From Leisingera sp. ANG-M7 (lineage in GTDB: Bacteria > Pseudomonadota > Alphaproteobacteria > Rhodobacterales > Rhodobacteraceae): a DNA stretch of 64,000 bases. Positions 1 through 64,000 of this stretch are shown piece by piece. The stretch is taken from positions 248,001 through 312,000 of the forward strand of contig NZ_JWLI01000007.1 in NCBI RefSeq assembly GCF_000813965.1. Reading direction: 5' to 3'. Numbering within the stretch: the first letter of the stretch is position 1; the number at the start of each line of letters is the position of its first letter. The notes under the pieces were generated by a model, which saw only the letters and a list, made by a program, of their open reading frames with translations, ran no database searches and was not told the DNA's origin. Position numbers and translations under genes: made by a program.

Positions 1-275
1 CCGGGATGCTCGGATAGCCGGGTGCCGACATACTTGCGGCTTAGCGTGTTGATGATCTTGTTGCGGATATACAGCGCCTTGAAGTCGGCAGGTTCACCGG
101 ATTGCGTCCGCTCAATTTCAAAGACGGACAGGATGTTCGGTGCCGGGCGGGCATTCGGCAGTTCGAATTGGGTGAGCCGCGGGAAATTTCCGTCTTCAGC
201 AGCGTTCCGCCAGTGGAAGAAGACCTGCTTCAGTTCCGGCTGCAATTCGCCTGCAGAGAAATCAAAAGTAAACAC
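1..275 (-). CDS. PAS_5-type protein, N-terminal part, cut by window edge
   Basis: The minus strand encodes about 91 residues that run off the left edge. The chosen start is GTG at 275, preceded by a GGGGA ribosome-binding sequence 9 bases upstream; no ATG lies in frame before the upstream stop at 339-341. The protein opens VFTFDFSAGELQPELKQVFF and ends at the edge with YVGTRLSEHP. That resembles the small alphaproteobacterial PAS_5 family, whose members carry a conserved 'Y-x-G-T/K-R-L' stretch in a degenerate PAS fold. The function of this family is poorly known, and a sensory or regulatory role is only presumed. It is the first gene of its transcript; 276-482 holds its promoter. Confidence 0.6.
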   Translation of the reverse strand, partial: MFTFDFSAGELQPELKQVFFHWRNAAEDGNFPRLTQFELPNARPAPNILSVFEIERTQSGEPADFKALYIRNKIINTLSRKYVGTRLSEHP

Positions 276-430
276 GTTTGGCTGTCCCCGGCACAAACAC
301 ACCACACTGCGGCTCCTTGGAAGCGGCAAGAGCCGTGCCTAAAAAATAACACACAGCTGTTAATGTAGCCTGAAATCAGCGTATTAAAGGATTCAATTCG
401 ATTTGATTGCTGTAGGCGCCCGGCAAAGAG

Positions 431-467
431 AGGCAGGCAGGCGGCCGGAAATGCCGCCTGCCTGCCT
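431..467 (-). terminator. Intrinsic terminator of the nitroreductase gene
   Basis: A perfect 15-bp inverted repeat (431-445 with 453-467, 7-base loop) lies 15 bases after the stop of the nitroreductase. On the minus strand it is followed by a short CTCTTT run. The stem is very stable and the T-tract is weak. Confidence 0.65.
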
Positions 468-482
468 TCATGCGGGAATTAC

Positions 483-1124
483 TCAGGCGATCTCTGTCAC
501 GATGGTTTCACGGGATTTGCGCACCTTCTTCATCGGCAGCAGCCAATCGCCGTCTTCCTGCCGGTAGCCGAGCGGCAGCAAGAGAACGGAGCGCAGGCCT
601 TTGTCCTTGAGGTCCAGGATTTCGTCGATCTTCTCCGGCGTGAACCCCTCCATCGGGGTGCTGTCGACCTCCAGTTCCGCCGCGGCGGCCAGCGCAAAGC
701 CCAGCGCGATATAGGCCTGGCGGGCGGCGTGGTCGTGGTTGGTGCGCTCCTCACGCGGCAGGTAGGTTGCTTTGAGGTTATCGTAATACTGGTTCAGCAT
801 CGGGATCTCGCCCCGCTCTTCGGTCATCTGGCGGGTGACGGCGTCGATACGGTCCTCGGAGTAGTTGTCCCAGGCGGCAAAGACGATCAGATGCGAACCG
901 TCGGTGATCTGTGCCTGGTCCCAGGCATGCGGACGGATCTGCGCGCGGATCTCCGGGTTGGTGATGACAAACACCTCAAACGGCTGGGTGCCTGAAGAGG
1001 TCGGCGCCATGCGGATGGCCTCGATGATCTGGTCGACCTTTTCCTGCGGAACCGCCTTGGCAGGGTCCATTTTTTTGGTGGCGTAACGCCAGTTCAGTTT
1101 CTCGATCAGGGTGCTCTTGCTCAT
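483..1124 (-). CDS. NAD(P)H-dependent nitroreductase family oxidoreductase (NfsB-like)
   Basis: 213 residues starting MSKSTLIEKLNWRYATKKM, with an AAGGA ribosome-binding site 8 bases upstream. An in-frame extension to 1337 runs through the promoter region and is rejected. The N-terminal 'RYATKKMDP...V...I..I..AP.SS..QPF' pattern and the C-terminal 'LLPLGYR..D' pattern are those of FMN-dependent oxygen-insensitive nitroreductases/dihydropteridine reductases (NfsB). These cytoplasmic homodimers use NAD(P)H to reduce nitroaromatics and quinones. The gene is divergent from an HxlR regulator 114 bases away, which probably controls it. The natural substrate cannot be read from sequence. Confidence 0.88.
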   Translation of the reverse strand: MSKSTLIEKLNWRYATKKMDPAKAVPQEKVDQIIEAIRMAPTSSGTQPFEVFVITNPEIRAQIRPHAWDQAQITDGSHLIVFAAWDNYSEDRIDAVTRQMTEERGEIPMLNQYYDNLKATYLPREERTNHDHAARQAYIALGFALAAAAELEVDSTPMEGFTPEKIDEILDLKDKGLRSVLLLPLGYRQEDGDWLLPMKKVRKSRETIVTEIA

Positions 1125-1238
1125 GTTTCCGGTCCTTTCAGGAAGGATGGTATAAATTTGTAACTGGATATATAAGCGGAACCGGATAGGGCACAAGAAG
1201 GCACATTCCTGAGCCCCGGTAACACGGAAGGAACCGCC

Positions 1239-1616
1239 ATGGCGGAAGGTCAATGCCCGGAGTGCGGGCGCATCAACGAAGTGCTGTCGCGGGTCGGCGA
1301 CCGCTGGAGCGTGCTGATCGTGATCTCCTTGGCGCAATACGGCGTGCTGCGGTTCAATGAGCTAAAGAGGCACCTGGGGATTTCCCAGCGGATGCTGAGC
1401 CTGACCTTGCGCGAACTGGAGCGCGACGGGCTGGTGAGCCGGACCTATTACCCGACGATCCCGCCCAAGGTGGAATATGCGCTGACACCCTTGGGCGAGT
1501 CGTTCCGCGAGCCGGTCAGGGCGCTGGGGCTTTGGGCGCTGGAGCATCTGCCGGTGATCGACGCGGCGCGGGCAGAGTTCGACGCTGCAGCTGAAGCGGA
1601 GAAAAAGACCGCCTGA
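1239..1616 (+). CDS. HxlR-family (DUF24) transcriptional regulator
   Basis: 125 residues; ATG with AAGGAA six bases upstream. The winged helix-turn-helix of the HxlR/DUF24 family covers about residues 6-105: 'RVGDRWSVLIVISL', 'L.FNELKR.LGISQRMLS.TLREL..DGLV.R', 'VEYALTPLG'. Two cysteines sit at the N-terminus (C6 and C9, as CPEC), the position where redox-sensing members of this family such as B. subtilis YodB carry their reactive cysteine. It is divergent from the nitroreductase, which fits control of a quinone/electrophile-responsive reductase. That functional link is inference from family precedent and gene order. Confidence 0.9.
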   Translation: MAEGQCPECGRINEVLSRVGDRWSVLIVISLAQYGVLRFNELKRHLGISQRMLSLTLRELERDGLVSRTYYPTIPPKVEYALTPLGESFREPVRALGLWALEHLPVIDAARAEFDAAAEAEKKTA

Positions 1617-1633
1617 AGCTGCGGTCGTCTTCT

Positions 1634-1903
1634 CTAGTTCCGAAAGGCCCAGACGCGGGCGTCCCGTTTCAGCATTGCCTGTTCAGCGGCATCCAACCGT
1701 GCCACGGCTGCAGCGGGATCGCGCCTGCCGCCCGCCTTGGTCCAGAGCCTGAGCGCTGACGCCGGACTCCAGGGCAGGCACGCGTCCGCCAGCCACTGCC
1801 GCAGGGTCGGCGGCAAGGCATCGTAGGCCTGCATCGGATCCCCTGCCCTGCGCCGCCGTTTCAGGCGGGAGTTCAGATTGCGGCGCGCGCGGCGGTCAGC
1901 CAT
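1634..1903 (-). CDS. DUF6525 family protein
   Basis: 89 residues, starting at the ATG at 1901-1903, eight bases inside the end of the upstream zigA-like gene, so the two are translationally coupled. It is strongly basic at the N-terminus ([16 protein letters not shown]). The segment around 'YDALPP.LRQWLA...LPWSP.S' matches a small conserved family of Rhodobacteraceae (DUF6525) of unknown function. No membrane segment or catalytic motif is visible. A longer start at 1960 would extend the overlap and adds no conserved sequence. Confidence 0.65.
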
Positions 1904-3098
1904 TGCGGCGCCAGCTTGGGAAGGGGTCGTCCAGGGCGGCCCAGGCCGGGTCGAAGCCATTCACCGTTTCCGGCATCAGGCAGGCGTCCAACCGTGCGGT
2001 GACTGCTGCCTTGTCGAGGCCTGTACCAATGAACACCAGCTCCTGCCGCCGGTCACCCCAGGTTTCGTCCCAGTTCTGCAGGAATTCGCGCCGGGCCTCA
2101 GAGTGAGACGGCCAGCGCTCCGTTGGCACCGCCGCCCACCAGAGACCCAACGGGCGGACGGAGGAAATCGCCCCGGCCAGCGAGAACTCCGCAGCCAATT
2201 CGGGGCGGGTGGCCAGCCAGAAATGCCCTTTGGCCCGGATCACTCCGGGCAGATCGCCATTCAGAACTGCGTGGATCTTGGCGGGGTCAAAGGGGCGCTT
2301 GGCCCGGTAGACGAAAGAGGAAATCCCGTATTCCTCGGTTTCCGGCACATGGTGGTCGAAGCCATAAAGCTCTTTGGCCCAAAGGGGATGCTCATGAGCC
2401 TTGTCAAAATCGAAACGGCCAGTGTCGAAGATGCGGTCTCCGTCAACTTCGGAGTAATCGGCGTGGATCACCTCGCCATCCGGGTTCAGCGCTTTGATGA
2501 CCGCCATTGCCGCGGAAGTCTGGTCCGGTCCTGCGTCTGTTACCTTGTTCAGGATGATGACATCAGCGAATTCGATCTGGTCGGTCAGCAAGTTGACCAG
2601 GGTGCGGTCGTCCTCCGCGCCCAGGCTTTCGCCGCGGTCGCTGAGGAAATCATGGCTGGCGAAATCCCGCAGCAGGTTCACGGCATCAACCACCGTGACC
2701 ATAGTGTCCAGCCGCGCCACATCCGAGAGGCTGGCGCCCTGCTCATCCCGGAAATCAAAGGTCGCGGCGACCGGCAGCGGTTCCGCAATGCCGGTGCTTT
2801 CGATCAGCAGATAGTCAAAGCGCCTCTCGCCGGCGAGGCGGCGCACCTCCTGCAGCAGGTCGTCTCGCAGCGTGCAGCAGATGCAGCCATTGGTCATTTC
2901 CACCAGCTTCTCGTCCTGGCGCGACAGTTCCGTTCCGCCGCGCACCAGGTCCGCGTCGATGTTCACCTCGCTCATGTCGTTGACGATTACCGCCACCCGG
3001 CGGCCAGCGCGGTTGTTCAGAACGTGATTCAAAAGCGTGGTCTTGCCCGCCCCGAGGAAGCCCGAGAGCACAGTTACTGGCAGCCTATTATCCATCAT
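1896..3098 (-). CDS. zigA: COG0523 GTPase, ZigA-like zinc metallochaperone
   Basis: 400 residues. The P-loop GFLGAGKTT (residues 13-21) is followed by '[10 protein letters not shown]' and the metal-binding CICC motif (72-75), the CxCC signature of COG0523 GTPases. The C-terminal CobW domain follows. ZigA-type members deliver zinc to client proteins under zinc limitation. Two ATGs lie at 3096-3098 and 3093-3095. I chose 3098 because GGA lies 7 bases ahead of it and because the ATG at 3110 would begin almost inside the Zur-type palindrome at 3112-3126. The DUF6525 gene overlaps its 3' end. Zinc as the metal is inferred from the operator and the close family match. Confidence 0.85.
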
Positions 3099-3111
3099 AC
3101 GCGAGTCCATA

Positions 3112-3126
3112 TGTTATATCATAACA
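3112..3126. promoter_or_regulatory. Zur-type operator in front of zigA
   Basis: TGTTAT-ATC-ATAACA is a perfect 6-bp inverted repeat with a 3-base spacer, 14 bases upstream of the chosen zigA start. AT-rich TGTTATA..ATAACA palindromes are the form of the Zur box in alphaproteobacteria, and COG0523 genes are classical Zur targets. Binding itself is inferred. Confidence 0.65.
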
Positions 3127-3305
3127 ACTAATTTATGTGGATAGCAGCTGGTCTGTCCGGCCGCAAGGCTGAAACCGGCTGCCCCTCCCCTAAGCTTGGC
3201 CGTCTGCCGCAGGCCGTGGAGCTTTGAGTATTTCTGGAAAGATGAAACGGAACAGCCGATTATTTTCCCATAAGTCTTCGCTGAACCCGTCGCGCCTGGG
3301 GGCAC

Positions 3306-4151
3306 TCAATCCAATCCGGCGGGCAATTCAGCTGTGATCCAATCGCGAAAAGCCTCTGCGGCTGCGCTCGGGCGGTCCTTCAGCTGCAACCAATAGGCCC
3401 GTTTGGGTGCTGCCACATCGGCATCAGCGGCGAGAAGCCGTCCGGTCTGCAGCTCTGCGCGGACAAGAAAGGAAGGGCACAGGGTCCAGCCGAGACCATC
3501 TGCGGCCAGGCTGACTGCGGCGTGCACGCTGTCGACTTCAAGGGGTTGGCGGATCGTGCAGGCAGCGAAACGCGGTGACTTCAGCCACTCCTCGAACAAG
3601 CTTTCCTGGCCGCTGATACGGATTACGGGAAGCGGCGCTTCTTCGGCGCAGCCCGGTGCACGAACCGCGATAAGGCTGCACTTCACGAGTGCCCTGGCAG
3701 GTGCCGGCTGAACCGGGCCGCCGAGGTAGATCTCCGCATCCGGGTCGTACCCGTGCCGCTCCGGCCGCCAGAGGGCGGTGCGGGTTTCCACTTGGATCCC
3801 GGGATGACGGGCATGAAACCCCGGCAGATTGGGGATCAGCCAGCGCAGGGCGAAACTGGCGTTGCAAAGGATCCGCAGGCGGCTGCCCTGCGGCTGCCGG
3901 TAGCGTTTCAGCGCGTTGGAGATCTGCTCCAGCCCCGGAAAGACGTCGCTGTAAAGCTGCGCACCGGAAGCGGTGAGCGACATCCCGCGCGGCTCGCGGA
4001 TGAACAGCTGCAGTTTCAGGTGGGTTTCCAGCGCTTGCATCTGCTGGCTGAGGGCGGCCTGAGTCAGCCCGGCCTCCTGGGCGGCCAGTGTCATATTGCC
4101 GAGCCGGGCCACGGCTTCGAAGTTGTGCAGCCACTTCAGAGGGGTCGACAT
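3306..4151 (-). CDS. LysR-family transcriptional regulator
   Basis: 281 residues. The N-terminal LysR helix-turn-helix (about 5-65: 'FEAVARLGN.TLAAQEAGLTQAALSQQ...LE..L...LF.R') is followed by a substrate-binding domain of GcvA type. It is divergent from the sulfatase gene at 4278, with 126 bases between the starts. Regulation of that sulfatase is likely; the inducer is unknown. A palindrome at 4159-4174 adjoins its own start and would fit autoregulation. Confidence 0.88.
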   Translation of the reverse strand: MSTPLKWLHNFEAVARLGNMTLAAQEAGLTQAALSQQMQALETHLKLQLFIREPRGMSLTASGAQLYSDVFPGLEQISNALKRYRQPQGSRLRILCNASFALRWLIPNLPGFHARHPGIQVETRTALWRPERHGYDPDAEIYLGGPVQPAPARALVKCSLIAVRAPGCAEEAPLPVIRISGQESLFEEWLKSPRFAACTIRQPLEVDSVHAAVSLAADGLGWTLCPSFLVRAELQTGRLLAADADVAAPKRAYWLQLKDRPSAAAEAFRDWITAELPAGLD

Positions 4152-4158
4152 GGCAATC

Positions 4159-4174
4159 CATAAATTTTCTTATG
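4159..4174. promoter_or_regulatory. Candidate LysR-type operator
   Basis: CATAA-ATTTTC-TTATG, 5-bp arms around a 6-base spacer, sits eight bases upstream of the lysR start in the divergent intergenic region. Its form and place suit a LysR recognition site. It is AT-rich, so chance occurrence is possible. Confidence 0.4.
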
Positions 4175-4277
4175 ACTTCATTGCAATTTTATCTATTGGA
4201 TTGCCGCGCGGATTTCCAGAACACTGCGGCCTGCCCGCCTGGCCATTGCGGCTGTGGCGGCTGGATGGGAGGTCCTG

Positions 4278-5744
4278 ATGAGCAAACAGCCGAATTTCCT
4301 GGTCATTATTTCCGACGAGCACCGCAAGGATGCGATGGGCTGTGCCGGGCATCCGATTGTGAAAACGCCAAACCTGGACGCGCTGGCGGCGCGCGGCACG
4401 ATGTTCACCGCGGCCTATACGCCGTCGCCCATGTGCGTGCCGACCCGGGCGGCGCTGGCCACCGGCGATTGGGTGCACAAGACCGGCCACTGGGACAGTG
4501 CCACACCCTACAGCGGCAGCCCGCGCAGCTGGATGCACGCCCTGCGGGACGCGGGCCGCGAGGTCGTGTCGATCGGCAAACTGCATTTCCGTTCCGCCGG
4601 GGATGACAACGGGTTTACCGAGGAAATCCTGCCGATGCATGTGGTCGGAGGCGTCGGCTGGGCCATCGGCCTGCTGCGGGAAAACCCGCCGCCTTATGAC
4701 TCTGCAGCAGAACTGGCCGGCGACGTTGGGGCGGGCAGCAGCACCTATACCGACTATGACCTGGCGATCACCAAGGCAGCCGAAGCCTGGCTGGCCGACC
4801 CCAAGCGCCAGCAGCAGCCTTGGGCGGCCTTTGTGTCGCTGGTCAGCCCACATTACCCGCTGACCTGCCCTGACGAATGGTACAGCCTGTACGATCCCGC
4901 AGAAATGGACTTGCCTGTGGGCTATGGCGAGGGGCTGCCGGAGCACGAGGAACTGCGCAACATCGCGGCCTTCTTCAACTACGATGACTATTTCGACGAA
5001 CAGACGATGCGCGAGGCAAAGGCGGCCTATTATGGGCTGACGTCGTTCATGGATGATTGCGTGGGCCGGGTATTCAAGGCACTGGAGGCCAGCAGCCAAT
5101 TGGAAAACACGGTGATCCTGTATGTGTCGGATCACGGCGACATGATGGGGGATCAAGGATTCTGGACCAAGCAGGTGATGTACGAGCAATCCGCAGGGGT
5201 GCCGATGATCGCCGCCGGGCCAGGCATTCCAGCGGGGCAGCAGGTGGCGACCTGCACCAGCCTGACTGACATCGCCGCCACTGCGCGTGAGGTCTGCGCC
5301 GCGGGGGAAGCCCCGGAATTGCCAGGCGTGTCGCTTCGCGCGGTTGCGAATGCGCCTTATGACGAGGCCCGCACCGGGTTCAGCGAATACCATGACGGCG
5401 GGTCAAAAACCGGCGCCTTCATGGTGCGATGGGGCAAGTGGAAGTACGTCCACTATGCCGGGATGCAGCCGCAGCTGTTTGATCTGGAAGCAGATCCGAA
5501 TGAGCAGGTGAACCGGGCGAAGGACGGGGTGAATGATCCGGAGATCAAGGCCGCTCTGGCCGAGGGCGAGCGGCGGCTGCGGGCAATTTGCGACCCGGAG
5601 GAGGTGAACGCCCGCGCCTTTGCTGATCAGCGCCGCAGGATCGCGGAGCTTGGCGGCGAGGAGGCCTGCCGCACGGCCTATGTGTTCAACCACACACCGA
5701 CGCCGGACGAGCAGGACAGGATGCGCGAAGGTTCACCGCTGTAG
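4278..5744 (+). CDS. Type I sulfatase family hydrolase
   Basis: 488 residues, ATG at 4278 with GGAGG five bases before. It belongs to the formylglycine-dependent sulfatase / alkaline phosphatase superfamily. The modification motif C-x-P-x-R is present as CVPTR (C53), with downstream GKLHF (K101, H103) and the metal-binding SDHGD (284-288). N-terminal D13 precedes, as expected for the first metal ligand. There is no signal peptide, so it acts in the cytoplasm. The neighbouring LysR regulator suggests induction by a sulfate ester, but the substrate is open. It lacks the C-terminal 'ESKRYPR'-type segment of choline sulfatase, so I do not call it betC. A phosphonate monoester hydrolase role is also possible. 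Confidence 0.82.
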   Translation: MSKQPNFLVIISDEHRKDAMGCAGHPIVKTPNLDALAARGTMFTAAYTPSPMCVPTRAALATGDWVHKTGHWDSATPYSGSPRSWMHALRDAGREVVSIGKLHFRSAGDDNGFTEEILPMHVVGGVGWAIGLLRENPPPYDSAAELAGDVGAGSSTYTDYDLAITKAAEAWLADPKRQQQPWAAFVSLVSPHYPLTCPDEWYSLYDPAEMDLPVGYGEGLPEHEELRNIAAFFNYDDYFDEQTMREAKAAYYGLTSFMDDCVGRVFKALEASSQLENTVILYVSDHGDMMGDQGFWTKQVMYEQSAGVPMIAAGPGIPAGQQVATCTSLTDIAATAREVCAAGEAPELPGVSLRAVANAPYDEARTGFSEYHDGGSKTGAFMVRWGKWKYVHYAGMQPQLFDLEADPNEQVNRAKDGVNDPEIKAALAEGERRLRAICDPEEVNARAFADQRRRIAELGGEEACRTAYVFNHTPTPDEQDRMREGSPL

Positions 5745-5797
5745 CTCTTGCCGGCTGTCCTGCCCTTGCCTAGGGTCGCAGGTGGGAGCGCCGTGCC

Positions 5798-6190
5798 ATG
5801 ACATTGGAAGAGGCAATTGCAACCCAGCCGGTATGGGTGCAGATCTGGGTCAACATTCTGTTTCTGGGCGCCTTTGTGCTGCCGCTGGCGTTGCTGATCT
5901 GGAAGCCCAGCCGCCTGGCGGGACTGGTGACAGTGGCTGCGAGCGTGCTGGCGGCAGGCGGGGTCTACTGGCTCTACGGGCAGCTGGGATATGTGCGTCT
6001 CTTGGGGCTGCCCCATGTGTTCCTGTGGACGCCGCTGGTGGTCTGGCTATGGCGGCAGCGGATGCGGGTGGATATGCCGGTCTGGCCGCAGCGGATCATC
6101 CTGCTGATCTGCGCGGTGATCGCGGTTTCGCTGGCGTTTGATTACCTGGACGTCGCCCGCTACCTGCTGGGGGAGCGGCAGCCGTTCTGA
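5798..6190 (+). CDS. Small four-helix membrane protein of unknown function
   Basis: 130 residues, ATG with GGGAG upstream. Four hydrophobic segments are visible at about 17-37, 42-62, 68-88 and 100-118, separated by short polar or arginine-rich turns (RQRMR near 86-91). I do not recognise a family. It follows the sulfatase by 53 bases on the same strand and may be cotranscribed. An AT-rich hairpin ends the unit before the convergent dehalogenase gene. Confidence 0.65.
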   Translation: MTLEEAIATQPVWVQIWVNILFLGAFVLPLALLIWKPSRLAGLVTVAASVLAAGGVYWLYGQLGYVRLLGLPHVFLWTPLVVWLWRQRMRVDMPVWPQRIILLICAVIAVSLAFDYLDVARYLLGERQPF

Positions 6191-6212
6191 CCCGCCACCG
6201 CCCCGCGAACAA

Positions 6213-6257
6213 AGTTTTCAACAAAACTCTTGGCAATTTTCTTTAACAAGAAAATTG
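6213..6257. terminator. AT-rich hairpins between convergent genes
   Basis: Two inverted repeats lie between the convergent membrane-protein and dehalogenase genes. A 6-bp stem (6213-6218 with 6223-6228) is followed by a perfect 10-bp stem CAATTTTCTT/AAGAAAATTG (6234-6243 with 6248-6257, loop TAAC). T-runs on both strands suit a bidirectional terminator. Confidence 0.6.
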
Positions 6258-6280
6258 TGCCGCGCCTTCCGGCCAGCGGT

Positions 6281-9200
6281 TCAGAGATCGATTTCCAGAA
6301 CCCCATCCGGCGCCTGCGCGCGGGACTGGCAAAGAATGATGGCGCCCTCGCGCTGCTTGTTCGACAGCACGAAATCGCGGTGTTCCGCCTCCCCCGCGAT
6401 CAGCCCGCATTTGCAGACGCCGCAAATCCCGTCGGAGCATTTCACATCCACGTGGATGCCGCTTTCGGTCAGCGCCTCGGCCGCGGTTTTTTCGCCTGGC
6501 ACCAGGATCTCGCGGCCCGATTTCGCAAGCTTCAGGATGAAGGGATGGTTCTCGTATTCGGGCTGTTCGGGAACCGTGAAATACTCCATGTGGCGGGCGT
6601 CTTCGGGGAAGCCATTTGCTTCGGCCGCACCCAGCACCGCTTGCATATATGCCTCCGGTCCGCAGGTATAGACATGGCTGCCGGGGGTGTACTTCAGAAC
6701 CTCCCGAAAGTCCGCACGGGTGCCTTGGTCGGAGAAATGCAGTTGCACTTTATCGACCCAGGCAACCGTTTCCAGATCGCCAATGAACCCCGCGCCTGTC
6801 TTTTCCGAACATGAGTAACGGAATTCGAAGTCCCGGCCCAAGGCGTGCAGATGGTGGGCCATGGCGATCATCGGAGTCACCCCGATGCCGCCGCCCATCA
6901 AATAGGATTTGGCGGCATCCTCCACCAGCGGGAAGTGATTGATCGGCTTGGAGATGAACACCATGCGGCCTTCCTCGAAGATCCGGTGCATCAGCCTTGA
7001 GCCGCCGCGGCCCGTGTCCTCGCGCAGCACCGCGATCTGGTATTTTGAGCGGTCCGCCGGGTCTCCTGACAGTGAGTACTGGCGAAAGAACTCCGGCGCA
7101 ACGACCACGTCGATATGGGCACCCGCTGTTGCCGGCGGCAGAGGGGAACCGTCCGGCAGAGAGAACTCATACTTGGTGACGGCCTTCGTCATGTGCTCGA
7201 CCTTCGACAGACGCACGCGCATCACTGGGGCGTCGCCCTGATCTGCGGTATAGACATGCTCCGGCGGCAGGCCCTGCGCGCGGCGGCGCTTGTGCTCCGC
7301 TGCCGGGATCATCGCCTGATAGGCAGCGATACCGGCCTCGCGGTCCATCGGCGCAGGCCAGGCATAGGGCGGCGGCGCCAGCGGTGCGGGGTAGACCGCC
7401 AGGGTCTGATCCTCGAACTTCAGGTCCAGGTCCTTGGACAGCTTACGGGCGTTTACCGGATGCTGTGGGGGCGCATAGGGCCCTTCCTCCACCATCTCCA
7501 GATCCCACCACCATTTCTTGGCGGTGTTGACCTCGCCATGGCCCAGCGCGTCATCGAGTTTCGCCAGCAGAGGCGCGCTGCCCGGCACATTCATCGCGGC
7601 CCAGCGGAACGGCGCCTCTGCAAACAGCCCCTCCAGGTTCCAGGGGCAGGTTTTCATGCAGCGGCCGCACATGGCACCGCCAGGCACGGTGACCCTGTAG
7701 GTGGTGCATTTCTGGCTGTCGGACTTCCAGATCTCGTAGCCGTTGAACATCAGCTTGGGGCCTGCAGTGATGGCGCCGGAGGGGCATTCGCGGGCACATT
7801 TGTTGCAAGCCTCGCAGAACCGCTGCAGGCCGAAGTCGACCGGCTTGTCATGCGTCATCGGCAGGTTTGTCGTCACCGCACCGGACTTCAGCCGGGGGCC
7901 TAGGAAGGGGTTCAGGATCACCTCGCCGATGCGGGAGACCTCGCCCAGGCCCGAGAGCAGCAGCAAAGGCGGCTGCAGCACCTCGCCATCCATCACTGAA
8001 TGCACCCGGGCGGTATAGCCGAGATTGCGGATCTGCTGCGCGATGACCCCGCCCAGCAGCGAGAACCGCAGGTAGGCACGCATCGACTGGGCGCAGGCGA
8101 TCCAGTCGTCGCCCGAGGCACCGTCCATGGTTTCGTGACCCTGGTCGATGATCATGCTGATGGCGTTTTCGTGGTACGGAGCCAGCGGCGCACCCGCTGC
8201 GTCGTGCGAGTAATAGGCCCAGTCCGGGCAGCGCGAGATGCCCACCGCATCGCTGCCGAGGAAATAGGCGGCGGCCTTGATGCTGGCAGCATTGCGGGCG
8301 GCGTCCGCAGCGGAAGGGTCGATCTGCGGCGCGGCCTGCCCGTCCTGCAGCAGGACAAAGGCCGCCAGCGACGAGCGGAAGGCAAAGGCTGAAGAAGACT
8401 TGCGGACGTAGTTGCCATTCTTGGCAGCCTCTTGCGGGCCCTTGCCCATGTCGCCGAACAGCGCACGGGCGAACATGTCGGTGCGCTTGGGCACGCGGGC
8501 GACGTTTGCCTCGTCGATATAGGTCGTTGGATCTGCCACGCGCTTGAGCGTTTCAAACGGGTGCGGGCCGTCCATGAAGCGGCGCTTGGCATAGGGGTCG
8601 CGGCTGGCAGCGCTTTTGGCGTGGCTACCAAGGCCCAGCCGGTGTTTAAGGCCCGGCGCCTGCCCCGGCACCAGCGGCAGATCGGCGGCCAGTTCCAGGG
8701 TGGTGGTGACGGCGGCGATGCCGAAGCGATTGCCAAGGAACGGGTTTGTCAGCACGCCATCCTCGCAGGTGGCAAGCCCCGCCTGCACCGCCAGCTGGCC
8801 CAGATGCACATCACTGGCGGCACCGGTATGCGCGCGCGCCTCCCACCCCAGCAGGCGGATGTAGTTGGCAAGTGTCACCACGGTTTCCGCCGCGCGCAGG
8901 CAGGCGCGCTGGTCCTGAGCATCCGCCAGCCAATCGGCGCCATCTTCCTCAGCCTCGGGATCACGGGGGAACTCGTAAATAAAGACCAGAGCGTGCGTGT
9001 GATGCCGGCAGTCCGCGGGCGGGGCCTGCATCGCCTCGCGCAGGTTCGCCATCACCACGTCGATGCCGGAGGCAAAGGTATTGGTCTGCTTGCTGCGCAG
9101 CGTCTCAGCCAGCGATGCAACATCCGGGTTCACCAGCGGCGCGTCCAGCCAGGCGTCAGAGGGTACCGCGCAGGCACCTGCCAGAGAAGCGTCGCAGAAG

Positions 9201-9478
9201 TAGCCGAAGGCCTTCAGATGATCCGTGCGCTCCTGCGGGTCGACAGGGATTTCAGCGCGTTCCCTTTTCACCAGCCCCTCGCGGGTGGCGTCCAGCATCG
9301 CCTGGTAGTCGCGCATGGCGTTGACGATGGAGAGCGGTGCATCGGGGCGCCGGAAGCTGACCTGCGCCAGCGGCGGTAGCGCGTTCAGCCCCTCAGGGGC
9401 CGCCTGCCGTGCAAGGATCTCCATCGGGTACGGCCCCAGATGCACAGGCCGGTTGCGGTAGGAAAACAGTTTGCCCAT
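6281..9478 (-). CDS. rdhA: Self-sufficient reductive dehalogenase: RdhA fused to a flavin/2Fe-2S reductase
   Basis: 1,065 residues with a GGGG ribosome-binding site. Residues 1 to about 690 form a cobalamin-dependent reductive dehalogenase module. It ends with two bacterial 4Fe-4S motifs: C555-x2-C558-x2-C561-x3-C565P, and C591 with C604-x2-C607-x3-C611P. There is no Tat signal, so it should be cytoplasmic, as in catabolic aerobic dehalogenases. Residues about 750-1065 form a phthalate-dioxygenase-reductase-type module: RQYS (799-802, flavin), GGGIGVTP (862-869) and CGP (939-941, pyridine nucleotide), and plant-type 2Fe-2S cysteines C1014, C1019, C1022 and C1050. The same architecture is known from BhbA of Comamonas, which removes bromine from hydroxybenzoates using NAD(P)H. 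Halophenolic substrates are inferred. It is cotranscribed with the marR gene 16 bases upstream. Confidence 0.9.
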   Translation of the reverse strand: MGKLFSYRNRPVHLGPYPMEILARQAAPEGLNALPPLAQVSFRRPDAPLSIVNAMRDYQAMLDATREGLVKRERAEIPVDPQERTDHLKAFGYFCDASLAGACAVPSDAWLDAPLVNPDVASLAETLRSKQTNTFASGIDVVMANLREAMQAPPADCRHHTHALVFIYEFPRDPEAEEDGADWLADAQDQRACLRAAETVVTLANYIRLLGWEARAHTGAASDVHLGQLAVQAGLATCEDGVLTNPFLGNRFGIAAVTTTLELAADLPLVPGQAPGLKHRLGLGSHAKSAASRDPYAKRRFMDGPHPFETLKRVADPTTYIDEANVARVPKRTDMFARALFGDMGKGPQEAAKNGNYVRKSSSAFAFRSSLAAFVLLQDGQAAPQIDPSAADAARNAASIKAAAYFLGSDAVGISRCPDWAYYSHDAAGAPLAPYHENAISMIIDQGHETMDGASGDDWIACAQSMRAYLRFSLLGGVIAQQIRNLGYTARVHSVMDGEVLQPPLLLLSGLGEVSRIGEVILNPFLGPRLKSGAVTTNLPMTHDKPVDFGLQRFCEACNKCARECPSGAITAGPKLMFNGYEIWKSDSQKCTTYRVTVPGGAMCGRCMKTCPWNLEGLFAEAPFRWAAMNVPGSAPLLAKLDDALGHGEVNTAKKWWWDLEMVEEGPYAPPQHPVNARKLSKDLDLKFEDQTLAVYPAPLAPPPYAWPAPMDREAGIAAYQAMIPAAEHKRRRAQGLPPEHVYTADQGDAPVMRVRLSKVEHMTKAVTKYEFSLPDGSPLPPATAGAHIDVVVAPEFFRQYSLSGDPADRSKYQIAVLREDTGRGGSRLMHRIFEEGRMVFISKPINHFPLVEDAAKSYLMGGGIGVTPMIAMAHHLHALGRDFEFRYSCSEKTGAGFIGDLETVAWVDKVQLHFSDQGTRADFREVLKYTPGSHVYTCGPEAYMQAVLGAAEANGFPEDARHMEYFTVPEQPEYENHPFILKLAKSGREILVPGEKTAAEALTESGIHVDVKCSDGICGVCKCGLIAGEAEHRDFVLSNKQREGAIILCQSRAQAPDGVLEIDL

Positions 9479-9494
9479 GGATGGCCCCTTTGGG

Positions 9495-9947
9495 TTACAG
9501 CTTGGCTACGATGCGCGGCTCGTCCTGCAGCAGCCTGGCGGCGGACTGACGCAGCGCCTCCAGTTCTCCCGCAGTCAGTTTGGCCTCAAAATACGCAGCA
9601 TTCTCCTGCGCGATGGGCAGCACCGCCTGCAACGCCGACTGGCCTGCTGCGGTCAGCGTCACACGGATCGAGCGCCCGTCGCCCTCACCGCTGCCGCGGG
9701 TGATCAGCCCGCTGGCCTCCATCTGCCGCAAAGCGCGGGATGTGGCGGTGCGGTCGATACCGATGAAGTCAGCGATCTCCGAGGGGGTCGCAAGCCCCTC
9801 CTCCCCTGCAGCCAGCAGCACGCACCAAGTCACGCGAGTCAGGCCGTGTTCGGCAATACGCTGTTCAAAACGGCGTTCGATCACACGCGCCAGCATGGTG
9901 ATCTGGTAGCCAAGGGATTGGTGCAGGTGAAAGCGATGCTGAGTCAT
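9495..9947 (-). CDS. MarR-family regulator of the dehalogenase operon
   Basis: 150 residues from ATG at 9945-9947; a TTG 18 bases earlier lies inside the operator and is not used. The winged helix-turn-helix spans about 30-125 ('TPSEIADFIGIDRTATSRALRQMEASGLITR', then 'DGR...VTLT..G'). The rdhA fusion follows within 16 bases, so both are one transcript. The palindrome 9953-9965 directly abuts the start, and no Shine-Dalgarno sequence is visible, so the mRNA may be leaderless and autorepressed. MarR proteins usually release DNA when a phenolic ligand binds, which fits a halophenol-responsive switch (inference). Confidence 0.88.
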   Translation of the reverse strand: MTQHRFHLHQSLGYQITMLARVIERRFEQRIAEHGLTRVTWCVLLAAGEEGLATPSEIADFIGIDRTATSRALRQMEASGLITRGSGEGDGRSIRVTLTAAGQSALQAVLPIAQENAAYFEAKLTAGELEALRQSAARLLQDEPRIVAKL

Positions 9948-9952
9948 GATAA

Positions 9953-9965
9953 TTGACAGTGTCAA
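9953..9965. promoter_or_regulatory. MarR-type operator
   Basis: TTGACA-G-TGTCAA is a perfect 6-bp inverted repeat around one base, with AT-rich flanks that are partly symmetric. It begins five bases upstream of the marR start codon, where bound repressor would block the marR-rdhA transcript. Confidence 0.65.
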
Positions 9966-10115
9966 CTATATGTCCGCCGAAAGCCAGCGAATTCTGCACA
10001 TGCCCTCTTGGCGGCAGCTTCGGACGGACGTAACGCGATCTGCGCCCTTGCGCGGGCGTTGCATCATCGCAGGCAGCCTGTATCGTCAAATCAGGCATGC
10101 TCCCAGGAGAACAGC

Positions 10116-12404
10116 ATGAAATTCCGCTTTCCCATTGTCATCATTGACGAAGATTTCCGTTCAGAGAACTCCTCAGGCTCCGGCATCCGCGCCTTGGCGC
10201 AGGCCATCGAGGACGAAGGTTTTGAGGTGCAAGGCGTCACCGGCTACGGCGACCTGTCGCAATATGCGCAGCAGCAGTCCCGCGCCAGCGCCTTTGTGCT
10301 ATCGATTGACGACGAGGAGTTCACTCCCGGCCCCGATCTGGATCCGGCAGTGGTGGCGCTGCGCACGTTTATCGAGGAAGTGCGCTGGAAGAACGCCGAC
10401 GTGCCGATCTATATCTACGGCGAAACCAAGACCAGCCGCCACCTGCCCAACGACATCCTGCGCGAGCTGCATGGCTTCATCCATATGTTTGAGGACACGC
10501 CGGAATTTGTCGCCCGCCACATCATCCGCGAGGCAAAGGGCTATCTGGAGAGCATCCAGCCGCCGTTTTTCAGGAAGCTCTTGGATTACGCCGAGGACGG
10601 CTCCTACTCCTGGCACTGCCCGGGGCATTCCGGCGGCGTGGCCTTCCTGAAAAGCCCGGTCGGGCAGATGTACCACCAGTTCTACGGCGAAAACATGCTG
10701 CGCGCAGATGTCTGCAACGCGGTGGAGGAGTTAGGGCAGCTGCTGGACCACAACGGCGCGATCGGAGCGTCAGAGCGCAATGCCGCGCGGATCTTCAACG
10801 CCGATCACTGCTATTTCGTGACCAATGGCACCTCGACCTCCAACAAAATGGTCTGGCATCACACGGTGGCACCAGGCGACGTGGTGGTGGTTGACCGCAA
10901 CTGCCACAAGTCGATCCTGCATTCGATCATCATGACCGGCGCCATCCCGGTGTTCCTGAAGCCGACCCGAAACCACTGGGGCATCATCGGCCCGATCCCG
11001 CATTCAGAGTTCGAGATTGACAGCATAAAGGACAAGATCCGCGCCAACCCGCTGCTGAAGGACGTGGACGCCGATACAGTGAAGCCGCGGATCCTGACGC
11101 TGACCCAATCGACCTATGACGGGGTGCTCTATAACACCGAGGTGATCAAAGGGCAGTTGGATGGCTATACCGAAAACCTGCATTTCGACGAGGCCTGGCT
11201 GCCGCATGCGGCGTTTCACCCATTCTACGGCAGCTATCACGCGATGGGCCGCAAGCGGGCGCGCACCAAGCATTCGGTGACCTATGCCACCCAGTCGATC
11301 CACAAGCTGCTGGCGGGCATCAGCCAGGCAAGCCATGTGCTGGTGCAGGACAGCGAGGAGACCAAGCTGGACCGGCATCTGTTCAACGAGGCCTACCTGA
11401 TGCACACCTCTACCAGCCCGCAGTATTCGATCATCGCCAGCTGCGATGTGGCGGCGGCGATGATGGAGCCGCCGGGCGGCACGGCGCTGGTCGAAGAAAG
11501 CATTATGGAAGCGCTGGATTTCCGCCGCGCCATGCGCAAAGTCGATGAGGAATACGGCGCCGATGACTGGTGGTTCCAGGTCTGGGGGCCGGAAGATCTG
11601 TCCGAGGACGGCATCGGCAGCACCAACGATTGGGTGCTGAGGAAAACCGATGCCGACGGCGTGCAGGCGGGCGGCGAGGACAGCTGGCACGGCTTTGGCG
11701 ACATGGCGCCGGGGTTCAACATGCTGGATCCGATCAAGGCCACCATCATCACACCCGGCCTCAATCTGGACGGCCGGTTTGAGGACTGGGGCATCCCGGC
11801 CTCGATCGTGACCAAATACCTGGCCGAACATGGCGTGGTGGTAGAGAAGACCGGGCTCTATTCCTTCTTCATCATGTTCACCATCGGCATCACCAAGGGC
11901 CGCTGGAATTCACTGCTGAGCGCGCTTCAGCAGTTCAAGGACGACTTTGCCCGAAACCTGGCCGTGCCGCGCGCGATGCCGGAGTTTAGCGCCAGCCAGC
12001 CGCGGTATGAGCAGATGGGCCTGCGCGACCTGTGCCAGCATGTGCATGCGCTGTATTCCAAGAACAACGTGGCGCGGCTGTCGACAGAGATGTACCTGAG
12101 CGACCTGACCCCGGCGATGAAGCCGAGCGATGCCTTCAGCCATATCGCCCGGCGTACTACCCAGCGGGTGCCGATTGATGATCTGGAGGGGCGCATCACC
12201 ACCAGCCTGGTGACCCCCTACCCGCCTGGTATTCCGCTGCTGATCCCGGGCGAGGTGTTCAACAAGAAGATCGTGGAATACCTGAAGTTCAACCGCGCCT
12301 TCGGACGGGAATGCCCGGGGTTTGAAACCGACATTCACGGGCTGGTGCAGGAGACCGGCCCTGATGGGCTGACCCATTACTTCGCGGATTGCGTGGCGGA
12401 GTGA
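10116..12404 (+). CDS. Orn/Lys/Arg decarboxylase, PLP-dependent (fold type I)
   Basis: 762 residues, ATG at 10116 with AGGAGA six bases before. The N-terminal receiver-like wing domain (about 1-125) is followed by the PLP domain. The Schiff-base lysine is K397 in 'QSIHKLLAGISQAS', and 'HFDEAW' is present upstream; a C-terminal domain follows. Length and domain order match the inducible-type arginine/lysine/ornithine decarboxylases (AdiA, LdcI, SpeF). These make agmatine, cadaverine or putrescine with CO2 release and take part in polyamine synthesis or acid resistance. Which amino acid is used cannot be decided here. It stands alone, divergent from the marR-rdhA unit. Confidence 0.88.
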   Translation: MKFRFPIVIIDEDFRSENSSGSGIRALAQAIEDEGFEVQGVTGYGDLSQYAQQQSRASAFVLSIDDEEFTPGPDLDPAVVALRTFIEEVRWKNADVPIYIYGETKTSRHLPNDILRELHGFIHMFEDTPEFVARHIIREAKGYLESIQPPFFRKLLDYAEDGSYSWHCPGHSGGVAFLKSPVGQMYHQFYGENMLRADVCNAVEELGQLLDHNGAIGASERNAARIFNADHCYFVTNGTSTSNKMVWHHTVAPGDVVVVDRNCHKSILHSIIMTGAIPVFLKPTRNHWGIIGPIPHSEFEIDSIKDKIRANPLLKDVDADTVKPRILTLTQSTYDGVLYNTEVIKGQLDGYTENLHFDEAWLPHAAFHPFYGSYHAMGRKRARTKHSVTYATQSIHKLLAGISQASHVLVQDSEETKLDRHLFNEAYLMHTSTSPQYSIIASCDVAAAMMEPPGGTALVEESIMEALDFRRAMRKVDEEYGADDWWFQVWGPEDLSEDGIGSTNDWVLRKTDADGVQAGGEDSWHGFGDMAPGFNMLDPIKATIITPGLNLDGRFEDWGIPASIVTKYLAEHGVVVEKTGLYSFFIMFTIGITKGRWNSLLSALQQFKDDFARNLAVPRAMPEFSASQPRYEQMGLRDLCQHVHALYSKNNVARLSTEMYLSDLTPAMKPSDAFSHIARRTTQRVPIDDLEGRITTSLVTPYPPGIPLLIPGEVFNKKIVEYLKFNRAFGRECPGFETDIHGLVQETGPDGLTHYFADCVAE

Positions 12405-12468
12405 CTCAGGAAGGGTGTCCGCGCGGCCGCCCCTGAAATCAACGTTGCCCGCGATGCTCCGGCGGGGA

Positions 12469-14853
12469 TCAGCCGGCTGTCACCGCATTGCTGACCCGTT
12501 TGCCGGCGGTCAGGCCGTTCACCTTGGCCACGATAGCGGCAGCATCCAGCCCGTGGTGGCGGTAGAGATCACCGATGTTGCCGGTCTGGCCGAAATGCTC
12601 GACGCCAAGGGGCACGGTCTGGTGGCCCGCAACCCCGCCCAGCCAGGCCAGCGTCGCCGGGTGGCCATCGATCACGGTGATCACCTTGCAGTGCGGCGGC
12701 AGGCCGCCCATCAGCGTTTCGATATGGGACCTGGCGGCGGCATTGCCGCGCGAGCGCGCCCGCTGCGCCGCAGTCCAGCCCGCGTTCAGCCGGTCGGCAG
12801 AGGTGACGGCCAGCACGCCCACGTCGCGGCGGCTTTCGCCGATGATGCCCGCGGCCTTGATCGCCTCGGGCGCGACCGCCCCTTGGTAGGCGATCACCAC
12901 ATCGCAATTCGGCCCCGGCTTGCGTAGCCAATAGCCGCCGTCGATAGCACCCTGGCGGAAGTCCTCATCGGCGCGCTTGCCGGGCTGCTCCATCGGGCTG
13001 GTGGTGAGGCGCAGATAGACCGAGCCGCCGGTCTCATCGCGCAGCCAGGTGCGCTCATCCGGGTCGCCCTCGCCGTCGCGCTGCAGGTAGTCAAAGGCCC
13101 ATTCCATGATCACCGCCAGTTCATCGGCAAAAGCAGGCTCAAACGCAGCCAGCCCGTCCTGCGACATGCCGATGAGCGGCGTGCCGATTGATTGATGCGC
13201 GCCGCCTTCGGGCGCCAGAGTGACGCCAGAGGGGGTGCCGACGATCATGAAGCGCGCATCCTGATAGCAGGCATAGTTCAGCGCATCGAGGCCGCGGCAG
13301 ACAAAGGGGTCGTAGACGGTGCCGATGGGGATCACCCGCTTGCCGAACAGCGAATGCGACAGGCCCGCAGCGCCCAAGAGCAGGAACAGGTTCATCTCCG
13401 CAATGCCCAGCTCCAGATGCTGGCCTTCGGGGGCAAAGTTCCATTTCGCCGTCGACGGGATGCGGTGCTCGATAAAGGCATCCTTTTGCACCTCGCGGGC
13501 AAACAGCTTGCGCCGGTTGACCCACGGCCCCAGCCCGGTAGTGCCAGTCACATCGGGCGAGGTGGTCAGGATCCGTGCCGCCAGTTTGCTGTCCCCCTTG
13601 GACAGATCATCAAGGATCTTGCTAAAGGCCATCTGGGTGGAGATTTCGCGGGAGGTGTCGATGGCAATCGCGGGCACCGGCAGCGGCACGTCGAAATGGC
13701 GGCGCGGCCCTTCGGCAAAGAACGGCACCTGACGCAGAAAGCCTTGCAGCGCGGCGGGGTTGGAAACGGTGGCGAAGGGCTCCCACTCCTCCCCTGCGGC
13801 GACGCCCATATGGGCCTGCCATTCTGCCATCTGCGCCTTGGTCATCAGGCCGCCGTGGTTGTCCTTGTGGCCGGCAATCGGCGTACCCCAGCCCTTGACC
13901 GTATAGGCCAGGAAGCAGACCGGGCGGTCGTGGTCGATGGATGCGAAAGTGTCCGCCATTGTCTCGACGCAGTTGCCGCCGAGGTTTTCCATCAGCTGAG
14001 CCAGCTCATCATCGCTGCGCTTCTCAATCAGCGCGCTGACATCGCCCTGATCGCCCAGATCATCCATCAGGTGCTGCCGCCAGACCGCGCCGCCCATATA
14101 GGTGAGCGCGGAATACTGCTGGTTCGGGCAGGCGTCTATCCAGCCGCGCAGGGCTTCGCCGCCCGGCTCCTCGAAGGCAGCCCGCTGCAAGGCGCCGTAT
14201 TTCACCCGCACCACGTCCCAGCCGAAGGCGTCAAAGATCTTCTCGATCCGCTCGAACAGGCCTTCGCGGACGATGCCGTCCAAAGACTGGCGGTTGTAGT
14301 CGATGATCCACCAGGTGTTGCGCAGATCGTTTTTCCAGCCCTCCTGCAGCACCTCGTAGATGTTGCCCTCGTCCAGCTCAGCGTCACCCGCCAGCGCCAC
14401 CATGCGGCCGGTGCAAGCGTCCTTGCCCCAGTCCTTGGCAGTGATGAAATCCTGCACCATCGAGGCCAGCGCGGTGATTCCGACGCCCAGGCCAACCGAG
14501 CCGGTGGAGAAATCCACGTCATCCACGTCCTTGGTGCGGCTGGGATAGCTTTGCACCCCGCCGAAGCCGCGGAAATTCTCCATCTTCTCGCGCGTCTGGT
14601 TGCCCATCAGGTACTGCATCGCGTGGAAGACGGGCGAGGCATGCGGTTTCACCGCCACCCGGTCGCCGGGCTTCAATGCAGAAAAATACAGCGCCGTCAT
14701 GATCGACACCATGGAGGCCGACGAGGCCTGATGCCCCCCGATCTTGATCCCGTCCGCCTTGGGGCGGATGTGGTTCGCGTTGTGAATCATCCAATGCGAC
14801 AGCCACAACAGCCGCTGTTCGATGGTCTTCAAGTGGGTCAGATCGGGGCGCAT
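12469..14853 (-). CDS. Transketolase-like ThDP enzyme, homodimeric 2-oxoacid dehydrogenase E1 type
   Basis: 794 residues, ATG at 14853 with GGAGAG upstream. The layout is that of homodimeric AceE-type E1 and transketolases: 'GGHQASSASM' (39-48), 'HASPVFHA' (71-78), and the ThDP motif GD-A-ELDEG (156-163) ending at N187 in 'IIDYNRQSLDG'. The usual GDG reads GDA here. A pyrimidine-binding domain and a C-terminal domain follow. It begins 10 bases after the methionine gamma-lyase stop, so the two are one operon. That suggests oxidation of the 2-oxobutyrate made by the lyase. No E2 or E3 gene is nearby, so the acceptor would have to come from elsewhere. A true transketolase role is less likely but not excluded. 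Confidence 0.75.
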   Translation of the reverse strand: MRPDLTHLKTIEQRLLWLSHWMIHNANHIRPKADGIKIGGHQASSASMVSIMTALYFSALKPGDRVAVKPHASPVFHAMQYLMGNQTREKMENFRGFGGVQSYPSRTKDVDDVDFSTGSVGLGVGITALASMVQDFITAKDWGKDACTGRMVALAGDAELDEGNIYEVLQEGWKNDLRNTWWIIDYNRQSLDGIVREGLFERIEKIFDAFGWDVVRVKYGALQRAAFEEPGGEALRGWIDACPNQQYSALTYMGGAVWRQHLMDDLGDQGDVSALIEKRSDDELAQLMENLGGNCVETMADTFASIDHDRPVCFLAYTVKGWGTPIAGHKDNHGGLMTKAQMAEWQAHMGVAAGEEWEPFATVSNPAALQGFLRQVPFFAEGPRRHFDVPLPVPAIAIDTSREISTQMAFSKILDDLSKGDSKLAARILTTSPDVTGTTGLGPWVNRRKLFAREVQKDAFIEHRIPSTAKWNFAPEGQHLELGIAEMNLFLLLGAAGLSHSLFGKRVIPIGTVYDPFVCRGLDALNYACYQDARFMIVGTPSGVTLAPEGGAHQSIGTPLIGMSQDGLAAFEPAFADELAVIMEWAFDYLQRDGEGDPDERTWLRDETGGSVYLRLTTSPMEQPGKRADEDFRQGAIDGGYWLRKPGPNCDVVIAYQGAVAPEAIKAAGIIGESRRDVGVLAVTSADRLNAGWTAAQRARSRGNAAARSHIETLMGGLPPHCKVITVIDGHPATLAWLGGVAGHQTVPLGVEHFGQTGNIGDLYRHHGLDAAAIVAKVNGLTAGKRVSNAVTAG

Positions 14854-14863
14854 AGCTCTCTCC

Positions 14864-16066
14864 TTATTCGGCGGCGTGCTGCACGGGGGCGGGCAAGGCC
14901 TGTTCCAGGTCGGCCAGGATGTCGGCCACATCCTCCAGCCCCACCGACAGGCGGATCAGCCCGTCGCTGATGCCATGCTCAGCGCGTTCTTCCGGGGTGT
15001 AGGTCGAATGGGTCATCGAGGCAGGGTGCTGGATCAGGGTTTCCGCATCACCCAGCGACACCGCCCGCTGGATCATCTGCAAACCGTTCATGAAGGCGAT
15101 ACCGCCCTGCAGGCCGCCCTCGACCTCAAAGGCGATCATGGCGCCGGGCTGCACCATCTGACGCTTGGCGACATCAGCCTGGGCAAAGCTCTCGTGCCCC
15201 GGGAAGGAAACCGATTTCACTGCCGGGTGGGCGGCCAGATAATCCGCCACGGTGACGGCAGAAGCACAGTGGCGGTCCATCCGCAGCGCCAGGGTCTTGA
15301 GGCCGCGCAGGATCAGCATGGCGTTGAAGGGCGCCATCACTGCGCCGGTCATGTCCTTCATGCCGACCAGGCGGATTTCACCAATCTGTTCTGCGGTGCC
15401 CACGACCAGGCCTGCCACCACATCGCCGTGGCCGCCCAGGTATTTGGTGGCGGAATGCAGCACGATGTCGGCGCCCAGCTCAATCGGGCGGGTCAGGTAG
15501 GGGGTGGCATAGGTGTTGTCGACCACCACCTGCGCGCCTGCGGCATGGGCGATTTCAGATGCCGCAGCAATGTCCACCAGCCGCATGTTCGGGTTGGCCG
15601 GGGTCTCGAAATACACCACGCGGGTCTTGTCCGACACGGCCGCCCGCAGGTTCTCCATGTCGGTCATGTCCACATGGGTGATGGTGACGCCCCATTTCTC
15701 CAGACCGTGGCGCATGAAGGCGAAGGTGCAACCATAAAGCGTCTTGTCCACGATCACCTCGTCACCGGGGCTGAGAAGCGTCCACAACACTGCGGTGATG
15801 GCGCCCATGCCGCTGCTGAGCGCCAGGCCCGCCTCGGCGCCTTCCAGCGTGGCGATCCGTTGCTCTAGCAGGTCGCAGGTCGGGTTGGAAATCCGGCTGT
15901 AGATATGGCCCTGCCGCTCGCCCGCGAACATCTCGCCGCCGGCCTCTGCGGTCTCAAAGGTGAAGGTCGAAGTCAGGTGCAGCGGCGGCGTCAGCGCACC
16001 TTCGTTTTCCTGCGGGTCATAGGCGTGGTGGATGGCACGGGTGGCAAAGCCGCCGGAGGTTTTCAT
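14864..16066 (-). CDS. megL: Methionine gamma-lyase
   Basis: 400 residues, start at 16066. A Cys/Met-metabolism PLP enzyme with K208 in 'HSATKYLGGHGD'. The active-site loop reads LYGCTF (Y111, C113). This cysteine, equivalent to C116 of Pseudomonas putida MdeA, together with 'GMKDMTGA' separates methionine gamma-lyase from cystathionine enzymes. The reaction is L-methionine to methanethiol, ammonia and 2-oxobutyrate. The E1-like gene follows in the same operon and an Lrp/AsnC regulator is divergent 115 bases away. It is probably induced by methionine or another amino acid through that regulator. Confidence 0.9.
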   Translation of the reverse strand: MKTSGGFATRAIHHAYDPQENEGALTPPLHLTSTFTFETAEAGGEMFAGERQGHIYSRISNPTCDLLEQRIATLEGAEAGLALSSGMGAITAVLWTLLSPGDEVIVDKTLYGCTFAFMRHGLEKWGVTITHVDMTDMENLRAAVSDKTRVVYFETPANPNMRLVDIAAASEIAHAAGAQVVVDNTYATPYLTRPIELGADIVLHSATKYLGGHGDVVAGLVVGTAEQIGEIRLVGMKDMTGAVMAPFNAMLILRGLKTLALRMDRHCASAVTVADYLAAHPAVKSVSFPGHESFAQADVAKRQMVQPGAMIAFEVEGGLQGGIAFMNGLQMIQRAVSLGDAETLIQHPASMTHSTYTPEERAEHGISDGLIRLSVGLEDVADILADLEQALPAPVQHAAE

Positions 16067-16150
16067 GGGATGCTCCTGTCTGTTGTTACAAGCATCATCC
16101 GCCTGTTTCACCGGTAATGGATTGCGAAATATGTCTAGGCAGGTATTGAT

Positions 16151-16169
16151 ATTGGCAGATTCTGCCAAT
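16151..16169. promoter_or_regulatory. Perfect palindrome between megL and the lrp-type gene
   Basis: ATTGGCAGA-T-TCTGCCAAT is a perfect 9-bp inverted repeat around one base. It ends 12 bases before the start of the Lrp/AsnC gene and overlaps the likely promoters of both divergent units. The natural candidate for binding is the adjacent regulator. Confidence 0.7.
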
Positions 16170-16181
16170 CAGGAGTGCAAA

Positions 16182-16640
16182 ATGGACAGCAAGGACCGCC
16201 AGATCATCCGCGCCCTGCAGCGCGACGGGCGGATGACCAACCAGGATCTGGCGGAAGCGGTGAACCTCTCCCCCTCCCCCTGTCTGCGGAGGGTGCGTAA
16301 TTTGGAGTCGCAGGGAGTGATCCAGGGCTACAGCGCGGTGGTGGATGCCAAATCCTATGGGTTGCCGATCACCGTCTTTGTCCGCATCAAGCTGGAGCGG
16401 CACGGCGAGGCGGACGTGAAGAATTTCGAACGCAAGATGCAGCTGATCGATGAGGTGCTGGAGTGCCACGTCCTGACCGGAGCGATGGATTACCAGCTAC
16501 GGGTGCTGGTGCCGGATCTGGAGGCCTATGAGGAATTTATCCGCACCCGCATCCACCCGGTTGGCGGCATTGCCTCCATCGACACTAGTTTTGTTTATGG
16601 AACGGTCAAGCGGACGGCGGTGTTTCCGCCTGCCCGCTGA
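16182..16640 (+). CDS. Lrp/AsnC-family transcriptional regulator
   Basis: 152 residues, ATG at 16182 with AGGAG eight bases before. The AsnC-type helix-turn-helix (about 1-60: 'DRQIIRALQRDGRMTNQDLAEAVNLSPSPCLRRV') is followed by the RAM ligand-binding domain (about 65-145). An upstream in-frame extension to 16032 has no homologous content. It is divergent from megL and the E1-like gene and is probably their activator, sensing methionine or another amino acid (inference from position). Confidence 0.9.
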   Translation: MDSKDRQIIRALQRDGRMTNQDLAEAVNLSPSPCLRRVRNLESQGVIQGYSAVVDAKSYGLPITVFVRIKLERHGEADVKNFERKMQLIDEVLECHVLTGAMDYQLRVLVPDLEAYEEFIRTRIHPVGGIASIDTSFVYGTVKRTAVFPPAR

Positions 16641-16662
16641 GGTTTCTTTTCTTTCTGCGGGG

Positions 16663-17145
16663 TCACACCTTGGCGGCCTGAACAACCAGCAAAAGCATCA
16701 GCGCCAGGGAAATGGCCGCCCCCATCGGCATTTTCCCTGGCGTCTGAAGCGAGGCCCAATACCGCCAAGCGGCAGCGGCCTCAATCCGGCCCAGCACAGT
16801 CAATGCAAGGGGCACGGTGAGCATTGCGGCGCTGAAGCTCCACCCAAAGACCACCAGCGCGGAGGACGGCACAAACAGTATCGCCAGCGCCATCATCTTG
16901 ACGTCCCCCCCCGCCAACGCCCGCCCGCAGAACAACGCAAAGCACAGGACAAAAACGATGCTGGCTGCTAGCAGGCGCAACCCGGTTTCCGCCAGCGGCA
17001 GCAGCGGCGCGGACAGCAGAAAAACCGCAGCCAATCCCAGCATCAGCCGGTTGGGTATCCGAAGGTGCCGCAGATCCCCAGCGGCGGCCAGAACCAGAAC
17101 CGGCGTGGCCGCAGCCAGCGGCAGGAGATCTACCCCTCCCGTCAT
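16663..17145 (-). CDS. cpaA: CpaA/TadV prepilin peptidase (A24 family)
   Basis: 160 residues, mostly membrane-embedded, with about five to six hydrophobic segments. The two catalytic aspartates of A24 peptidases are present: D24 in 'GDLRHLRIPN' and D81 in 'AGGDVKMM' (a GxGD-type motif). It cleaves and possibly methylates the Flp prepilin at the inner membrane. Its start overlaps the stop of the LuxR-type gene by four bases (ATGA), an unusual coupling of regulator and peptidase. Confidence 0.88.
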   Translation of the reverse strand: MTGGVDLLPLAAATPVLVLAAAGDLRHLRIPNRLMLGLAAVFLLSAPLLPLAETGLRLLAASIVFVLCFALFCGRALAGGDVKMMALAILFVPSSALVVFGWSFSAAMLTVPLALTVLGRIEAAAAWRYWASLQTPGKMPMGAAISLALMLLLVVQAAKV

Positions 17146-17981
17146 GCGGCCGAATTGCGCCGCGGCACCTGCCCTGAGAAGCTATCGACCGAAACCAGCC
17201 GGTAAACCAGCTCGCTCATGTTGCCGGTCTGCGTCTTGGCGTAGATGTTGCGCAGATGTGTGCGCAGCGTCGATTTCGAGATCCCAAGGTCCGTTTGCAC
17301 CCGCTTGGCTGTCTGCCCTTTGCTCAACAGAACACAAACGCGGTACTCGGCGCGGCTCAGCTGCGCCGGGTTGTCCATGCTCAACAGATGCGCCTGGACA
17401 CCGGCTCCGCGGGCCGCGCGCCGCTCTGTCAGGCAAGCCTCGGCGTAGAGCCCTGGCGATCGGTTGGTCCATGTCCGCACCAAAGTGCCGGAAATGATGT
17501 TCAGCAGCGCCTGCTGCACCGCACCGGGCCGGGTTGAGAAATGAATCTCCAGGAAATCGGTGTGCTGCTTGCCGGACGACAGCGGGATCACCGCCAGCTC
17601 CACCAGCTTGCGGGACGTATGGAACCGGTCCAGAGCCGGATCCGCCGCTTCATCACTCATGGATTTATACCAGATCGCGCCTGGTTTGGCCTTGTCCAGA
17701 TAACTACCCAGAACCGAGCGGGCAAAGGAGCGCTCCAATGGCAATCCGTTTCCGCCGCCCGCAGCCCTGTCAAAGAAAACTGATCCGGAAGCCCGGCCCT
17801 GGCCGGTCGATACCCTGCAAATTGCAGCTGCTTCCCCCTTCATGGCCGCCGCCAGTCCGCTCAACGCGTCCCTGAAAGGCGCACAGCCGTGCAAACACTC
17901 ACACCAGCGCGCAATTGGCGCTATCATTCCGGCCTCAGCAGCCCGAATGGTGTGGGTGTCAAAAAGCGCATTGGTCCCCAT
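17142..17981 (-). CDS. LuxR-type (GerE) transcriptional regulator of the pilus locus
   Basis: 279 residues from ATG at 17981. An earlier in-frame TTG at 18002 is not preferred. The C-terminal 65 residues form a LuxR/GerE helix-turn-helix: 'LSRAEYRVCVLLSKGQTAKRV', then 'LGISKSTLRTHLRNIYAKT'. The N-terminal 200 residues match no domain I can name and lack the autoinducer-binding signature. It is separated from tadC by 250 bases and overlaps cpaA, so it may control pilus genes. The binding target and signal are unknown. Confidence 0.78.
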   Translation of the reverse strand: MGTNALFDTHTIRAAEAGMIAPIARWCECLHGCAPFRDALSGLAAAMKGEAAAICRVSTGQGRASGSVFFDRAAGGGNGLPLERSFARSVLGSYLDKAKPGAIWYKSMSDEAADPALDRFHTSRKLVELAVIPLSSGKQHTDFLEIHFSTRPGAVQQALLNIISGTLVRTWTNRSPGLYAEACLTERRAARGAGVQAHLLSMDNPAQLSRAEYRVCVLLSKGQTAKRVQTDLGISKSTLRTHLRNIYAKTQTGNMSELVYRLVSVDSFSGQVPRRNSAA

Positions 17982-18099
17982 AACGCGCGTCCCCCACAGC
18001 AATATTAACTTTTAACATAGCGCTTTTAGTAACTTAGCAAGCGCCCGCACCAATCAACTCCCTATTGTGTCCCCTCATGCTGGCCGGTTCACTCAATTG

Positions 18100-18115
18100 C
18101 GTCAAGAATTTGACG
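18100..18115. promoter_or_regulatory. Inverted repeat upstream of the luxR-type gene
   Basis: CGTCAA-GAAT-TTGACG, 6-bp arms with a 4-base spacer, about 120 bases upstream of the luxR-type start in the 250-base gap after tadC. It is a possible operator. No regulator can be assigned from sequence. Confidence 0.35.
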
Positions 18116-18231
18116 AAAATTGCGGGCAGCTGCGCAAATTTACAATTTAGAGGCGATTCATTCAGTCTTTTGAACGTGTTTTACTGAACCAATTGCAGCC
18201 AAAAACAGCAATTGTCCAAGCTGATTTCGAA

Positions 18232-19233
18232 TCAGTTTGCAATGAAACGGACATAACGGATTACGACCGGGCCAATGGTGATCATGATCAGCGCAGGCAG
18301 CATCAGGGAGGCCAAAACCGCCGACATCTTGACCGGCAGCTTGCTGGCCATTTCCTGCGCACGCATTTCCCGCTGGTTGCGCAGATCTTCGGAATATGTG
18401 GCCAGCGCCGACGCCATGCTGGTGCCGAACTGCATTGACTGCAGGGCCACATTGGCAAACGACCGGACCGTCTCGACACCGGTGCGCCCGGCCATATCGA
18501 GCAGCGCATCCTGCCGCGCACGGCCCGCCTGGATCTGCCGCTGCACGCTGAGCAGCTCAAAAGCCAGATCCGGCGAAACCTGGGCCAGCTCGTTGCCGAC
18601 CCGGGTCATGGCGGCGTCGAAGCCCAGCCCGGAATCCACCGAAATGCGCATCAGGTCCAGCGCGTTGGGAAAAGCGTCCTCAATCCGGCGGCGGCGGGCA
18701 GCAGCGCGGGCGTTCAGCACGTAAACCGGGCCGAAGAAACCCGCCCCCACCAGCCCGCTCAGCACCTGAAACACCTGAATGTTGGTCCACCCCGCCACCT
18801 GCGCGGTGACCGGATTGGGCGGCAGCAGGCCCGGTGTCTTAACGGCGGCGATGACCAGCAACAGCACACCCGGCAGCGCCAGCCCCAGCAATACCCGGAT
18901 CAGAGTGAAAGTGCGCAGCGCACCGGCTTGCGAGAACCCGGCCTGTGAGAGCTTATTCTCCAGTTCTGAGCGTTCCGTCAGGCTGGCAGGAACAAAGGCT
19001 TTCATCAGCCCGCCAGGCTGGTCAGCAGGCGCCTTCAGCAATGCCAGATCGCGGGACTGGCGGCGGCGGGTTTCGCCCAGTGACGACAGCCGCGCCGCAG
19101 CGGGCGATTTCCGGGCCAGGCTGGCGGCAGCACCGAAATAGAGCAGCAGCACCGCCGCAGCCACAGCGGCGGCAGCCAATGCGCCGGGGGCCAGCCCGGT
19201 TTGCGTCAAGAATCCTGTTACGAACGTATCCAT
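18232..19233 (-). CDS. tadC: TadC pilus-assembly membrane protein
   Basis: 333 residues of the type II secretion F (GspF) family. There is a hydrophobic N-terminal segment (about 18-36), further membrane segments near 115-140 and 155-175 and at the C-terminus, and the cytoplasmic GspF domain around 180-310 ('[18 protein letters not shown]'). It forms the inner-membrane platform of the Tad machine together with TadB, whose gene ends 15 bases upstream. It is the last gene of the main pilus operon. Confidence 0.88.
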
Positions 19234-19248
19234 GGCAGATCTCCCCGG

Positions 19249-20241
19249 TCAGATCCTGAAGTTGACAAGTTTGCGCAGCATCAGCGCGTTCAGCACAGTC
19301 AGCACGGCAATTCCCCCCATCATCGGCCGGAACAGCGGATCTTCCGCCACGCCCGCGTAATAGTCCGGCGTCAGCACCGAAACGGTGGCAAAAATCACCA
19401 GCGGCAGCGCCGACAGCATCCAGGCGGTCAGCCGCCCCTCGGAGGCCAGCGCATGCACCTTGCGGCGCAGGGCAATCCGGCCGCGAATGACCCGCGACAG
19501 GGTTTCCAGCATCACCGACAGGTCGCTGCCGGTGCCGTGCTGGATGCTGATGCTGGCGGCCAGGTACTGAGCGTCTTCCAGCCCGGTCCGGTCCGCGAAT
19601 TCCTGCACCGCATCCGGCAAATCGTCACCATAGGTCACCTGGTCATAGATGATGCCCAGCTCGGTGCCTGCCGGGTCCGGCATTTCGCGGGCAGCGATGC
19701 CGATCGAGTTGTTCAGCGGATGGCCCACTTTGAGACCGCGTGCCAGCATCTCCAGCGCGTCCGGCAACTGGTGCATCAGCTTATCCATTTTCTTGCGCTG
19801 CTGGCTGAGCAGCAGCGCAAACGGCACGCCAAAACCGCCAATGACCCCGATCACAATTCCCTGACGCAATCCCGCATATCCCGCCGCCGCCACCGACATA
19901 AGCACCGTCAGCACGCAGCAGCCAAGCCAGAACAGGCCCGGACTCAGCGGCACATCCGCCTGGCGCAGGATCTGCGGCAGTTCCCCTGCAACGGGAATGC
20001 GCTGCCAGCCGGTCCGCTGCTGCGTCGGCTTGAGGATGGCGAGACGTTCAGTGCCATTGCGCCCCTGCGCGATCATCCGCATGCGGCGGCTGCGGGTGGC
20101 CGCCGAACGGCCCTTGCGGCCCAGCACCTGGCGCAGCCCGGACATAAGCAGCAGCAGGCCGACTGCAATGCCGCAATAGACCGCGTAGCCCCCCAGTTGG
20201 CCGTTCCAGCTGTGCATTTCGTTCATGAGATCCTTCAGCAT
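19249..20241 (-). CDS. tadB: TadB pilus-assembly membrane protein
   Basis: 330 residues, GspF family, with a membrane segment at about 18-36, a central hydrophobic pair near 100-145 and a C-terminal pair. The cytoplasmic domain carries '[18 protein letters not shown]'. It pairs with TadC as the platform that the CpaF ATPase acts on. Its start shares one base with the cpaF stop, consistent with tight coupling. Confidence 0.88.
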
Positions 20242-21632
20242 CAGGCGCCCTCCGGCTGGAACATATTGCCGTCAAAGCCCACACCCGCAGCTTCCAGCAG
20301 GGCTGCGCACTGCGGCCGGATGCCGGTCGGGATGAACTCGCCTGCGATGCCGCCATCGGCGGTCTTCCCCATCCGGCGGAACACAAAGATGTCCTGCATG
20401 GTGATCACTTCACCCTCCAGGCCAGTGAGCTCGGAGATGCTGATAACCCTGCGCTGCCCGTCCGACAGGCGGGCCAGCTGCACGATGATCTGCAGGCCCG
20501 AGGCGATCTGCGCCCGGATTGCCGCCAGCGGCAGCTCCATTCCCATCATCGAGACCATCTGCTCAATCCGGCCCAGCGCGTCGCGGGCGGAATTGGCGTG
20601 CACCGTGGTCATCGAACCGTCGTGGCCGGTGTTCATCGCCTGCAGCATGTCGAAGGTCTCGGCGCCGCGCACCTCGCCAACGATGATCCGGTCGGGCCGC
20701 ATCCGCAGGGCGTTGCGCACAAGATCGCGCTGGCTGACAGCACCGCCGCCCGACGGGTTGGGCGGGCGGGTTTCGAGCCGCACCACATGGGCCTGCTGAA
20801 GCTGCAGCTCCGCCGCGTCCTCAATGGTGACAATCCGCGAGCGCGGGTCGATACCAGCGGAAATCGCATTCAGCATCGTGGTCTTGCCGGAACCGGTGCC
20901 GCCGGAGATCAGGATGTTGACGCGCGCCTCAACCAGCGCCTGCAGAAAGGCCGCCGCGCGACCATTCAGCGCGTTACCGGCCACCAGTTTCTCCATCGTC
21001 AGCGGGTCGCGGGCGAACTTGCGGATCGACAGCGAAGGACCGTCGATGGCACAGGGCCGGATGATAGCATTGACCCGGCTGCCATCCTCCAGCCGCGCAT
21101 CCACCCAGGGGTTGCTCTCATCCACCCGGCGCCCGACGCGCGAGACCACCTTGTCGATAATCCGTAACAAGTGTTTTTCGTCCCGGAACCGCACGCCGGT
21201 CTGCTCCAGCACACCGCTGCGTTCAACAAAGACCGTCTGATGGCCATTGACCAGAATGTCATTGATGCCGGGATCCGCCAGCAGGGGCTCCAACGGGCCA
21301 AGCCCCAGCACCTCGTCGATCAGCTCATCCACCAGGCGGCGGAATTCATCGGCGCGCAGCGGATTATTCTCCTCGGCCAGCACATCGCTCACCAGCGCCG
21401 CCACCTCGCGGCGCAGCTCCTCCGGCTCGACCTTATCGATCACTGCCAGGTTCAGCCGGTCGATCACCGCCTCGTGCATCCGGCTTTTCAGCTCCAGAAA
21501 GGCCGCCAGCTTGCGGATTTCCCCGCTGGTGTCCGCCTCTGCTGCAGGCGGCTGCGCGCCCGCCTCCGGCCACAGCGGCACCACCGTGTCCGGGGCGGCA
21601 TCTTCTGTTCGCTTGCCAAAATTCCTGAACAT
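20241..21632 (-). CDS. cpaF: CpaF/TadA secretion ATPase
   Basis: 463 residues, ATG at 21632. Hexameric type II/IV secretion ATPase with Walker A GGTGSGKT (244-251), an Asp box near '[12 protein letters not shown]', and Walker B/His box residues in the following 120 residues ('[15 protein letters not shown]', '[14 protein letters not shown]'). It powers Flp pilus polymerisation on the cytoplasmic face. The cpaE stop lies one base before its start, and a longer start at 21674 would overlap cpaE. Confidence 0.93.
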
Positions 21633-21633
21633 A

Positions 21634-22866
21634 TCAAACCGCCTTTCCGTGCTGAGGCTGCGCCGCGGCGGCACGGGCCTTTCTTGTTTCGATCAAGTCC
21701 CGGGACAGCCGCCGGATCGCCTTGGCAAGGCTGGAACGCCCCGCCGCTGCCGATAGCGGCACCCCCCGGTCAACCGCCGCAGAAGCTGCCGAGGGATCGT
21801 TGGGCAGCCAGTATTTGAACGGCTTTTGCAGCAGCTTGGAGGCTTCCTTGTGATGGCTCGCAGCGACAATCGGCTTGCGTTCGCGGCTGATCACGATGTC
21901 GGTCTGCAGGCTCATGCTGGCCTCGGCGTAGAAATCCAGAAGCCGCCGCGCCTGGGTGATGGCAGGCACTGAACTGCCAGTCACCATCAGCAGCCGCTCG
22001 CTGGCTTCCAGAACCGGCGTCAGCCACTCCGCCAACGCCCGCGGCAGGCCGATCACCACGAAATCGAACTGCTGGCGCAGATGCGCAACCAGCGCCTGCA
22101 CCTGTTCCGGCTTCAGCGCATGAAGCGGGGCGATCTCCGCCGGGGCAGCCAGCACCCACAGGCCGAGGGCCGCCTCGCTCATCGATTGCTCGGCAAAGAC
22201 ATCGTCGGGAACGAACCCCTCGCTTGCCAGTTCGTACAGGCAGCGGTTCGGCGGCAGGTCGAGGAAGCTGCCGACGGCACCGAACTGCAGATCCAGGTCC
22301 AGGAGGGCAACCTTGAACTCCGCCTCCTGCCGCCTCAGGCCGCGGCGCCGGGTCAGGCAGTCCGCCAGGTTCACTGCCAGCGTCGTAGCTCCCGCGCCGC
22401 CGCAGGACTGGCTGACCGCAACCACCATTCCCTCGCGGCTGCCGCGGGTGCTGACGCCGGCTAAGGGCTGCGGTTCCTCAGCTTTCAGGCACTTACGGAT
22501 CGCGGCGGACATCTCATCGGCAGAAGCGGTTTCCGGCAGGACATCCTGTACCCCGGCCTCTGTCAGCAGCCGCAGATCTGCAAACGGCATGCTGGTATCC
22601 GCCAGGGCCAAGATCCGCGCCGTGCCGCCGGTGTGACGCAGCATCTCCTTCACCGCTGCGGCATCAGTGGCCGCTTCCGCCCCGGCGCGAAAGATGATCA
22701 GGTCGTTATCCTTGGCCAGCTGCAGCGCGGTGCCGTTGATTTCGCTGAGCGCAGACGCGCATTTCTTCACCCCGGTTCCGGGCTGGAACTGCGCCACGCT
22801 GGCCACCAGGGCACAGACAGCCGGATCCTTTGAGATGACCACGATGGATTGTGTTTCAGCCTGCAT
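21634..22866 (-). CDS. cpaE: CpaE/TadZ pilus localisation protein
   Basis: 410 residues. An N-terminal receiver-like domain (about 6-120) without a clear phosphorylation pocket precedes a MinD/ParA-type ATPase domain. The P-loop is atypical (SCGGAGATT instead of KGGxGKT), and 'VALLDLDLQFG' gives the Walker B region. This domain order and the deviant loop are typical of TadZ/CpaE, which places the pilus machine at the pole. It lies between the TadE-like genes and cpaF in the same operon. Confidence 0.88.
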   Translation of the reverse strand: MQAETQSIVVISKDPAVCALVASVAQFQPGTGVKKCASALSEINGTALQLAKDNDLIIFRAGAEAATDAAAVKEMLRHTGGTARILALADTSMPFADLRLLTEAGVQDVLPETASADEMSAAIRKCLKAEEPQPLAGVSTRGSREGMVVAVSQSCGGAGATTLAVNLADCLTRRRGLRRQEAEFKVALLDLDLQFGAVGSFLDLPPNRCLYELASEGFVPDDVFAEQSMSEAALGLWVLAAPAEIAPLHALKPEQVQALVAHLRQQFDFVVIGLPRALAEWLTPVLEASERLLMVTGSSVPAITQARRLLDFYAEASMSLQTDIVISRERKPIVAASHHKEASKLLQKPFKYWLPNDPSAASAAVDRGVPLSAAAGRSSLAKAIRRLSRDLIETRKARAAAAQPQHGKAV

Positions 22867-22889
22867 CGGCCTCTCCTTTCTCTATCGCT

Positions 22890-23534
22890 TCAGCCGCTCT
22901 GGCCCAGTGCCAGGTCCTCGCCCGGCAACGAGACGCTCATCGGCGGGAACGGCACCGCAGCACCAAGGCCGGATCCCCCCGCCGCACCGGCCAGCGCCGC
23001 CAGCCGCCCCAGCGGTGACACGAATTGGAATGTCTGGTTCTGCAGCTCCACCGTGACCACGGGCACATAGGGTCCGCCCAGAAAGCCGAGGCTGCCGTCG
23101 TAGCTGTAGCTGAATGAAAGCGCGGCAATGGTGGCATCCGGCGGCATGGCGCCGCGCACCAGGCTCCAGATTTCATTTGCCGTGGCATTGGCTGCACTGC
23201 CCGCGCAGGTCACCGTTCCCGCATTGAGGCAGATGTCTGCCCCCGCCCGGCAGGAAGTGCCGAACTCCGGCGGCGTGCCGGTCGCCGACGGGTCGCGCCG
23301 GTGGAACTCCGGCACCCCGGCGCAGGCCGGCGGCCGCACCGCGGCCACCCGGGCGGCCACATTCATTGCCCGTTCTGCGACCGCATAGTGAAACGCCATG
23401 CGGCCGAAGTCGATGATGCCCATGAACAACAGCAGGAACAGCGGGATGGCCACGCCCAGTTCAACCAGTGCTGCGCCCTCCTGATCCCGGCGGAACCGGC
23501 GCAGGGCTGCATATGCTTTCAACAGCGCCGTCAT
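22890..23534 (-). CDS. TadE-like minor pseudopilin (second of two)
   Basis: 214 residues. After a short basic leader comes a TadE prepilin-type segment, 'EGAALVELGVAIPLFLLLF' (about 19-37), with the glutamate at the E5-like position. A larger extracellular domain with six to seven cysteines follows. TadE/TadF pseudopilins are processed by the A24 peptidase and help pilus assembly. It overlaps the preceding TadE-like gene by four bases. Confidence 0.8.
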   Translation of the reverse strand: MTALLKAYAALRRFRRDQEGAALVELGVAIPLFLLLFMGIIDFGRMAFHYAVAERAMNVAARVAAVRPPACAGVPEFHRRDPSATGTPPEFGTSCRAGADICLNAGTVTCAGSAANATANEIWSLVRGAMPPDATIAALSFSYSYDGSLGFLGGPYVPVVTVELQNQTFQFVSPLGRLAALAGAAGGSGLGAAVPFPPMSVSLPGEDLALGQSG

Positions 23535-24034
23535 GTTCCGAACACCCGGCTCTGGTCGGTGATGACCGTATTGATGGTGGCACGGCTGCCGCCGTTCAGT
23601 TCAAAGACACCCGCAAAAGGAAAGGTCATGGTCAAGCTGGCCCGCACCGTCACAACCGGCGCAGGCGATATCCGGTAACTGCCTGCCTGGCAGGTCAGGC
23701 CGGGGGTGACAGAGGTCACCGCAAGGCTGGCCGGAAACAGCGCATCACCCGAAATGCTTTCGCGCACGATCGCCAGCAGTTGCGGCTGGTGCGCGTCCAC
23801 AGTGCCGCCGGCGGAGCAGATGTTCTGCGGCGCCACCCGCGCCAGGTAACGGGCTGCATCCCGCACGCCGGAGATTGCTGCCTGGTAAGACCACATCATC
23901 CGCCCGCCCTCGATGATCACCGCAAAAACCAGCAGCATCACCGGCAGCATCAGTGCGAATTCCACCAGCACCGCGCCTTCTTCCCCCTTGCGAAAGGCGG
24001 CCCAGCCGCCTGCGGCATGTGTTCTGTCAGCCAT
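23531..24034 (-). CDS. TadE-like minor pseudopilin (first of two)
   Basis: 167 residues from ATG at 24034, with an AGGTGA-type ribosome-binding sequence. A GTG at 24043 overlapping the tadG-like stop is the alternative. The prepilin-like segment 'EEGAVLVEFALMLPVMLLVF' sits at about 18-37, followed by 'GGRMMWSYQAAISGVRDAAR', the usual TadE/TadG pattern, and a domain with two to three cysteines. It probably forms a pair with the next TadE-like protein. Confidence 0.8.
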   Translation of the reverse strand: MADRTHAAGGWAAFRKGEEGAVLVEFALMLPVMLLVFAVIIEGGRMMWSYQAAISGVRDAARYLARVAPQNICSAGGTVDAHQPQLLAIVRESISGDALFPASLAVTSVTPGLTCQAGSYRISPAPVVTVRASLTMTFPFAGVFELNGGSRATINTVITDQSRVFGT

Positions 24035-24039
24035 CCCGG

Positions 24040-25515
24040 TCACCTGTACAGTTGAACAACGTCGCGGAAGATGCCGACGTCGCCGGTGCCCCCGGCGCCG
24101 CCGCCTGCGCTGCCCACAACCTCGCCCCAGATATCCAGGGTCGGCGGCGAGGCGCCGTCGTCCCCCACCGGCTCAGTCAGGAAGATCTTCACGAATTCCT
24201 GCACCGGCACGTCAGAAGTTGCGCCGTTGATCGGGTTTGCGGAGCAGTCGATTCCCGCCGCAATCACCACCCGGCGCTGCGGATTGGAGCTTTGATTTGG
24301 TGAACACACCGGGCGGCCGGTCTCGGCCAGACCGGACAGGATGCTGCCTGCGCCTCCGGGACCGCCAGCGGCATCAATCTCTTCCAGGTAATACTCATAG
24401 CGGGTGGTGGCACCGGGGTGCGGGTCAACCCCGCCATAGTTAGTGCCGACATAATCCGTCCGTCCGGCCGACCAGTTGCCGTCGCCAAATCGTGTGCAGC
24501 CGCCGGAGGCAAAACATCCGTCGCGCGGCAGTCCAACGGTATCGGGCGACGGGTCCTCGTTATTGCCGATGCAGCTGCCGCCGCCTTTACCTTTGCCGCC
24601 GCTGCTGGGCACGATGCCCTTGATGACATTGGGCGCGGGCGGATAATCGGGGTCGTTGCGCTTGCCGTTCATGATCGCCTTGTAGATATCAAAGCGCACA
24701 TTGAAGATGGCATCGCGGATGCCGACCTTCTGGCCCGGCTCAATGTCGACGCCGCGCTGATTGAAACACTGAGTGATACTGCCTTCGGCCCCCAGCAGGC
24801 AGGCGTCCAGCTGCGCGCCATTGAGACCGGCGCAGGGCCCCTCGTCATCGACCAGAACCTTGGCCGGATCGAGAAAGCCGAAATCCCCCGGACCCCAAGC
24901 GGAGCCGCTGCCGCCGGAGCGCAGCAGGATCATATCGCCAACGCTGGCGTCCGCCGAAAACCCCGGCGGGATGCAGAACATCAGCGGGGTTATATCACAG
25001 GCATATTGGGTGAAACCGGCCACGGACGCGGCGCGCGCCTGGTCATTCGGGCGGGCGTTTCCGGTCAGTGCCGCAAAAGCGGCGCCATAAGTGGCCGCCA
25101 CTGTACTGGGCGTAGCCACGGCACGGACATAGACCGCCTCTGCCGGGTCGGTGGTGACAGCGGTCAAGGCCGCGGTGTCATCGTCCGGCAGTTCCGAATA
25201 GAAGGTGAGCGTGTAGTCGGTATCGCCGCTCAGCACACTGCCGCCGGTGCCGAATGTCTTGCGGTCGCTGATCAGATTGGCGGCCGCGGCCCGGGCGCGG
25301 GTGATGGCATCATCCTTACCGTCCAGCTCGCCTGCTGCAGCCAGTGCCACGTTGTCAGTGTAGGCCTGCAGCTCGCTGCGGGTGATACCGGTGCGGCCCA
25401 GGTCGAACGACATCGCCGCAATCCCAAGCAGCACCACAAAGGTCAGCCCCCAGATGACCAGCATGGTGCCGTGCTCATCCTGTGCAAACTGTCTGATGCG
25501 GATATTCAGGCGCAT
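24040..25515 (-). CDS. TadG-like pilus-assembly protein
   Basis: 491 residues. The N-terminal TadG/TadE-N segment carries 'DEHGTMLVIWGLTFVVLLG' (about 13-31), then 'AAMSFDLGR', as in TadG-family proteins (DUF2134-like). A long glycine- and cysteine-containing extracytoplasmic region follows, with 'GKGKGGGSC' near 315. No von Willebrand A MIDAS motif is obvious. It lies 25 bases downstream of cpaB in the operon. Confidence 0.78.
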   Translation of the reverse strand: MRLNIRIRQFAQDEHGTMLVIWGLTFVVLLGIAAMSFDLGRTGITRSELQAYTDNVALAAAGELDGKDDAITRARAAAANLISDRKTFGTGGSVLSGDTDYTLTFYSELPDDDTAALTAVTTDPAEAVYVRAVATPSTVAATYGAAFAALTGNARPNDQARAASVAGFTQYACDITPLMFCIPPGFSADASVGDMILLRSGGSGSAWGPGDFGFLDPAKVLVDDEGPCAGLNGAQLDACLLGAEGSITQCFNQRGVDIEPGQKVGIRDAIFNVRFDIYKAIMNGKRNDPDYPPAPNVIKGIVPSSGGKGKGGGSCIGNNEDPSPDTVGLPRDGCFASGGCTRFGDGNWSAGRTDYVGTNYGGVDPHPGATTRYEYYLEEIDAAGGPGGAGSILSGLAETGRPVCSPNQSSNPQRRVVIAAGIDCSANPINGATSDVPVQEFVKIFLTEPVGDDGASPPTLDIWGEVVGSAGGGAGGTGDVGIFRDVVQLYR

Positions 25516-25540
25516 GGTCAGGCAAAGCTCCCGGTTTTGA

Positions 25541-26356
25541 TCAGCGGAGTTCAGTTTCCGACACTTCGGTGCCGCGGCGTATCAGGACGGTCCTGCGCGC
25601 AGGCTCTGCGGCCGGCTCCTGCGGCTGCGGCTGAAGGTTGCGCAGCACGTCATTCAGGCTGATCGAGTCCAACGGCACTTCCTCGGCGGCCGCGTCCTGG
25701 TTGCGCAAAGTGAGGCTCAGTGTGCCCGCCCGCTGGGCCAATGCCAGGCGCTGGCCCTCGTCCGGAGTCACCTCAACCGTCACCGTGCGGGCGACACCCG
25801 GCTTATCAGTTTCCTGGTTGGCATCCTGGTCCACCCCGATAACCCGGGCGTTCTGCAGGATGGTCACGGTCTTCAGATCCGCTCCCCTGCCCTGGGTCAG
25901 CAGCACATCAACGCTGTCGCCCGGCGTCACGAAACCGCCTACTGCGGTTTCCGCGCTGACCTTGATGGCCATCGCACGGTGATCCGGGCTGAGCGTCTGC
26001 ACGATCGTCACCTTTTCACCGAAATTAGAGACCCTGGACGCCCGGATCAGCTCTCCTTGCGCAATCGCGCGGCGGGCGCGGCGCGGCGGTTTTCCGGTAT
26101 CCGGAAGCAAGGCGTCAAAACTGGTGAAGGTGCCTGCGGGCCTGGCTTCAGCCGGCCAGGCAATGGTGGTCAGGGATTGCGCGGTCAATGCCGTCCCGAA
26201 AGCGATATCCTGAGAGGCGACCACAACTTCGACCAGCGCTGGCCCTTCGGGACCGCCGGTCACGGCCTGCCCGTCAATGTAATCCTTGGCCACATAGGCA
26301 GAGCCGCCCGCCAGGGCCAGTCCGGAAATCATGCTGAGAAGTGATGAAATATTCAT
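25541..26356 (-). CDS. cpaB: CpaB/RcpC pilus-assembly protein
   Basis: 271 residues, ATG at 26356. One N-terminal membrane segment (about 5-24) is followed by an SAF-type beta-clip domain ('ASQDIAFGTALTAQSLTTI', about 48-115) and an RcpC domain ('VGGFVTPGDSVDVLLT'). CpaB normally sits in the periplasm and helps secretin function. Here it is kept although no secretin gene is present in the locus. A 127-base leader follows two hairpins downstream of flp. Confidence 0.88.
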   Translation of the reverse strand: MNISSLLSMISGLALAGGSAYVAKDYIDGQAVTGGPEGPALVEVVVASQDIAFGTALTAQSLTTIAWPAEARPAGTFTSFDALLPDTGKPPRRARRAIAQGELIRASRVSNFGEKVTIVQTLSPDHRAMAIKVSAETAVGGFVTPGDSVDVLLTQGRGADLKTVTILQNARVIGVDQDANQETDKPGVARTVTVEVTPDEGQRLALAQRAGTLSLTLRNQDAAAEEVPLDSISLNDVLRNLQPQPQEPAAEPARRTVLIRRGTEVSETELR

Positions 26357-26483
26357 GCCAAGTTTCCTTTCGTCGCTGGCTGGCGCAGCAGAAGGGCGGC
26401 CCCGGCTGTTCGTCGGAAAATGTGGCCGCAGGCTTCTGCTTCCTGCCGTGCTTGCCGCCGGTAAACGCCAGCGGCAGTTTTCT

Positions 26484-26550
26484 GGCGGATGCGGGGCATT
26501 CCCCCCGAAGCCCCGCATCCGCCAGGCTCCCCGATCGGGATCGGGAAGCC
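26484..26550 (-). terminator. Two tandem hairpins between flp and cpaB
   Basis: First stem: 26525-26535 with 26540-26550, 11 bp including one G-U pair in the flp mRNA, 4-base loop, 11 bases after the flp stop. Second stem: 26484-26497 with 26510-26523, a perfect 14 bp. No T-run follows. They look like 3'-stabilising or partly terminating structures that raise flp mRNA relative to downstream genes. Confidence 0.6.
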
Positions 26551-26561
26551 AAAGCAACAAG

Positions 26562-26765
26562 TTAGCAAGTCGGTGCGGATCCGTCCGAGTTCGGCATGCA
26601 GGCCCCGGCCGCATCCATCGAGTCGCCGACGTCATCCGCCAGGTTGTCCAAGGCAGCAGTGCCCAGAGCCACTGCCAGCGCGATGGCAATGCCGTATTCC
26701 ACCAGTGTCACTCCGCGTTCGTCGCCGCGCAGCTTGGACAGCATCGTTTTCAGATATGCAGTCAT
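26562..26765 (-). CDS. flp: Flp family type IVb pilin
   Basis: 67 residues. A short basic leader (MTAYLKTMLSKLRGDERG) is followed by the Flp motif 'VTLVEYGIAIALAVALG', with glutamate at position 5 and tyrosine at 6 after the expected cleavage point G18/V19. It is cleaved by CpaA and polymerised into the pilus. The mature C-terminus has two cysteines, 'GACMPNSDGSAPTC', which could form a disulfide. It is first in the Tad operon, with a GGGAG ribosome-binding site. Confidence 0.92.
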   Translation of the reverse strand: MTAYLKTMLSKLRGDERGVTLVEYGIAIALAVALGTAALDNLADDVGDSMDAAGACMPNSDGSAPTC

Positions 26766-26961
26766 TTCAGTCTCCCATCAGATAGACGCCGGCAGGCCGG
26801 CGGTTCATGTGGCTGCGGCACCGATTGGCACCGGCCTGCATTGACCCTACCGGCGGCCGGAAGATCGGCGCATCAGCCCGAAAGGCCAGAAACACACGTC
26901 AGGGATGTATTAATTCCCGCTGCCCCGACAGCCGGAGCCGGTTGCCGGGCTGAGAAAAAGA

Positions 26962-26987
26962 AAAGCCCCGGCGACAGCCGGGGCTTT
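26962..26987 (-). terminator. Intrinsic terminator of the phosphonate cluster
   Basis: A perfect 11-bp stem AAAGCCCCGGC/GCCGGGGCTTT with a GACA loop. On the minus strand it is followed by a TTTTCTTTTT run. It lies 24 bases after the stop of the PbfA-like gene and isolates that gene from the flp promoter. Confidence 0.85.
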
Positions 26988-27010
26988 GTCATGCGCTGAC
27001 TAACGAGGCG

Positions 27011-28357
27011 TCAGTCTGACGCCTTCACCGCTGCTATAACGATATCAAGCGCCCGATCCAGATCCTCGCGGGAGATGGTAAGCGGCGGCGACAGAGTCAG
27101 CACGCTGCCCTGGCTGATCTTGTAGCTGAGCCCAGCCTCAAGACAGGCGTAGTAGATCTGTTCTGCCTTGGCGATGCCGGGCGCCATGGTCTGGCGGTCC
27201 TCGACGATCTCTACCCCGAACATCAGCCCGCGGCCTCGGATGTCACCGACGATAGACACCTGGCCCAGCGCATCGCGTAACCGCTCCAGCGCGTGGCGGC
27301 CCAGCTCGGCGGAGCGTTCCACCAGCCCCTCCTCCTCAAGGATCTGCAGCGTCGTCAGGGCGGCGCGGGCAGTGACCGGGTTTTTCTCATGCGTGTAATG
27401 ACCGATGGCAAAATCGCCGCAGACATCCAGTTCGCGCCGCGCCACGCAGGCGGCGATGGGCAGGATACCGCCGCCCAGCGATTTGCCGAGCGTCACGATG
27501 TCCGGCACGATCCCGTCGTGCTGGAAAGAGAACATCTGCCCGGTCTTACCCAGTCCGGTGGGGATCTCATCCAGGATCAGCAGCACCCCGTGCTTGTCGC
27601 AGATCTCGCGAACCGATTTCCAGAACCCCTGCGGCGGCACATTCGGGACCGCACGCATCGCTTCGGCGATGAAGGCGCAATAGTCGCCGTCGCGGCCCAG
27701 CACATAGTCGATCATCCGCGCGCAGGCCTCGGCGCTGGCCTCCAGCGACTTGTGGCCGTAGGCGCAGTTCGACGGGCTGAACGGTGCCACATGCTCCGTT
27801 CCCGGCAGCAAGGGGCCTGCGATATGGCTGCGGAAGGTGGCCTCTCCCCCGACCGAGGCGGCGCCAAACCCCGCGCCATGGAACGCATCCCAGAAGCTGA
27901 GAGTCTTGAACCGGCCGGTGGCGGCGCGGGCGATTTTCAGCGCCACCTCGTTGGCGTCGGATCCGCCGGTCGTGAACAGGGTCTTGCCAAGATCGCCAGG
28001 GGTGATTGCCGTCAGTTTCTCCGCCAATTCCACTGCGGGTTCATTGGTGAAGCGGCGCGGTGCAAAGGGCAGGTCGTCCAGCTGCTGCTTGATCGCGGCG
28101 ACCAGCTTGGGGTGGCCATAGCCCAGATGGTGCACAGAGTTGCCGTGGAAATCCATGTAGCGGCGGCCGTCCATGTCCTCGATCCAGATACCCTCGGCCT
28201 TGGCGATGGTGCTGACGCAGGGGCTGGATAGGCTCTGGTGCAGGAAGGCATCCGCATCCCGCTCCAGCAGCGGTGCGGAATTGGGGCCGATGGATGTTTT
28301 CAGCCAGGCCTTGCGGGCCTCGGACGTGTTGGATTCACCTTCCGTATGGACGAGCAT
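27011..28357 (-). CDS. pbfA: PLP enzyme of class III aminotransferase fold, probable (R)-1-hydroxy-2-aminoethylphosphonate ammonia-lyase
   Basis: 448 residues. Class III aminotransferase fold with D263 in 'LILDEIPTGLGKTG' and PLP lysine K292 in 'VTLGKSLGGG'. Its place directly after phnW-phnA-phnY matches the ancillary gene pbfA, described in Vibrio and others. PbfA is a lyase that turns (R)-1-hydroxy-2-aminoethylphosphonate into phosphonoacetaldehyde and ammonia, feeding the same pathway. The sequence alone does not separate lyase from transaminase, so the name rests on context and overall resemblance. A hairpin after phnY may lower its expression relative to phnWAY. Confidence 0.72.
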   Translation of the reverse strand: MLVHTEGESNTSEARKAWLKTSIGPNSAPLLERDADAFLHQSLSSPCVSTIAKAEGIWIEDMDGRRYMDFHGNSVHHLGYGHPKLVAAIKQQLDDLPFAPRRFTNEPAVELAEKLTAITPGDLGKTLFTTGGSDANEVALKIARAATGRFKTLSFWDAFHGAGFGAASVGGEATFRSHIAGPLLPGTEHVAPFSPSNCAYGHKSLEASAEACARMIDYVLGRDGDYCAFIAEAMRAVPNVPPQGFWKSVREICDKHGVLLILDEIPTGLGKTGQMFSFQHDGIVPDIVTLGKSLGGGILPIAACVARRELDVCGDFAIGHYTHEKNPVTARAALTTLQILEEEGLVERSAELGRHALERLRDALGQVSIVGDIRGRGLMFGVEIVEDRQTMAPGIAKAEQIYYACLEAGLSYKISQGSVLTLSPPLTISREDLDRALDIVIAAVKASD

Positions 28358-28399
28358 GTGGTGCCTCTGTGCAGGGGGTCAAAAGAGAAAGCTAAAAAG

Positions 28400-28427
28400 G
28401 CCGGGGCCAGGTGGAGCCAGCCCCGGC
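28400..28427 (-). terminator. Terminator-like hairpin between phnY and pbfA
   Basis: GCCGGGGC (28400-28407) pairs perfectly with GCCCCGGC (28420-28427). On the minus strand it is followed by CCTTTTTAG. It starts 10 bases after the phnY stop, so phnWAY transcripts should end here in part. Confidence 0.65.
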
Positions 28428-28436
28428 GGGCCGGTG

Positions 28437-29885
28437 TTATTCCGGCCAGGGGAGTGAGTAGGTCTTCACGTTGGTGAAGAATTTCATCGCCTCAATAACG
28501 CCTTCCTTGACCCCGTTGCCGGAATCCTTGATGCCGCCGAAAGGGGACATCTCGATCCGGTAGCCGGGCTGCTCCCAGATGTTGCAGGTGCCCACGTCCA
28601 GACCGTTGATATAAGCAATCGCCCGGTTCAGATCATTGGTGCAGACACCCGACGACAGCCCGAACTCGGTGGAGTTGGAGATCCGCATCACCTCAGCGTC
28701 GTCATCCGGCACCCGGACGATGGGCACGATGGGGCCAAAGGTCTCTTCCATCACCAACTCGCTGTTGTGCGGCACCTTGTCGACCACGATGGGCGGCAGC
28801 AGCGCCCCCTGGCGGCCAGGGTGGTAGAGGATCTCCGCGCCCTCGGCCTCGGCCATGTAGACGCGTTTCTCGAACAGCTCCGCTGCCTTGTCGTGGATGA
28901 CGCACCCCAGTTCGGTTTCCGGGTCCTGGGGGTCGCCGAACTTGATCTTCTGCGCCTTCTCCAGCACCAGCGGCACAAAGCGGTCGGCAACGCTTTCCTG
29001 TACCAGGATGCGCTTGATCGCGGTGCAGCGCTGGCCGGAGTTGCCGGTGGCGCCCGCCACGGCAATGGTTGCGGCTTTCTCGAGATCGGCATCGCTCAGG
29101 TCGTTGCAGACAATCAGCGGGTCGTTGCCGCCCAACTCCAGCGCCTGGCGCTTGTAGACGCCCTTTTCGGCAATCATCTTGCCCACTGGCACGCCGCCGG
29201 TGAAGGTGATGATGTCGATGTTTTCATTGGTGATCATCTCGTCACCAATGTCCTTGGGCCAGCCCGTGACCACCTGAAACATCTCCGGCGGCAGGCCTGC
29301 TTCGTACAGGATATCAGCCAGCGCGATGCAGGTCAGCGGCGTCAGTTCCGTCGGCTTGCAAACCATGCAGTTGTTAGTGGCAATCGCAGGCGCGATCTTG
29401 TGGCTGACCATGTTCAAAGGGTGGTTGAACGGGGTGATCGCCGAGATTGCCTTCACCGGTTCGCGCTTGGTGAAGATCTTGCGCGCCTTGCCGTTGTGGG
29501 TCAGATCGCAGGAGAAGATCTCGCCATCGTCCTTCAGCGCTTCGGCAGCGGCAAACTGATAGACGTCCTGCGCACGCTTGGTCTCATAGATCGCATGCTG
29601 ATGGCAGATGCCCAGCTCCAGCGTCAGCCATTTGGCCAGCCACTCGCGCTTTTCCCCGATCAGCTCCCCTGCCCGCTGCAGGATCTGGCTGCGCTCATAG
29701 CGGGTCAGCTTGGGCGTGTAGTTCGCGGCAATCTCAAACGCCTTGCGGGCGTGCTCAGCCTGCCCCGCCGGCACATGGCCCACCACCTCGTTGGTATAGG
29801 GGTAGAGAACCGGCACGGTTTCCTCGGTAAAGACCACCTCGCCCCCGATCCGCATGCCCTCGTTTCGGATTTCGATATCGCTCAT
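28437..29885 (-). CDS. phnY: Phosphonoacetaldehyde dehydrogenase
   Basis: 482 residues from ATG at 29885, chosen because AAGGA lies seven bases before it; the ATG at 29900 has no ribosome-binding site. Aldehyde dehydrogenase fold with N154 in 'TPFNHPLN', E250 in 'ALELGG' and catalytic C287 in 'NSGQRCTAI'. R286 next to the cysteine corresponds to the phosphonate-binding arginine reported for Sinorhizobium meliloti PhnY. It oxidises phosphonoacetaldehyde to phosphonoacetate with NAD+. Between phnA and pbfA in the cluster. Confidence 0.92.
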
Positions 29886-29902
29886 CGCCTGATCCTTCAT
29901 GG

Positions 29903-31147
29903 TTACAGCGCCGCCGCCTGCGCGGCATAGAAAAACGCATCAAAGTTGCGCAGCACCGGGCGCTCGGGCAGCGGCAGGACGCGGTTGCAGATGAAGGGTA
30001 CCTCCTGTTCGGTCAGCCCGCCATGGCTGCGCAGCGGCTCTTTAAGCGCCGCCAGATCATGACGGTGCTCAGACGTGCCGATGCAAATATTCTCGCCCGA
30101 AACCAGGATGATATCGCCAATCCGGTCGGCGGGCAGTTCGAACCGGGCCACCGCCTCCTCGCGGGTCAGCACATCGGTGATCGCGTCATAACCGGCCAGC
30201 CGTTCCATAATTTCCGAACGGTTCGCGCCTTCAGGCAGATAGCAGGTGGCAAAGGAACCGAGCGCGCCGTGGTGTACCACATAGGGATCGGTGATCGGCA
30301 GGATCACCCGCGCCTGGCCCTCACCCAGCCATTCATCCATCAGGTCCTGCACATAGATCACGCTGGGGGAACCGTCGGCGTGATGCTTGGGTTTCATGCC
30401 GTGGTCGGCGGTCACCACGATGGCGGCGCCCAGCGCGTCCAGCTCTGTCAGGTACTTGTCGAACATCTCATAGAAGGCCTTGGCCTCCGCCTGGTCAGGG
30501 CTGTACTTGTGCTGCACATAGTCGGTGGTGGTCAGATACATCACATCCGGCGCCCATTCCTTCAACAGCTTCACACCGGCGGCAAAGACAAACTCGCTCA
30601 GCTCTGCCGAATAGACTTCAGGCTGCGCCATGCCGAGCCACGCGCTGGCTTTCTCCTGGCCATGCTCAGCCGCGGTAGAGGTGTCGGATTTTTCAGCCGA
30701 GAAGCACTTGGCGCGGTCGTCGCCGAACTCCAGGCCTGCGCCAAGCAGCGCCCGCAGCTTGTCCTTGGCGGTAACCACGGCCACCCGCGCGCCGGCGTCA
30801 TAAAAGGCCTTGAACACCGTCGGCGCCCGCAGGAAGCGCACGTCGTTCATCATCACTTCTTCGCCGGTGTCCGGGTCGATCAGGTAGTTTCCGCAGATCC
30901 CGTGCACCACCGGCGGGCGGCCGGTCGCAATCGAAAGGTTGTTGGGGTTGGTGAAGCTCGGCACCACCGAATGCGCCAGCCGGTCGGTGCCTTCCGCGCG
31001 CATCCGCTTGAGCGTGGGCATCAGACCGTCGGCAATTGCCTTGTCCAGATACTCCGGCTCGCAGCCGTCCAGGCAAATGGCAATCGCGCAGGTCTTGGGC
31101 ACATCATAGGCGCGGCCGTTTGCCACGACGGGGGATTGAATGGTCAT
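29903..31147 (-). CDS. phnA: Phosphonoacetate hydrolase
   Basis: 414 residues, alkaline phosphatase superfamily. The nucleophile and metal region reads '[12 protein letters not shown]' (D27) and '[15 protein letters not shown]' (T66), equivalent to D29 and T68 of the S. meliloti enzyme. '[12 protein letters not shown]' gives further zinc ligands. It splits phosphonoacetate to acetate and phosphate, the last step of the phnWAY route. GAGGA lies 9 bases before the start. Confidence 0.93.
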
Positions 31148-31167
31148 ATCTTAAAGTCCTCTATGTC

Positions 31168-32355
31168 TCAGGCGGCCAGTTTGGCGCGTTCTTCCAGCGC
31201 CGCGGCGGGCGGGGCCGCGCTGGCGACGCCCATTTCGGCAAGCGTTTCCTTGGCGGCAGTCACAACCTGCCGCATCACGTTTTCATCCATCTGCCCGATG
31301 CAGCCGACGCGGAAACTGTCCACAACGGTCAGCTTGCCCGGATAGATGATAAAGCCCTTCTCCTTCATCAGATCGTAGAAGCGGCCGAAGACGAAATTCG
31401 CATCCGCAGGGCAAAAGAATGTGACGATGATGGGCGACAGCCAGCGGTTCTGCAGCAGGGTCTCGAACCCCAGCTCGCGCATTCCGGCAACCATTACATC
31501 GCGGTTTCGGGTGTAGCGGCCGCCGCGCCCCGCGACGCCGCCTTCAGCCTCATGCGCCTTGAGCGCTTCCAGGAAGGCCGCAACCACATGGGTCGGCGGG
31601 GTGAACCGCCACTGGCCGGTCTTTTCCATATGCGCCCATTGCGCATGCACATCCAGGGACAGCGAATGGCTGTTGCCCTTGGCCGCCTCAAGTTCCTCTT
31701 TGCGGGCAATGACAAAGCCAAAGCCCGGCACCCCTTCGATGCATTTGTTGGCAGAGGAGACCATCGCCTCATAGCGGATCTGCGACGGCTGCAGTTCAAT
31801 CGCGCCAAAGGCCGACATCGAGTCGATCAGCAATTTGCGGCCCGCGGCGTAAACAGCCTCGGAAATCTCCTCCACCGGGTTCAGAATGCCGGAGGAGGTC
31901 TCGCAGTGGATTGCCACCACATGGGTGATTGACGGATCTTCCGCCAGTATCTGCGCCACCTCATCACCGCGCGGCGGCAGGTAGTCGCCCTTGTCCAGCA
32001 GCTGATAGTCGCGGCCCAGGTATTGCAGCGTCTGCGCCGAGCGCAGCCCGTAGGCGCCATTGGCAAGCACCAGCGCCTTGCCGTCCCGCGGCACAAAGGA
32101 GGCCAGCATTGCCTCCACCGCGAAGCTGCCGGAGCCCTGCATCGGAACGCAGTCATATTCGCCAGCGCCATCGCCCAGCAGCGCCAGCAGGCGGCTGCGC
32201 ATGTCGCGGGTCATGGCGCGGAAGTCGTCGTCCCAGCTGCCCCAGTCGCGAAGCATGGCCTGTTTCACCTCATAGGATGTGGTCAGCGGCCCGGGTGTCA
32301 GAAGGTAAGGCTCGCCCAGAAAAGGCGGGTCTATCTGCGGTGCGGAAGCGGTCAT
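31168..32355 (-). CDS. phnW: 2-aminoethylphosphonate:pyruvate transaminase
   Basis: 395 residues from ATG at 32355 with GGAG upstream; an extended start to 32400 is rejected. Class V aminotransferase with 'LLTPGPLTTS' near the N-terminus, D178 in 'LLIDSMSAFG' and PLP lysine K204 in 'VSSANKCIEGVPGFGFV', all typical of PhnW. It converts 2-aminoethylphosphonate and pyruvate to phosphonoacetaldehyde and alanine, opening the pathway. First gene of the operon; divergent from the LysR regulator. Confidence 0.94.
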   Translation of the reverse strand: MTASAPQIDPPFLGEPYLLTPGPLTTSYEVKQAMLRDWGSWDDDFRAMTRDMRSRLLALLGDGAGEYDCVPMQGSGSFAVEAMLASFVPRDGKALVLANGAYGLRSAQTLQYLGRDYQLLDKGDYLPPRGDEVAQILAEDPSITHVVAIHCETSSGILNPVEEISEAVYAAGRKLLIDSMSAFGAIELQPSQIRYEAMVSSANKCIEGVPGFGFVIARKEELEAAKGNSHSLSLDVHAQWAHMEKTGQWRFTPPTHVVAAFLEALKAHEAEGGVAGRGGRYTRNRDVMVAGMRELGFETLLQNRWLSPIIVTFFCPADANFVFGRFYDLMKEKGFIIYPGKLTVVDSFRVGCIGQMDENVMRQVVTAAKETLAEMGVASAAPPAAALEERAKLAA

Positions 32356-32413
32356 TGCCTGTCTCCAAAGCATGGTTCGAGAGCATGATTGCGCCAGCAC
32401 AGTTCATATGTAA

Positions 32414-32430
32414 AATTGCAAAAAACAATT
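32414..32430. promoter_or_regulatory. LysR-type box in the phnW-lysR intergenic region
   Basis: AATTG-CAAAAAA-CAATT has 5-bp arms and a 7-base spacer, with the T-N11-A core usual for LysR regulators. It is placed between the two divergent starts, 59 bases from phnW and 41 from lysR. Confidence 0.55.
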
Positions 32431-32435
32431 CAATG

Positions 32436-32450
32436 ATAGGCCCAGCCTAT
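32436..32450. promoter_or_regulatory. Second palindrome in the phnW-lysR intergenic region
   Basis: ATAGGC-CCA-GCCTAT is a perfect 6-bp inverted repeat with a 3-base spacer, whose centre lies 21 bases (two helical turns) from the centre of the LysR-type box. It could be an activation half-site or the site of another regulator. Confidence 0.5.
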
Positions 32451-32471
32451 ACAAGTTTACAGGGTCAAAAT

Positions 32472-33341
32472 ATGCGTCATTCTCAGCTCAAGGCCTTTCA
32501 CCACGTGGCCCTTCTGGGCGGCTTTTCCCGCGCCGCCGAGGCTCTGCACCTGACCCAGCCCGCGGTTTCGGAACAGGTTCGCAAACTGGAGCAGGACCAC
32601 GATGTGCTGCTGTTCCGGCGCGAGAAGAAACGGGTGTTCCTGACAGCCGCAGGCGAGGAACTGCTTCACATGACCAAGCAGTACTTCGAGGTGGAAAGCC
32701 GGATCGGAGACTACCTGTCGGCAACCCGCGCCGCTGTTGAAGGGGAGTTGCGCATCATCGCCGACTCCGCCCAGCACATGACCGGCTTCCTGGGACCGTT
32801 CCAGAAACGCTACCCGAAAGTGGTAATTTCGCTGCGTGCCGGGAACACTGGCGAAATCATTGATGAACTGCGCGACTACAACGCCGAAATCGGGGTCGCC
32901 GGCAGCCTGTCCCCCGGTAAGGATATGAGTGTGTTGAACCTCGGTGCCACCGGCATCGTTGCCTTCGCCGCGCGCGGCCTGCTGATGGCCTCTCAGACAG
33001 ACCTGTCGTTCCAGGAGCTGGCGCAGCTGCCCCTGGTGTTCCGCGAGGAGGGCTCAAAGACCCGCGAGAAAGTAGAGACCGCCGCACGGGAACAGGGAAT
33101 CCGGCTGAAGCCCGCAATTGTCGCCGAAGGGCGCGAGGCCGTGCGCGAGCTTGTTGCCTCCGGCGCAGGTATCGGTTTTGTCTCCGAGGCGGAGTTCGGC
33201 CACGACGACCGCCTGGTTAAATACAGCCTGCGCGATGCCGACCTCACGATGAGCGAAAGCATCATCTATCTCACCCAGCGCCGTGACGTCCGCGTGATCC
33301 GCGCCTTCATGGACTTTGCCAAAGGTATTCAGGCAAAATAA
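32472..33341 (+). CDS. LysR-family regulator of phosphonate catabolism
   Basis: 289 residues from ATG at 32472. The helix-turn-helix spans 1-62 ('FHHVALLGGFSRAAEALHLTQPAVSEQVRKLEQ') and a short-type substrate domain covers about 90-289. An upstream open frame back to 31929 lies antisense to phnW and is discarded. The divergent position to phnW-phnA-phnY-pbfA suggests activation by 2-aminoethylphosphonate or an intermediate rather than by phosphate starvation. No Pho box is evident. Confidence 0.88.
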   Translation: MRHSQLKAFHHVALLGGFSRAAEALHLTQPAVSEQVRKLEQDHDVLLFRREKKRVFLTAAGEELLHMTKQYFEVESRIGDYLSATRAAVEGELRIIADSAQHMTGFLGPFQKRYPKVVISLRAGNTGEIIDELRDYNAEIGVAGSLSPGKDMSVLNLGATGIVAFAARGLLMASQTDLSFQELAQLPLVFREEGSKTREKVETAAREQGIRLKPAIVAEGREAVRELVASGAGIGFVSEAEFGHDDRLVKYSLRDADLTMSESIIYLTQRRDVRVIRAFMDFAKGIQAK

Positions 33342-33540
33342 CGCGCTGCGGGCAAGTCGCGTGAAAAGATTAGCCGCCGCCGGTTCGGACACAAGTATGG
33401 CAGGGTCAGGAACAAGCACTGGTTAAACTTTTCCATTCAGCTGATTCATTGTTTTTCAATGCTTGCTTTCCAGAATAGACATTCGGTTCTAGTCTGCAGA
33501 AAACCGCAAGGATTTCCCGGAACTTCAATTCAGGCGCTCA

Positions 33541-35394
33541 ATGACCAAGCAGCGTGTTACGCGTAAATACCTTCGTCTGCGCAGCGGCATCGCCTTGGCA
33601 ATCCTGCTGGCGGCCGCTGTGGCCGCATTCTGCGTCACCCTCTCCGGTCAAAGGAGCGTGGTCCGGCGGGCGGAGAACACCAGGGTCCTCGACCAGCTTC
33701 TTGTTTCCCTCTCCGAATTGTCGCTGGCCTTTGACGAGCTGAAGAATGACCCGGGCAGCCAGAAGGCGCTGATTGCGCGCGGGCGCATCCGGCGGAGCGC
33801 AAGGCCCGCAGCGGACTCGTTTGCCGGCCTCACCGGTGAAGACGCGCTTTCAGCGTTCTCGCCGCAGGCGCAGGAAATCCTATCCCAGCCGGCGCTGAAT
33901 CCGATCTCCGAACTGGAGGACATCCTGCTGCTGACAGGGCTGCTCACGGATCCCGCCGCCAACCGGGAGGCGGCCGCGGATATTAAAGCTGCGACGCTGG
34001 CCTCGGACCTGTCCAGGCGGCTGCTGACCATTCTCATGAAAGTGAAGGAAGCCGAAGCCCAGACCAGCCGCATTGCCGCGCAGACTCAGCTGCTCTATGC
34101 GCTGGCGGCCGTGATAATCGGCGCTATCGGCGTATTTGTTGCAGCCCGTTTCGTGCATCTGCCGATGGAGCGCTTCATCATCAGCGCGCAGTCGGAAATC
34201 GAGGCCAGCCGCCGCAAAGCAGAAGCCGCCTCTGAGGCAAAGTCCGTTTTCCTGGCAACGATGAGCCACGAAATCCGCACCCCGCTGAACGGCGTGCTCG
34301 GCTTAGCAGAGCTGTTGAACGACACTGACCTGAATGACCAGCAGCGGCATATGATCCGTATGATGATCGTGAGCGGCAATTCCCTGCTGAGCATCATCAA
34401 CGATGTTCTGGACCTGTCCAAGGCCGAAGCCGGCAAGCTGGAAATGGAAGCCGAAGCCTTTAACGTCCGCGCCACCTGCCTGGAGGTGATTGACCTGTTT
34501 TCTGCACGGGCACAGAGCGCAAAGATCAACCTGCGTTTCGAAGCGGCCGCAGAGGTCAGCAACTGGCATGTGCAGGGATACGGCACCGCGATCCGCCAGA
34601 TCGTTGTCAATCTGATCAGCAACGCGTTGAAATTCACCGAAAACGGAACTGTAGAGGTAAAGCTGCAGGAGTTGCCGCCAGCCCCCGGCGGGGACCGGAT
34701 GATCCGCATTACCGTACGCGACACCGGCATCGGGATACCGCCGGAAGCCCAGGAACATATTTTTGAGCAATTCGCCCAGGCCGATGCAACCACAACCACG
34801 CGGTTTGGCGGCACCGGCCTTGGTCTCGCCATCGTCAAGAACCTTACCCAGGCGATTGGCGGCACGATCGCACTCCAAAGCGCCGAAGGCCAGGGCGCCG
34901 AATTCACGGTGGATTTTCCTGCCGGGGATGTGCCGCTGCCGGCTGCGGTTTCCCGGCCCGAACCCGTCAATGCCACTTTCAGCAAGAAGGTGCTGGTTGC
35001 TGATGACAACCGGGTCAACCAGATGGTCGCGGGCAAGATGCTGGAGCGGCTGGGATGCACCGTCATAACAGCAGGAAACGGGTTCGAGGCAGTGGAGCTG
35101 ACACAGAGCTGGGCGCCCGACCTTGTGCTGATGGATGTCCGGATGCCGGAAATGGACGGGCTCGAAGCCACCCGGGCGATCCGTGCCGCAGAGCAGGAGA
35201 AGGGATCGGCGCCGGTCCCGGTCATCGGTCTGTCCGCCAATGCGATGAGCGAGCAGCGTCAGGAAGGCCTGTCCGCAGGAATGAATGATTATCTCGCGAA
35301 ACCCGTCAACAAGGCGGCAATTGCTGCCGCCCTGACCCGCCTTTGGCCGGACGAGGCCGCCGCATGCAGCAAGGGAAGCTCGAAATGCGCCTGA
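33541..35394 (+). CDS. Hybrid sensor histidine kinase / response regulator
   Basis: 617 residues. TM1 at about 16-36, a periplasmic sensor region 37-184 of unknown fold, and TM2 at about 185-203. Then come the HisKA domain with H243 in 'MSHEIRTPLN', HATPase_c (N361, D394 in 'DTGIGIP', 'GGTGLGL' 423-429) and a C-terminal receiver with D488, D489, phospho-acceptor D532 and K587. The downstream gene for a PotD-like binding protein overlaps its end, suggesting that the periplasmic protein presents a ligand to this kinase. No Hpt domain is visible, so phosphotransfer must use a partner encoded elsewhere. Confidence 0.9.
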   Translation: MTKQRVTRKYLRLRSGIALAILLAAAVAAFCVTLSGQRSVVRRAENTRVLDQLLVSLSELSLAFDELKNDPGSQKALIARGRIRRSARPAADSFAGLTGEDALSAFSPQAQEILSQPALNPISELEDILLLTGLLTDPAANREAAADIKAATLASDLSRRLLTILMKVKEAEAQTSRIAAQTQLLYALAAVIIGAIGVFVAARFVHLPMERFIISAQSEIEASRRKAEAASEAKSVFLATMSHEIRTPLNGVLGLAELLNDTDLNDQQRHMIRMMIVSGNSLLSIINDVLDLSKAEAGKLEMEAEAFNVRATCLEVIDLFSARAQSAKINLRFEAAAEVSNWHVQGYGTAIRQIVVNLISNALKFTENGTVEVKLQELPPAPGGDRMIRITVRDTGIGIPPEAQEHIFEQFAQADATTTTRFGGTGLGLAIVKNLTQAIGGTIALQSAEGQGAEFTVDFPAGDVPLPAAVSRPEPVNATFSKKVLVADDNRVNQMVAGKMLERLGCTVITAGNGFEAVELTQSWAPDLVLMDVRMPEMDGLEATRAIRAAEQEKGSAPVPVIGLSANAMSEQRQEGLSAGMNDYLAKPVNKAAIAAALTRLWPDEAAACSKGSSKCA

Positions 35395-36467
35395 AACCGT
35401 TGATTGCCGCTGCCATCACATCTGCCTCCCTGCTGTCCCCGCCAGCCGCAGCGGATCCCGGCCAGGTTTGGCTCTACAACTGGAGCGGCTACATCGACCC
35501 GGACACCCTTGCCGGGTTCCAGGACTCTACCGGCACTGCGGTCGTGCTTGACACCTATGGCGATGCTGATGAAGCCGAAGCACGGCTGCTTGCCCGCGGC
35601 ACCGGTTATGATCTGGCGATCGTGGCCTCTGAAACGGTCGGCCGCATGGCAGAGGCCGGCGCAATCAGGGAATTCAGCCTGCCGGATATTCCAAACGCGG
35701 CAGCGCTCGACACAGAACTGATGCAGATCCTGCTGGCCTCCCTTCCCCAAGCAGAAGGCTACGCTTTGCCCTACCTCTGGGGGACAACCGGCCTCGCCTA
35801 TGACCGCGCCGCGGTGCAGGAGCGCCTGCCTGACGCGCCGCTCGACAGTTGGGCGCTGGTGTTTGACCCGGAAAATGCCAGCAAGCTTGCGGATTGCGGC
35901 ATATCCATCGTCAACTCGGTGGAGGAGGTTCTGGCCGCTGCACTGGCCTATCTTGGCCTGGACCCGCAGTCCCAATCAGAACAGGACATTGAGGCCGCCT
36001 TCGGCCTGCTGTCCGCCATCGCGCCTTATGTCCGGTCGTTTGATTCCTACCAGTATGATGCGCTGATGGACGGCGAAGTGTGCCTTGCCATCGCCTGGAG
36101 CACGGCGGGCCTGGCGCCAAAAATGGAAGATGAAAACAGCAGCTATCAGTATGTCATTCCCAGGGAAGGCTCCAACTTGTGGGCCGATCTCTTTGTTATT
36201 CCAAGCGATGCCGGCGATCCGGAGGGTGCACACCGGCTGGTGAACCATGTTTTGCAGCCGTCGGAGATGGCGCGCGCAACAATCTTCACCAACGCCACGA
36301 ACAGCCTGCCCGCTGCACGCCAGGAGATCCGCGACACCGGATATGCAATCCCTGCACTGACCCTCCCGCCAGAGATCCGAGAGAACCTGTTTGTTGTGAA
36401 ACCCCGAAATGGTGAGGAAAAGCGGATGCTCGACCGCCGCTGGAGGCTGCTGCAGATCGGGCTTTAA
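35385..36467 (+). CDS. PotD/PotF-like periplasmic binding protein, probably a sensor partner
   Basis: 360 residues from ATG at 35385, overlapping the kinase by 10 bases. A cleavable signal peptide (MRLKPLIAAAITSASLLSPPAAA, written here only to give positions 1-23) is followed by a polyamine-type solute-binding fold: 'LYNWSGYIDPDTLAGFQ' near the start, 'YDLAIVASETVGRMAEAG' and 'WGTTGLAYD'. No permease or ATPase genes adjoin. An alternative start at 35364 adds seven residues before the signal peptide. Spermidine or another polyamine is the family ligand. Its identity and a role in sensing are inferred. Confidence 0.82.
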   Translation: MRLKPLIAAAITSASLLSPPAAADPGQVWLYNWSGYIDPDTLAGFQDSTGTAVVLDTYGDADEAEARLLARGTGYDLAIVASETVGRMAEAGAIREFSLPDIPNAAALDTELMQILLASLPQAEGYALPYLWGTTGLAYDRAAVQERLPDAPLDSWALVFDPENASKLADCGISIVNSVEEVLAAALAYLGLDPQSQSEQDIEAAFGLLSAIAPYVRSFDSYQYDALMDGEVCLAIAWSTAGLAPKMEDENSSYQYVIPREGSNLWADLFVIPSDAGDPEGAHRLVNHVLQPSEMARATIFTNATNSLPAARQEIRDTGYAIPALTLPPEIRENLFVVKPRNGEEKRMLDRRWRLLQIGL

Positions 36468-37041
36468 CAGCATCGCCGTTCCAAACCGCGTTTTTGACCG
36501 AGCCGGAAAACTGACCTGCGGGCACAGGAGGCCGAGCGTGACAGCTTCACGCACTCCCCACTCCTTTCTGATGAGGGCAATTTTGCACGCGTTGACAAAG
36601 CTAAGGAGCGGCTGCCCGGCCGGCTCACGGCATACGAGTACTTCACTGCAGTCCCAAGCCCATGGCTGATGGGTTGATGAAGGACCTCAAACAGGAAAGT
36701 GCTCCCCGCAAGCGCATCCTTGTCCTGGCGTTTAAGCTCAGATGAAGCTCACACGGCCATTGAGCTTCTAATGCAGGCAGGCTTCTTACTAAAAATCGCG
36801 CTGTGATTGCGGGAATGTGAAAATCTAAAGGGTGCTTCTTAGCCGGCACCGGCAGCCGAAACCTTTTTGCCTGATCCGCCCGCAGATTTCCTGTTCTTTG
36901 TAACCTTGTTCACAGGCAAGCCGCTGCAACCGGACTATGCCGCACCGGTCCCGGCATCTTGTGTTGCATCGATGGCTGCGCCGCCTGAAACTGCTGCGCA
37001 ACGCGAACAGCAAAGAAACTGCCCCAAAAGGAGTCATAAGC
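36468..37041. other. Intergenic stretch with possible gene remnant
   Basis: 574 bases without a credible complete gene. Around 36511-36669 one frame on the plus strand reads a protein-like stretch containing 'FTHSPLLSDEGNFARVDKAK' and 'RLTAYEYFTAV' before a stop. Short open stretches follow in other frames to about 36806. No start signal or family match could be found, so this may be a decayed gene. The last 200 bases should contain the promoter of the RND operon. Confidence 0.35.
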
Positions 37042-38094
37042 ATGCGCTTGCCTAATTCACTCGCATTTGCTGCAGCCTTTGCTGCGGGGCTTGCGGCCTT
37101 GCCCGCTGCTACCCTTGCCCAAGGCGGGCTGAAACCAGTCAAGCTGCTGCAAACTTCTACGGAAGCCCTGTTTCTGGAACGGCAGTTCTTCGGCCAGGTG
37201 GCGGCCAAGCAGACAGTGGACCTTGCATTTCAGGTTTCGGGGCAAATCTTGAAGTTTCCGGTCACCGAAGGAAGTGCGGTGGCGAAAGGCGGGCTGATTG
37301 CCGAGCTCGACCTGGAACCGTTCGCGCTGAAGCTCGAGCAAGCGCAGCTGCGTAAGGAACAGGCTGACCGCACCGTAGCGCGCTTGAAAAATCTGACCGG
37401 CACCGTCAGTCAGGTCTCAATCGACGACGCCGAGACTGAGGCGGGGCTGGCACGCGTTGCGCTGCGCGATGCAGAATATGAATTCGAGCACGCCACCCTG
37501 AGCGCGCCCTTTGATGCTCTGGTGTCCAGCCGCGAGGTTGAGCAATTCACCACCGTCAGTTCAGGAACTCCCATCGTGCGGCTGCACGACATGTCCGAAC
37601 TGTACATCAAGGTTGATGTGCCGGAAATCCTGTTCCAAAGGGCCGAGGAAAGCGACGTGCTGACGATCTCCGCCAACTTCCCCGGCCAGAATACCGAGTA
37701 TCCGCTGGAGATCCTGGAATATGACGCAGAGGCCAGCAGCGTCGGCCAGACCTACCAGGTAACATTCCGCCTGCCCCCGCCCGAAGACCGCCAGATCCTG
37801 CCGGGCGCATCTGCAACTGTGAGAGTGCGGGTCAACACCGGCGATGCGGGCATCAGAGTGCCCGCAACGGCTCTGGTAACCGCAACCGACGGCAGCACCG
37901 GCGTGATGGTCTTTTCCCCACCCGGCGCTGAGGAAGGCACCGTTGCATGGACCAAAGTGAAGGTCGAAGCCACCCAGAACGGTGATTTCCGCGTGGCGGA
38001 CGGCCTTGCCGGAGACGAAGAGGTGGTGCTGACCGGGGGTGGTGCGCTGAAGGATGGCCAGCAGGTCAGACGCTTTACCGGTTTCGGGAACTGA
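37042..38094 (+). CDS. RND efflux periplasmic adaptor (membrane fusion protein)
   Basis: 350 residues, ATG at 37042 with AAAGGAG upstream. Signal peptide of about 28 residues, then a barrel-sandwich/lipoyl half ('DLAFQVSGQILKFPVTEGS.V..G'), a short alpha-hairpin (about 95-150), the second lipoyl half ('EFEHATLSAPFDALVSSREV') and a beta-barrel domain. This is the AcrA/HlyD order. No N-terminal lipobox cysteine is present. It links the RND pump at 38105 to an outer-membrane channel, which is not encoded here. The substrate is unknown. Confidence 0.9.
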   Translation: MRLPNSLAFAAAFAAGLAALPAATLAQGGLKPVKLLQTSTEALFLERQFFGQVAAKQTVDLAFQVSGQILKFPVTEGSAVAKGGLIAELDLEPFALKLEQAQLRKEQADRTVARLKNLTGTVSQVSIDDAETEAGLARVALRDAEYEFEHATLSAPFDALVSSREVEQFTTVSSGTPIVRLHDMSELYIKVDVPEILFQRAEESDVLTISANFPGQNTEYPLEILEYDAEASSVGQTYQVTFRLPPPEDRQILPGASATVRVRVNTGDAGIRVPATALVTATDGSTGVMVFSPPGAEEGTVAWTKVKVEATQNGDFRVADGLAGDEEVVLTGGGALKDGQQVRRFTGFGN

Positions 38095-38104
38095 GGGCAG
38101 GCAG

Positions 38105-41100
38105 ATGGACATTGCACGCGGGTCGATCAACCGGCCGCTCTATACCTGGATCATCATGCTGGCGGCCCTGCTTGGCGGCATCTGGGGGTTTCTGAACCTG
38201 GGCCGGCTCGAAGATCCGGCCTTCACCATCAAATCCGCGGTCATCGCGACACAATACCCCGGCGCCAACAGCGAACAGGTTGCGCGCGAAGTCTCCGAGC
38301 CGCTTGAATCCGCGATCCAGAAAATGGGCGAGGTCAAGCTGATCACGTCCGTGAACCAACCCGGCTTCTCGCTGATCGAAGTGGAGATGCAGGATACTTA
38401 CGACGGCACCGAACTGCCTGCCATTTGGACCAAGCTGCGCGCGGAAGTCCGCGATGCTGCCCGCGCTTTGCCGGAGGGCGTCAGCCAGCCGGTTGTAAAC
38501 GACGGCTTTGGCGATGTGTTCGGCCTATTCTATGCGGTGACGGCAGAAGGCTACACGGACGCCGAAAAGCATGATCTGGCAACCTACTTGCGGCGCGAGC
38601 TGCTGACGGTGGACGGGGTGGCCGATGTTGAAATCGCCGGGCTGCCGCAGGAGGCGATCTTTGTCGAACCCACGCTGGCGGTCTCGGTCAATCAGAATGT
38701 TCCGATTGACGCGATCAGCAACGCGCTGGCCACGTCCAACTCGGTCCGTTCAGCAGGCAGTCTGGACGCCGGTCCTGCCGAAACCCTGATGCGTGCGCCG
38801 GAAGGCTCGGACTCGGTCTCCGAAATTCAGGGTCTTGCGATCGGCTGGCAGGGCGACGTGGTCAATGTGATCGACATGGCCGACGTTCATCGCGGCCGCA
38901 TCGACAACCCGGACCTGATCATCCGCTTTGACGGGGTTGAAGCCTTCACACTCGGGATTGCGGGCCTTGCCACCGAAAACATCGTTGAAGTGGGCAAGAA
39001 CGTTGACGCCAAGCTCGCCGCGCTGGACAGCCAAATCCCCTATGGTGTCGATCTGAAGCCGATCTACCAGCAGCATGTTGTGGTCGAGCAGGCCTCCAAC
39101 GACTTCCTGGTGAACCTCGCCATGTCGGTGTCCATCGTTGTTGTGGTGCTGGCCCTGTTCATGGGCTGGCGGGCCGCGGTGGTGGTGGGCACCACCCTGC
39201 TGCTGACCGTGGTGGGCACACTGTTCTTCATGAACATGTTCTCGATCGAAATGGAGCGGATTTCGCTTGGTGCGCTGATCATCGCCATGGGGATGCTGGT
39301 CGACAACGCCATTGTTGTGGCGGAGGGAATGCAAATCTCCATGCTGCGCGGCAAGACCTCCCGCGAGGCGGCGCATGATGCGGCCTCGAAAACCCAGATC
39401 CCGCTGCTCGGCGCCACGGTGATCGGCATCATGGCTTTTGCCGGTATCGGTCTCAGCCCGGATGCAACTGGCGAGTTCCTGTTCTCTCTGTTCGCGGTGA
39501 TTGCTATTTCGCTGCTGCTCAGCTGGTTCCTGGCTCTGACAGCTACGCCGCTGTTGGGTCACTATTTCTTCAAGCAGGGCAAGGAGGGGGATGGCGACGC
39601 CTATGATGGTGTCCTGTTCCGCACCTACGGCGCGATCCTGCGGGCATCTCTGAAGCTGCGCTGGATGGTCGTCGCTGGGCTGATTACCGTCACCGTGGTC
39701 TGCTTTATCGGTTTCGGACAGGTGCGGCAGCAATTCTTCCCGGATTCCAACACCCCGCTGTTCTTCGTCCATTACAAACTGCCGCAGGGCACTTCGATAC
39801 AGACCACATCCGAGCATCTGCAAGTATTCGAAGAATGGCTTGGCGCACGCGAAGATGTGGTTTCGGTGGCGTCCTTCACGGGTCAGGGCGCAACCCGCTT
39901 CATGCTGACCTATTCTGCCGAAAAGCCGAACCCCAGCTACGGCCACCTGATCATCCGTACCGCAAACCTGGACGCCATCCCGCCGCTGCAGGCTGAGCTG
40001 GAGGCGTTTGGCCAATCCCGCTTCCCTGAGGGCGAGTTCCGCACCAAGCGGCTGGTGTTCGGCCCGGGCGGCGGCGATCCGGTCCAGGTGCGCTTCTCCG
40101 GTCCCGACCCGCGCGTTCTGCGCAGCCTCGGCGAAGAAGCCATCCGGCGGCTGGAAACAGCCTCCCCCAATATCCTGCTCCCGCGTCACAACTGGCGCGA
40201 GCAAGAGCCGGTGCTGAAACCTGTCTATGCCACTGACCGGGCTCAGACCGCCGGTGTCACCCGGGATAACATTGCCGACGCGCTGCAGTTCTCCACTGAC
40301 GGCCTGCAAATGGGTGTCTTCCGGGAACGCGACCGGCTGATCCCCATTGTGGTGCGCCGCGCACCGGAAGAAACCTACAATATCTATGATCAGGTGGTGT
40401 TTTCGTCCTCAGCCGGAAAGTTTTTGCCGCTGGAGCAGATGATCGACGGTATTGATGTCGAGGTGGAAAACACTCTGGTGCACCGCCGGGACCGGCTGCC
40501 TACGCTGACTGTCGGCGCGGACATCCCGCCGGACATGACCGCCGCCACCGTTTTTGCCGAGATACGGGGCACGATCGAAGCGATGGAGATACCGCCCGGT
40601 TACATCATGGAATGGGGCGGTGAGCATGAAAGCTCCGGCGACGCCAATGAAAGCCTTGGCAAGCAGCTGCCGGTGACCCTTCTGATCATGGTGCTGATTT
40701 CGGTCCTGCTGTTCAACGCGATCCGCCAGCCGGTGATTATCTGGCTCCTGGTGCCGATGTCGGTGAATGGGGTGGTGATCGGGCTTCTCGGCACCGGCTT
40801 CCCGTTCACCTTCACAGCTCTTCTGGGGCTGCTCAGCCTGTCGGGTATGCTGATCAAGAACGGCATCGTGCTGGTCGAGGAAATCGACCTGGTACGCGAG
40901 ACCGGAAAACCGTTGCGCGAAGCCATCGTCGAAGCGTCGGTCTCGCGTTTGCGCCCGGTGATGCTGGCAGCGGTGACCACCATCCTCGGCATGGCGCCAT
41001 TGCTAACCGACGCCTTCTTCGTGTCGATGGCCATCACCATTATGGGCGGGCTGGCCTTTGCCACTGTGCTGACGCTGGTGGCCGCGCCGGTTTTCTACCT

Positions 41101-41146
41101 GATCTTCTTCCGCGGCGTGGAAAAACGCGAGATGGCTGGCGCTTGA
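38105..41146 (+). CDS. RND family efflux permease (AcrB-like)
   Basis: 1,013 residues, ATG at 38105, ten bases after the adaptor stop. Twelve-helix RND protein: TM1 at about 10-30, two large periplasmic loops (about 35-330 and 550-850), and helix pairs between. The proton-relay region reads 'GALIIAMGMLVDNAIVVAEG', with an aspartate in TM4 as in AcrB. The sequence suggests the AcrB-like multidrug class rather than heavy-metal CusA or protein-export SecDF. No TetR-type repressor adjoins, so regulation is not visible. Confidence 0.92.
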   Translation: MDIARGSINRPLYTWIIMLAALLGGIWGFLNLGRLEDPAFTIKSAVIATQYPGANSEQVAREVSEPLESAIQKMGEVKLITSVNQPGFSLIEVEMQDTYDGTELPAIWTKLRAEVRDAARALPEGVSQPVVNDGFGDVFGLFYAVTAEGYTDAEKHDLATYLRRELLTVDGVADVEIAGLPQEAIFVEPTLAVSVNQNVPIDAISNALATSNSVRSAGSLDAGPAETLMRAPEGSDSVSEIQGLAIGWQGDVVNVIDMADVHRGRIDNPDLIIRFDGVEAFTLGIAGLATENIVEVGKNVDAKLAALDSQIPYGVDLKPIYQQHVVVEQASNDFLVNLAMSVSIVVVVLALFMGWRAAVVVGTTLLLTVVGTLFFMNMFSIEMERISLGALIIAMGMLVDNAIVVAEGMQISMLRGKTSREAAHDAASKTQIPLLGATVIGIMAFAGIGLSPDATGEFLFSLFAVIAISLLLSWFLALTATPLLGHYFFKQGKEGDGDAYDGVLFRTYGAILRASLKLRWMVVAGLITVTVVCFIGFGQVRQQFFPDSNTPLFFVHYKLPQGTSIQTTSEHLQVFEEWLGAREDVVSVASFTGQGATRFMLTYSAEKPNPSYGHLIIRTANLDAIPPLQAELEAFGQSRFPEGEFRTKRLVFGPGGGDPVQVRFSGPDPRVLRSLGEEAIRRLETASPNILLPRHNWREQEPVLKPVYATDRAQTAGVTRDNIADALQFSTDGLQMGVFRERDRLIPIVVRRAPEETYNIYDQVVFSSSAGKFLPLEQMIDGIDVEVENTLVHRRDRLPTLTVGADIPPDMTAATVFAEIRGTIEAMEIPPGYIMEWGGEHESSGDANESLGKQLPVTLLIMVLISVLLFNAIRQPVIIWLLVPMSVNGVVIGLLGTGFPFTFTALLGLLSLSGMLIKNGIVLVEEIDLVRETGKPLREAIVEASVSRLRPVMLAAVTTILGMAPLLTDAFFVSMAITIMGGLAFATVLTLVAAPVFYLIFFRGVEKREMAGA

Positions 41147-41168
41147 TCCCTCCTGCATCCCGAAAATC

Positions 41169-41197
41169 AAAGCCCCAGCGGAATCCGCTGGGGCTTT
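41169..41197 (+). terminator. Intrinsic terminator of the RND operon
   Basis: A perfect 14-bp inverted repeat (41169-41182 with 41184-41197) with GC-rich core and a terminal TTTT, 23 bases after the pump stop. The AAA on the other flank could also make it work from the minus strand. Confidence 0.85.
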
Positions 41198-41386
41198 TGC
41201 GGTCAGAGCCAGTTCTGCGCCCGCCCTGCTTTGCCCTCCGGAAGACAGGAGGTCTTCCGAAGAGTAGATCAGCGAAGGCTTCGCCACTGGCGGAACAGGA
41301 GGCGCGAGCGGGGATGCTGGAGATACGAAAAGGGAAGGGTTCTGCCGCAAATGGCAAAACTATGTGTCGCCCGGCAATTCAGGAAG

Positions 41387-41463
41387 TGGCGGACCGAGGA
41401 GGATTCGAACCCCCGACCCCTTGATTCGTAGTCAAGTACTCTATCCAGCTGAGCTATCGGTCC
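41387..41463 (-). tRNA. tRNA-Arg (anticodon ACG)
   Basis: 77 bases on the minus strand including an encoded 3' CCA. The acceptor stem GGACCGA pairs with TCGGTCC. The anticodon stem CTTGA/TCAAG encloses the loop CTACGAA with anticodon ACG. The T-arm contains GGTTCGAATCC. It reads CGN arginine codons after A34 is converted to inosine. Confidence 0.95.
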
Positions 41464-41561
41464 ACTGCGGCGGGGTTTACTCATAGCATCGAACGGGCGC
41501 AACCCCAAAAACAAAAATTGTTCCGGCCGCGGCCAATTTCCAGCCATGCCCTCCGAAGAAC

Positions 41562-42947
41562 TCAGAGCGTGCCGTCGCCCTTTGGCAGGCAGATCTCGAA
41601 CACGGTGCCATCTGGACCAGTCTGATTCAGCTTGACGCTGCCGCCATGGCCGCGGGCCAATTCGCCTGCAATTGCCAGCCCCAGGCCCGTGCCCCCCTTG
41701 CGGGCACCGCCCTGGAACGGTGTGAACAGGTTGTCCTTCGCCCTCTTGGGCAGGCCCGGTCCGGTATCCGAAACGGTGATGTACCAGGCGTCCGCCTCCT
41801 CGCGTGCCTCCACCGTTACCTGTCCCGGCTTGCCGGTGGCGGCAATCGCCTGGCGGGCATTGCGCACCAGGTTCATCACGATGCGGAACAGCTGCTCCGG
41901 ATCGGCGCGCAGCATCATCGGCTTGGCCACTGCATTGATGATTTCGACATTGCCGCTGTCCGCCGCCAGCAGTTCGCTCTCAGCGATGTCGGCGGTGATC
42001 TCATGCAGGCAGACCACACCGAAGGTGGGCGATGGCTCCTCTGCCTTGCCAAAGGCAAGGGTGCCTTCGCAGAGGGACACTGCGCGGGTGATCGAGTTGA
42101 CCAGTTTCGGTGCCAAGCGGCGCACCAGAGGATCCTCGCTCATCTCGATACGGTCGGTGAACAGCTGCGCCGAGGTCAGGATATTGCGCAGGTCGTGGCT
42201 CACCTTTGCCACCGCGCCCCCCAGCTGAGCCAGCCGCTCGCGCTGTTTCAGGGCATGGGTCAGCTCGGTCTGCAGCTGCATCAGCGCCTCTTCGGCCTCA
42301 CGCAGCTCTACTACGCTGGAACTGGGGTGGATGATACCGCGCGCATCCTCCGGCGCCGCCGCATAGCGCTGCATGTACCCCACGACGCTCTTGATCGGTT
42401 TCACCAGCACAATCCGCACCGCCCCGAACAGCAGCACCGCGGTGAAGACGGAGATCACGGCGGACAGGATCAGGATCCGCACCCCGTAGTCGATCATCGC
42501 CGCGCGCAGCGGCGCGGTTTCCATGGTCACCTCTATCAGCAGGCCCGCTTCTCGCACCGGCGCACCGATCACCCGGATGATCTCATTCTCCGGGCGGATC
42601 AGCCGCATCATCGCATCGCGGATCAGGGTCATAGCTCCGGCCCTGCGCAGGTCATAGGTGGCGGTGATTTCCTGCGGGATCGGCGAGGCCAGCATCAACT
42701 GGCGGATCTCGTCGCGGCGCAGCACCACGTTATAGACGCCCGCGTTCTCCAGCAGCTCCGCTTCCAGCTCGGTCTCCAGCATGTCATCAGCCAGAAGCGC
42801 CAGCGAGGCAATCTGCGCCCGCTCCAGCCGGTCGGCCAGATAGTCCTCGCGGAAACGCGCAATCGACGGCACGAAGATCAGCACCTCGGCCAGCATCACG
42901 AAGACCGTGGTCAGGATCAGGAATCTGCCCGAGAGCGTGTTGAGCAT
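41562..42947 (-). CDS. Membrane sensor histidine kinase
   Basis: 461 residues. TM1 at about 8-29, a periplasmic domain of roughly 125 residues, TM2 at about 155-180, and a HAMP-like linker. H251 lies in 'KVSHDLRNILTSAQL', and HATPase_c motifs 'NLVRNARQAI', 'DTGPGLP' and 'GGTGLGLAI' follow. The DLRN version of the H-box is typical of HisKA variants in alphaproteobacteria. No response regulator gene is adjacent. It lies 15 bases downstream of the flavin disulfide reductase, so the three-gene set from 45154 may be one transcript. Confidence 0.88.
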   Translation of the reverse strand: MLNTLSGRFLILTTVFVMLAEVLIFVPSIARFREDYLADRLERAQIASLALLADDMLETELEAELLENAGVYNVVLRRDEIRQLMLASPIPQEITATYDLRRAGAMTLIRDAMMRLIRPENEIIRVIGAPVREAGLLIEVTMETAPLRAAMIDYGVRILILSAVISVFTAVLLFGAVRIVLVKPIKSVVGYMQRYAAAPEDARGIIHPSSSVVELREAEEALMQLQTELTHALKQRERLAQLGGAVAKVSHDLRNILTSAQLFTDRIEMSEDPLVRRLAPKLVNSITRAVSLCEGTLAFGKAEEPSPTFGVVCLHEITADIAESELLAADSGNVEIINAVAKPMMLRADPEQLFRIVMNLVRNARQAIAATGKPGQVTVEAREEADAWYITVSDTGPGLPKRAKDNLFTPFQGGARKGGTGLGLAIAGELARGHGGSVKLNQTGPDGTVFEICLPKGDGTL

Positions 42948-42962
42948 GAAGCGGCCTTCAGT

Positions 42963-44381
42963 TCATGAAATCCAGCGCTGAACAAAGCGCACTGCGCGTT
43001 TAACAAATTTACTCTCAAACAGCCGCGGGGAGAAATAGGCCCCTGCCGCCCGTTTGTTAATCTCGCTGATCGAGGGGTAAGGTGCAACCATTGCCGCCAC
43101 TTGGCTCATCTTCAGGCCATTGGCAATCGCCATCGACCACAGGGCGATGAGCTCTCCGGCCTGATGGCCCGCAATAGTGGCACCCACCGGGCGGCCCTTG
43201 ACCACCATGACCTTGATAAACCCCTTGGTCTTGCGCTCGGCAATGGCGCGATCGTTGTGGTGATAGTCAAACCGCGCCACCTCCAGCTTGACGCCATAGC
43301 GGTCGCGCGCCTGCAATTCAGTCAGACCCACCTGCGCCAGCTCAGGGTCGGTATAGGTGGCCCAGGGGATATGGCTGGTCTTTGCCTTCGACGGCAGGCC
43401 AAACAGGGCGGAACGGATGATGACGCTGGCGTGATAGCCCGCCACATGGGTGAATTGCAGTCCGCCCGCCACATCGCCGATGGCATAGACACGCTTGTTG
43501 GTGGTCAGCAGGCTGTCGTCCACCTTGATGCCGTTGCCTTGCGTTTCAATCCCGGCGGCGGCGAGGTTCAGCCGCTCCATATTGGCCTTGCGCCCCACCG
43601 CCATCAGCAGGTGGCTGCCCTTGAAGGTACTGCCGTCCTTGGTTTCGACCTCGATCGCCCCGGCCTGTCCGGTGATGCGGGAGACCATGGCGCCTTCCGC
43701 GATCTCCACGCCTTCCTCCCGCAGCGCTTCCAGCACCAGCGCCGTAGCCTCGGGATCATCCTTGCCCAGCGCCTTGAGGCCTTCGATCACCGTCACCTTG
43801 CAGCCCAGCCGCACATGGGCCTGCGCCATTTCCATGCCAATCGGACCGCCGCCAATGATCAAGAGATGCTCCGGCTTCTCGCGCAGATCGAACAGCGTCT
43901 CGTTGGTTTCATAGGGCACCTTGTCCAATCCCGGGATCGGCGGCACCAGCGGCGAGGAGCCGGTGGCGATCACCACCCGCCGTGCGGTAATGCGATGCGC
44001 ACCCGCTTCGACTTCTGTTGGGGATACGAAGCTGCCAAACTCCCGGATCACCCGCACGCCGAAGCCTTCGAACCGCTCCTGGCTGTCCACTGGGGCGATG
44101 GTTTCAATGACCCCATGCACATGATCCTTGGCCGCGGCGTAGTCCGCCTGGGGCAGCAGATCCGCCACGCCGAACGCCGCCGTATGCGCCTGGCCATAGG
44201 CCGCCTTGGCGCTCGCCAGCAGCGCCTTGGAGGGGACACAGCCATAGTTCAGGCAGTCGCCACCCATCTTGTGGCCTTCCAGCAGCACCACATCCGCCCC
44301 CATCTGGCTGGCCCCGGCTGCCACCGAAAGACCGCCTGAACCGGCCCCGATGACCAAAAGATCGCAGGTGATACGGGTCAT
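42963..44381 (-). CDS. FAD-dependent pyridine nucleotide-disulfide oxidoreductase (mercuric-reductase-like)
   Basis: 472 residues from ATG at 44381. FAD-binding GAGSGG (12-17), redox-active disulfide C43-x4-C48 in 'GGDCLNYGCVPSK', a second nucleotide-binding motif 'IIGGGPIGMEMA', and a C-terminal dimerisation domain. It lacks the terminal cysteine pair and the NmerA domain of true mercuric reductases and is not near pdh genes, so the substrate is unknown. The pairing with a TVP38-type membrane protein, two bases upstream, is a widespread arrangement. Confidence 0.86.
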   Translation of the reverse strand: MTRITCDLLVIGAGSGGLSVAAGASQMGADVVLLEGHKMGGDCLNYGCVPSKALLASAKAAYGQAHTAAFGVADLLPQADYAAAKDHVHGVIETIAPVDSQERFEGFGVRVIREFGSFVSPTEVEAGAHRITARRVVIATGSSPLVPPIPGLDKVPYETNETLFDLREKPEHLLIIGGGPIGMEMAQAHVRLGCKVTVIEGLKALGKDDPEATALVLEALREEGVEIAEGAMVSRITGQAGAIEVETKDGSTFKGSHLLMAVGRKANMERLNLAAAGIETQGNGIKVDDSLLTTNKRVYAIGDVAGGLQFTHVAGYHASVIIRSALFGLPSKAKTSHIPWATYTDPELAQVGLTELQARDRYGVKLEVARFDYHHNDRAIAERKTKGFIKVMVVKGRPVGATIAGHQAGELIALWSMAIANGLKMSQVAAMVAPYPSISEINKRAAGAYFSPRLFESKFVKRAVRFVQRWIS

Positions 44382-44383
44382 GT

Positions 44384-45154
44384 TCAGCCTCCCCTCTTCT
44401 TGCCGCGGATGGATTTCACGATGATCGGCATTGCTGCCAGCACACACAGGCCCAGAATCGGCCCGATCACATGCGGCTCCCACAACAGGCTAAGGTCCGG
44501 ATCGCCGCCGCGGTCAAAGACAGAGCCGACGCCGACACCGATCCAGGTAAAGACGATGGCACCCGGAATGATTCCCGCCGCGGTGGACCACAGGAAGTTG
44601 CGGAACTTCACCCCGACCAGCGCAGGCAGCAGATTGGCAACAAAGAACGGCACCGCCGGCACCAGGCGCAGCAGCAAGAGCACCTCCACCTCGTTTTCCC
44701 GCAGCGCCTGTTTCAGCATCTGCACCCGGCCCTCTGCCGCTTCGATCTTGGCGGTCAGAACCGCCCCCAGCCCCATGCGCGCCGCCAGAAAGATGCCCGC
44801 AGCGCCGATGGTGGCAGAGACGACATTGAAGGCAGTGCCCGCCGCCAGCCCGAACAAAAAGCCGCCGGTGACAGAGGCCACCGCCGCGCCGGGCAGCGAG
44901 AACACCACGATCACGATGTAGATTCCCATGAACAGCGCCACCAGCCCAAGGTAGTTCTGGTCCCGGAACGCCATCAGCGCCTCCCGGTTGTCGCGCAGCG
45001 TGTCAAAGGTCAGGTAGTCCTTCAGCACCACCGCCCCGATCAGCGCCACCGCCACCACCGCAATCAGCGGAAGATGCCGCGCCAGTCCCGGCTTGGCGCC
45101 GTTCTGTTCCTTGGACTGGGGATTCGTTTCCGGTGTCTCTGTCATGCCGCTCAT
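44384..45154 (-). CDS. TVP38/TMEM64 family membrane protein
   Basis: 256 residues from ATG at 45154 (45145 is an alternative). A hydrophilic N-terminus of about 25 residues is followed by five to six hydrophobic segments. The SNARE-associated/VTT domain reads 'SLPGAAVASVTGGFLFG' and later 'RLVPAVPFFVANLLPALVGV'. Family members are DedA-like proteins implicated in lipid scrambling or membrane homeostasis. The two-base gap to the flavin reductase indicates co-translation. Confidence 0.88.
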   Translation of the reverse strand: MSGMTETPETNPQSKEQNGAKPGLARHLPLIAVVAVALIGAVVLKDYLTFDTLRDNREALMAFRDQNYLGLVALFMGIYIVIVVFSLPGAAVASVTGGFLFGLAAGTAFNVVSATIGAAGIFLAARMGLGAVLTAKIEAAEGRVQMLKQALRENEVEVLLLLRLVPAVPFFVANLLPALVGVKFRNFLWSTAAGIIPGAIVFTWIGVGVGSVFDRGGDPDLSLLWEPHVIGPILGLCVLAAMPIIVKSIRGKKRGG

Positions 45155-45476
45155 CTGGTCCGTTCCAATTGCGTTCTTGCTGTTGCTACGTATTAAATGG
45201 CTCTTCCGCGAGGGTGGTTCCGCTTGCCTCACAGGCGCTTGATCACAACCCCGGATTCCGTGAGCTTTATGGCAGAATCACCGCCCCCGTGTTACAGCCG
45301 CGCTGTCCGGACAGGCCGCTCCGGGGCAGTTTTCGGCAGAAATGTTGCATATTGCCCGGAAAAGGCGGCTTGCGGGGTTTGACTTACCCGCCATTCCCTC
45401 CTAAAGACCGGGCTTCGAGATAGACCCCGGGCGGGCGATTCCGCGCACCCGATGACAAAATGTGGAGACCGGAGCG
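45155..45476. other. Divergent intergenic region between the TVP38 gene and rpmH
   Basis: 322 bases with no credible gene. It contains the rpmH promoter near 45379-45407 and must hold a promoter for the TVP38-reductase-kinase unit on the other strand, which I cannot point to. Confidence 0.6.
45379..45407 (+). promoter_or_regulatory. Probable housekeeping promoter of rpmH
   Basis: TTGACT (45379-45384), a 17-base spacer, then TAAAGA (45402-45407) fits a sigma-70-type promoter 70 bases upstream of rpmH. Confidence 0.5.
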
Positions 45477-45611
45477 ATGAAACGCACCTATCAGCCTTCG
45501 AACCTGGTTCGCAAACGCCGCCACGGCTTCCGTGCGCGCATGGCCACCAAGGCAGGCCGCAAGATCCTGAACGCACGCCGCGCCCGCGGCCGCAAAGAAC
45601 TGAGCGCATAA
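45477..45611 (+). CDS. rpmH: 50S ribosomal protein L34
   Basis: 44 residues, strongly basic. It begins [18 protein letters not shown] and continues with '[20 protein letters not shown]', the invariant L34 pattern and full family length. GGAG lies close upstream. It heads the classical rpmH-rnpA-yidD-yidC gene order and is part of the large ribosomal subunit. Confidence 0.97.
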
Positions 45612-45634
45612 GCTCAGTTCCTGTTCTGACGGAC

Positions 45635-46060
45635 ATGACACCGCCGGAGGCCCCCAAGGACGGCAACGCTGCCCGCGGGGACACGCCTCCGGCGGTGTCC
45701 GTTTGTCCACCTGACACCCAAAAGATCGAAATCATGGCCAAGCGCCGTGACTTTCTCGCCTGCGCCCGCCCGCCTGCCCGCAAGCAGGGCACCAAGGCGA
45801 TGATGGTGCAGGGCCGGAACCGCCGCGATGACGGCGGCATCCGCATGGGCTTCACCTGTTCCAAGAAAGTCGGCAACGCAGTCGCCCGGAACCGCGCCAA
45901 ACGCAGGCTGCGCGAGGCCGCACGGATGATTCTGCCGGCCCATGGCCGCCCCGGCTGGGACTACGTGCTGATCGGCCGCGCCGTGGAAACCGCCCAGCGT
46001 CCGTTCGAGGAGCTGAAGCGCGACCTGATTTACGCGCTGAAAAAGATCCACGGCCAGTAA
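45635..46060 (+). CDS. rnpA: Ribonuclease P protein component
   Basis: 141 residues from ATG at 45635. The RNR signature '[20 protein letters not shown]' lies near residues 73-92, followed by '[16 protein letters not shown]'. The N-terminal 30 residues ([10 protein letters not shown]...) are a proline-rich extension seen in Rhodobacteraceae. A later start at 45734 (MAKRRDF) would remove it. It binds the RNase P RNA for tRNA 5' maturation. Confidence 0.93.
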
Positions 46061-46116
46061 GCGCCCCGGCCTTTGGCCGCATTGCCACTTGGCCGCCCTG
46101 CCCCTATCTATCCGCC

Positions 46117-46347
46117 ATGACCCCGCTGGCCCATCTCTTTGCCCTGCCCGTGCGCGCCTACAGGCTGCTGTTCAGCCCCTGGGTCGGCTTCAACTGCCGT
46201 TACCAGCCCACCTGCTCGGCTTATGCATTGGAAGCGTTGCAAAAACACGGGGCATTAAAGGGTGCCTGGCTGACCGCGCGGCGCATCGGCCGCTGCCACC
46301 CGTTCGGCGGCGACGGCTATGATCCGGTGCCGGACCGGAAGGACTGA
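46117..46347 (+). CDS. yidD: Membrane protein insertion efficiency factor YidD
   Basis: 76 residues with '[20 protein letters not shown]' and '[12 protein letters not shown]', including the conserved cysteines of the YidD (DUF37) family. It is an amphipathic peripheral membrane protein that aids YidC-dependent insertion. Full family length, between rnpA and ttcA. Confidence 0.95.
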
Positions 46348-46402
46348 CCCCCGCCCGCCTTTTTTCCTTGGCAAAACGCCCATCCTCGGCTAGGGCGCGG
46401 CC

Positions 46403-47290
46403 ATGCTTGATGATGATCTGGACGAAATCCACCCGCTGTTTGCCGGCGCCCCCTCGACCACTGAGTTCAAGAAACTCAGGAAGCGCATCGTGCGGTACGC
46501 GCGCGAGGCGATCGAGCAATACGGCATGGTGGAGCGCCGCGAGGACGGCAGCACGCCCAAGTGGCTGGTCTGCCTGTCGGGCGGCAAGGACAGCTATACC
46601 CTGCTGGCGGTTCTTTATGAACTGAAGTGGCGCGGCCTGCTGCCGGTGGACCTTCTGGCCTGCAATCTCGATCAGGGCCAGCCCGGATTCCCCGCAACAG
46701 TGCTGCCGGAGTTCCTCGAAAAGATGGGCGTGCCGCACCGGATCGAATACCAGGACACCTATTCCATTGTCGTCGACAAGGTTCCGCAGGGGCGCACCTA
46801 CTGCGCGCTGTGCTCGCGCCTGCGCCGCGGCAACCTCTACCGCATCGCACGCGAAGAGGGCTGCTCGGCGGTCGTGCTGGGCCATCACCGTGACGACATC
46901 CTGGAAACCTTCTTCATGAACCTGTTTCACGGCGGCCGGCTGGCGACCATGCCGCCCAAGCTGGTCAATGAGGAAGGCGACCTGTTTGTGTTCCGCCCGC
47001 TGGCCCATGTGGCTGAGGCCGACTGCGAGAAATTCGCGCGGTCCATGAACTATCCGATCATTCCCTGCGACCTTTGCGGCAGCCAGGACGGACTTCAGCG
47101 CCAGCAGGTGAAGCAGATCTTGGACCAGTGGGAATCAAATTCGCCCGGTCGCCGCCAGGTGATGTTCCGGGCGCTGATGAATGCGCGCCCGTCGCATCTT
47201 CTGGACCCGAAACTGTTCGATTTCGCGGGACTTGAGCTGAAGATTGCCGATTCCGCGGACGAAATTCCGGAAATTCCCCAGCTGCGTTAA
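46403..47290 (+). CDS. ttcA: tRNA 2-thiocytidine synthetase TtcA
   Basis: 295 residues. PP-loop SGGKDS (59-64) and the two cysteine pairs C134/C137 ('CALC') and C222/C225 ('CDLCGSQ') that define TtcA and bind its 4Fe-4S cluster. It adds sulfur to C32 of certain tRNAs, including arginine tRNAs that read CGN codons; a tRNA-Arg(ACG) gene lies 5 kb away. 55 bases after yidD. Confidence 0.93.
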
Positions 47291-47356
47291 CTCCCGGGTT
47301 ATATCAGCACCTTAGTCTCAGGGCCGAACGAACGGCTGCAGACGAAAGGTCTGGGA

Positions 47357-48901
47357 ATGACACATACGGGTTCAGGCATCCTGGCACGCCTCCGGCAAAT
47401 CCTCGCCCCCGCAGTTTCCGGGCCGGCGATGCTCGCCTTTCTGCCTGCTCTGACCCTGGCCACCTTTTGGATTGGCGGCGAAACGGCGCTGCTGGCTGTT
47501 GCCCTGGGGCTGCCGGTCCTGATTGCGGCCGCAGGCGGCTTCAGCAATCTGGGCGGGAACTCTCAGCCGCGCGACCCGGTCACCGGCATGATGCTCCGCA
47601 ACGGGTTTGAGCAGGAAGCCGCCCGGATTCTTACCGAATGCAGCGAGGGCGGGCTGCGCTCTGCCATTTTCATTGTGGAGCTGGACGACCACCGCGAACT
47701 GACAGACCGCCACGGCAAGGAAGCCGGCGACCGGTTCGTGCAGCATTGCGGCGCGCAAATCGTATCAGCGCTTCGTCAGGACGACATCGTCGCCCGGATC
47801 AGTGACAGCCGGTTTGCGGTCTGCCTGGCGCCAACCCTGCAACTGGATCTGGAACTGTGCATCCAGCTGGCCGGACGTATGCAGGCCGCTACCGAAGAAC
47901 CCCTGCCGCTGGACGGCACCACCATCTACATGACCTCCTCGATGGGATTCTGCCAGCACAGCCGCGTCCCCGGCGCCGAAAGCGCCGAGTGGATCAGCGC
48001 CGCCGCTGCCGCCCTGTCTGAGGCGCAAGGCAACGGGCCTGGCGGCATCCGGGCCTATTCTACCGACATGCCGGGCCGCACCGGCAGCCGTTCCACGCTG
48101 CGCGAGGAAGCCGCAGCAGCACTGGAAAGCGGCCAGATCCAGGCTTGGTTCCAGCCGCAGATCTGCACCGACACCGGCCGGGTTTCGGGGTTTGAGGCGC
48201 TGGCACGCTGGCAGCACCCGGTGCAGGGACTGATCCCGCCCTCCACTTTCCTGCCCGCGCTGGAGGAGGCCGGGCTGATGGAACGGTTGAGCCAGGTGAT
48301 GCTCTATAACGCGCTGGTCGCCATCAAGGCTTGGGATGACGCCGGAGTGTCGGTACCCTGCGTCGGCGTCAACTTCGCCACCCAGGAATTGCGCAACCCG
48401 GGGCTGGCGGGCCGCATCAAGTGGGAGCTGGAGCGTTTTGGAATGCCCGCCGAGCGCCTGTGCGTGGAAATCCTGGAAACCGTGATGACCGATCAGCCCG
48501 ACGATGTGGTCACCCGCAACATCCTCGCGCTCAGCGAAATGGGCTGCCCGATCGACCTCGATGACTTCGGCACCGGCCATGCGTCAATCTCAGCGGTGCG
48601 CCGCTTCAACATCTCCCGCATCAAGATCGACCGCACCTTTGTGATGAAGGCGGACCAGGACCCGGAGCAGCAGAAACTGATCTCCGCCATCCTGACCATG
48701 GCGGAGCGGCTGGAGCTGGAGACCCTGGCCGAAGGGGTGGAAACCGCAGGTGAGCACGCGCTGCTGGCGCAGCTGGGCTGCGGCCACGTTCAGGGCTTCG
48801 GCATCGGCCGCCCGATGCCCTTTGACCAGACCCTGGACTGGATCACCGCGCATGAGGCCAAGCTGCAGGATGCGCCCGCAATCGGCCGCCAAACGCCCTG
48901 A
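47357..48901 (+). CDS. c-di-GMP phosphodiesterase with degenerate GGDEF domain
   Basis: 514 residues. Two N-terminal membrane segments (about 23-40 and 43-62), then a GGDEF-like domain (about 70-235) in which the active-site motif reads ISDSRF (148-153), so cyclase activity is unlikely. The EAL domain (about 245-500) keeps its catalytic set: E280-A-L, N339, E371, D402/D403 in 'LDDFGTGHAS', K423 in 'RIKIDRTF' and E459. It should hydrolyse c-di-GMP at the membrane. It is inserted between ttcA and yidC in an otherwise conserved block. Confidence 0.88.
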   Translation: MTHTGSGILARLRQILAPAVSGPAMLAFLPALTLATFWIGGETALLAVALGLPVLIAAAGGFSNLGGNSQPRDPVTGMMLRNGFEQEAARILTECSEGGLRSAIFIVELDDHRELTDRHGKEAGDRFVQHCGAQIVSALRQDDIVARISDSRFAVCLAPTLQLDLELCIQLAGRMQAATEEPLPLDGTTIYMTSSMGFCQHSRVPGAESAEWISAAAAALSEAQGNGPGGIRAYSTDMPGRTGSRSTLREEAAAALESGQIQAWFQPQICTDTGRVSGFEALARWQHPVQGLIPPSTFLPALEEAGLMERLSQVMLYNALVAIKAWDDAGVSVPCVGVNFATQELRNPGLAGRIKWELERFGMPAERLCVEILETVMTDQPDDVVTRNILALSEMGCPIDLDDFGTGHASISAVRRFNISRIKIDRTFVMKADQDPEQQKLISAILTMAERLELETLAEGVETAGEHALLAQLGCGHVQGFGIGRPMPFDQTLDWITAHEAKLQDAPAIGRQTP

Positions 48902-49034
48902 ACACTCAATTCCTTTGATTTTCTGCCGCAGCGGTGCCCTTTGACGCGCCGCTGCGCCGCGATTCTGCTTGACCTTTGCGGCCCACCTCTGTTGAACCCC
49001 ACGTGTCCTTCCCTACACGAGGTGGCAGTCCCCA

Positions 49035-50843
49035 ATGGACGATCAGAACAAAAATCTAATTCTCGCAACCGTACTCAGCTTTCTGGTGATCCTCGGGTGG
49101 TACACCTTTTTCCCGCCGCCGGAACCGGAACAGGCGCCGGAAACTGCGGTCACTGAAACCGCCCCGGCAGGCAATACCGCCGCTGCTCCCAGCGCCGCAG
49201 GTGCCGATGCCGTGGCCGAGACCGCCCCGGAAGAAGCTTCCGCCCCGGATGCACCGCGCGTCGCCATCGACACGCCCCGCGTCACCGGCAGCATCTCGCT
49301 GCAGGGCGGCCGGATCGACGATCTGTCGCTGAAGGACTACCGCGAGACCCTGGACGAGGGTTCCCCGATCGTCAAACTGCTGAAACCGGTAGGCGAGGCC
49401 GGCGCCTATTACGCGCTTTACGGCTGGGCACCGGGCGCAGGTCTGACCTTGAACGACGTGCCGGGCGCCAACACCATCTGGTCCGCCCCGGCGGGCGCCA
49501 CCCTGTCCGCCGGCAGCCCGGTCACGCTCACCTGGGACAACGGCAAGGGCCTGACTTTCTCGCGCACCATCGCGGTGGATGAGGATTACATGTTCTCGGT
49601 CACCCAGTCGGTCGCCAACGCCTCCGGCGGCACCGTGTCGCTGGCGCCTTACGGCACCCTGGCCCGCCACGGCCAGCCCGAGGGGCTGAAGAACTTCTTC
49701 ATCCTGCACGAAGGCCTGGTCGGCATGACCGACGGCGAGCTGGCCGAGACCGACTATGACGACATGGCCGATTTCGATCCGGACCCGCGCGACGGCTCCA
49801 AATCCAGCGTCAAGCAGGTCGAGGCCAACGGCTGGATCGGCTTCACCGATCACTACTGGATGTCCACCCTGGTGCCCGCACCGGGCCAGGATTTCCGCTC
49901 GATCGCCAAATTCGACGAGCGCCGCGATATCTACCAGACCGACATTGTGCTGCCGACCGTCACCGTGGCCGAGGGCCAGTCCACTGAAGTCACCACCCAG
50001 CTGTTTGCCGGTGCGAAGGAATGGGAAGCCATCCGCGGCTATGAAAAAGCGGGCATCGAGGGCTTCCTGGACGTCATCGACTGGGGCTGGTTCTTCTTCC
50101 TGACCAAGCCGATGTTCTGGCTGCTGCACAACCTGAACGTCCTGATCGGCAACATGGGCTGGGCTATCATCGGCCTGACCGTGGTGATCAAGATCCTGGT
50201 GTTCCCGCTGGCCTATAAATCCTATGCCTCCATGGCGAAGATGAAAGAGCTTCAGCCGGAGATGGAGAAGCTCAAGGAGCGCGCCGGCGACGACCGCCAG
50301 AAGATGCAGAAGGAGATGATGGAGCTGTATAAAAAGGAGAAGGTGAACCCCGCCGCGGGCTGTCTGCCGATCCTGATTCAGATCCCGATCTTCTTCTCGC
50401 TCTACAAGGTGATCTTCGTCACCCTGGAACTGCGCCACGCCCCGTTCTTTGGTCCGTTCCAGGATCTCAGCGCGCCGGACCCGACTTCGATCATGAACCT
50501 GTTCGGCCTGCTGCCCTTTGCGGCCCCGGCGCCGGAAAGCGTGCTGGCCCTGGTCTTCATCGGCATCCTGCCGATCCTGCTCGGCATCTCGATGTGGCTG
50601 CAGCAAAAGCTGAACCCGGCGCCCACCGACCCGACCCAGCAGATGATCTTTGCCTGGATGCCCTGGGTGTTCATGTTCATGCTCGGCGGCTTCGCCTCCG
50701 GCCTGGTGGTTTACTGGATCGCCAACAACACGATCACCTTCAGCCAGCAGTACCTGATCATGCGCAGCCATGGCTACAAGCCGGACGTGTTCGGCAACAT
50801 CAAGTCGAGCTTCAAGAAGAAGCCGAAGGCTGAGAAGGAATGA
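49035..50843 (+). CDS. yidC: Membrane protein insertase YidC
   Basis: 602 residues. An N-terminal signal anchor (about 7-25, 'LILATVLSFLVILGWYTFFP') is followed by an alanine/proline/glutamate-rich linker, the large periplasmic domain (about 75-345) and the conserved five-helix insertase core (about 350-590) with 'NPAAGCLPILIQIPIFFSLY'. It inserts inner-membrane proteins with or without Sec. The MOSC gene overlaps its end by four bases. Confidence 0.96.
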   Translation: MDDQNKNLILATVLSFLVILGWYTFFPPPEPEQAPETAVTETAPAGNTAAAPSAAGADAVAETAPEEASAPDAPRVAIDTPRVTGSISLQGGRIDDLSLKDYRETLDEGSPIVKLLKPVGEAGAYYALYGWAPGAGLTLNDVPGANTIWSAPAGATLSAGSPVTLTWDNGKGLTFSRTIAVDEDYMFSVTQSVANASGGTVSLAPYGTLARHGQPEGLKNFFILHEGLVGMTDGELAETDYDDMADFDPDPRDGSKSSVKQVEANGWIGFTDHYWMSTLVPAPGQDFRSIAKFDERRDIYQTDIVLPTVTVAEGQSTEVTTQLFAGAKEWEAIRGYEKAGIEGFLDVIDWGWFFFLTKPMFWLLHNLNVLIGNMGWAIIGLTVVIKILVFPLAYKSYASMAKMKELQPEMEKLKERAGDDRQKMQKEMMELYKKEKVNPAAGCLPILIQIPIFFSLYKVIFVTLELRHAPFFGPFQDLSAPDPTSIMNLFGLLPFAAPAPESVLALVFIGILPILLGISMWLQQKLNPAPTDPTQQMIFAWMPWVFMFMLGGFASGLVVYWIANNTITFSQQYLIMRSHGYKPDVFGNIKSSFKKKPKAEKE

Positions 50844-51592
50844 CCGCAAAGGTCACAGACATCTGGCGCCACCCGCTCAAATCCCATGGGCGGGAGGCAC
50901 TGGAAAGCGTCACCATGATCGCCGGGCAGACCATGCCCGGCGACCGCGTTTGGGCGGTTGCAAATGAACAGTCCAAGGCCGACGGCAGCAAATGGGTGGT
51001 CTGCGGGAACTTCTCCCGCGGGTCGCAGTCCCCTGCCCTGATGGCCATTGACGCGCGGCTGGACGACGCCACCGGACGTCTCACGCTGACCCACCCGGCC
51101 CGGCCCGAAATCACCTTTGATCCAGAGAACCCGGCGGACCTGCAACGGTTTCTCGATTGGGAAAAGCCGCTGCTGCCCAGTACCGCCCGCGCCTCAGCCC
51201 GTATCATCAAGGTGCCCGGCCGCGGCATGACCGACACCGATTTCCCCTCGGTCTCCCTGTGCAACCACGCCTCCCACCGCGCGGTGGAGCAGGCCATCGG
51301 CCACGAGCTGTCGCCGCTGCGCTGGCGCGGCAACATCTGGTTCGATCTGGACGAGGCCTGGGCCGAAAACGAATGGCTGGGCCGAGAGGTGCAGATCGGC
51401 GAAGCCGTCTTTGCGGTGCGCGAGCGGGTGGTGCGCTGCCAAGCGACCACCGCCAACCCTGAAACCGGCGAACGCGACGCCGATACGCTCAAGACCCTCA
51501 AGGACAATTGGGGCCACCAGGATTTCTCGGTCTACGCCGAGGTGGTGCGCGGCGGCGAGATCCGCCTGGGCGACGCGGTAAAGGTGCTGTGA
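50840..51592 (+). CDS. MOSC-domain protein
   Basis: 250 residues. An N-terminal MOSC_N beta-barrel region ('IWRHPLKSHGREAL', about 5-100) and a C-terminal MOSC domain (about 125-250) with the conserved cysteine C200 in 'RVVRCQATTANPETGE', which binds molybdenum cofactor in related mARC proteins. Likely a Mo-dependent reductase component or sulfur carrier; the substrate is unknown. Overlaps yidC (ATGA) and engB (TGATG), so all three are translationally coupled. Confidence 0.9.
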   Translation: MTAKVTDIWRHPLKSHGREALESVTMIAGQTMPGDRVWAVANEQSKADGSKWVVCGNFSRGSQSPALMAIDARLDDATGRLTLTHPARPEITFDPENPADLQRFLDWEKPLLPSTARASARIIKVPGRGMTDTDFPSVSLCNHASHRAVEQAIGHELSPLRWRGNIWFDLDEAWAENEWLGREVQIGEAVFAVRERVVRCQATTANPETGERDADTLKTLKDNWGHQDFSVYAEVVRGGEIRLGDAVKVL

Positions 51593-52239
51593 TGCAGATG
51601 CAATTTTCCCTGGCCGAAGCGCCAGATGAGATTTCCACTGAGACGGGCCGCAAGCTGTTTGCGGGTGAGACCGAGTTCCTCAAGGGCGTGGTCGCGATGA
51701 ACGGCCTGCCGGACGCCGACCGGGTGGAGGTCTGCTTTGCCGGCCGTTCCAACGTCGGCAAGTCGAGCCTGATCAACGCGCTGACCGGCACCAAAGGCAT
51801 CGCGCGCGCCTCCAACACGCCGGGCCGCACCCAGGAGATCAACTTCTTCACCCAGGGGCCTGAGCTCTATCTGGTCGACCTGCCCGGCTATGGCTATGCC
51901 AACGCGCCTCTGAAGGTGGTGGAGCAATGGCAGAAGCTCTTGAAACGCTATCTGTCGGGCCGCCAGAACCTGCGCCGCGCCTTTGTGCTGATCGACAGCC
52001 GCCACGGCGTGAAGGCGGTGGACGACGAGATCATGAAGCTCTTGGACAGCTCCGCCGTCACCTTCCAATGCGTGATGACCAAGGCCGACAAGGTCAAGGA
52101 AAAGGACCGCGCCAAGGTGCTGGAGCAGGTGAAGGGCGCGCTGGCCAAACACCCCGCCGCCTATCCGGAGATTGTGCTGACCTCGTCAGAGAAGGGTGAC
52201 GGGATCGCCACCCTGCGCTCGATCATCGCCGGGCTCTGA
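51592..52239 (+). CDS. engB: Ribosome biogenesis GTPase EngB (YihA/YsxC)
   Basis: 215 residues from ATG at 51592. G1 GRSNVGKSS (51-59), G2 region with 'TPGRTQEINFF', G3 DLPGYGYA (96-103) and G4 TKAD are all present. An essential GTPase for 50S subunit assembly. The start overlaps the stop of the MOSC gene. Confidence 0.95.
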   Translation: MQMQFSLAEAPDEISTETGRKLFAGETEFLKGVVAMNGLPDADRVEVCFAGRSNVGKSSLINALTGTKGIARASNTPGRTQEINFFTQGPELYLVDLPGYGYANAPLKVVEQWQKLLKRYLSGRQNLRRAFVLIDSRHGVKAVDDEIMKLLDSSAVTFQCVMTKADKVKEKDRAKVLEQVKGALAKHPAAYPEIVLTSSEKGDGIATLRSIIAGL

Positions 52240-52244
52240 CAGGC

Positions 52245-52610
52245 GTGCTCAGCCGCCTGCCCTCCCTGCTGGTTGTGATCGCCCTGGCCGTGGCCGGGCT
52301 GATCCCATCCGGCTGGATGCCGGCCTCGGCGCAGGACGGCAAGGTGCTTCTGGTGATCTGTACCGGCCACGGGCCGGTGGAAACCTGGGTCGATCTGGAC
52401 AGCGGCGAACCCCATGCACCTGCCGAGCAGATGGAGGACCGCAGCTGTCCGTTTGCAGCCCTTGGCGCCGTGGCGCTGCTGCCGGACAGCCTGATCAGCC
52501 TGAACCTGGAACCGCCTCTCAGCGACCGCTGGTCGCGTGAGGCCTTTACCCATCACACCGCCGGTTTCCACTGGCGCTACGACGCCCGCGGCCCGCCCGC
52601 GCTCTCCTGA
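52245..52610 (+). CDS. DUF2946-like exported protein
   Basis: 121 residues, GTG start five bases after engB. A hydrophobic N-terminus with a likely signal peptide ending near 'MPASA' (residue 29) is followed by 'VLLVICTGHGPVETWVDL' and 'SCPFAALGAVALLP', which resemble DUF2946 proteins often found near metal-uptake genes. It is followed by a PepSY-type membrane protein. The function is unknown, and the GTG start lacks a strong ribosome-binding site. Confidence 0.6.
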   Translation: MLSRLPSLLVVIALAVAGLIPSGWMPASAQDGKVLLVICTGHGPVETWVDLDSGEPHAPAEQMEDRSCPFAALGAVALLPDSLISLNLEPPLSDRWSREAFTHHTAGFHWRYDARGPPALS

Positions 52611-52681
52611 TTTTCTGAACACAACTGACATTTCCGCCGGCGCCCCGCGCGTCCGGCCCTGTTCCGGTATGGAGAGACCCA

Positions 52682-54079
52682 ATGGCAACCAGCCAACCGC
52701 ATTCCGCGGGCCAATCGCGCCCGCTTTCTGAGAAATTCTACTTCGCCGTCTGGCGCTGGCATTTCTATGCCGGCCTGTTTGTGATCCCCTTTTTGATCAT
52801 GCTGGCGGTGACCGGCCTGATGATGATGTTCATCACCCAAGTGGACGGCCGCGACGGCGAGAAGATCACCGTCATCCAGGGCGCCGCCGAGCTGAGCATC
52901 CCCGCGCAGGAGGCCGCTGTTCTGGCCGCCCAGCCCGGCACCATCGCCGAGTGGATCGGCCCCAAGGCCCTGGATCTGGCCGCCGTGTTCCGGGTGAAAA
53001 CAGATGACGGCCAGCGCCTTGTCGCGCTGGATCAATACACCGGCGAAGTGATCCAGGTCTGGGACCGCCGCACTGGCTGGTACGATCTTGCCGACAACAT
53101 CCATTCTACCCTGCTGATCGGCGACACCGGCGACCGGCTGATCGAAATCGCCGCCGGTTTGGGCATCGTGCTGGTGCTGACCGGCCTCTACCTGTGGTGG
53201 CCGCGCGGCAACGCCATCAGCGCCTTTGTCCCCAACCTCCGCGCCCGTGGCCGTACACTGTGGAAGAACCTGCACGCCGTGACCGGCTTTTGGATTTCAG
53301 CTCTGCTGGTCATCTTCCTGATCTCCGGTCTGTCGTGGACCGGCGTCTGGGGCGGCCAGATGATGCAGGCCTGGAGCACCTTTCCGGCAGCCAAGTGGGA
53401 CAACGTGCCCCTGTCCGATGACATCCACGCCAGCATGAATCACGGGTCCACCAACGACGTGCCCTGGGCGCTGGAACAGACCTCGATGCCCGCCTCCGGC
53501 TCTGACGCGGGCATCACCGGCGTGGCGGAGGGCGCGCCCGTGGATGCCGCCAGCCTGATCGCGCTGGGACGTGAACTGGGGATGGAGGGCCGCTTCCGCC
53601 TCGCCTACCCCGGCGGCGAAACAGGCGTCTGGACCATAAACCGCGACAGCATGAGCGGCGACGGCGACAGCCCCTTCATCGACCGTACCGTGCATGTGGA
53701 CCAGTACAGCGGCAGGATCCTGGCCGATGTGAAATACGCGGACTATTCCTGGGCCGGCAAGGCGATGGCCGTCAGCATCCCCTTCCATATGGGGCTGATG
53801 GGCACCTGGAGCTTCGTGCTGAACGTGGTGTTCTGCCTCGCGGTGATCTTTGTCTGCGTCTCCGGCCTGGTGATGTGGATGAAGCGCCGCCCCGCTGGTG
53901 CCGCCCGCCTGGCCGCACCGCCGGAACCGGCAGAGATGCCGTTCTGGAAAGGTGCCGCGCTGATCGCAGTGCTGGTCTCGCTGGCCTTTCCGCTCACCGG
54001 CCTCGCGCTCTTGGCTGCGCTTGCCTTTGACGTGCTGCTGCTCGGCAATCTGCCCATGCTAAAACGCGCGGTGAGCTGA
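52682..54079 (+). CDS. PepSY-associated membrane protein (PiuB-like)
   Basis: 465 residues, ATG with GGAGAG upstream. Four main membrane segments at about 33-53, 158-178, 202-222 and 375-396, with a final hydrophobic pair at about 420-462. It carries the 'FYAGLFVIPFLIMLAVTGL' start typical of the PepSY_TM family, PepSY-like periplasmic stretches, and histidines in 'DNIHSTLLIG' and 'NLHAVTGFW' that could bind heme. Relatives act as reductases in siderophore or iron use. The pairing with DUF2946 suggests metal handling (inference). Confidence 0.82.
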   Translation: MATSQPHSAGQSRPLSEKFYFAVWRWHFYAGLFVIPFLIMLAVTGLMMMFITQVDGRDGEKITVIQGAAELSIPAQEAAVLAAQPGTIAEWIGPKALDLAAVFRVKTDDGQRLVALDQYTGEVIQVWDRRTGWYDLADNIHSTLLIGDTGDRLIEIAAGLGIVLVLTGLYLWWPRGNAISAFVPNLRARGRTLWKNLHAVTGFWISALLVIFLISGLSWTGVWGGQMMQAWSTFPAAKWDNVPLSDDIHASMNHGSTNDVPWALEQTSMPASGSDAGITGVAEGAPVDAASLIALGRELGMEGRFRLAYPGGETGVWTINRDSMSGDGDSPFIDRTVHVDQYSGRILADVKYADYSWAGKAMAVSIPFHMGLMGTWSFVLNVVFCLAVIFVCVSGLVMWMKRRPAGAARLAAPPEPAEMPFWKGAALIAVLVSLAFPLTGLALLAALAFDVLLLGNLPMLKRAVS

Positions 54080-54095
54080 CAATGAGCTGAGGGCA

Positions 54096-54170
54096 GCGCC
54101 CGTCTCGGCGGGGGGGGAAGCGAAGCGCCCGCCCCGCCGAGACGGGCGCCGCCCGGCCTTTCGGCCGGGC
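54096..54170. terminator. Strong hairpins between convergent genes
   Basis: A perfect 18-bp stem (54096-54113 with 54132-54149) is followed by a perfect 8-bp stem (54151-54158 with 54163-54170, loop TTTC). They separate the PepSY gene from the convergent SDR gene and probably end both transcripts, although no T-run follows. Confidence 0.6.
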
Positions 54171-54183
54171 GGAATGCCTGCCA

Positions 54184-54912
54184 CTACACGTGCTGCGCGC
54201 CGTTCACCTCGATCTCGGCGCCAGAGATATAGGAGCTCCCTTCCGAGCACAGGAAATAGATCGCCGAGGCGACTTCCTCCGGCTGGCCCAGCCGCTGCAT
54301 CGGCAGCTTCTCGACGATCTTCTCGGTACCGGGCGACAGGATCGAGGTTTCCACCTCGCCCGGCGCAATCGCATTGACCCGCACACCCATCGGACCGAAA
54401 TCATGCGCCATTTCCCGCGTCAGCGCCGCCAGCGCAGCCTTGGAGGTGGCATAGGCCGCCCCAGCAAAGGGATGCACCCGGCTGCCCGCGATCGAGGTCA
54501 CGTTGACCACCGATCCCTTGGCCGCCGCAAGCTCATCCTTCAGGCCGCGGGCCAGCACCACCGAGGCGAAGAAGTTCACGTGAAACACCTTGCCCCAGTC
54601 CATCAGGTCGGTGTTGAGCGTGCTGAGCCGCTCGCCTTCCGGCCCTTTGGGCGAAATGCCGGCGTTGTTGACCAGGGCATCCAGCTGCCCGTCCAGCAGC
54701 TCCTGGATCCGGCCCACCCCGTTGATCGTGTCCGACGGGTCCGACAGGTCTAGCTGCACATGGTTCTCCTGGCCGCCGCCCCAGGGGCATTCCTGCGGGA
54801 ACGGTTGGCGCGAACAGGTGATGACCCGCCAGCCCTCGGCGTTAAACCGGCGCACGGTTGCATGGCCGATGCCGCGGCTGGCACCTGTCAGCAGTAGTGT
54901 CTTCTGGCGCAT
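54184..54912 (-). CDS. Short-chain dehydrogenase/reductase
   Basis: 242 residues. Rossmann motif TGASRGIG (9-16), 'NNAG' (82-85), catalytic S140, Y154 and K158 ('YATSKAA') and 'APGEVET' follow the classical SDR pattern. The cofactor is NAD(P)H; the substrate is not deducible. It is transcribed alone, divergent from argB. Confidence 0.9.
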   Translation of the reverse strand: MRQKTLLLTGASRGIGHATVRRFNAEGWRVITCSRQPFPQECPWGGGQENHVQLDLSDPSDTINGVGRIQELLDGQLDALVNNAGISPKGPEGERLSTLNTDLMDWGKVFHVNFFASVVLARGLKDELAAAKGSVVNVTSIAGSRVHPFAGAAYATSKAALAALTREMAHDFGPMGVRVNAIAPGEVETSILSPGTEKIVEKLPMQRLGQPEEVASAIYFLCSEGSSYISGAEIEVNGAQHV

Positions 54913-55046
54913 GGCGCCCTCCTGATGAGAGAATCTGGGCTGAGCCTAGCATCCGCGCCGCCATCTGCAACGGGGTGCGCCAAAGCCTCCCCTTGGCAGC
55001 AGCGCCGGAACCCCGTAACACATTCTAACCAAGGGATGATGCAGCA

Positions 55047-55907
55047 ATGAAGAAACAAGACATGAACCGCGATTGGATTGCCACCGCCGAAACCCTCTCC
55101 AGCGCGCTGCCGTATTTCCAGCGCTTTGCGGGGGCGATTGTCGTCATCAAGCTGGGCGGCCACGCCATGGGCAGCGACGAGGCGATGGAGACCTTTGCCC
55201 GCGACATCGTGCTGATGCGCCAGGTGGGCGTGAACCCGGTGATCGTGCATGGCGGCGGGCCGATGATCAACGCGATGCTGGAAAAGCTGCAGATCCAGTC
55301 CGAATTCGTGAACGGCAAGCGGGTGACCGATGCCGCCACCATGGAAGTGGTGGAAATGGTGCTGTCCGGTGTCGTCAACAAGCGCATCGTGCAGGCGATC
55401 AACAGCCAGGGCGGCCGCGCCGTCGGCCTGTCGGGCAAGGACGCGAACCTGATCACGTGCGATCAGGCGGATCCGGACCTGGGCTTTGTCGGCGCACCGG
55501 CGGAAATGGACCCTAAGGTGCTGCACGGGCTGTTTGAGAAGAACATGATCCCGGTCATTGCCCCCATCGGGTCGGGCAGGAACGGTGAGACTTACAACAT
55601 CAACGGCGACACTGCGGCCGGCGCCATCGCCAAGGCGCTGCAGGCCGACCGCCTGCTGCTGCTGACCGATGTTGCGGGCGTCAAGAACGCCGGCGGTGAA
55701 GTGGTGACCGAGCTGAAGGCCGCGGACGTCGAGGAGATGACCGCCAGCGGCGTCATTGCCGGCGGCATGATCCCCAAGACCGAAACCGCGCTGGATGCGG
55801 TTCGCGGCGGCGTGCGCGCCTGCATCATCGTCGACGGGCGGGTGCAGAACGCGGTTCTGCTGGAGCTCTACACTGACCACGGCGCAGGTTCGATGATCCG
55901 CGCCTGA
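55047..55907 (+). CDS. argB: Acetylglutamate kinase
   Basis: 286 residues. Amino-acid-kinase fold with '[10 protein letters not shown]' (phosphate loop), '[11 protein letters not shown]' (substrate), '[12 protein letters not shown]' and '[11 protein letters not shown]' near the C-terminus, as in ArgB. It phosphorylates N-acetyl-L-glutamate, the committed step of arginine synthesis. It closes the conserved engB-argB neighbourhood. Confidence 0.95.
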
Positions 55908-55926
55908 CAATCAGGTAAGCGGTACT

Positions 55927-55996
55927 CAAGAGGGGCGCCGCCCCTCTTGGCCCTCCCGGGCCAATTCACCCCGGGATATTTTCAGCCAGATGAACG
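55927..55996. repeat. Hairpin plus conserved-looking intergenic tail after argB
   Basis: A perfect 10-bp stem CAAGAGGGGC/GCCCCTCTTG (55927-55936 with 55940-55949) is followed by an imperfect CCCGGG-containing segment and the tail CACCCCGGGATATTTTCAGC. From memory, this tail resembles an interspersed element common downstream of genes in Rhodobacteraceae. Only one copy lies in this window, so repetition cannot be shown here. It may also end argB transcription. Confidence 0.45.
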
Positions 55997-56009
55997 GGGG
56001 ATCCCGGGA

Positions 56010-56342
56010 TCAGCTCCCCGGCGCCTTGTAGGTGCTGGCGATGGAGCCCGCCTTCTTCTGGATCTCGGTGAACTCATCCGAGGTGAAGGCGCGCACGGTC
56101 TTGAGATTGCTGACCGCGCCGCTGGCACCGGTTACCAAGAGGCCCGCCAGCAGGCCGCTGATGTCGTCAATCGTGACCTTGATCGCGAAATCCTGGTCCC
56201 CTGTGGTCAGATAGAATGCCTCCAGCTTGCCGCCCGCTGCCTCAACAAGGGCCCGCGCTGCGGACTCGCGGTCGCTTGGGTTTTCGATCATCGCCTTCAT
56301 CGCAGAAGACGTGTAGTTCCCGGTCACGATAAATCTCGGCAT
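56010..56342 (-). CDS. GYD-domain protein
   Basis: 110 residues from ATG at 56342 with AGGGAG upstream; a longer frame to 56534 lacks homologous content. The segment 'FIVTGNYTSSAMKAMIENPSDR' and 'LTTGDQDFAIKVTIDD' match the GYD family, a small ferredoxin-like fold of unknown function with the glycine-tyrosine-aspartate signature replaced by GDQD here. Monocistronic; convergent with argB. Confidence 0.82.
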   Translation of the reverse strand: MPRFIVTGNYTSSAMKAMIENPSDRESAARALVEAAGGKLEAFYLTTGDQDFAIKVTIDDISGLLAGLLVTGASGAVSNLKTVRAFTSDEFTEIQKKAGSIASTYKAPGS

Positions 56343-56580
56343 TTGGTCACTCCCTGGGGTGGAAATTGCACGCCGCTGCTGGGCAGGATGCCGAACTTTG
56401 CGGCCTGCATGCCCCCGGGCGTAAGAGTACCACAAATCCTCTTTTCCGCATATGTGCCCGGCCGCTGCGGCGGTGGACGGCGGGAAGACGCCGGCAGGCG
56501 ATTGCGGGACGTTTTTTGCCCTCCGGCCAGGCACCCCGCGCTGCTAGGCTCACCCCAAGCCAGCCGACAGGACACAGCAA

Positions 56581-57282
56581 ATGACCCTGACAGACCAGCC
56601 TGCCCCCGCCCCCCGCGGCCTGCCGTCCTGCACCGGCATAGAAGCTGCCGCCGAAAACACCGGACTGGAGGTCCGCGCCGCGCTGCACCCGGCCCAACAG
56701 CCGGTTCAGGCGCTGACCGGCGGCACCCTGATCCTTTTGGGCACGGGCAGCAGTTTCTGGCCGCTTTTCAAGAGCAGCCCCGAATATCAGGACGGCCTTC
56801 CGGACCCGGTTGACAGCTGGTCCGAACGGGTGGTGGGCACGCTGGCAGCGGATCTGGGCGGCAACGCGTATTTTCCCTTTGGCGGACCGCCCTACACGCC
56901 TTTCATCAACTGGGCGCTGGCCTCGGGACGGTTCTTCACATCGCCGTCACAGATGCTGGTGCATGATAGCGCCGGTATGATGATATCCTTGCGGGGGGCT
57001 ATTCATTTCGAACAGGAATTTGACATTCCCCCTGCACCTTTGGCACAGTCCCCCTGCGACAGCTGCCCCTCGCGTCCTTGCCTTGCCGCCTGCCCCGTCA
57101 GCGCATTGGCCGACGGAGGCCCCTACGATCTGGCGGCCTGCCACGCGTATCTCGACACCAGCGCAGGCGCCGGCTGCATGTCCGGCGGCTGCCTTGCCCG
57201 GCGGGCCTGCCCGCTGAGCCGCAGCGCCGGCCGCGACCCAGAACAAACCGCACATCACATGAGGCATTTTCACCCGCAATGA
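56581..57282 (+). CDS. Ferredoxin-like protein with two cysteine clusters
   Basis: 233 residues. The first 150 residues form an alpha/beta domain ('LILLGTGSSFWPLF', 'FPFGGPPYTPFINWALASG') that recalls the QueG/MMACHC-type fold. The C-terminus has C159-x2-C162-x4-C167-x3-C171P and a second set C187, C199, C204, C210P, so one or two Fe-S clusters are likely. The first motif spacing (x4 instead of x2) is unusual. Its stop overlaps the start of the SixA-type gene. The role is unknown. Confidence 0.7.
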   Translation: MTLTDQPAPAPRGLPSCTGIEAAAENTGLEVRAALHPAQQPVQALTGGTLILLGTGSSFWPLFKSSPEYQDGLPDPVDSWSERVVGTLAADLGGNAYFPFGGPPYTPFINWALASGRFFTSPSQMLVHDSAGMMISLRGAIHFEQEFDIPPAPLAQSPCDSCPSRPCLAACPVSALADGGPYDLAACHAYLDTSAGAGCMSGGCLARRACPLSRSAGRDPEQTAHHMRHFHPQ

Positions 57283-57776
57283 CCTGCACCCTGATCCTGA
57301 CCCGCCACGCCAAATCCGCCTGGGACACCAATGTCCCCAGCGACCATGCCCGCCCCCTGAACAAGCGCGGGCGCCGCTCAGCCCCGGCCATTGCCGCCTG
57401 GATGCGCGAATGCGGCTACCTGCCGGATCAGGTGATCTCCTCCTCGTCGCAGCGCACCCGCGAGACCTGCGAACTGATGGACCTGGGGGTTCCTGCCACG
57501 TTCACAGAGCGGCTGTATCACGCCAATTCCGACATGATCTTCAAGGTGCTGAGCGAGGCCGAGCAGAAGCGGGTCATGGTGATCGGCCACAACCCCGGCA
57601 TTGCCGCCTTTGCCCATACCATCGTCTCCAGCCCGCCCGACCATGCCCGGTTCGACGACTATCCCACCGGCGCGACGCTGGTGGCTGAGTTCGATATCGG
57701 CAGCTGGCGCGAGCTGAGCTGGAGCAGCGGCAAGGTGATCGACTTTGCGGTACCGAGGGAGCTGCTGGGCGAATAA
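57279..57776 (+). CDS. SixA-type histidine phosphatase
   Basis: 165 residues from ATG at 57279. The RHG-type motif reads LTRHAKSAW (about 7-15), with 'SSSQRTRETCEL' and 'VIGHNPGIAAF' supplying the second arginine and catalytic histidine of the histidine phosphatase superfamily. Close in length to SixA, which dephosphorylates Hpt domains or PTS proteins. Coupled by an ATGA overlap to the ferredoxin-like gene. Confidence 0.88.
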   Translation: MTCTLILTRHAKSAWDTNVPSDHARPLNKRGRRSAPAIAAWMRECGYLPDQVISSSSQRTRETCELMDLGVPATFTERLYHANSDMIFKVLSEAEQKRVMVIGHNPGIAAFAHTIVSSPPDHARFDDYPTGATLVAEFDIGSWRELSWSSGKVIDFAVPRELLGE

Positions 57777-57877
57777 CCCCTGCGGCACGCTGGCGCATCC
57801 CGCGCAGGAGGCCACTGGCAAAGCCGCGCGCGCCTGTTTAGATTGCCTGCCAGACATTTGCCGGACTGGAGACCGTC

Positions 57878-58330
57878 ATGCACCGCCGTTCCCTGCTGCT
57901 GGCCGCAGCTGCCCTCCCCCTCGCTTCCCTGCCCGGTTTTGCCGCGGCAGCTGAGACCATCCGTATCATGAAGTCGCCCAGCTGCGGCTGCTGCACTGCC
58001 TGGGCCGATCATCTGGCCGCTGCCGGTTTCCAGACCGAGGTGCGCAATGTCGCAGACGAGGATCTGTGGGCGATGAAGGACCGGCTTGGCGTCAGCGGTG
58101 ATCTGTCCTCCTGCCACACCGCGATGGCCGGGCCTTACGTGATCGAGGGCCATGTGCCTGCCGGAGACATCCAGCGGCTGCTGGCCGAACAGCCCAAGGC
58201 GCTGGGGCTAAGCGTACCGGGAATGCCGATCGGCTCACCGGGCATGGAGATGGGGGACGAGCGCGAGGCGTTTGACACCCTGCTGATCCTGGCGGACGGC
58301 ACGACTGAGGTATTCGCCAGCCATTCCTGA
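57878..58330 (+). CDS. DUF411 metal-binding exported protein
   Basis: 150 residues. A signal peptide (basic MHRR, then a hydrophobic stretch to about residue 24) is followed by the DUF411 domain with 'MKSPSCGCCTAWADHL' and 'SSCHTAMAGPYVIEGHVPA'. The CxCC-like cysteines and C/H pair probably bind copper or a similar metal in the periplasm. Family members are linked to metal resistance. Confidence 0.88.
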   Translation: MHRRSLLLAAAALPLASLPGFAAAAETIRIMKSPSCGCCTAWADHLAAAGFQTEVRNVADEDLWAMKDRLGVSGDLSSCHTAMAGPYVIEGHVPAGDIQRLLAEQPKALGLSVPGMPIGSPGMEMGDEREAFDTLLILADGTTEVFASHS

Positions 58331-58349
58331 ACACAGGTTCCGAAACAAA

Positions 58350-58376
58350 AAAGGCCGGGCGCATTGCCCGGCCTTT
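58350..58376. terminator. Bidirectional intrinsic terminator
   Basis: A perfect 11-bp stem AAAGGCCGGGC/GCCCGGCCTTT with a 5-base loop. A-run on one side and T-run on the other serve both the DUF411 gene (+) and aapP (-), which converge here. Confidence 0.85.
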
Positions 58377-58397
58377 CTGTTTGGTGGTGCAGCCGCC

Positions 58398-59189
58398 TCA
58401 GTGGCCCAGGATCTGGCTGAGGAACAGCTTGGTGCGGTCGCTCTTCGGGTTGTTGAAGAACTCTTCCGGCTCGTTCTGTTCGACGATCTGGCCGGCATCC
58501 ATGAAGATCACCCGGTTCGCCACCTGACGGGCAAAGCCCATCTCGTGGGTCACGCACAGCATGGTCATACCTTCCTCGGCCAGTTCGATCATGGTGTCCA
58601 AGACTTCCTTGATCATCTCCGGGTCCAGCGCCGACGTGGGTTCATCGAACAGCATGATGCGCGGCATCATGCAGAGCGAGCGCGCGATCGCCACACGCTG
58701 CTGCTGGCCGCCGGACAGCATGCCCGGGTACTTGTGGGCCTGCTCGGGGATCTTCACCTTCTCCAGGAAGTGCATCGCCCGCTCTTCGGCTTCCTTCTTG
58801 GGGGTCTTGCGGACCCAGATCGGCGCCAGGGTGCAGTTTTCCAGAATGGTCAGATGCGGAAACAGGTTGAAGTGCTGGAACACCATCCCGACCTCGGACC
58901 GGATCTTGTCGATGTTCTTGAGGTCGTTGGACAGCTCGGTGCCATCCACCACGATCTTGCCCTGCTGGTGCTCTTCCAGCGCATTGAGGCAGCGGATCAG
59001 GGTGGATTTGCCGGAGCCCGAGGGACCCGCGATCACGATCCGCTCGCCCTGGTTGACGGTCAGATTGATGTCGCGCAGCACGTGGAAGGACCCGTACCAC
59101 TTGTTCATATTGGTGATTTCAATGGCAACCTCGTCGCTCACCTGCATTTTGGAGCGGTCGATTGCGCGGTCGGACATAAGTTCAGACAT
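58398..59189 (-). CDS. aapP: General L-amino acid ABC transporter ATP-binding protein
   Basis: 263 residues. Walker [10 protein letters not shown] (55-63), Q-loop '[10 protein letters not shown]', signature LSGGQQQR, Walker B '[13 protein letters not shown]' and H-loop 'VTHE', in the polar-amino-acid importer class. It energises uptake by AapQ/AapM. GGAG lies eight bases before the start, 12 bases after aapM. Confidence 0.95.
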
Positions 59190-59201
59190 ATGTTGAACTC
59201 C

Positions 59202-60500
59202 TTAACGGTGGTCGGTGGCGAGACGGCGCTCGAGCCACTGTGAGTATTGTGAAATGCCGTAGCAGACGACGAAGAACAGAAGCGCAGCAAAGCCCAGAAG
59301 CTCCCAATAGACCCCGTTCCACTCAGTGGAGGCGAGGATCGGGCCGCGGATCATGCCCACCAGGTCGAACATCGAGATGACCGAAACCAGGGTGGTGTCC
59401 TTGAACAGGCCGACGGCCACGTTCACGATGCCCGGGATGGAGATCTTCAGCGCCTGCGGCAGGATGATCAGCCGCATCGCCTGGGGGTAATCCAGGCCAA
59501 GGCTGTCAGCCGCTTCGTACTGTCCCTTCGGCAGGGCCGCGAGACCGCCGCGGATCACTTCGGCGATATAGGCTGCCGAGAACATGGTGATCATGATCAC
59601 CACGCGCAGGAACAGGTCGACGGTGCTTTCCGGTGGGAAGAAGTAGGCCAGCATCACCGATGCCACGAACAGCAGGGTGATCAGCGGCACGCCGCGCACG
59701 AACTCGATGAAGACGACGCACATCCACTTGATCAGCGGCATGTCTGACTGGCGGCCCAGCGCCAGCGCGATGCCCAAAGGCAGCGACAGCGACACACAGG
59801 TCACGCCCAGCATCAGGTTCAGCATGAAGCCGCCCAGGTCGCGCGAAGGCACGGCCTGCAGCATGGCGTTGTCGGACGCCCCGTCGGGGATCAGCATTCC
59901 GCCGATGATCCACACAGCAAAGGCTGCGGCAATCGCCCCGAAGAAGCCGACCGCAAAACTGCTCTTGCCGTAGGTCTGGAACACAAATGCGCCTGCAGCA
60001 AAGCCCACCAGTGCCACGATGGGCGCCAGGATGGTGCCGCCCCAGATCAGCCAGAAGGCCAGAAACGGGTAGATCGCGGTAAAGGCCAAGAGCTTGCGCG
60101 GCAGGTCAAAGAACAGAACCGGCGCAATGGCAAACAGCAGCAGCACCAAGGCAAGGTTCGGGCGCCAGTACTGGTCTGACGGGTATTTGAAACCATACAG
60201 AAGCTGGTTCCAGCGTTCGGTCAGCACCGAGAAGCAGGCGCCGGTCTTGCCCTGCAGAACCTCGCGGCATTCCGCCAGCGAGTTGGTGGTCCACACGCCG
60301 TTCAGCAGCCACGGCAGGGTCTTGCTGAGCAGAATGTAGATGACCAGCAGCGATGCAATGGTCAGGGCAGAGTTCACCGCATTGGAGAACAGGTTTTCCC
60401 GCAGCCATTTGACAGCGCCGGTTTCACCGGCTGGCGGCGGCGACGGCGGGATTTCGGTATCGCGGACAAAGGCGATGGAGTGTGCGTGCGTATCGCTCAT
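59202..60500 (-). CDS. aapM: General L-amino acid ABC transporter permease AapM
   Basis: 432 residues. An N-terminal extension with several extra membrane segments precedes the HisM-type permease domain (about 220-425) with 'EVIRGGLAALPKGQYEAADSLG', the EAA loop that contacts AapP. The length matches AapM of rhizobia and is well above the usual 220-residue polar permease. Three bases separate it from aapQ. Confidence 0.94.
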   Translation of the reverse strand: MSDTHAHSIAFVRDTEIPPSPPPAGETGAVKWLRENLFSNAVNSALTIASLLVIYILLSKTLPWLLNGVWTTNSLAECREVLQGKTGACFSVLTERWNQLLYGFKYPSDQYWRPNLALVLLLFAIAPVLFFDLPRKLLAFTAIYPFLAFWLIWGGTILAPIVALVGFAAGAFVFQTYGKSSFAVGFFGAIAAAFAVWIIGGMLIPDGASDNAMLQAVPSRDLGGFMLNLMLGVTCVSLSLPLGIALALGRQSDMPLIKWMCVVFIEFVRGVPLITLLFVASVMLAYFFPPESTVDLFLRVVIMITMFSAAYIAEVIRGGLAALPKGQYEAADSLGLDYPQAMRLIILPQALKISIPGIVNVAVGLFKDTTLVSVISMFDLVGMIRGPILASTEWNGVYWELLGFAALLFFVVCYGISQYSQWLERRLATDHR

Positions 60501-60503
60501 GTC

Positions 60504-61736
60504 TCAGCGCTCCTTCAACTTAACAGATGCGTTGTAGACGTTCATCACCATCGAGATGGTCAGCGAAGCGGTCAGGTAGAACAGCATCAGAAGCAGAACA
60601 CATTCAATGGCGCGGCCGGTCTGGTTCAGGGTGATCCCGCCCAGAGTTGCGGTGATATCCGCATAGCCCACGGCAATCGCCAGCGAGGAGTTCTTGGTGA
60701 TGTTGAGGAAGTTGGAGATGAGCGGCGGGATGATCACCCGCAGCGCCTGCGGCAGAACCACAAGGTTCATCACCCGGCGCGGACGCAGCCCCAGGGCCGA
60801 TGCGGCCTCGGTCTGGCCCTTGGACACAGCCTGGATACCCGCGCGGACGTTTTCCGCGATGAAGGCGCCGGTGTAGATCGACAGCGCAAACCACAGCGCG
60901 ATCAGCGGGCCGCCGACCTTGATGCCGCCGCTGAAGTTGAAGCCCTTCAGCTCAGGATATTCCCAGGTCAGCCCCATGATCAGCATCAGCGCCAGAAACG
61001 GCACCAGCCACGCGGCGAGGATCAGTGCCGTGGTCTTGGGCCGTACGCCGGTGGATTCCTGCTTGGTGTTGGCCCAGACGTTGATCTGATGCGCCGCAAT
61101 CCAGGAGCCTGCAAACCCGGCCAGCACCAGAAGCCAGTTCATTGCTGTGCTGGCAAAGATGCCGTTTTCGAACCAGGGCATCGGGATATAGATGCCGCGG
61201 TTGGTGAAGGCAAAAGAGTCAAACACCATGCTTGCCGTTGCGTTGTCGCCGCGGAATTCCCGCGGTCCCGGCAGCACGGCTGTCATGATGGTGAAGATGA
61301 TGATGATCCAGATCAGTACCGGAATGTTGCGGAAGATCTCAACGTAGACCGCCATCAGCTTGGAGACGAGCCAGTTGTTGGACAGCCGCAGAACACCTGC
61401 GATCACGCCGAACACAGTCGCAGTGATACAGGCCAGGAAGGCCACCAGCAGCGTGTTCAGCAGCCCGACCAGAGCCGCCTTGGCGTGGCTCGACTGGCTG
61501 TCGTATTCAACCAGGCGCTGGTTGATGTCATAGCCGGACGGGTCGCCCAGGAATGTGTAGGAAATGTTGAGCCCGGCAGCGCGGAGGTTCTGGATCAGGT
61601 TGTTTCCAAGATACCAAATGCACAGGGCAAGGACGATAGCCGCGATCACCTGGAAGGTCAGTGAACGGTAGCGGGTATCGTTGATGAGCATAGACAGCCG
61701 AAAGCCTTCGTTCGGCGGGTCAGTCAACGTTGACAT
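60504..61736 (-). CDS. aapQ: General L-amino acid ABC transporter permease AapQ
   Basis: 410 residues with around eight membrane segments. It has the large extra loop typical of AapQ between the first segments and the EAA loop 'ENVRAGIQAVSKGQTEAASALG'. It pairs with AapM to form the channel. Preceded by a 127-base gap with a hairpin after aapJ. Confidence 0.94.
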   Translation of the reverse strand: MSTLTDPPNEGFRLSMLINDTRYRSLTFQVIAAIVLALCIWYLGNNLIQNLRAAGLNISYTFLGDPSGYDINQRLVEYDSQSSHAKAALVGLLNTLLVAFLACITATVFGVIAGVLRLSNNWLVSKLMAVYVEIFRNIPVLIWIIIIFTIMTAVLPGPREFRGDNATASMVFDSFAFTNRGIYIPMPWFENGIFASTAMNWLLVLAGFAGSWIAAHQINVWANTKQESTGVRPKTTALILAAWLVPFLALMLIMGLTWEYPELKGFNFSGGIKVGGPLIALWFALSIYTGAFIAENVRAGIQAVSKGQTEAASALGLRPRRVMNLVVLPQALRVIIPPLISNFLNITKNSSLAIAVGYADITATLGGITLNQTGRAIECVLLLMLFYLTASLTISMVMNVYNASVKLKER

Positions 61737-61825
61737 ATATTGTGATCCCCTGACTCTGGCGTTCTGATCCTGGCGGGGTTGTCCCCGCTCCGCAGCTTGC
61801 CAGAGCTTTTTTCATGATAGGAAAA

Positions 61826-61848
61826 GGGCGCAGGAAAATCCTGCGCCC
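61826..61848 (-). terminator. Partial terminator between aapJ and aapQ
   Basis: A perfect 10-bp stem GGGCGCAGGA/TCCTGCGCCC with a 3-base loop, followed on the minus strand by TTTTCC, 15 bases after the aapJ stop. It would let the binding-protein mRNA exceed that of the permeases, a common design in such operons. Confidence 0.65.
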
Positions 61849-61863
61849 CTCCCGGTGGTGTGT

Positions 61864-62880
61864 TTAGCGGAACGGCGGAGCGTACAGCAGGCCGCCTTCG
61901 GTCCACTGAGCGTTCAGGCCGCGGGCCAGGCCAACCGGAGTGTCTTCGCCGATGTTCTTGGCAAAGATCTCGCCGTAGTTGCCCTGCGACGCGATTGCGT
62001 TCTTGGCCCAGTCAGCCGACAGGCCCAGCATTTCGCCCAGGGTGCCTTCGCTGCCCAGCAAGCGGTTGATTTCCGGGTTCTCGGTGCCAGCTGCCATTTC
62101 GCCCAGGTTGGCCGAGGTGATGCCCAGCTCTTCTGCCGCGATCAGCGCCATCAGGCTCCAGCGCACAACGTCGCCCCACTCGTGGTCGCCATGGCGGACC
62201 AGCGGGCCCAGCGGCTCCTTGGAGATGATTTCCGGCAGGATCACGTGGCCGGCCGGATCGTCGAAGGTGGCGCGGGTTGCGGCCAGGCCGGAAGCGTCAG
62301 TGGTGTAGACGTCACAGGCGCCTGCCAGGTACTGCTGCTGCGCTTCGGCGTTGGTTTCGATCGGAACCGGCTCGTAGCTGATGTTGTTGGAGCGGAAGAA
62401 GTCCGCCAGGTTCAGCTCGGTGGTGGTGCCGGTCTGGATGCAGACGGTTGCGCCGTCCAGTTCCTTGGCCGAGGACACGCCCAGCTCTTTCGGGACCATG
62501 AAGCCCTGGCCGTCATAGTAGTTGACGCCCACGAATTCGAATTTCAGGTCAACGTCGCGGCTGAAGGTCCAGGTGGTGTTGCGGGCCAGCATGTCGATTT
62601 CGCCAGACGCCAGCGCGGTAAAGCGGGTCTTGCCGGTGGTCGGCACGAATTCGACAGCGTTGGAGTCGCCCAGCACGGCTGCAGCCACAGCACGGCAGAC
62701 GGCAACGTCAAAGCCTTCCCATTCACCGTTTGCATTCGGGGCCGCAAAGCCGACCAGGCCGGTGGTGACGCCGCAGTTCAGCTTGCCGCGGGCCTTCACA
62801 TCGTCCAGCGTGCCAGCAGATGCTGCGCCAGCCGCAAGACCGGCAAAGGTCATTGCGCCCAAAATAACGGATTTTTTCAT
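61864..62880 (-). CDS. aapJ: General L-amino acid ABC transporter substrate-binding protein
   Basis: 338 residues from ATG at 62880. Signal peptide of 22 residues (MKKSVILGAMTFAGLAAGAASA). The mature domain has 'VKARGKLNCGVTTGLVGFAA' and 'EWEGFDVAVCRAVAAAVLG', typical of AapJ, plus 'DVYTTDASGLAATRA'. It captures a wide range of L-amino acids in the periplasm. First gene of the aapJQMP operon; 62881-63111 should contain the promoter. Confidence 0.94.
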   Translation of the reverse strand: MKKSVILGAMTFAGLAAGAASAGTLDDVKARGKLNCGVTTGLVGFAAPNANGEWEGFDVAVCRAVAAAVLGDSNAVEFVPTTGKTRFTALASGEIDMLARNTTWTFSRDVDLKFEFVGVNYYDGQGFMVPKELGVSSAKELDGATVCIQTGTTTELNLADFFRSNNISYEPVPIETNAEAQQQYLAGACDVYTTDASGLAATRATFDDPAGHVILPEIISKEPLGPLVRHGDHEWGDVVRWSLMALIAAEELGITSANLGEMAAGTENPEINRLLGSEGTLGEMLGLSADWAKNAIASQGNYGEIFAKNIGEDTPVGLARGLNAQWTEGGLLYAPPFR

Positions 62881-63111
62881 ATTTACCTCTTCCTGATAGC
62901 CCGCCATTCGGCGGTTCTTATTTTCCGGCGATCCCCCGCCGGATATGAGACTGAAGAAGGGTTTGCCCCTAATTCGTGGCTGAGTTTGGGCGCATTCATC
63001 AGCAAACGTCAAGTGCGGTATCAGGAATTTCGATGTACGAATTCCGCACGAACGGGGTCCGCGCGGAATTTTATTTCAGGTCCGGCTGTGGATAAGTAAT
63101 TTCTTATCCGG

Positions 63112-63816
63112 TCAGGAGAAATCGTAGAATCGCTTGGCGTGCAGGAATTCCTGCCGTTTCACCTCGGCTGCAGCCTGGGCTTCCTCGTCCTCGCCCCACT
63201 GCTCTTCCTGCCAGCGTTCATCCAGGCGCGACAGCTGCCAGATTTCATCGGCACTGCGCCAGCCGGAAGCAGCTGCAAACCCAAGGATCAAAGAGCCTGA
63301 AATGCCTACCAGGTCGTGAAATGCGGCCAGCTGGAAAGGCGTCATGGCGCGGGTTTTTTCTGCCAGAACCGCCAGGGCGGCGGCCTCCTGCGGCTGGTGC
63401 AGAACCCCGGTCCGGGGCTGCAGGCGCACCCCCAGTTCCGCTTCCGCCCAGTCCAGAACCGGGTCCCATTCGGCGGCCTGCCGGGACGCCAGCTCAACCG
63501 GAGAGTCCGCCCGGTAGCACAACAAATCGCTGTCGCCGTACTCAGACAGCATCGCCGCAACTTCGGTGTGCTGATGTGTCACCTTGTCGATTGCGGCATT
63601 TGCAGAGCGGGTGCAGGGCATGGTTTTCGGGTCAACTGATTCGGTTTGGGCGTCCCATTCCGCGGCAATCGCCTCTGCCATTTCCCGTGTTGGCACCGCC
63701 AGCGCCGCCTTGGCCGGGGTCTTGACCCGGCGGCCGTCCAGCTCCACTGCGAAACCTTCTACGGTTTCTGCCACGGTGACCTCTTTCCAGAACCGCTTTT
63801 GTGCCCAGCCGCTCAT
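63112..63816 (-). CDS. ATP12-family F1-ATPase assembly chaperone
   Basis: 234 residues. It contains 'KRFWKEVTV', 'VELDGRRVKTPAKAAL.VPT', 'AIAAEWDAQ' and 'RSANAAIDKV', the conserved elements of the ATP12 family shared by mitochondria and alphaproteobacteria. It helps the alpha subunit of F1 assemble. It follows the HAD gene by three bases. Confidence 0.92.
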   Translation of the reverse strand: MSGWAQKRFWKEVTVAETVEGFAVELDGRRVKTPAKAALAVPTREMAEAIAAEWDAQTESVDPKTMPCTRSANAAIDKVTHQHTEVAAMLSEYGDSDLLCYRADSPVELASRQAAEWDPVLDWAEAELGVRLQPRTGVLHQPQEAAALAVLAEKTRAMTPFQLAAFHDLVGISGSLILGFAAASGWRSADEIWQLSRLDERWQEEQWGEDEEAQAAAEVKRQEFLHAKRFYDFS

Positions 63817-63819
63817 ATC

Positions 63820-64000
63820 CTAGCCCTTCCAGATCTCTGCCAGCAGCGGGCGCAGCTCCGCGAAATCGCGGATCAGGTAGTCGGCGCCCAATGTCTCTGC
63901 CGGGTGATAGCCCCAGGGCACGGCGATGGTGGTGACTCCCGCTGCGCGCCCCATTTCAATGTCAAACCGCGTGTCGCCGATCATCACGGTGCTTGCCCGC
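63820..64000 (-). CDS. HAD-family hydrolase, C-terminal part, cut by window edge
   Basis: About 59 residues before a TAG stop at 63820-63822; the start lies beyond the right edge. Motif IV reads MIGDTRFDIEMGRAAGV, followed by 'IAVPWGYHPAETLGADYLI', as in phosphoglycolate-phosphatase-like HAD enzymes of subfamily IA. The substrate cannot be told from this piece. It is cotranscribed with the ATP12 gene. Confidence 0.85.
   Translation of the reverse strand, partial: RASTVMIGDTRFDIEMGRAAGVTTIAVPWGYHPAETLGADYLIRDFAELRPLLAEIWKG

Follow-up and report, generated by a model that had tools for sequence, protein, structure and literature searches.

A fused reductive dehalogenase gene of the BhbA/JtRdhA type beside a MarR-family regulator gene in Leisingera

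Can a single gene of a marine bacterium encode a reductive dehalogenase together with its own electron supply, and if so, what does the enzyme act on and how is it controlled? The question arises from a gene in a 64,000-nucleotide stretch of Leisingera sp. ANG-M7 DNA (the window), for which the original prediction proposed a single-chain, BhbA-like enzyme with a B12-type dehalogenase module, two 4Fe-4S motifs, and a complete flavin/NAD(P)H/2Fe-2S reductase. Self-sufficient catabolic dehalogenases are not new (BhbA and JtRdhA are already published), and the window protein is another member of this characterized subfamily. Taking the evidence as a whole, we consider it highly likely that the product of the gene (rdhA) is a catabolic reductive dehalogenase like BhbA and JtRdhA, cytoplasmic and self-sufficient, with the mechanism and MarR control set out below.

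Table 1. Features of the rdhA locus (positions are those of the window; residues are those of the encoded protein)
Feature	Positions	Strand	Remarks
Fused (self-sufficient) catabolic reductive dehalogenase gene	6281..9478	-	1065 aa, ATG start, stop codon included
N-terminal domain, residues 1-320 (limit approximate)	8519..9478	-	Aligns with vestigial cobalamin-like duplication of NpRdhA
Catalytic cobalamin core, residues 330-660 (limits approximate)	7499..8491	-	Holds F336, S465, M466, Y469, K531, R595
First 4Fe-4S motif CEACNKCARECP, residues 555-566	7781..7816	-	CXXCXXCXXXCP pattern, alignment
Second 4Fe-4S site, C591 + C604/C607/C611	7643..7708	-	CXXCXXXCP at 604-612
Phthalate-dioxygenase-reductase-like flavin/NAD(P)H/2Fe-2S module, residues 750-1065	6284..7231	-	2pia match, motifs
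2Fe-2S motif C-x4-C-x2-C...C, residues 1014-1050 (Cys 1014/1019/1022/1050)	6329..6439	-	Alignment
MarR-family regulator gene, 150 aa	9495..9947	-	16 bp upstream of rdhA, co-directional
21-bp palindrome ATAATTGACAGTGTCAACTAT, candidate MarR operator	9949..9969	.	Directly before marR start
Hairpin, 10-bp stem, possible transcript end	6234..6257	-	23 nt after dehalogenase stop

The gene has exactly the limits first proposed for it and lies on the minus strand. An opposite-strand gene in its place was rejected, as frame 1 of the plus strand is broken; the longest plus-strand frames inside the span encode 315 and 262 amino acids. The TIGR02486 profile (“reductive dehalogenase”) matches the protein in two stretches with 204.4 bits (cutoff 160.35), in keeping with the predicted B12-type module, and NpRdhA (4ras) matches at 4.6e-161, at residues 3–108 and 156–734. 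It should be noted that the Pfam Dehalogenase model PF13486 was not reported for the protein at E ≤ 0.01, its gathering cutoff not being reached; this counts against the dehalogenase assignment, yet is outweighed. A Pfam profile search also gave no flavin- or NAD-binding domain at cutoff. The case for a dehalogenase thus rests on TIGR02486, NpRdhA, the phthalate dioxygenase reductase match (see below), and the predicted fold.

The duplicated, vestigial N-terminal cobalamin-type domain is present, as seen from the two TIGR02486 stretches and from the alignment of NpRdhA over model residues 3–737. The N terminus aligns with that of NpRdhA, and residues 106–116 and 121–152 have no counterpart there. 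In keeping with the predicted absence of an export signal, no twin arginine was found in the first 40 residues, and a respiratory RdhA was rejected on that ground. At the locus, where an RdhB anchor was sought, the upstream co-directional gene is MarR, and the next conserved downstream ORF (5798–6190) runs in the opposite direction and gave no match in Pfam. The stretch around the hairpin (6205–6290) has a folding z of −3.0. A sulfatase gene (4254–5744) neighbors rdhA in Leisingera.

The active site was compared in an alignment of 85 rows (the window protein and 84 of 85 homologs, L072 being left out), to which NpRdhA was also aligned. The NpRdhA residues F291, S422, M423, Y426, K488, and R552, whose roles are described in PMC7565698 and PMC10463259, correspond in that order to the six residues listed for the catalytic core, and all six are identical in 85/85 rows. 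All eight cysteines of the two predicted 4Fe-4S sites are likewise kept in every one of the 85 rows. Conservation extends to the polar side of the pocket seen in NpRdhA, so ortho-halophenol chemistry is likely. On the hydrophobic side, the NpRdhA study names F290, F310, P311, A419, and M423, and describes N452 as moving upon ligand binding (PMC7565698). M423 is kept in the window protein, and F290, F310, P311, A419, and N452 are replaced by M335, Y357, V358, C462, and V495, the same letters being found in 67, 80, 78, 60, and 82 of the 85 rows, respectively. BhbA has F, S, V, S, and A at these five positions. Because five pocket residues differ from NpRdhA, pocket comparison does not settle the natural substrate.

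The fused reductase, predicted at about residues 750–1065, is borne out by its motifs (RQYSL at 799–803, GGIGVTP at 863–869, and CGP at 939–941) and by a sequence match of phthalate dioxygenase reductase (2pia) to residues 752–1062 at 1.7e-58; residues 749–1065 match the flavin, pyridine-nucleotide, and 2Fe-2S domains of 2pia. The structure model, which lacks cofactors, is only fair (mean pLDDT 73.1), with low pLDDT at residues 500–518 and in the iron-sulfur region 562–618.

By analogy with NpRdhA (PMC7565698) and JtRdhA (PMC10463259), on which the mechanism is modeled, the enzyme, if active and occupied by cobalamin and flavin, would take up a hydride from NAD(P)H, presumably NADPH rather than NADH, on the flavin of its C-terminal module. 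From there, single electrons would travel by way of the 2Fe-2S cluster and then both 4Fe-4S clusters until they reach cob(II)alamin in the base-off state. S465, K531, and R595 would hold an ortho-halogenated phenol with its halogen placed on the cobalt, and Y469 (with K531) would donate a proton while the carbon-halogen bond breaks, with release of halide and the dehalogenated phenol. JtRdhA, from the marine bacterium Jhaorihella thermophila (WP_104007082), is described as NADPH-driven and working in air; it turns over brominated and iodinated phenols, and no chlorinated or fluorinated compound tested was converted (PMC10463259). The “organohalides” first proposed as substrates should therefore be narrowed, in the first instance, to bromo- and iodophenols. 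Natural marine bromo- or iodophenols would be the likely substrates, and the comparison with JtRdhA suggests phenolic substrates and oxygen tolerance for the window protein as well. The genome encodes CobS (sought as a cobalamin marker), a PobA relative (58%), and, away from rdhA, two Dioxygenase_C (protocatechuate-dioxygenase-type) genes. This partial gene check makes cobalamin assembly and a 4-hydroxybenzoate/protocatechuate route plausible, and the dehalogenated product could enter catabolism of that type through the latter three genes.

Control of the gene may be sought immediately upstream. The product of the neighboring gene has a MarR_2 Pfam domain (52 bits, cutoff 27, E 7.7e-14), and the palindrome before it has a mean of 0.00 in window shuffles; the 4.58-Mb genome contains a single copy of its core, TTGACANTGTCAA. 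The loci studied are those of the best 80 of the 223 relatives, and 36 of the 80 have a MarR gene of the same kind on the same strand, no more than 200 bp upstream of rdhA. Within 700 bp upstream of rdhA and with at most one mismatch, the core was found in 26 of these 36 loci versus 0 of the 44 counted as lacking MarR (Fisher p 3.3e-13), L037 and L071 among the 44 having <700 bp upstream; shuffles gave 0/180. The palindrome is absent at one mismatch from 10 of the 36. Ten of the 26 palindrome-bearing loci are Leisingera-like near-relatives, so that the independent number is smaller, and 16 others share the palindrome. An Aminobacter plasmid, with an rdhA 59% identical, also has the core with one mismatch. 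In the loci inspected, the core lies at the marR start codon or no more than some tens of bases away. We infer from these sequence patterns that the MarR protein probably binds the candidate palindrome before its own start and represses marR-rdhA (autorepression); it would release the palindrome once a phenolic ligand binds. We met no MarR-controlled catabolic RdhA in a limited literature search, so one may already be published; in PMC10463259, the single string match for MarR is the word “marred”. Judged by title, the papers found there that join dehalogenase and MarR mainly concern organohalide-respiring bacteria.

The exact core was found in nine of 10 further genomes searched, and a reversed control pattern was found in one. 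Four of the exact core sites that are not next to rdhA were examined in these other genomes, and none has a MarR gene of the same type in the 8.5–9 kb of DNA covered for each. Two of them (in Halocynthiibacter and Paenihalocynthiibacter) straddle the start codons of orthologous MFS transporter genes that are 87% identical. Given that the upstream DNA otherwise aligns poorly, the sites may be real rather than chance occurrences, and the transporter genes second targets of MarR. In Roseobacter MED193 the site precedes a TetR-type gene by 24 nt, and in Ruegeria conchae it falls inside an ORF; neither genome has a MarR gene beside rdhA.

How widespread is the gene, and where does it sit? Relatives are encoded in 223 stretches of the genome collection, and among the best 80 the nearest come from Leisingera, with identities of up to 93%, followed by other Rhodobacterales, which agrees with the marine-type alphaproteobacterium first proposed as host. 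In a quick tree with long-branch warnings (near-copies L007, L009, L014, and L015 left out), the protein falls inside the Leisingera group; a structure alignment took in 47 of the 80 loci. In the family sample, 114 of 295 genomes (own included) match at 1e-100, a few only partially. The 118 matches listed for these 114 genomes include two with an internal stop and several that are partial, and in two of the genomes the gene is in two pieces. In the class sample, 31 of 385 genomes match, nine of them (own included) over nearly the whole length and the other 22 only within residues 154–753, the dehalogenase part. It is already in print that bhbA homologs are widespread in the Roseobacter clade (PMC13101508).

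Among the 49 non-Leisingera loci with enough flank, 31 share one chromosomal site, with a HAD hydrolase on one side and PleD/DUF983/NUDIX on the other, which we read as the old chromosomal site of rdhA. These markers are missing from all 10 Leisingera-like loci within the DNA examined, so the marR-rdhA pair seems to have been relocated in Leisingera. Ten neighbor families of the non-Leisingera loci were annotated (HAD hydrolase, NUDIX, MTTB-type methyltransferase, PleD-like GGDEF, ECF sigma, DUF983, EF-hand, EamA, heme-NO-binding, and a second GGDEF gene), the clustering having included one of the ten Leisingera-like loci. These annotated families are not ring-cleavage genes, and we take them to mark the old site, rejecting them as partners in a dehalogenation pathway.

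The same genome has a second, unfused dehalogenase gene (locus L003, 1360–2547). Its 395-residue product scores 174 bits with TIGR02486, passes PF13486 (25.3 vs. 24.3 bits, match at residues 174–269), and has the motifs CDICTKCADACP and CAICMRVCP. Ros_A3X954 of Roseobacter sp. MED193 is described as a class III B12 debrominase that loses activity in oxygen (PMC13101508). The L003 protein agrees with that description in its motifs and in the limits of its Dehalogenase domain, and is very probably the ortholog of Ros_A3X954; with about 395 residues, a single core, and no reductase, it belongs to another subfamily than the window protein. Of the 295 family genomes, 40 carry the L003 type and 28 carry both dehalogenases, more than expected (odds ratio 4.6, p 1.9e-5; p 3.4e-5 without the own genome), although these p-values are only a guide because the genomes share ancestry. 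We did not meet this co-occurrence in the literature, within a limited search that leaves prior publication possible.

Could the protein instead be an epoxyqueuosine-reductase-like or inactive relative? Both QueG and the dehalogenases are class III B12 enzymes (PMC10463259), but the QueG model TIGR00276 gives only 25.8 bits, far below its cutoff of 200, against 204.4 for TIGR02486; QueG was rejected on these scores. The catalytic and cluster residues are intact and invariant, and just two of the 118 matches listed for the 114 family genomes have an internal stop, so that we give this reading almost no weight. A changed pocket might direct the fused enzyme to a different substrate class (other halogens or non-phenolic compounds), as the replacements at the five compared positions, and the different ones in BhbA, might suggest. 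However, the residues for phenol-OH binding and proton donation are unchanged in 85/85 rows and the A419M variant of NpRdhA is reported as still active on the same phenols (PMC7565698), which leaves this distinctly improbable.

A closer contender keeps the same chemistry and has it serve mainly detoxification, toxic algal bromophenols being disarmed and the dehalogenated phenol not used for growth. Bromophenols are present in marine algae (PMC3148503), no ring-cleavage gene is among the conserved neighbors annotated in roseobacter loci, this genome has a single exact copy of the operator core, and the second core copy in the two Halocynthiibacter-lineage genomes is on the start codon of a transporter gene that could encode an exporter. 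On the other hand, the genes of BhbA and of the OM-1 homolog are located with catabolic genes, the PobA relative and protocatechuate-dioxygenase-type genes are encoded elsewhere in this genome, and JtRdhA enabled growth of E. coli W on 3-bromo-4-hydroxyphenylacetate (PMC10463259). We would put detoxification at somewhat less than an even chance, and retain the catabolic reading.

This analysis adds the upstream MarR gene, the palindrome before it, and the two-dehalogenase co-occurrence; the enzyme type itself is already known and common in the family. The 114 of 295 family genomes support NAD(P)H-driven B12 dehalogenation as an ordinary trait of marine roseobacters, and bromine release in the sea may thus be widespread in organisms other than anaerobic dehalorespirers. 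Conservation of the MarR gene and of the palindrome offers a route to the natural substrate, by way of the halophenol that lifts repression, and possibly a bromophenol biosensor, and the co-occurrence raises the question of a division of labor with the second debrominase. A more speculative joint reading, which we think rather unlikely, would make marR, rdhA, and one operator a minimal, movable cassette that senses natural bromophenols and disposes of them. The regulator would read the halophenol directly and free just one operon (together with a transporter gene in certain relatives), the fused enzyme would provide an NAD(P)H-driven, oxygen-tolerant route alongside the separately powered, oxygen-sensitive route of the unfused debrominase in one cell, and the Leisingera sulfatase would first unmask sulfated algal bromophenols.

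JtRdhA and BhbA offer the best comparison for the window protein. The BhbA precedent was rightly named at the outset, but the extent of prior knowledge was underrated, as the JtRdhA type has been characterized from a marine relative (PMC10463259). As described there, JtRdhA lacks a Tat signal and combines a duplicated cobalamin domain with two 4Fe-4S clusters, a fused PDOR reductase, the same six active-site residues, and an insert relative to NpRdhA that is specific to the fusions; it is experimentally active, whereas the window protein is known here from sequence and model. BhbA (Comamonas sp. 7D-2 plasmid pBHB, WP_015585978, L086) has the same architecture and active-site residues, with 50.5% identity over 1058 positions and four of the five compared pocket residues different. 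Unlike the window gene, its gene is carried by a conjugative IncP plasmid, where it lies among genes for ring cleavage, and the incomplete annotation of that stretch has no MarR gene. NpRdhA (Nitratireductor pacificus; 4ras, 6zxx) has no fused reductase, is missing most of window residues 106–152, and differs at the five pocket residues. Phthalate dioxygenase reductase (2pia) is a separate reductase serving an oxygenase, whereas in the window protein the corresponding module is fused to the dehalogenase.

The own genome of Leisingera sp. ANG-M7 encodes a second, unfused reductive dehalogenase (locus L003, Table), whose gene has a LysR gene on one side and a pirin gene on the other. Some places in the class sample (385 genomes) and in the genus of L102 match only the catalytic cobalamin core of the window protein and have reading frames of ~450 aa; they encode single-core relatives without the vestigial N-terminal domain. 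Those from the class sample share 46-50% identity with the window protein, and some single-core relatives are adjacent in pairs (genome G591). Two homologues of the fused enzyme in the family sample (G099:C4:333239-336423 and G269:C1:2006487-2009686) each read as two overlapping pieces, with an in-frame stop in one of the two. This two-piece reading reflects one of three things: decay, an assembly error or a natural split.

The operator core, the centre of the candidate MarR operator upstream of marR, has a second exact copy in each of two other genomes, at 4263 in L098 (Halocynthiibacter) and at 4261 in L099 (Paenihalocynthiibacter). In both cases, the second copy straddles the start codon of an MFS transporter gene, and the two transporter genes are orthologous to each other.

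Coordinates and strands of the neighbouring genes in the window and of the additional dehalogenases
Feature	Location	Strand	Remarks
Sulfatase gene	window 4254-5744	+	convergent with rdhA, divergent from LysR gene
LysR gene	window 3306-4151	-	divergent from sulfatase gene
CobW-type GTPase gene	window 1896-3110	-	ZigA (zinc metallochaperone) model, 595.5 bits (cut-off 600)
Prepilin peptidase, two T2SSF and one T2SSE genes	window 16663-21674	-	Tad/type II-like cluster
Second, unfused reductive dehalogenase, 395 aa	L003 1360-2547 (contig C57)	-	motifs published for Ros_A3X954, the Roseobacter sp. MED193 debrominase (PMC13101508)
Dehalogenase plus acyl/aryl-CoA ligase, single 1256-aa reading frame	L102 772-4542	-	alphaproteobacterial genome G502, same class as the window

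Among the 10 Leisingera-like loci, 8 carry the sulfatase-LysR pair seen in the window. The sulfatase scored under the cut-off of the choline-sulfatase model; a sulfated bromophenol, lanosol-4,7-disulfate, has been reported from a red alga (PMC9322897). By its ZigA score, the CobW-type gene is more likely a zinc gene than a cobalamin gene, despite the B12 enzyme nearby. The prepilin peptidase, T2SSF and T2SSE genes form a cluster of Tad/type II-like character.

The dehalogenase of L102 is of the unfused type (residues 7-704 match NpRdhA, the Nitratireductor pacificus enzyme, at 1.2e-162), and the ligase part matches AMP-binding with 212.8 bits. Because the two halves are separate but adjoining pieces in two other genomes of the genus (G668 and G591), the joined frame is either a natural fusion or the product of a lost stop. 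PDB relatives of the ligase part include 4-coumarate and 4-chlorobenzoate CoA ligases, and the joined frame hints at CoA-activated aromatic acids as the compounds with which some dehalogenases work.
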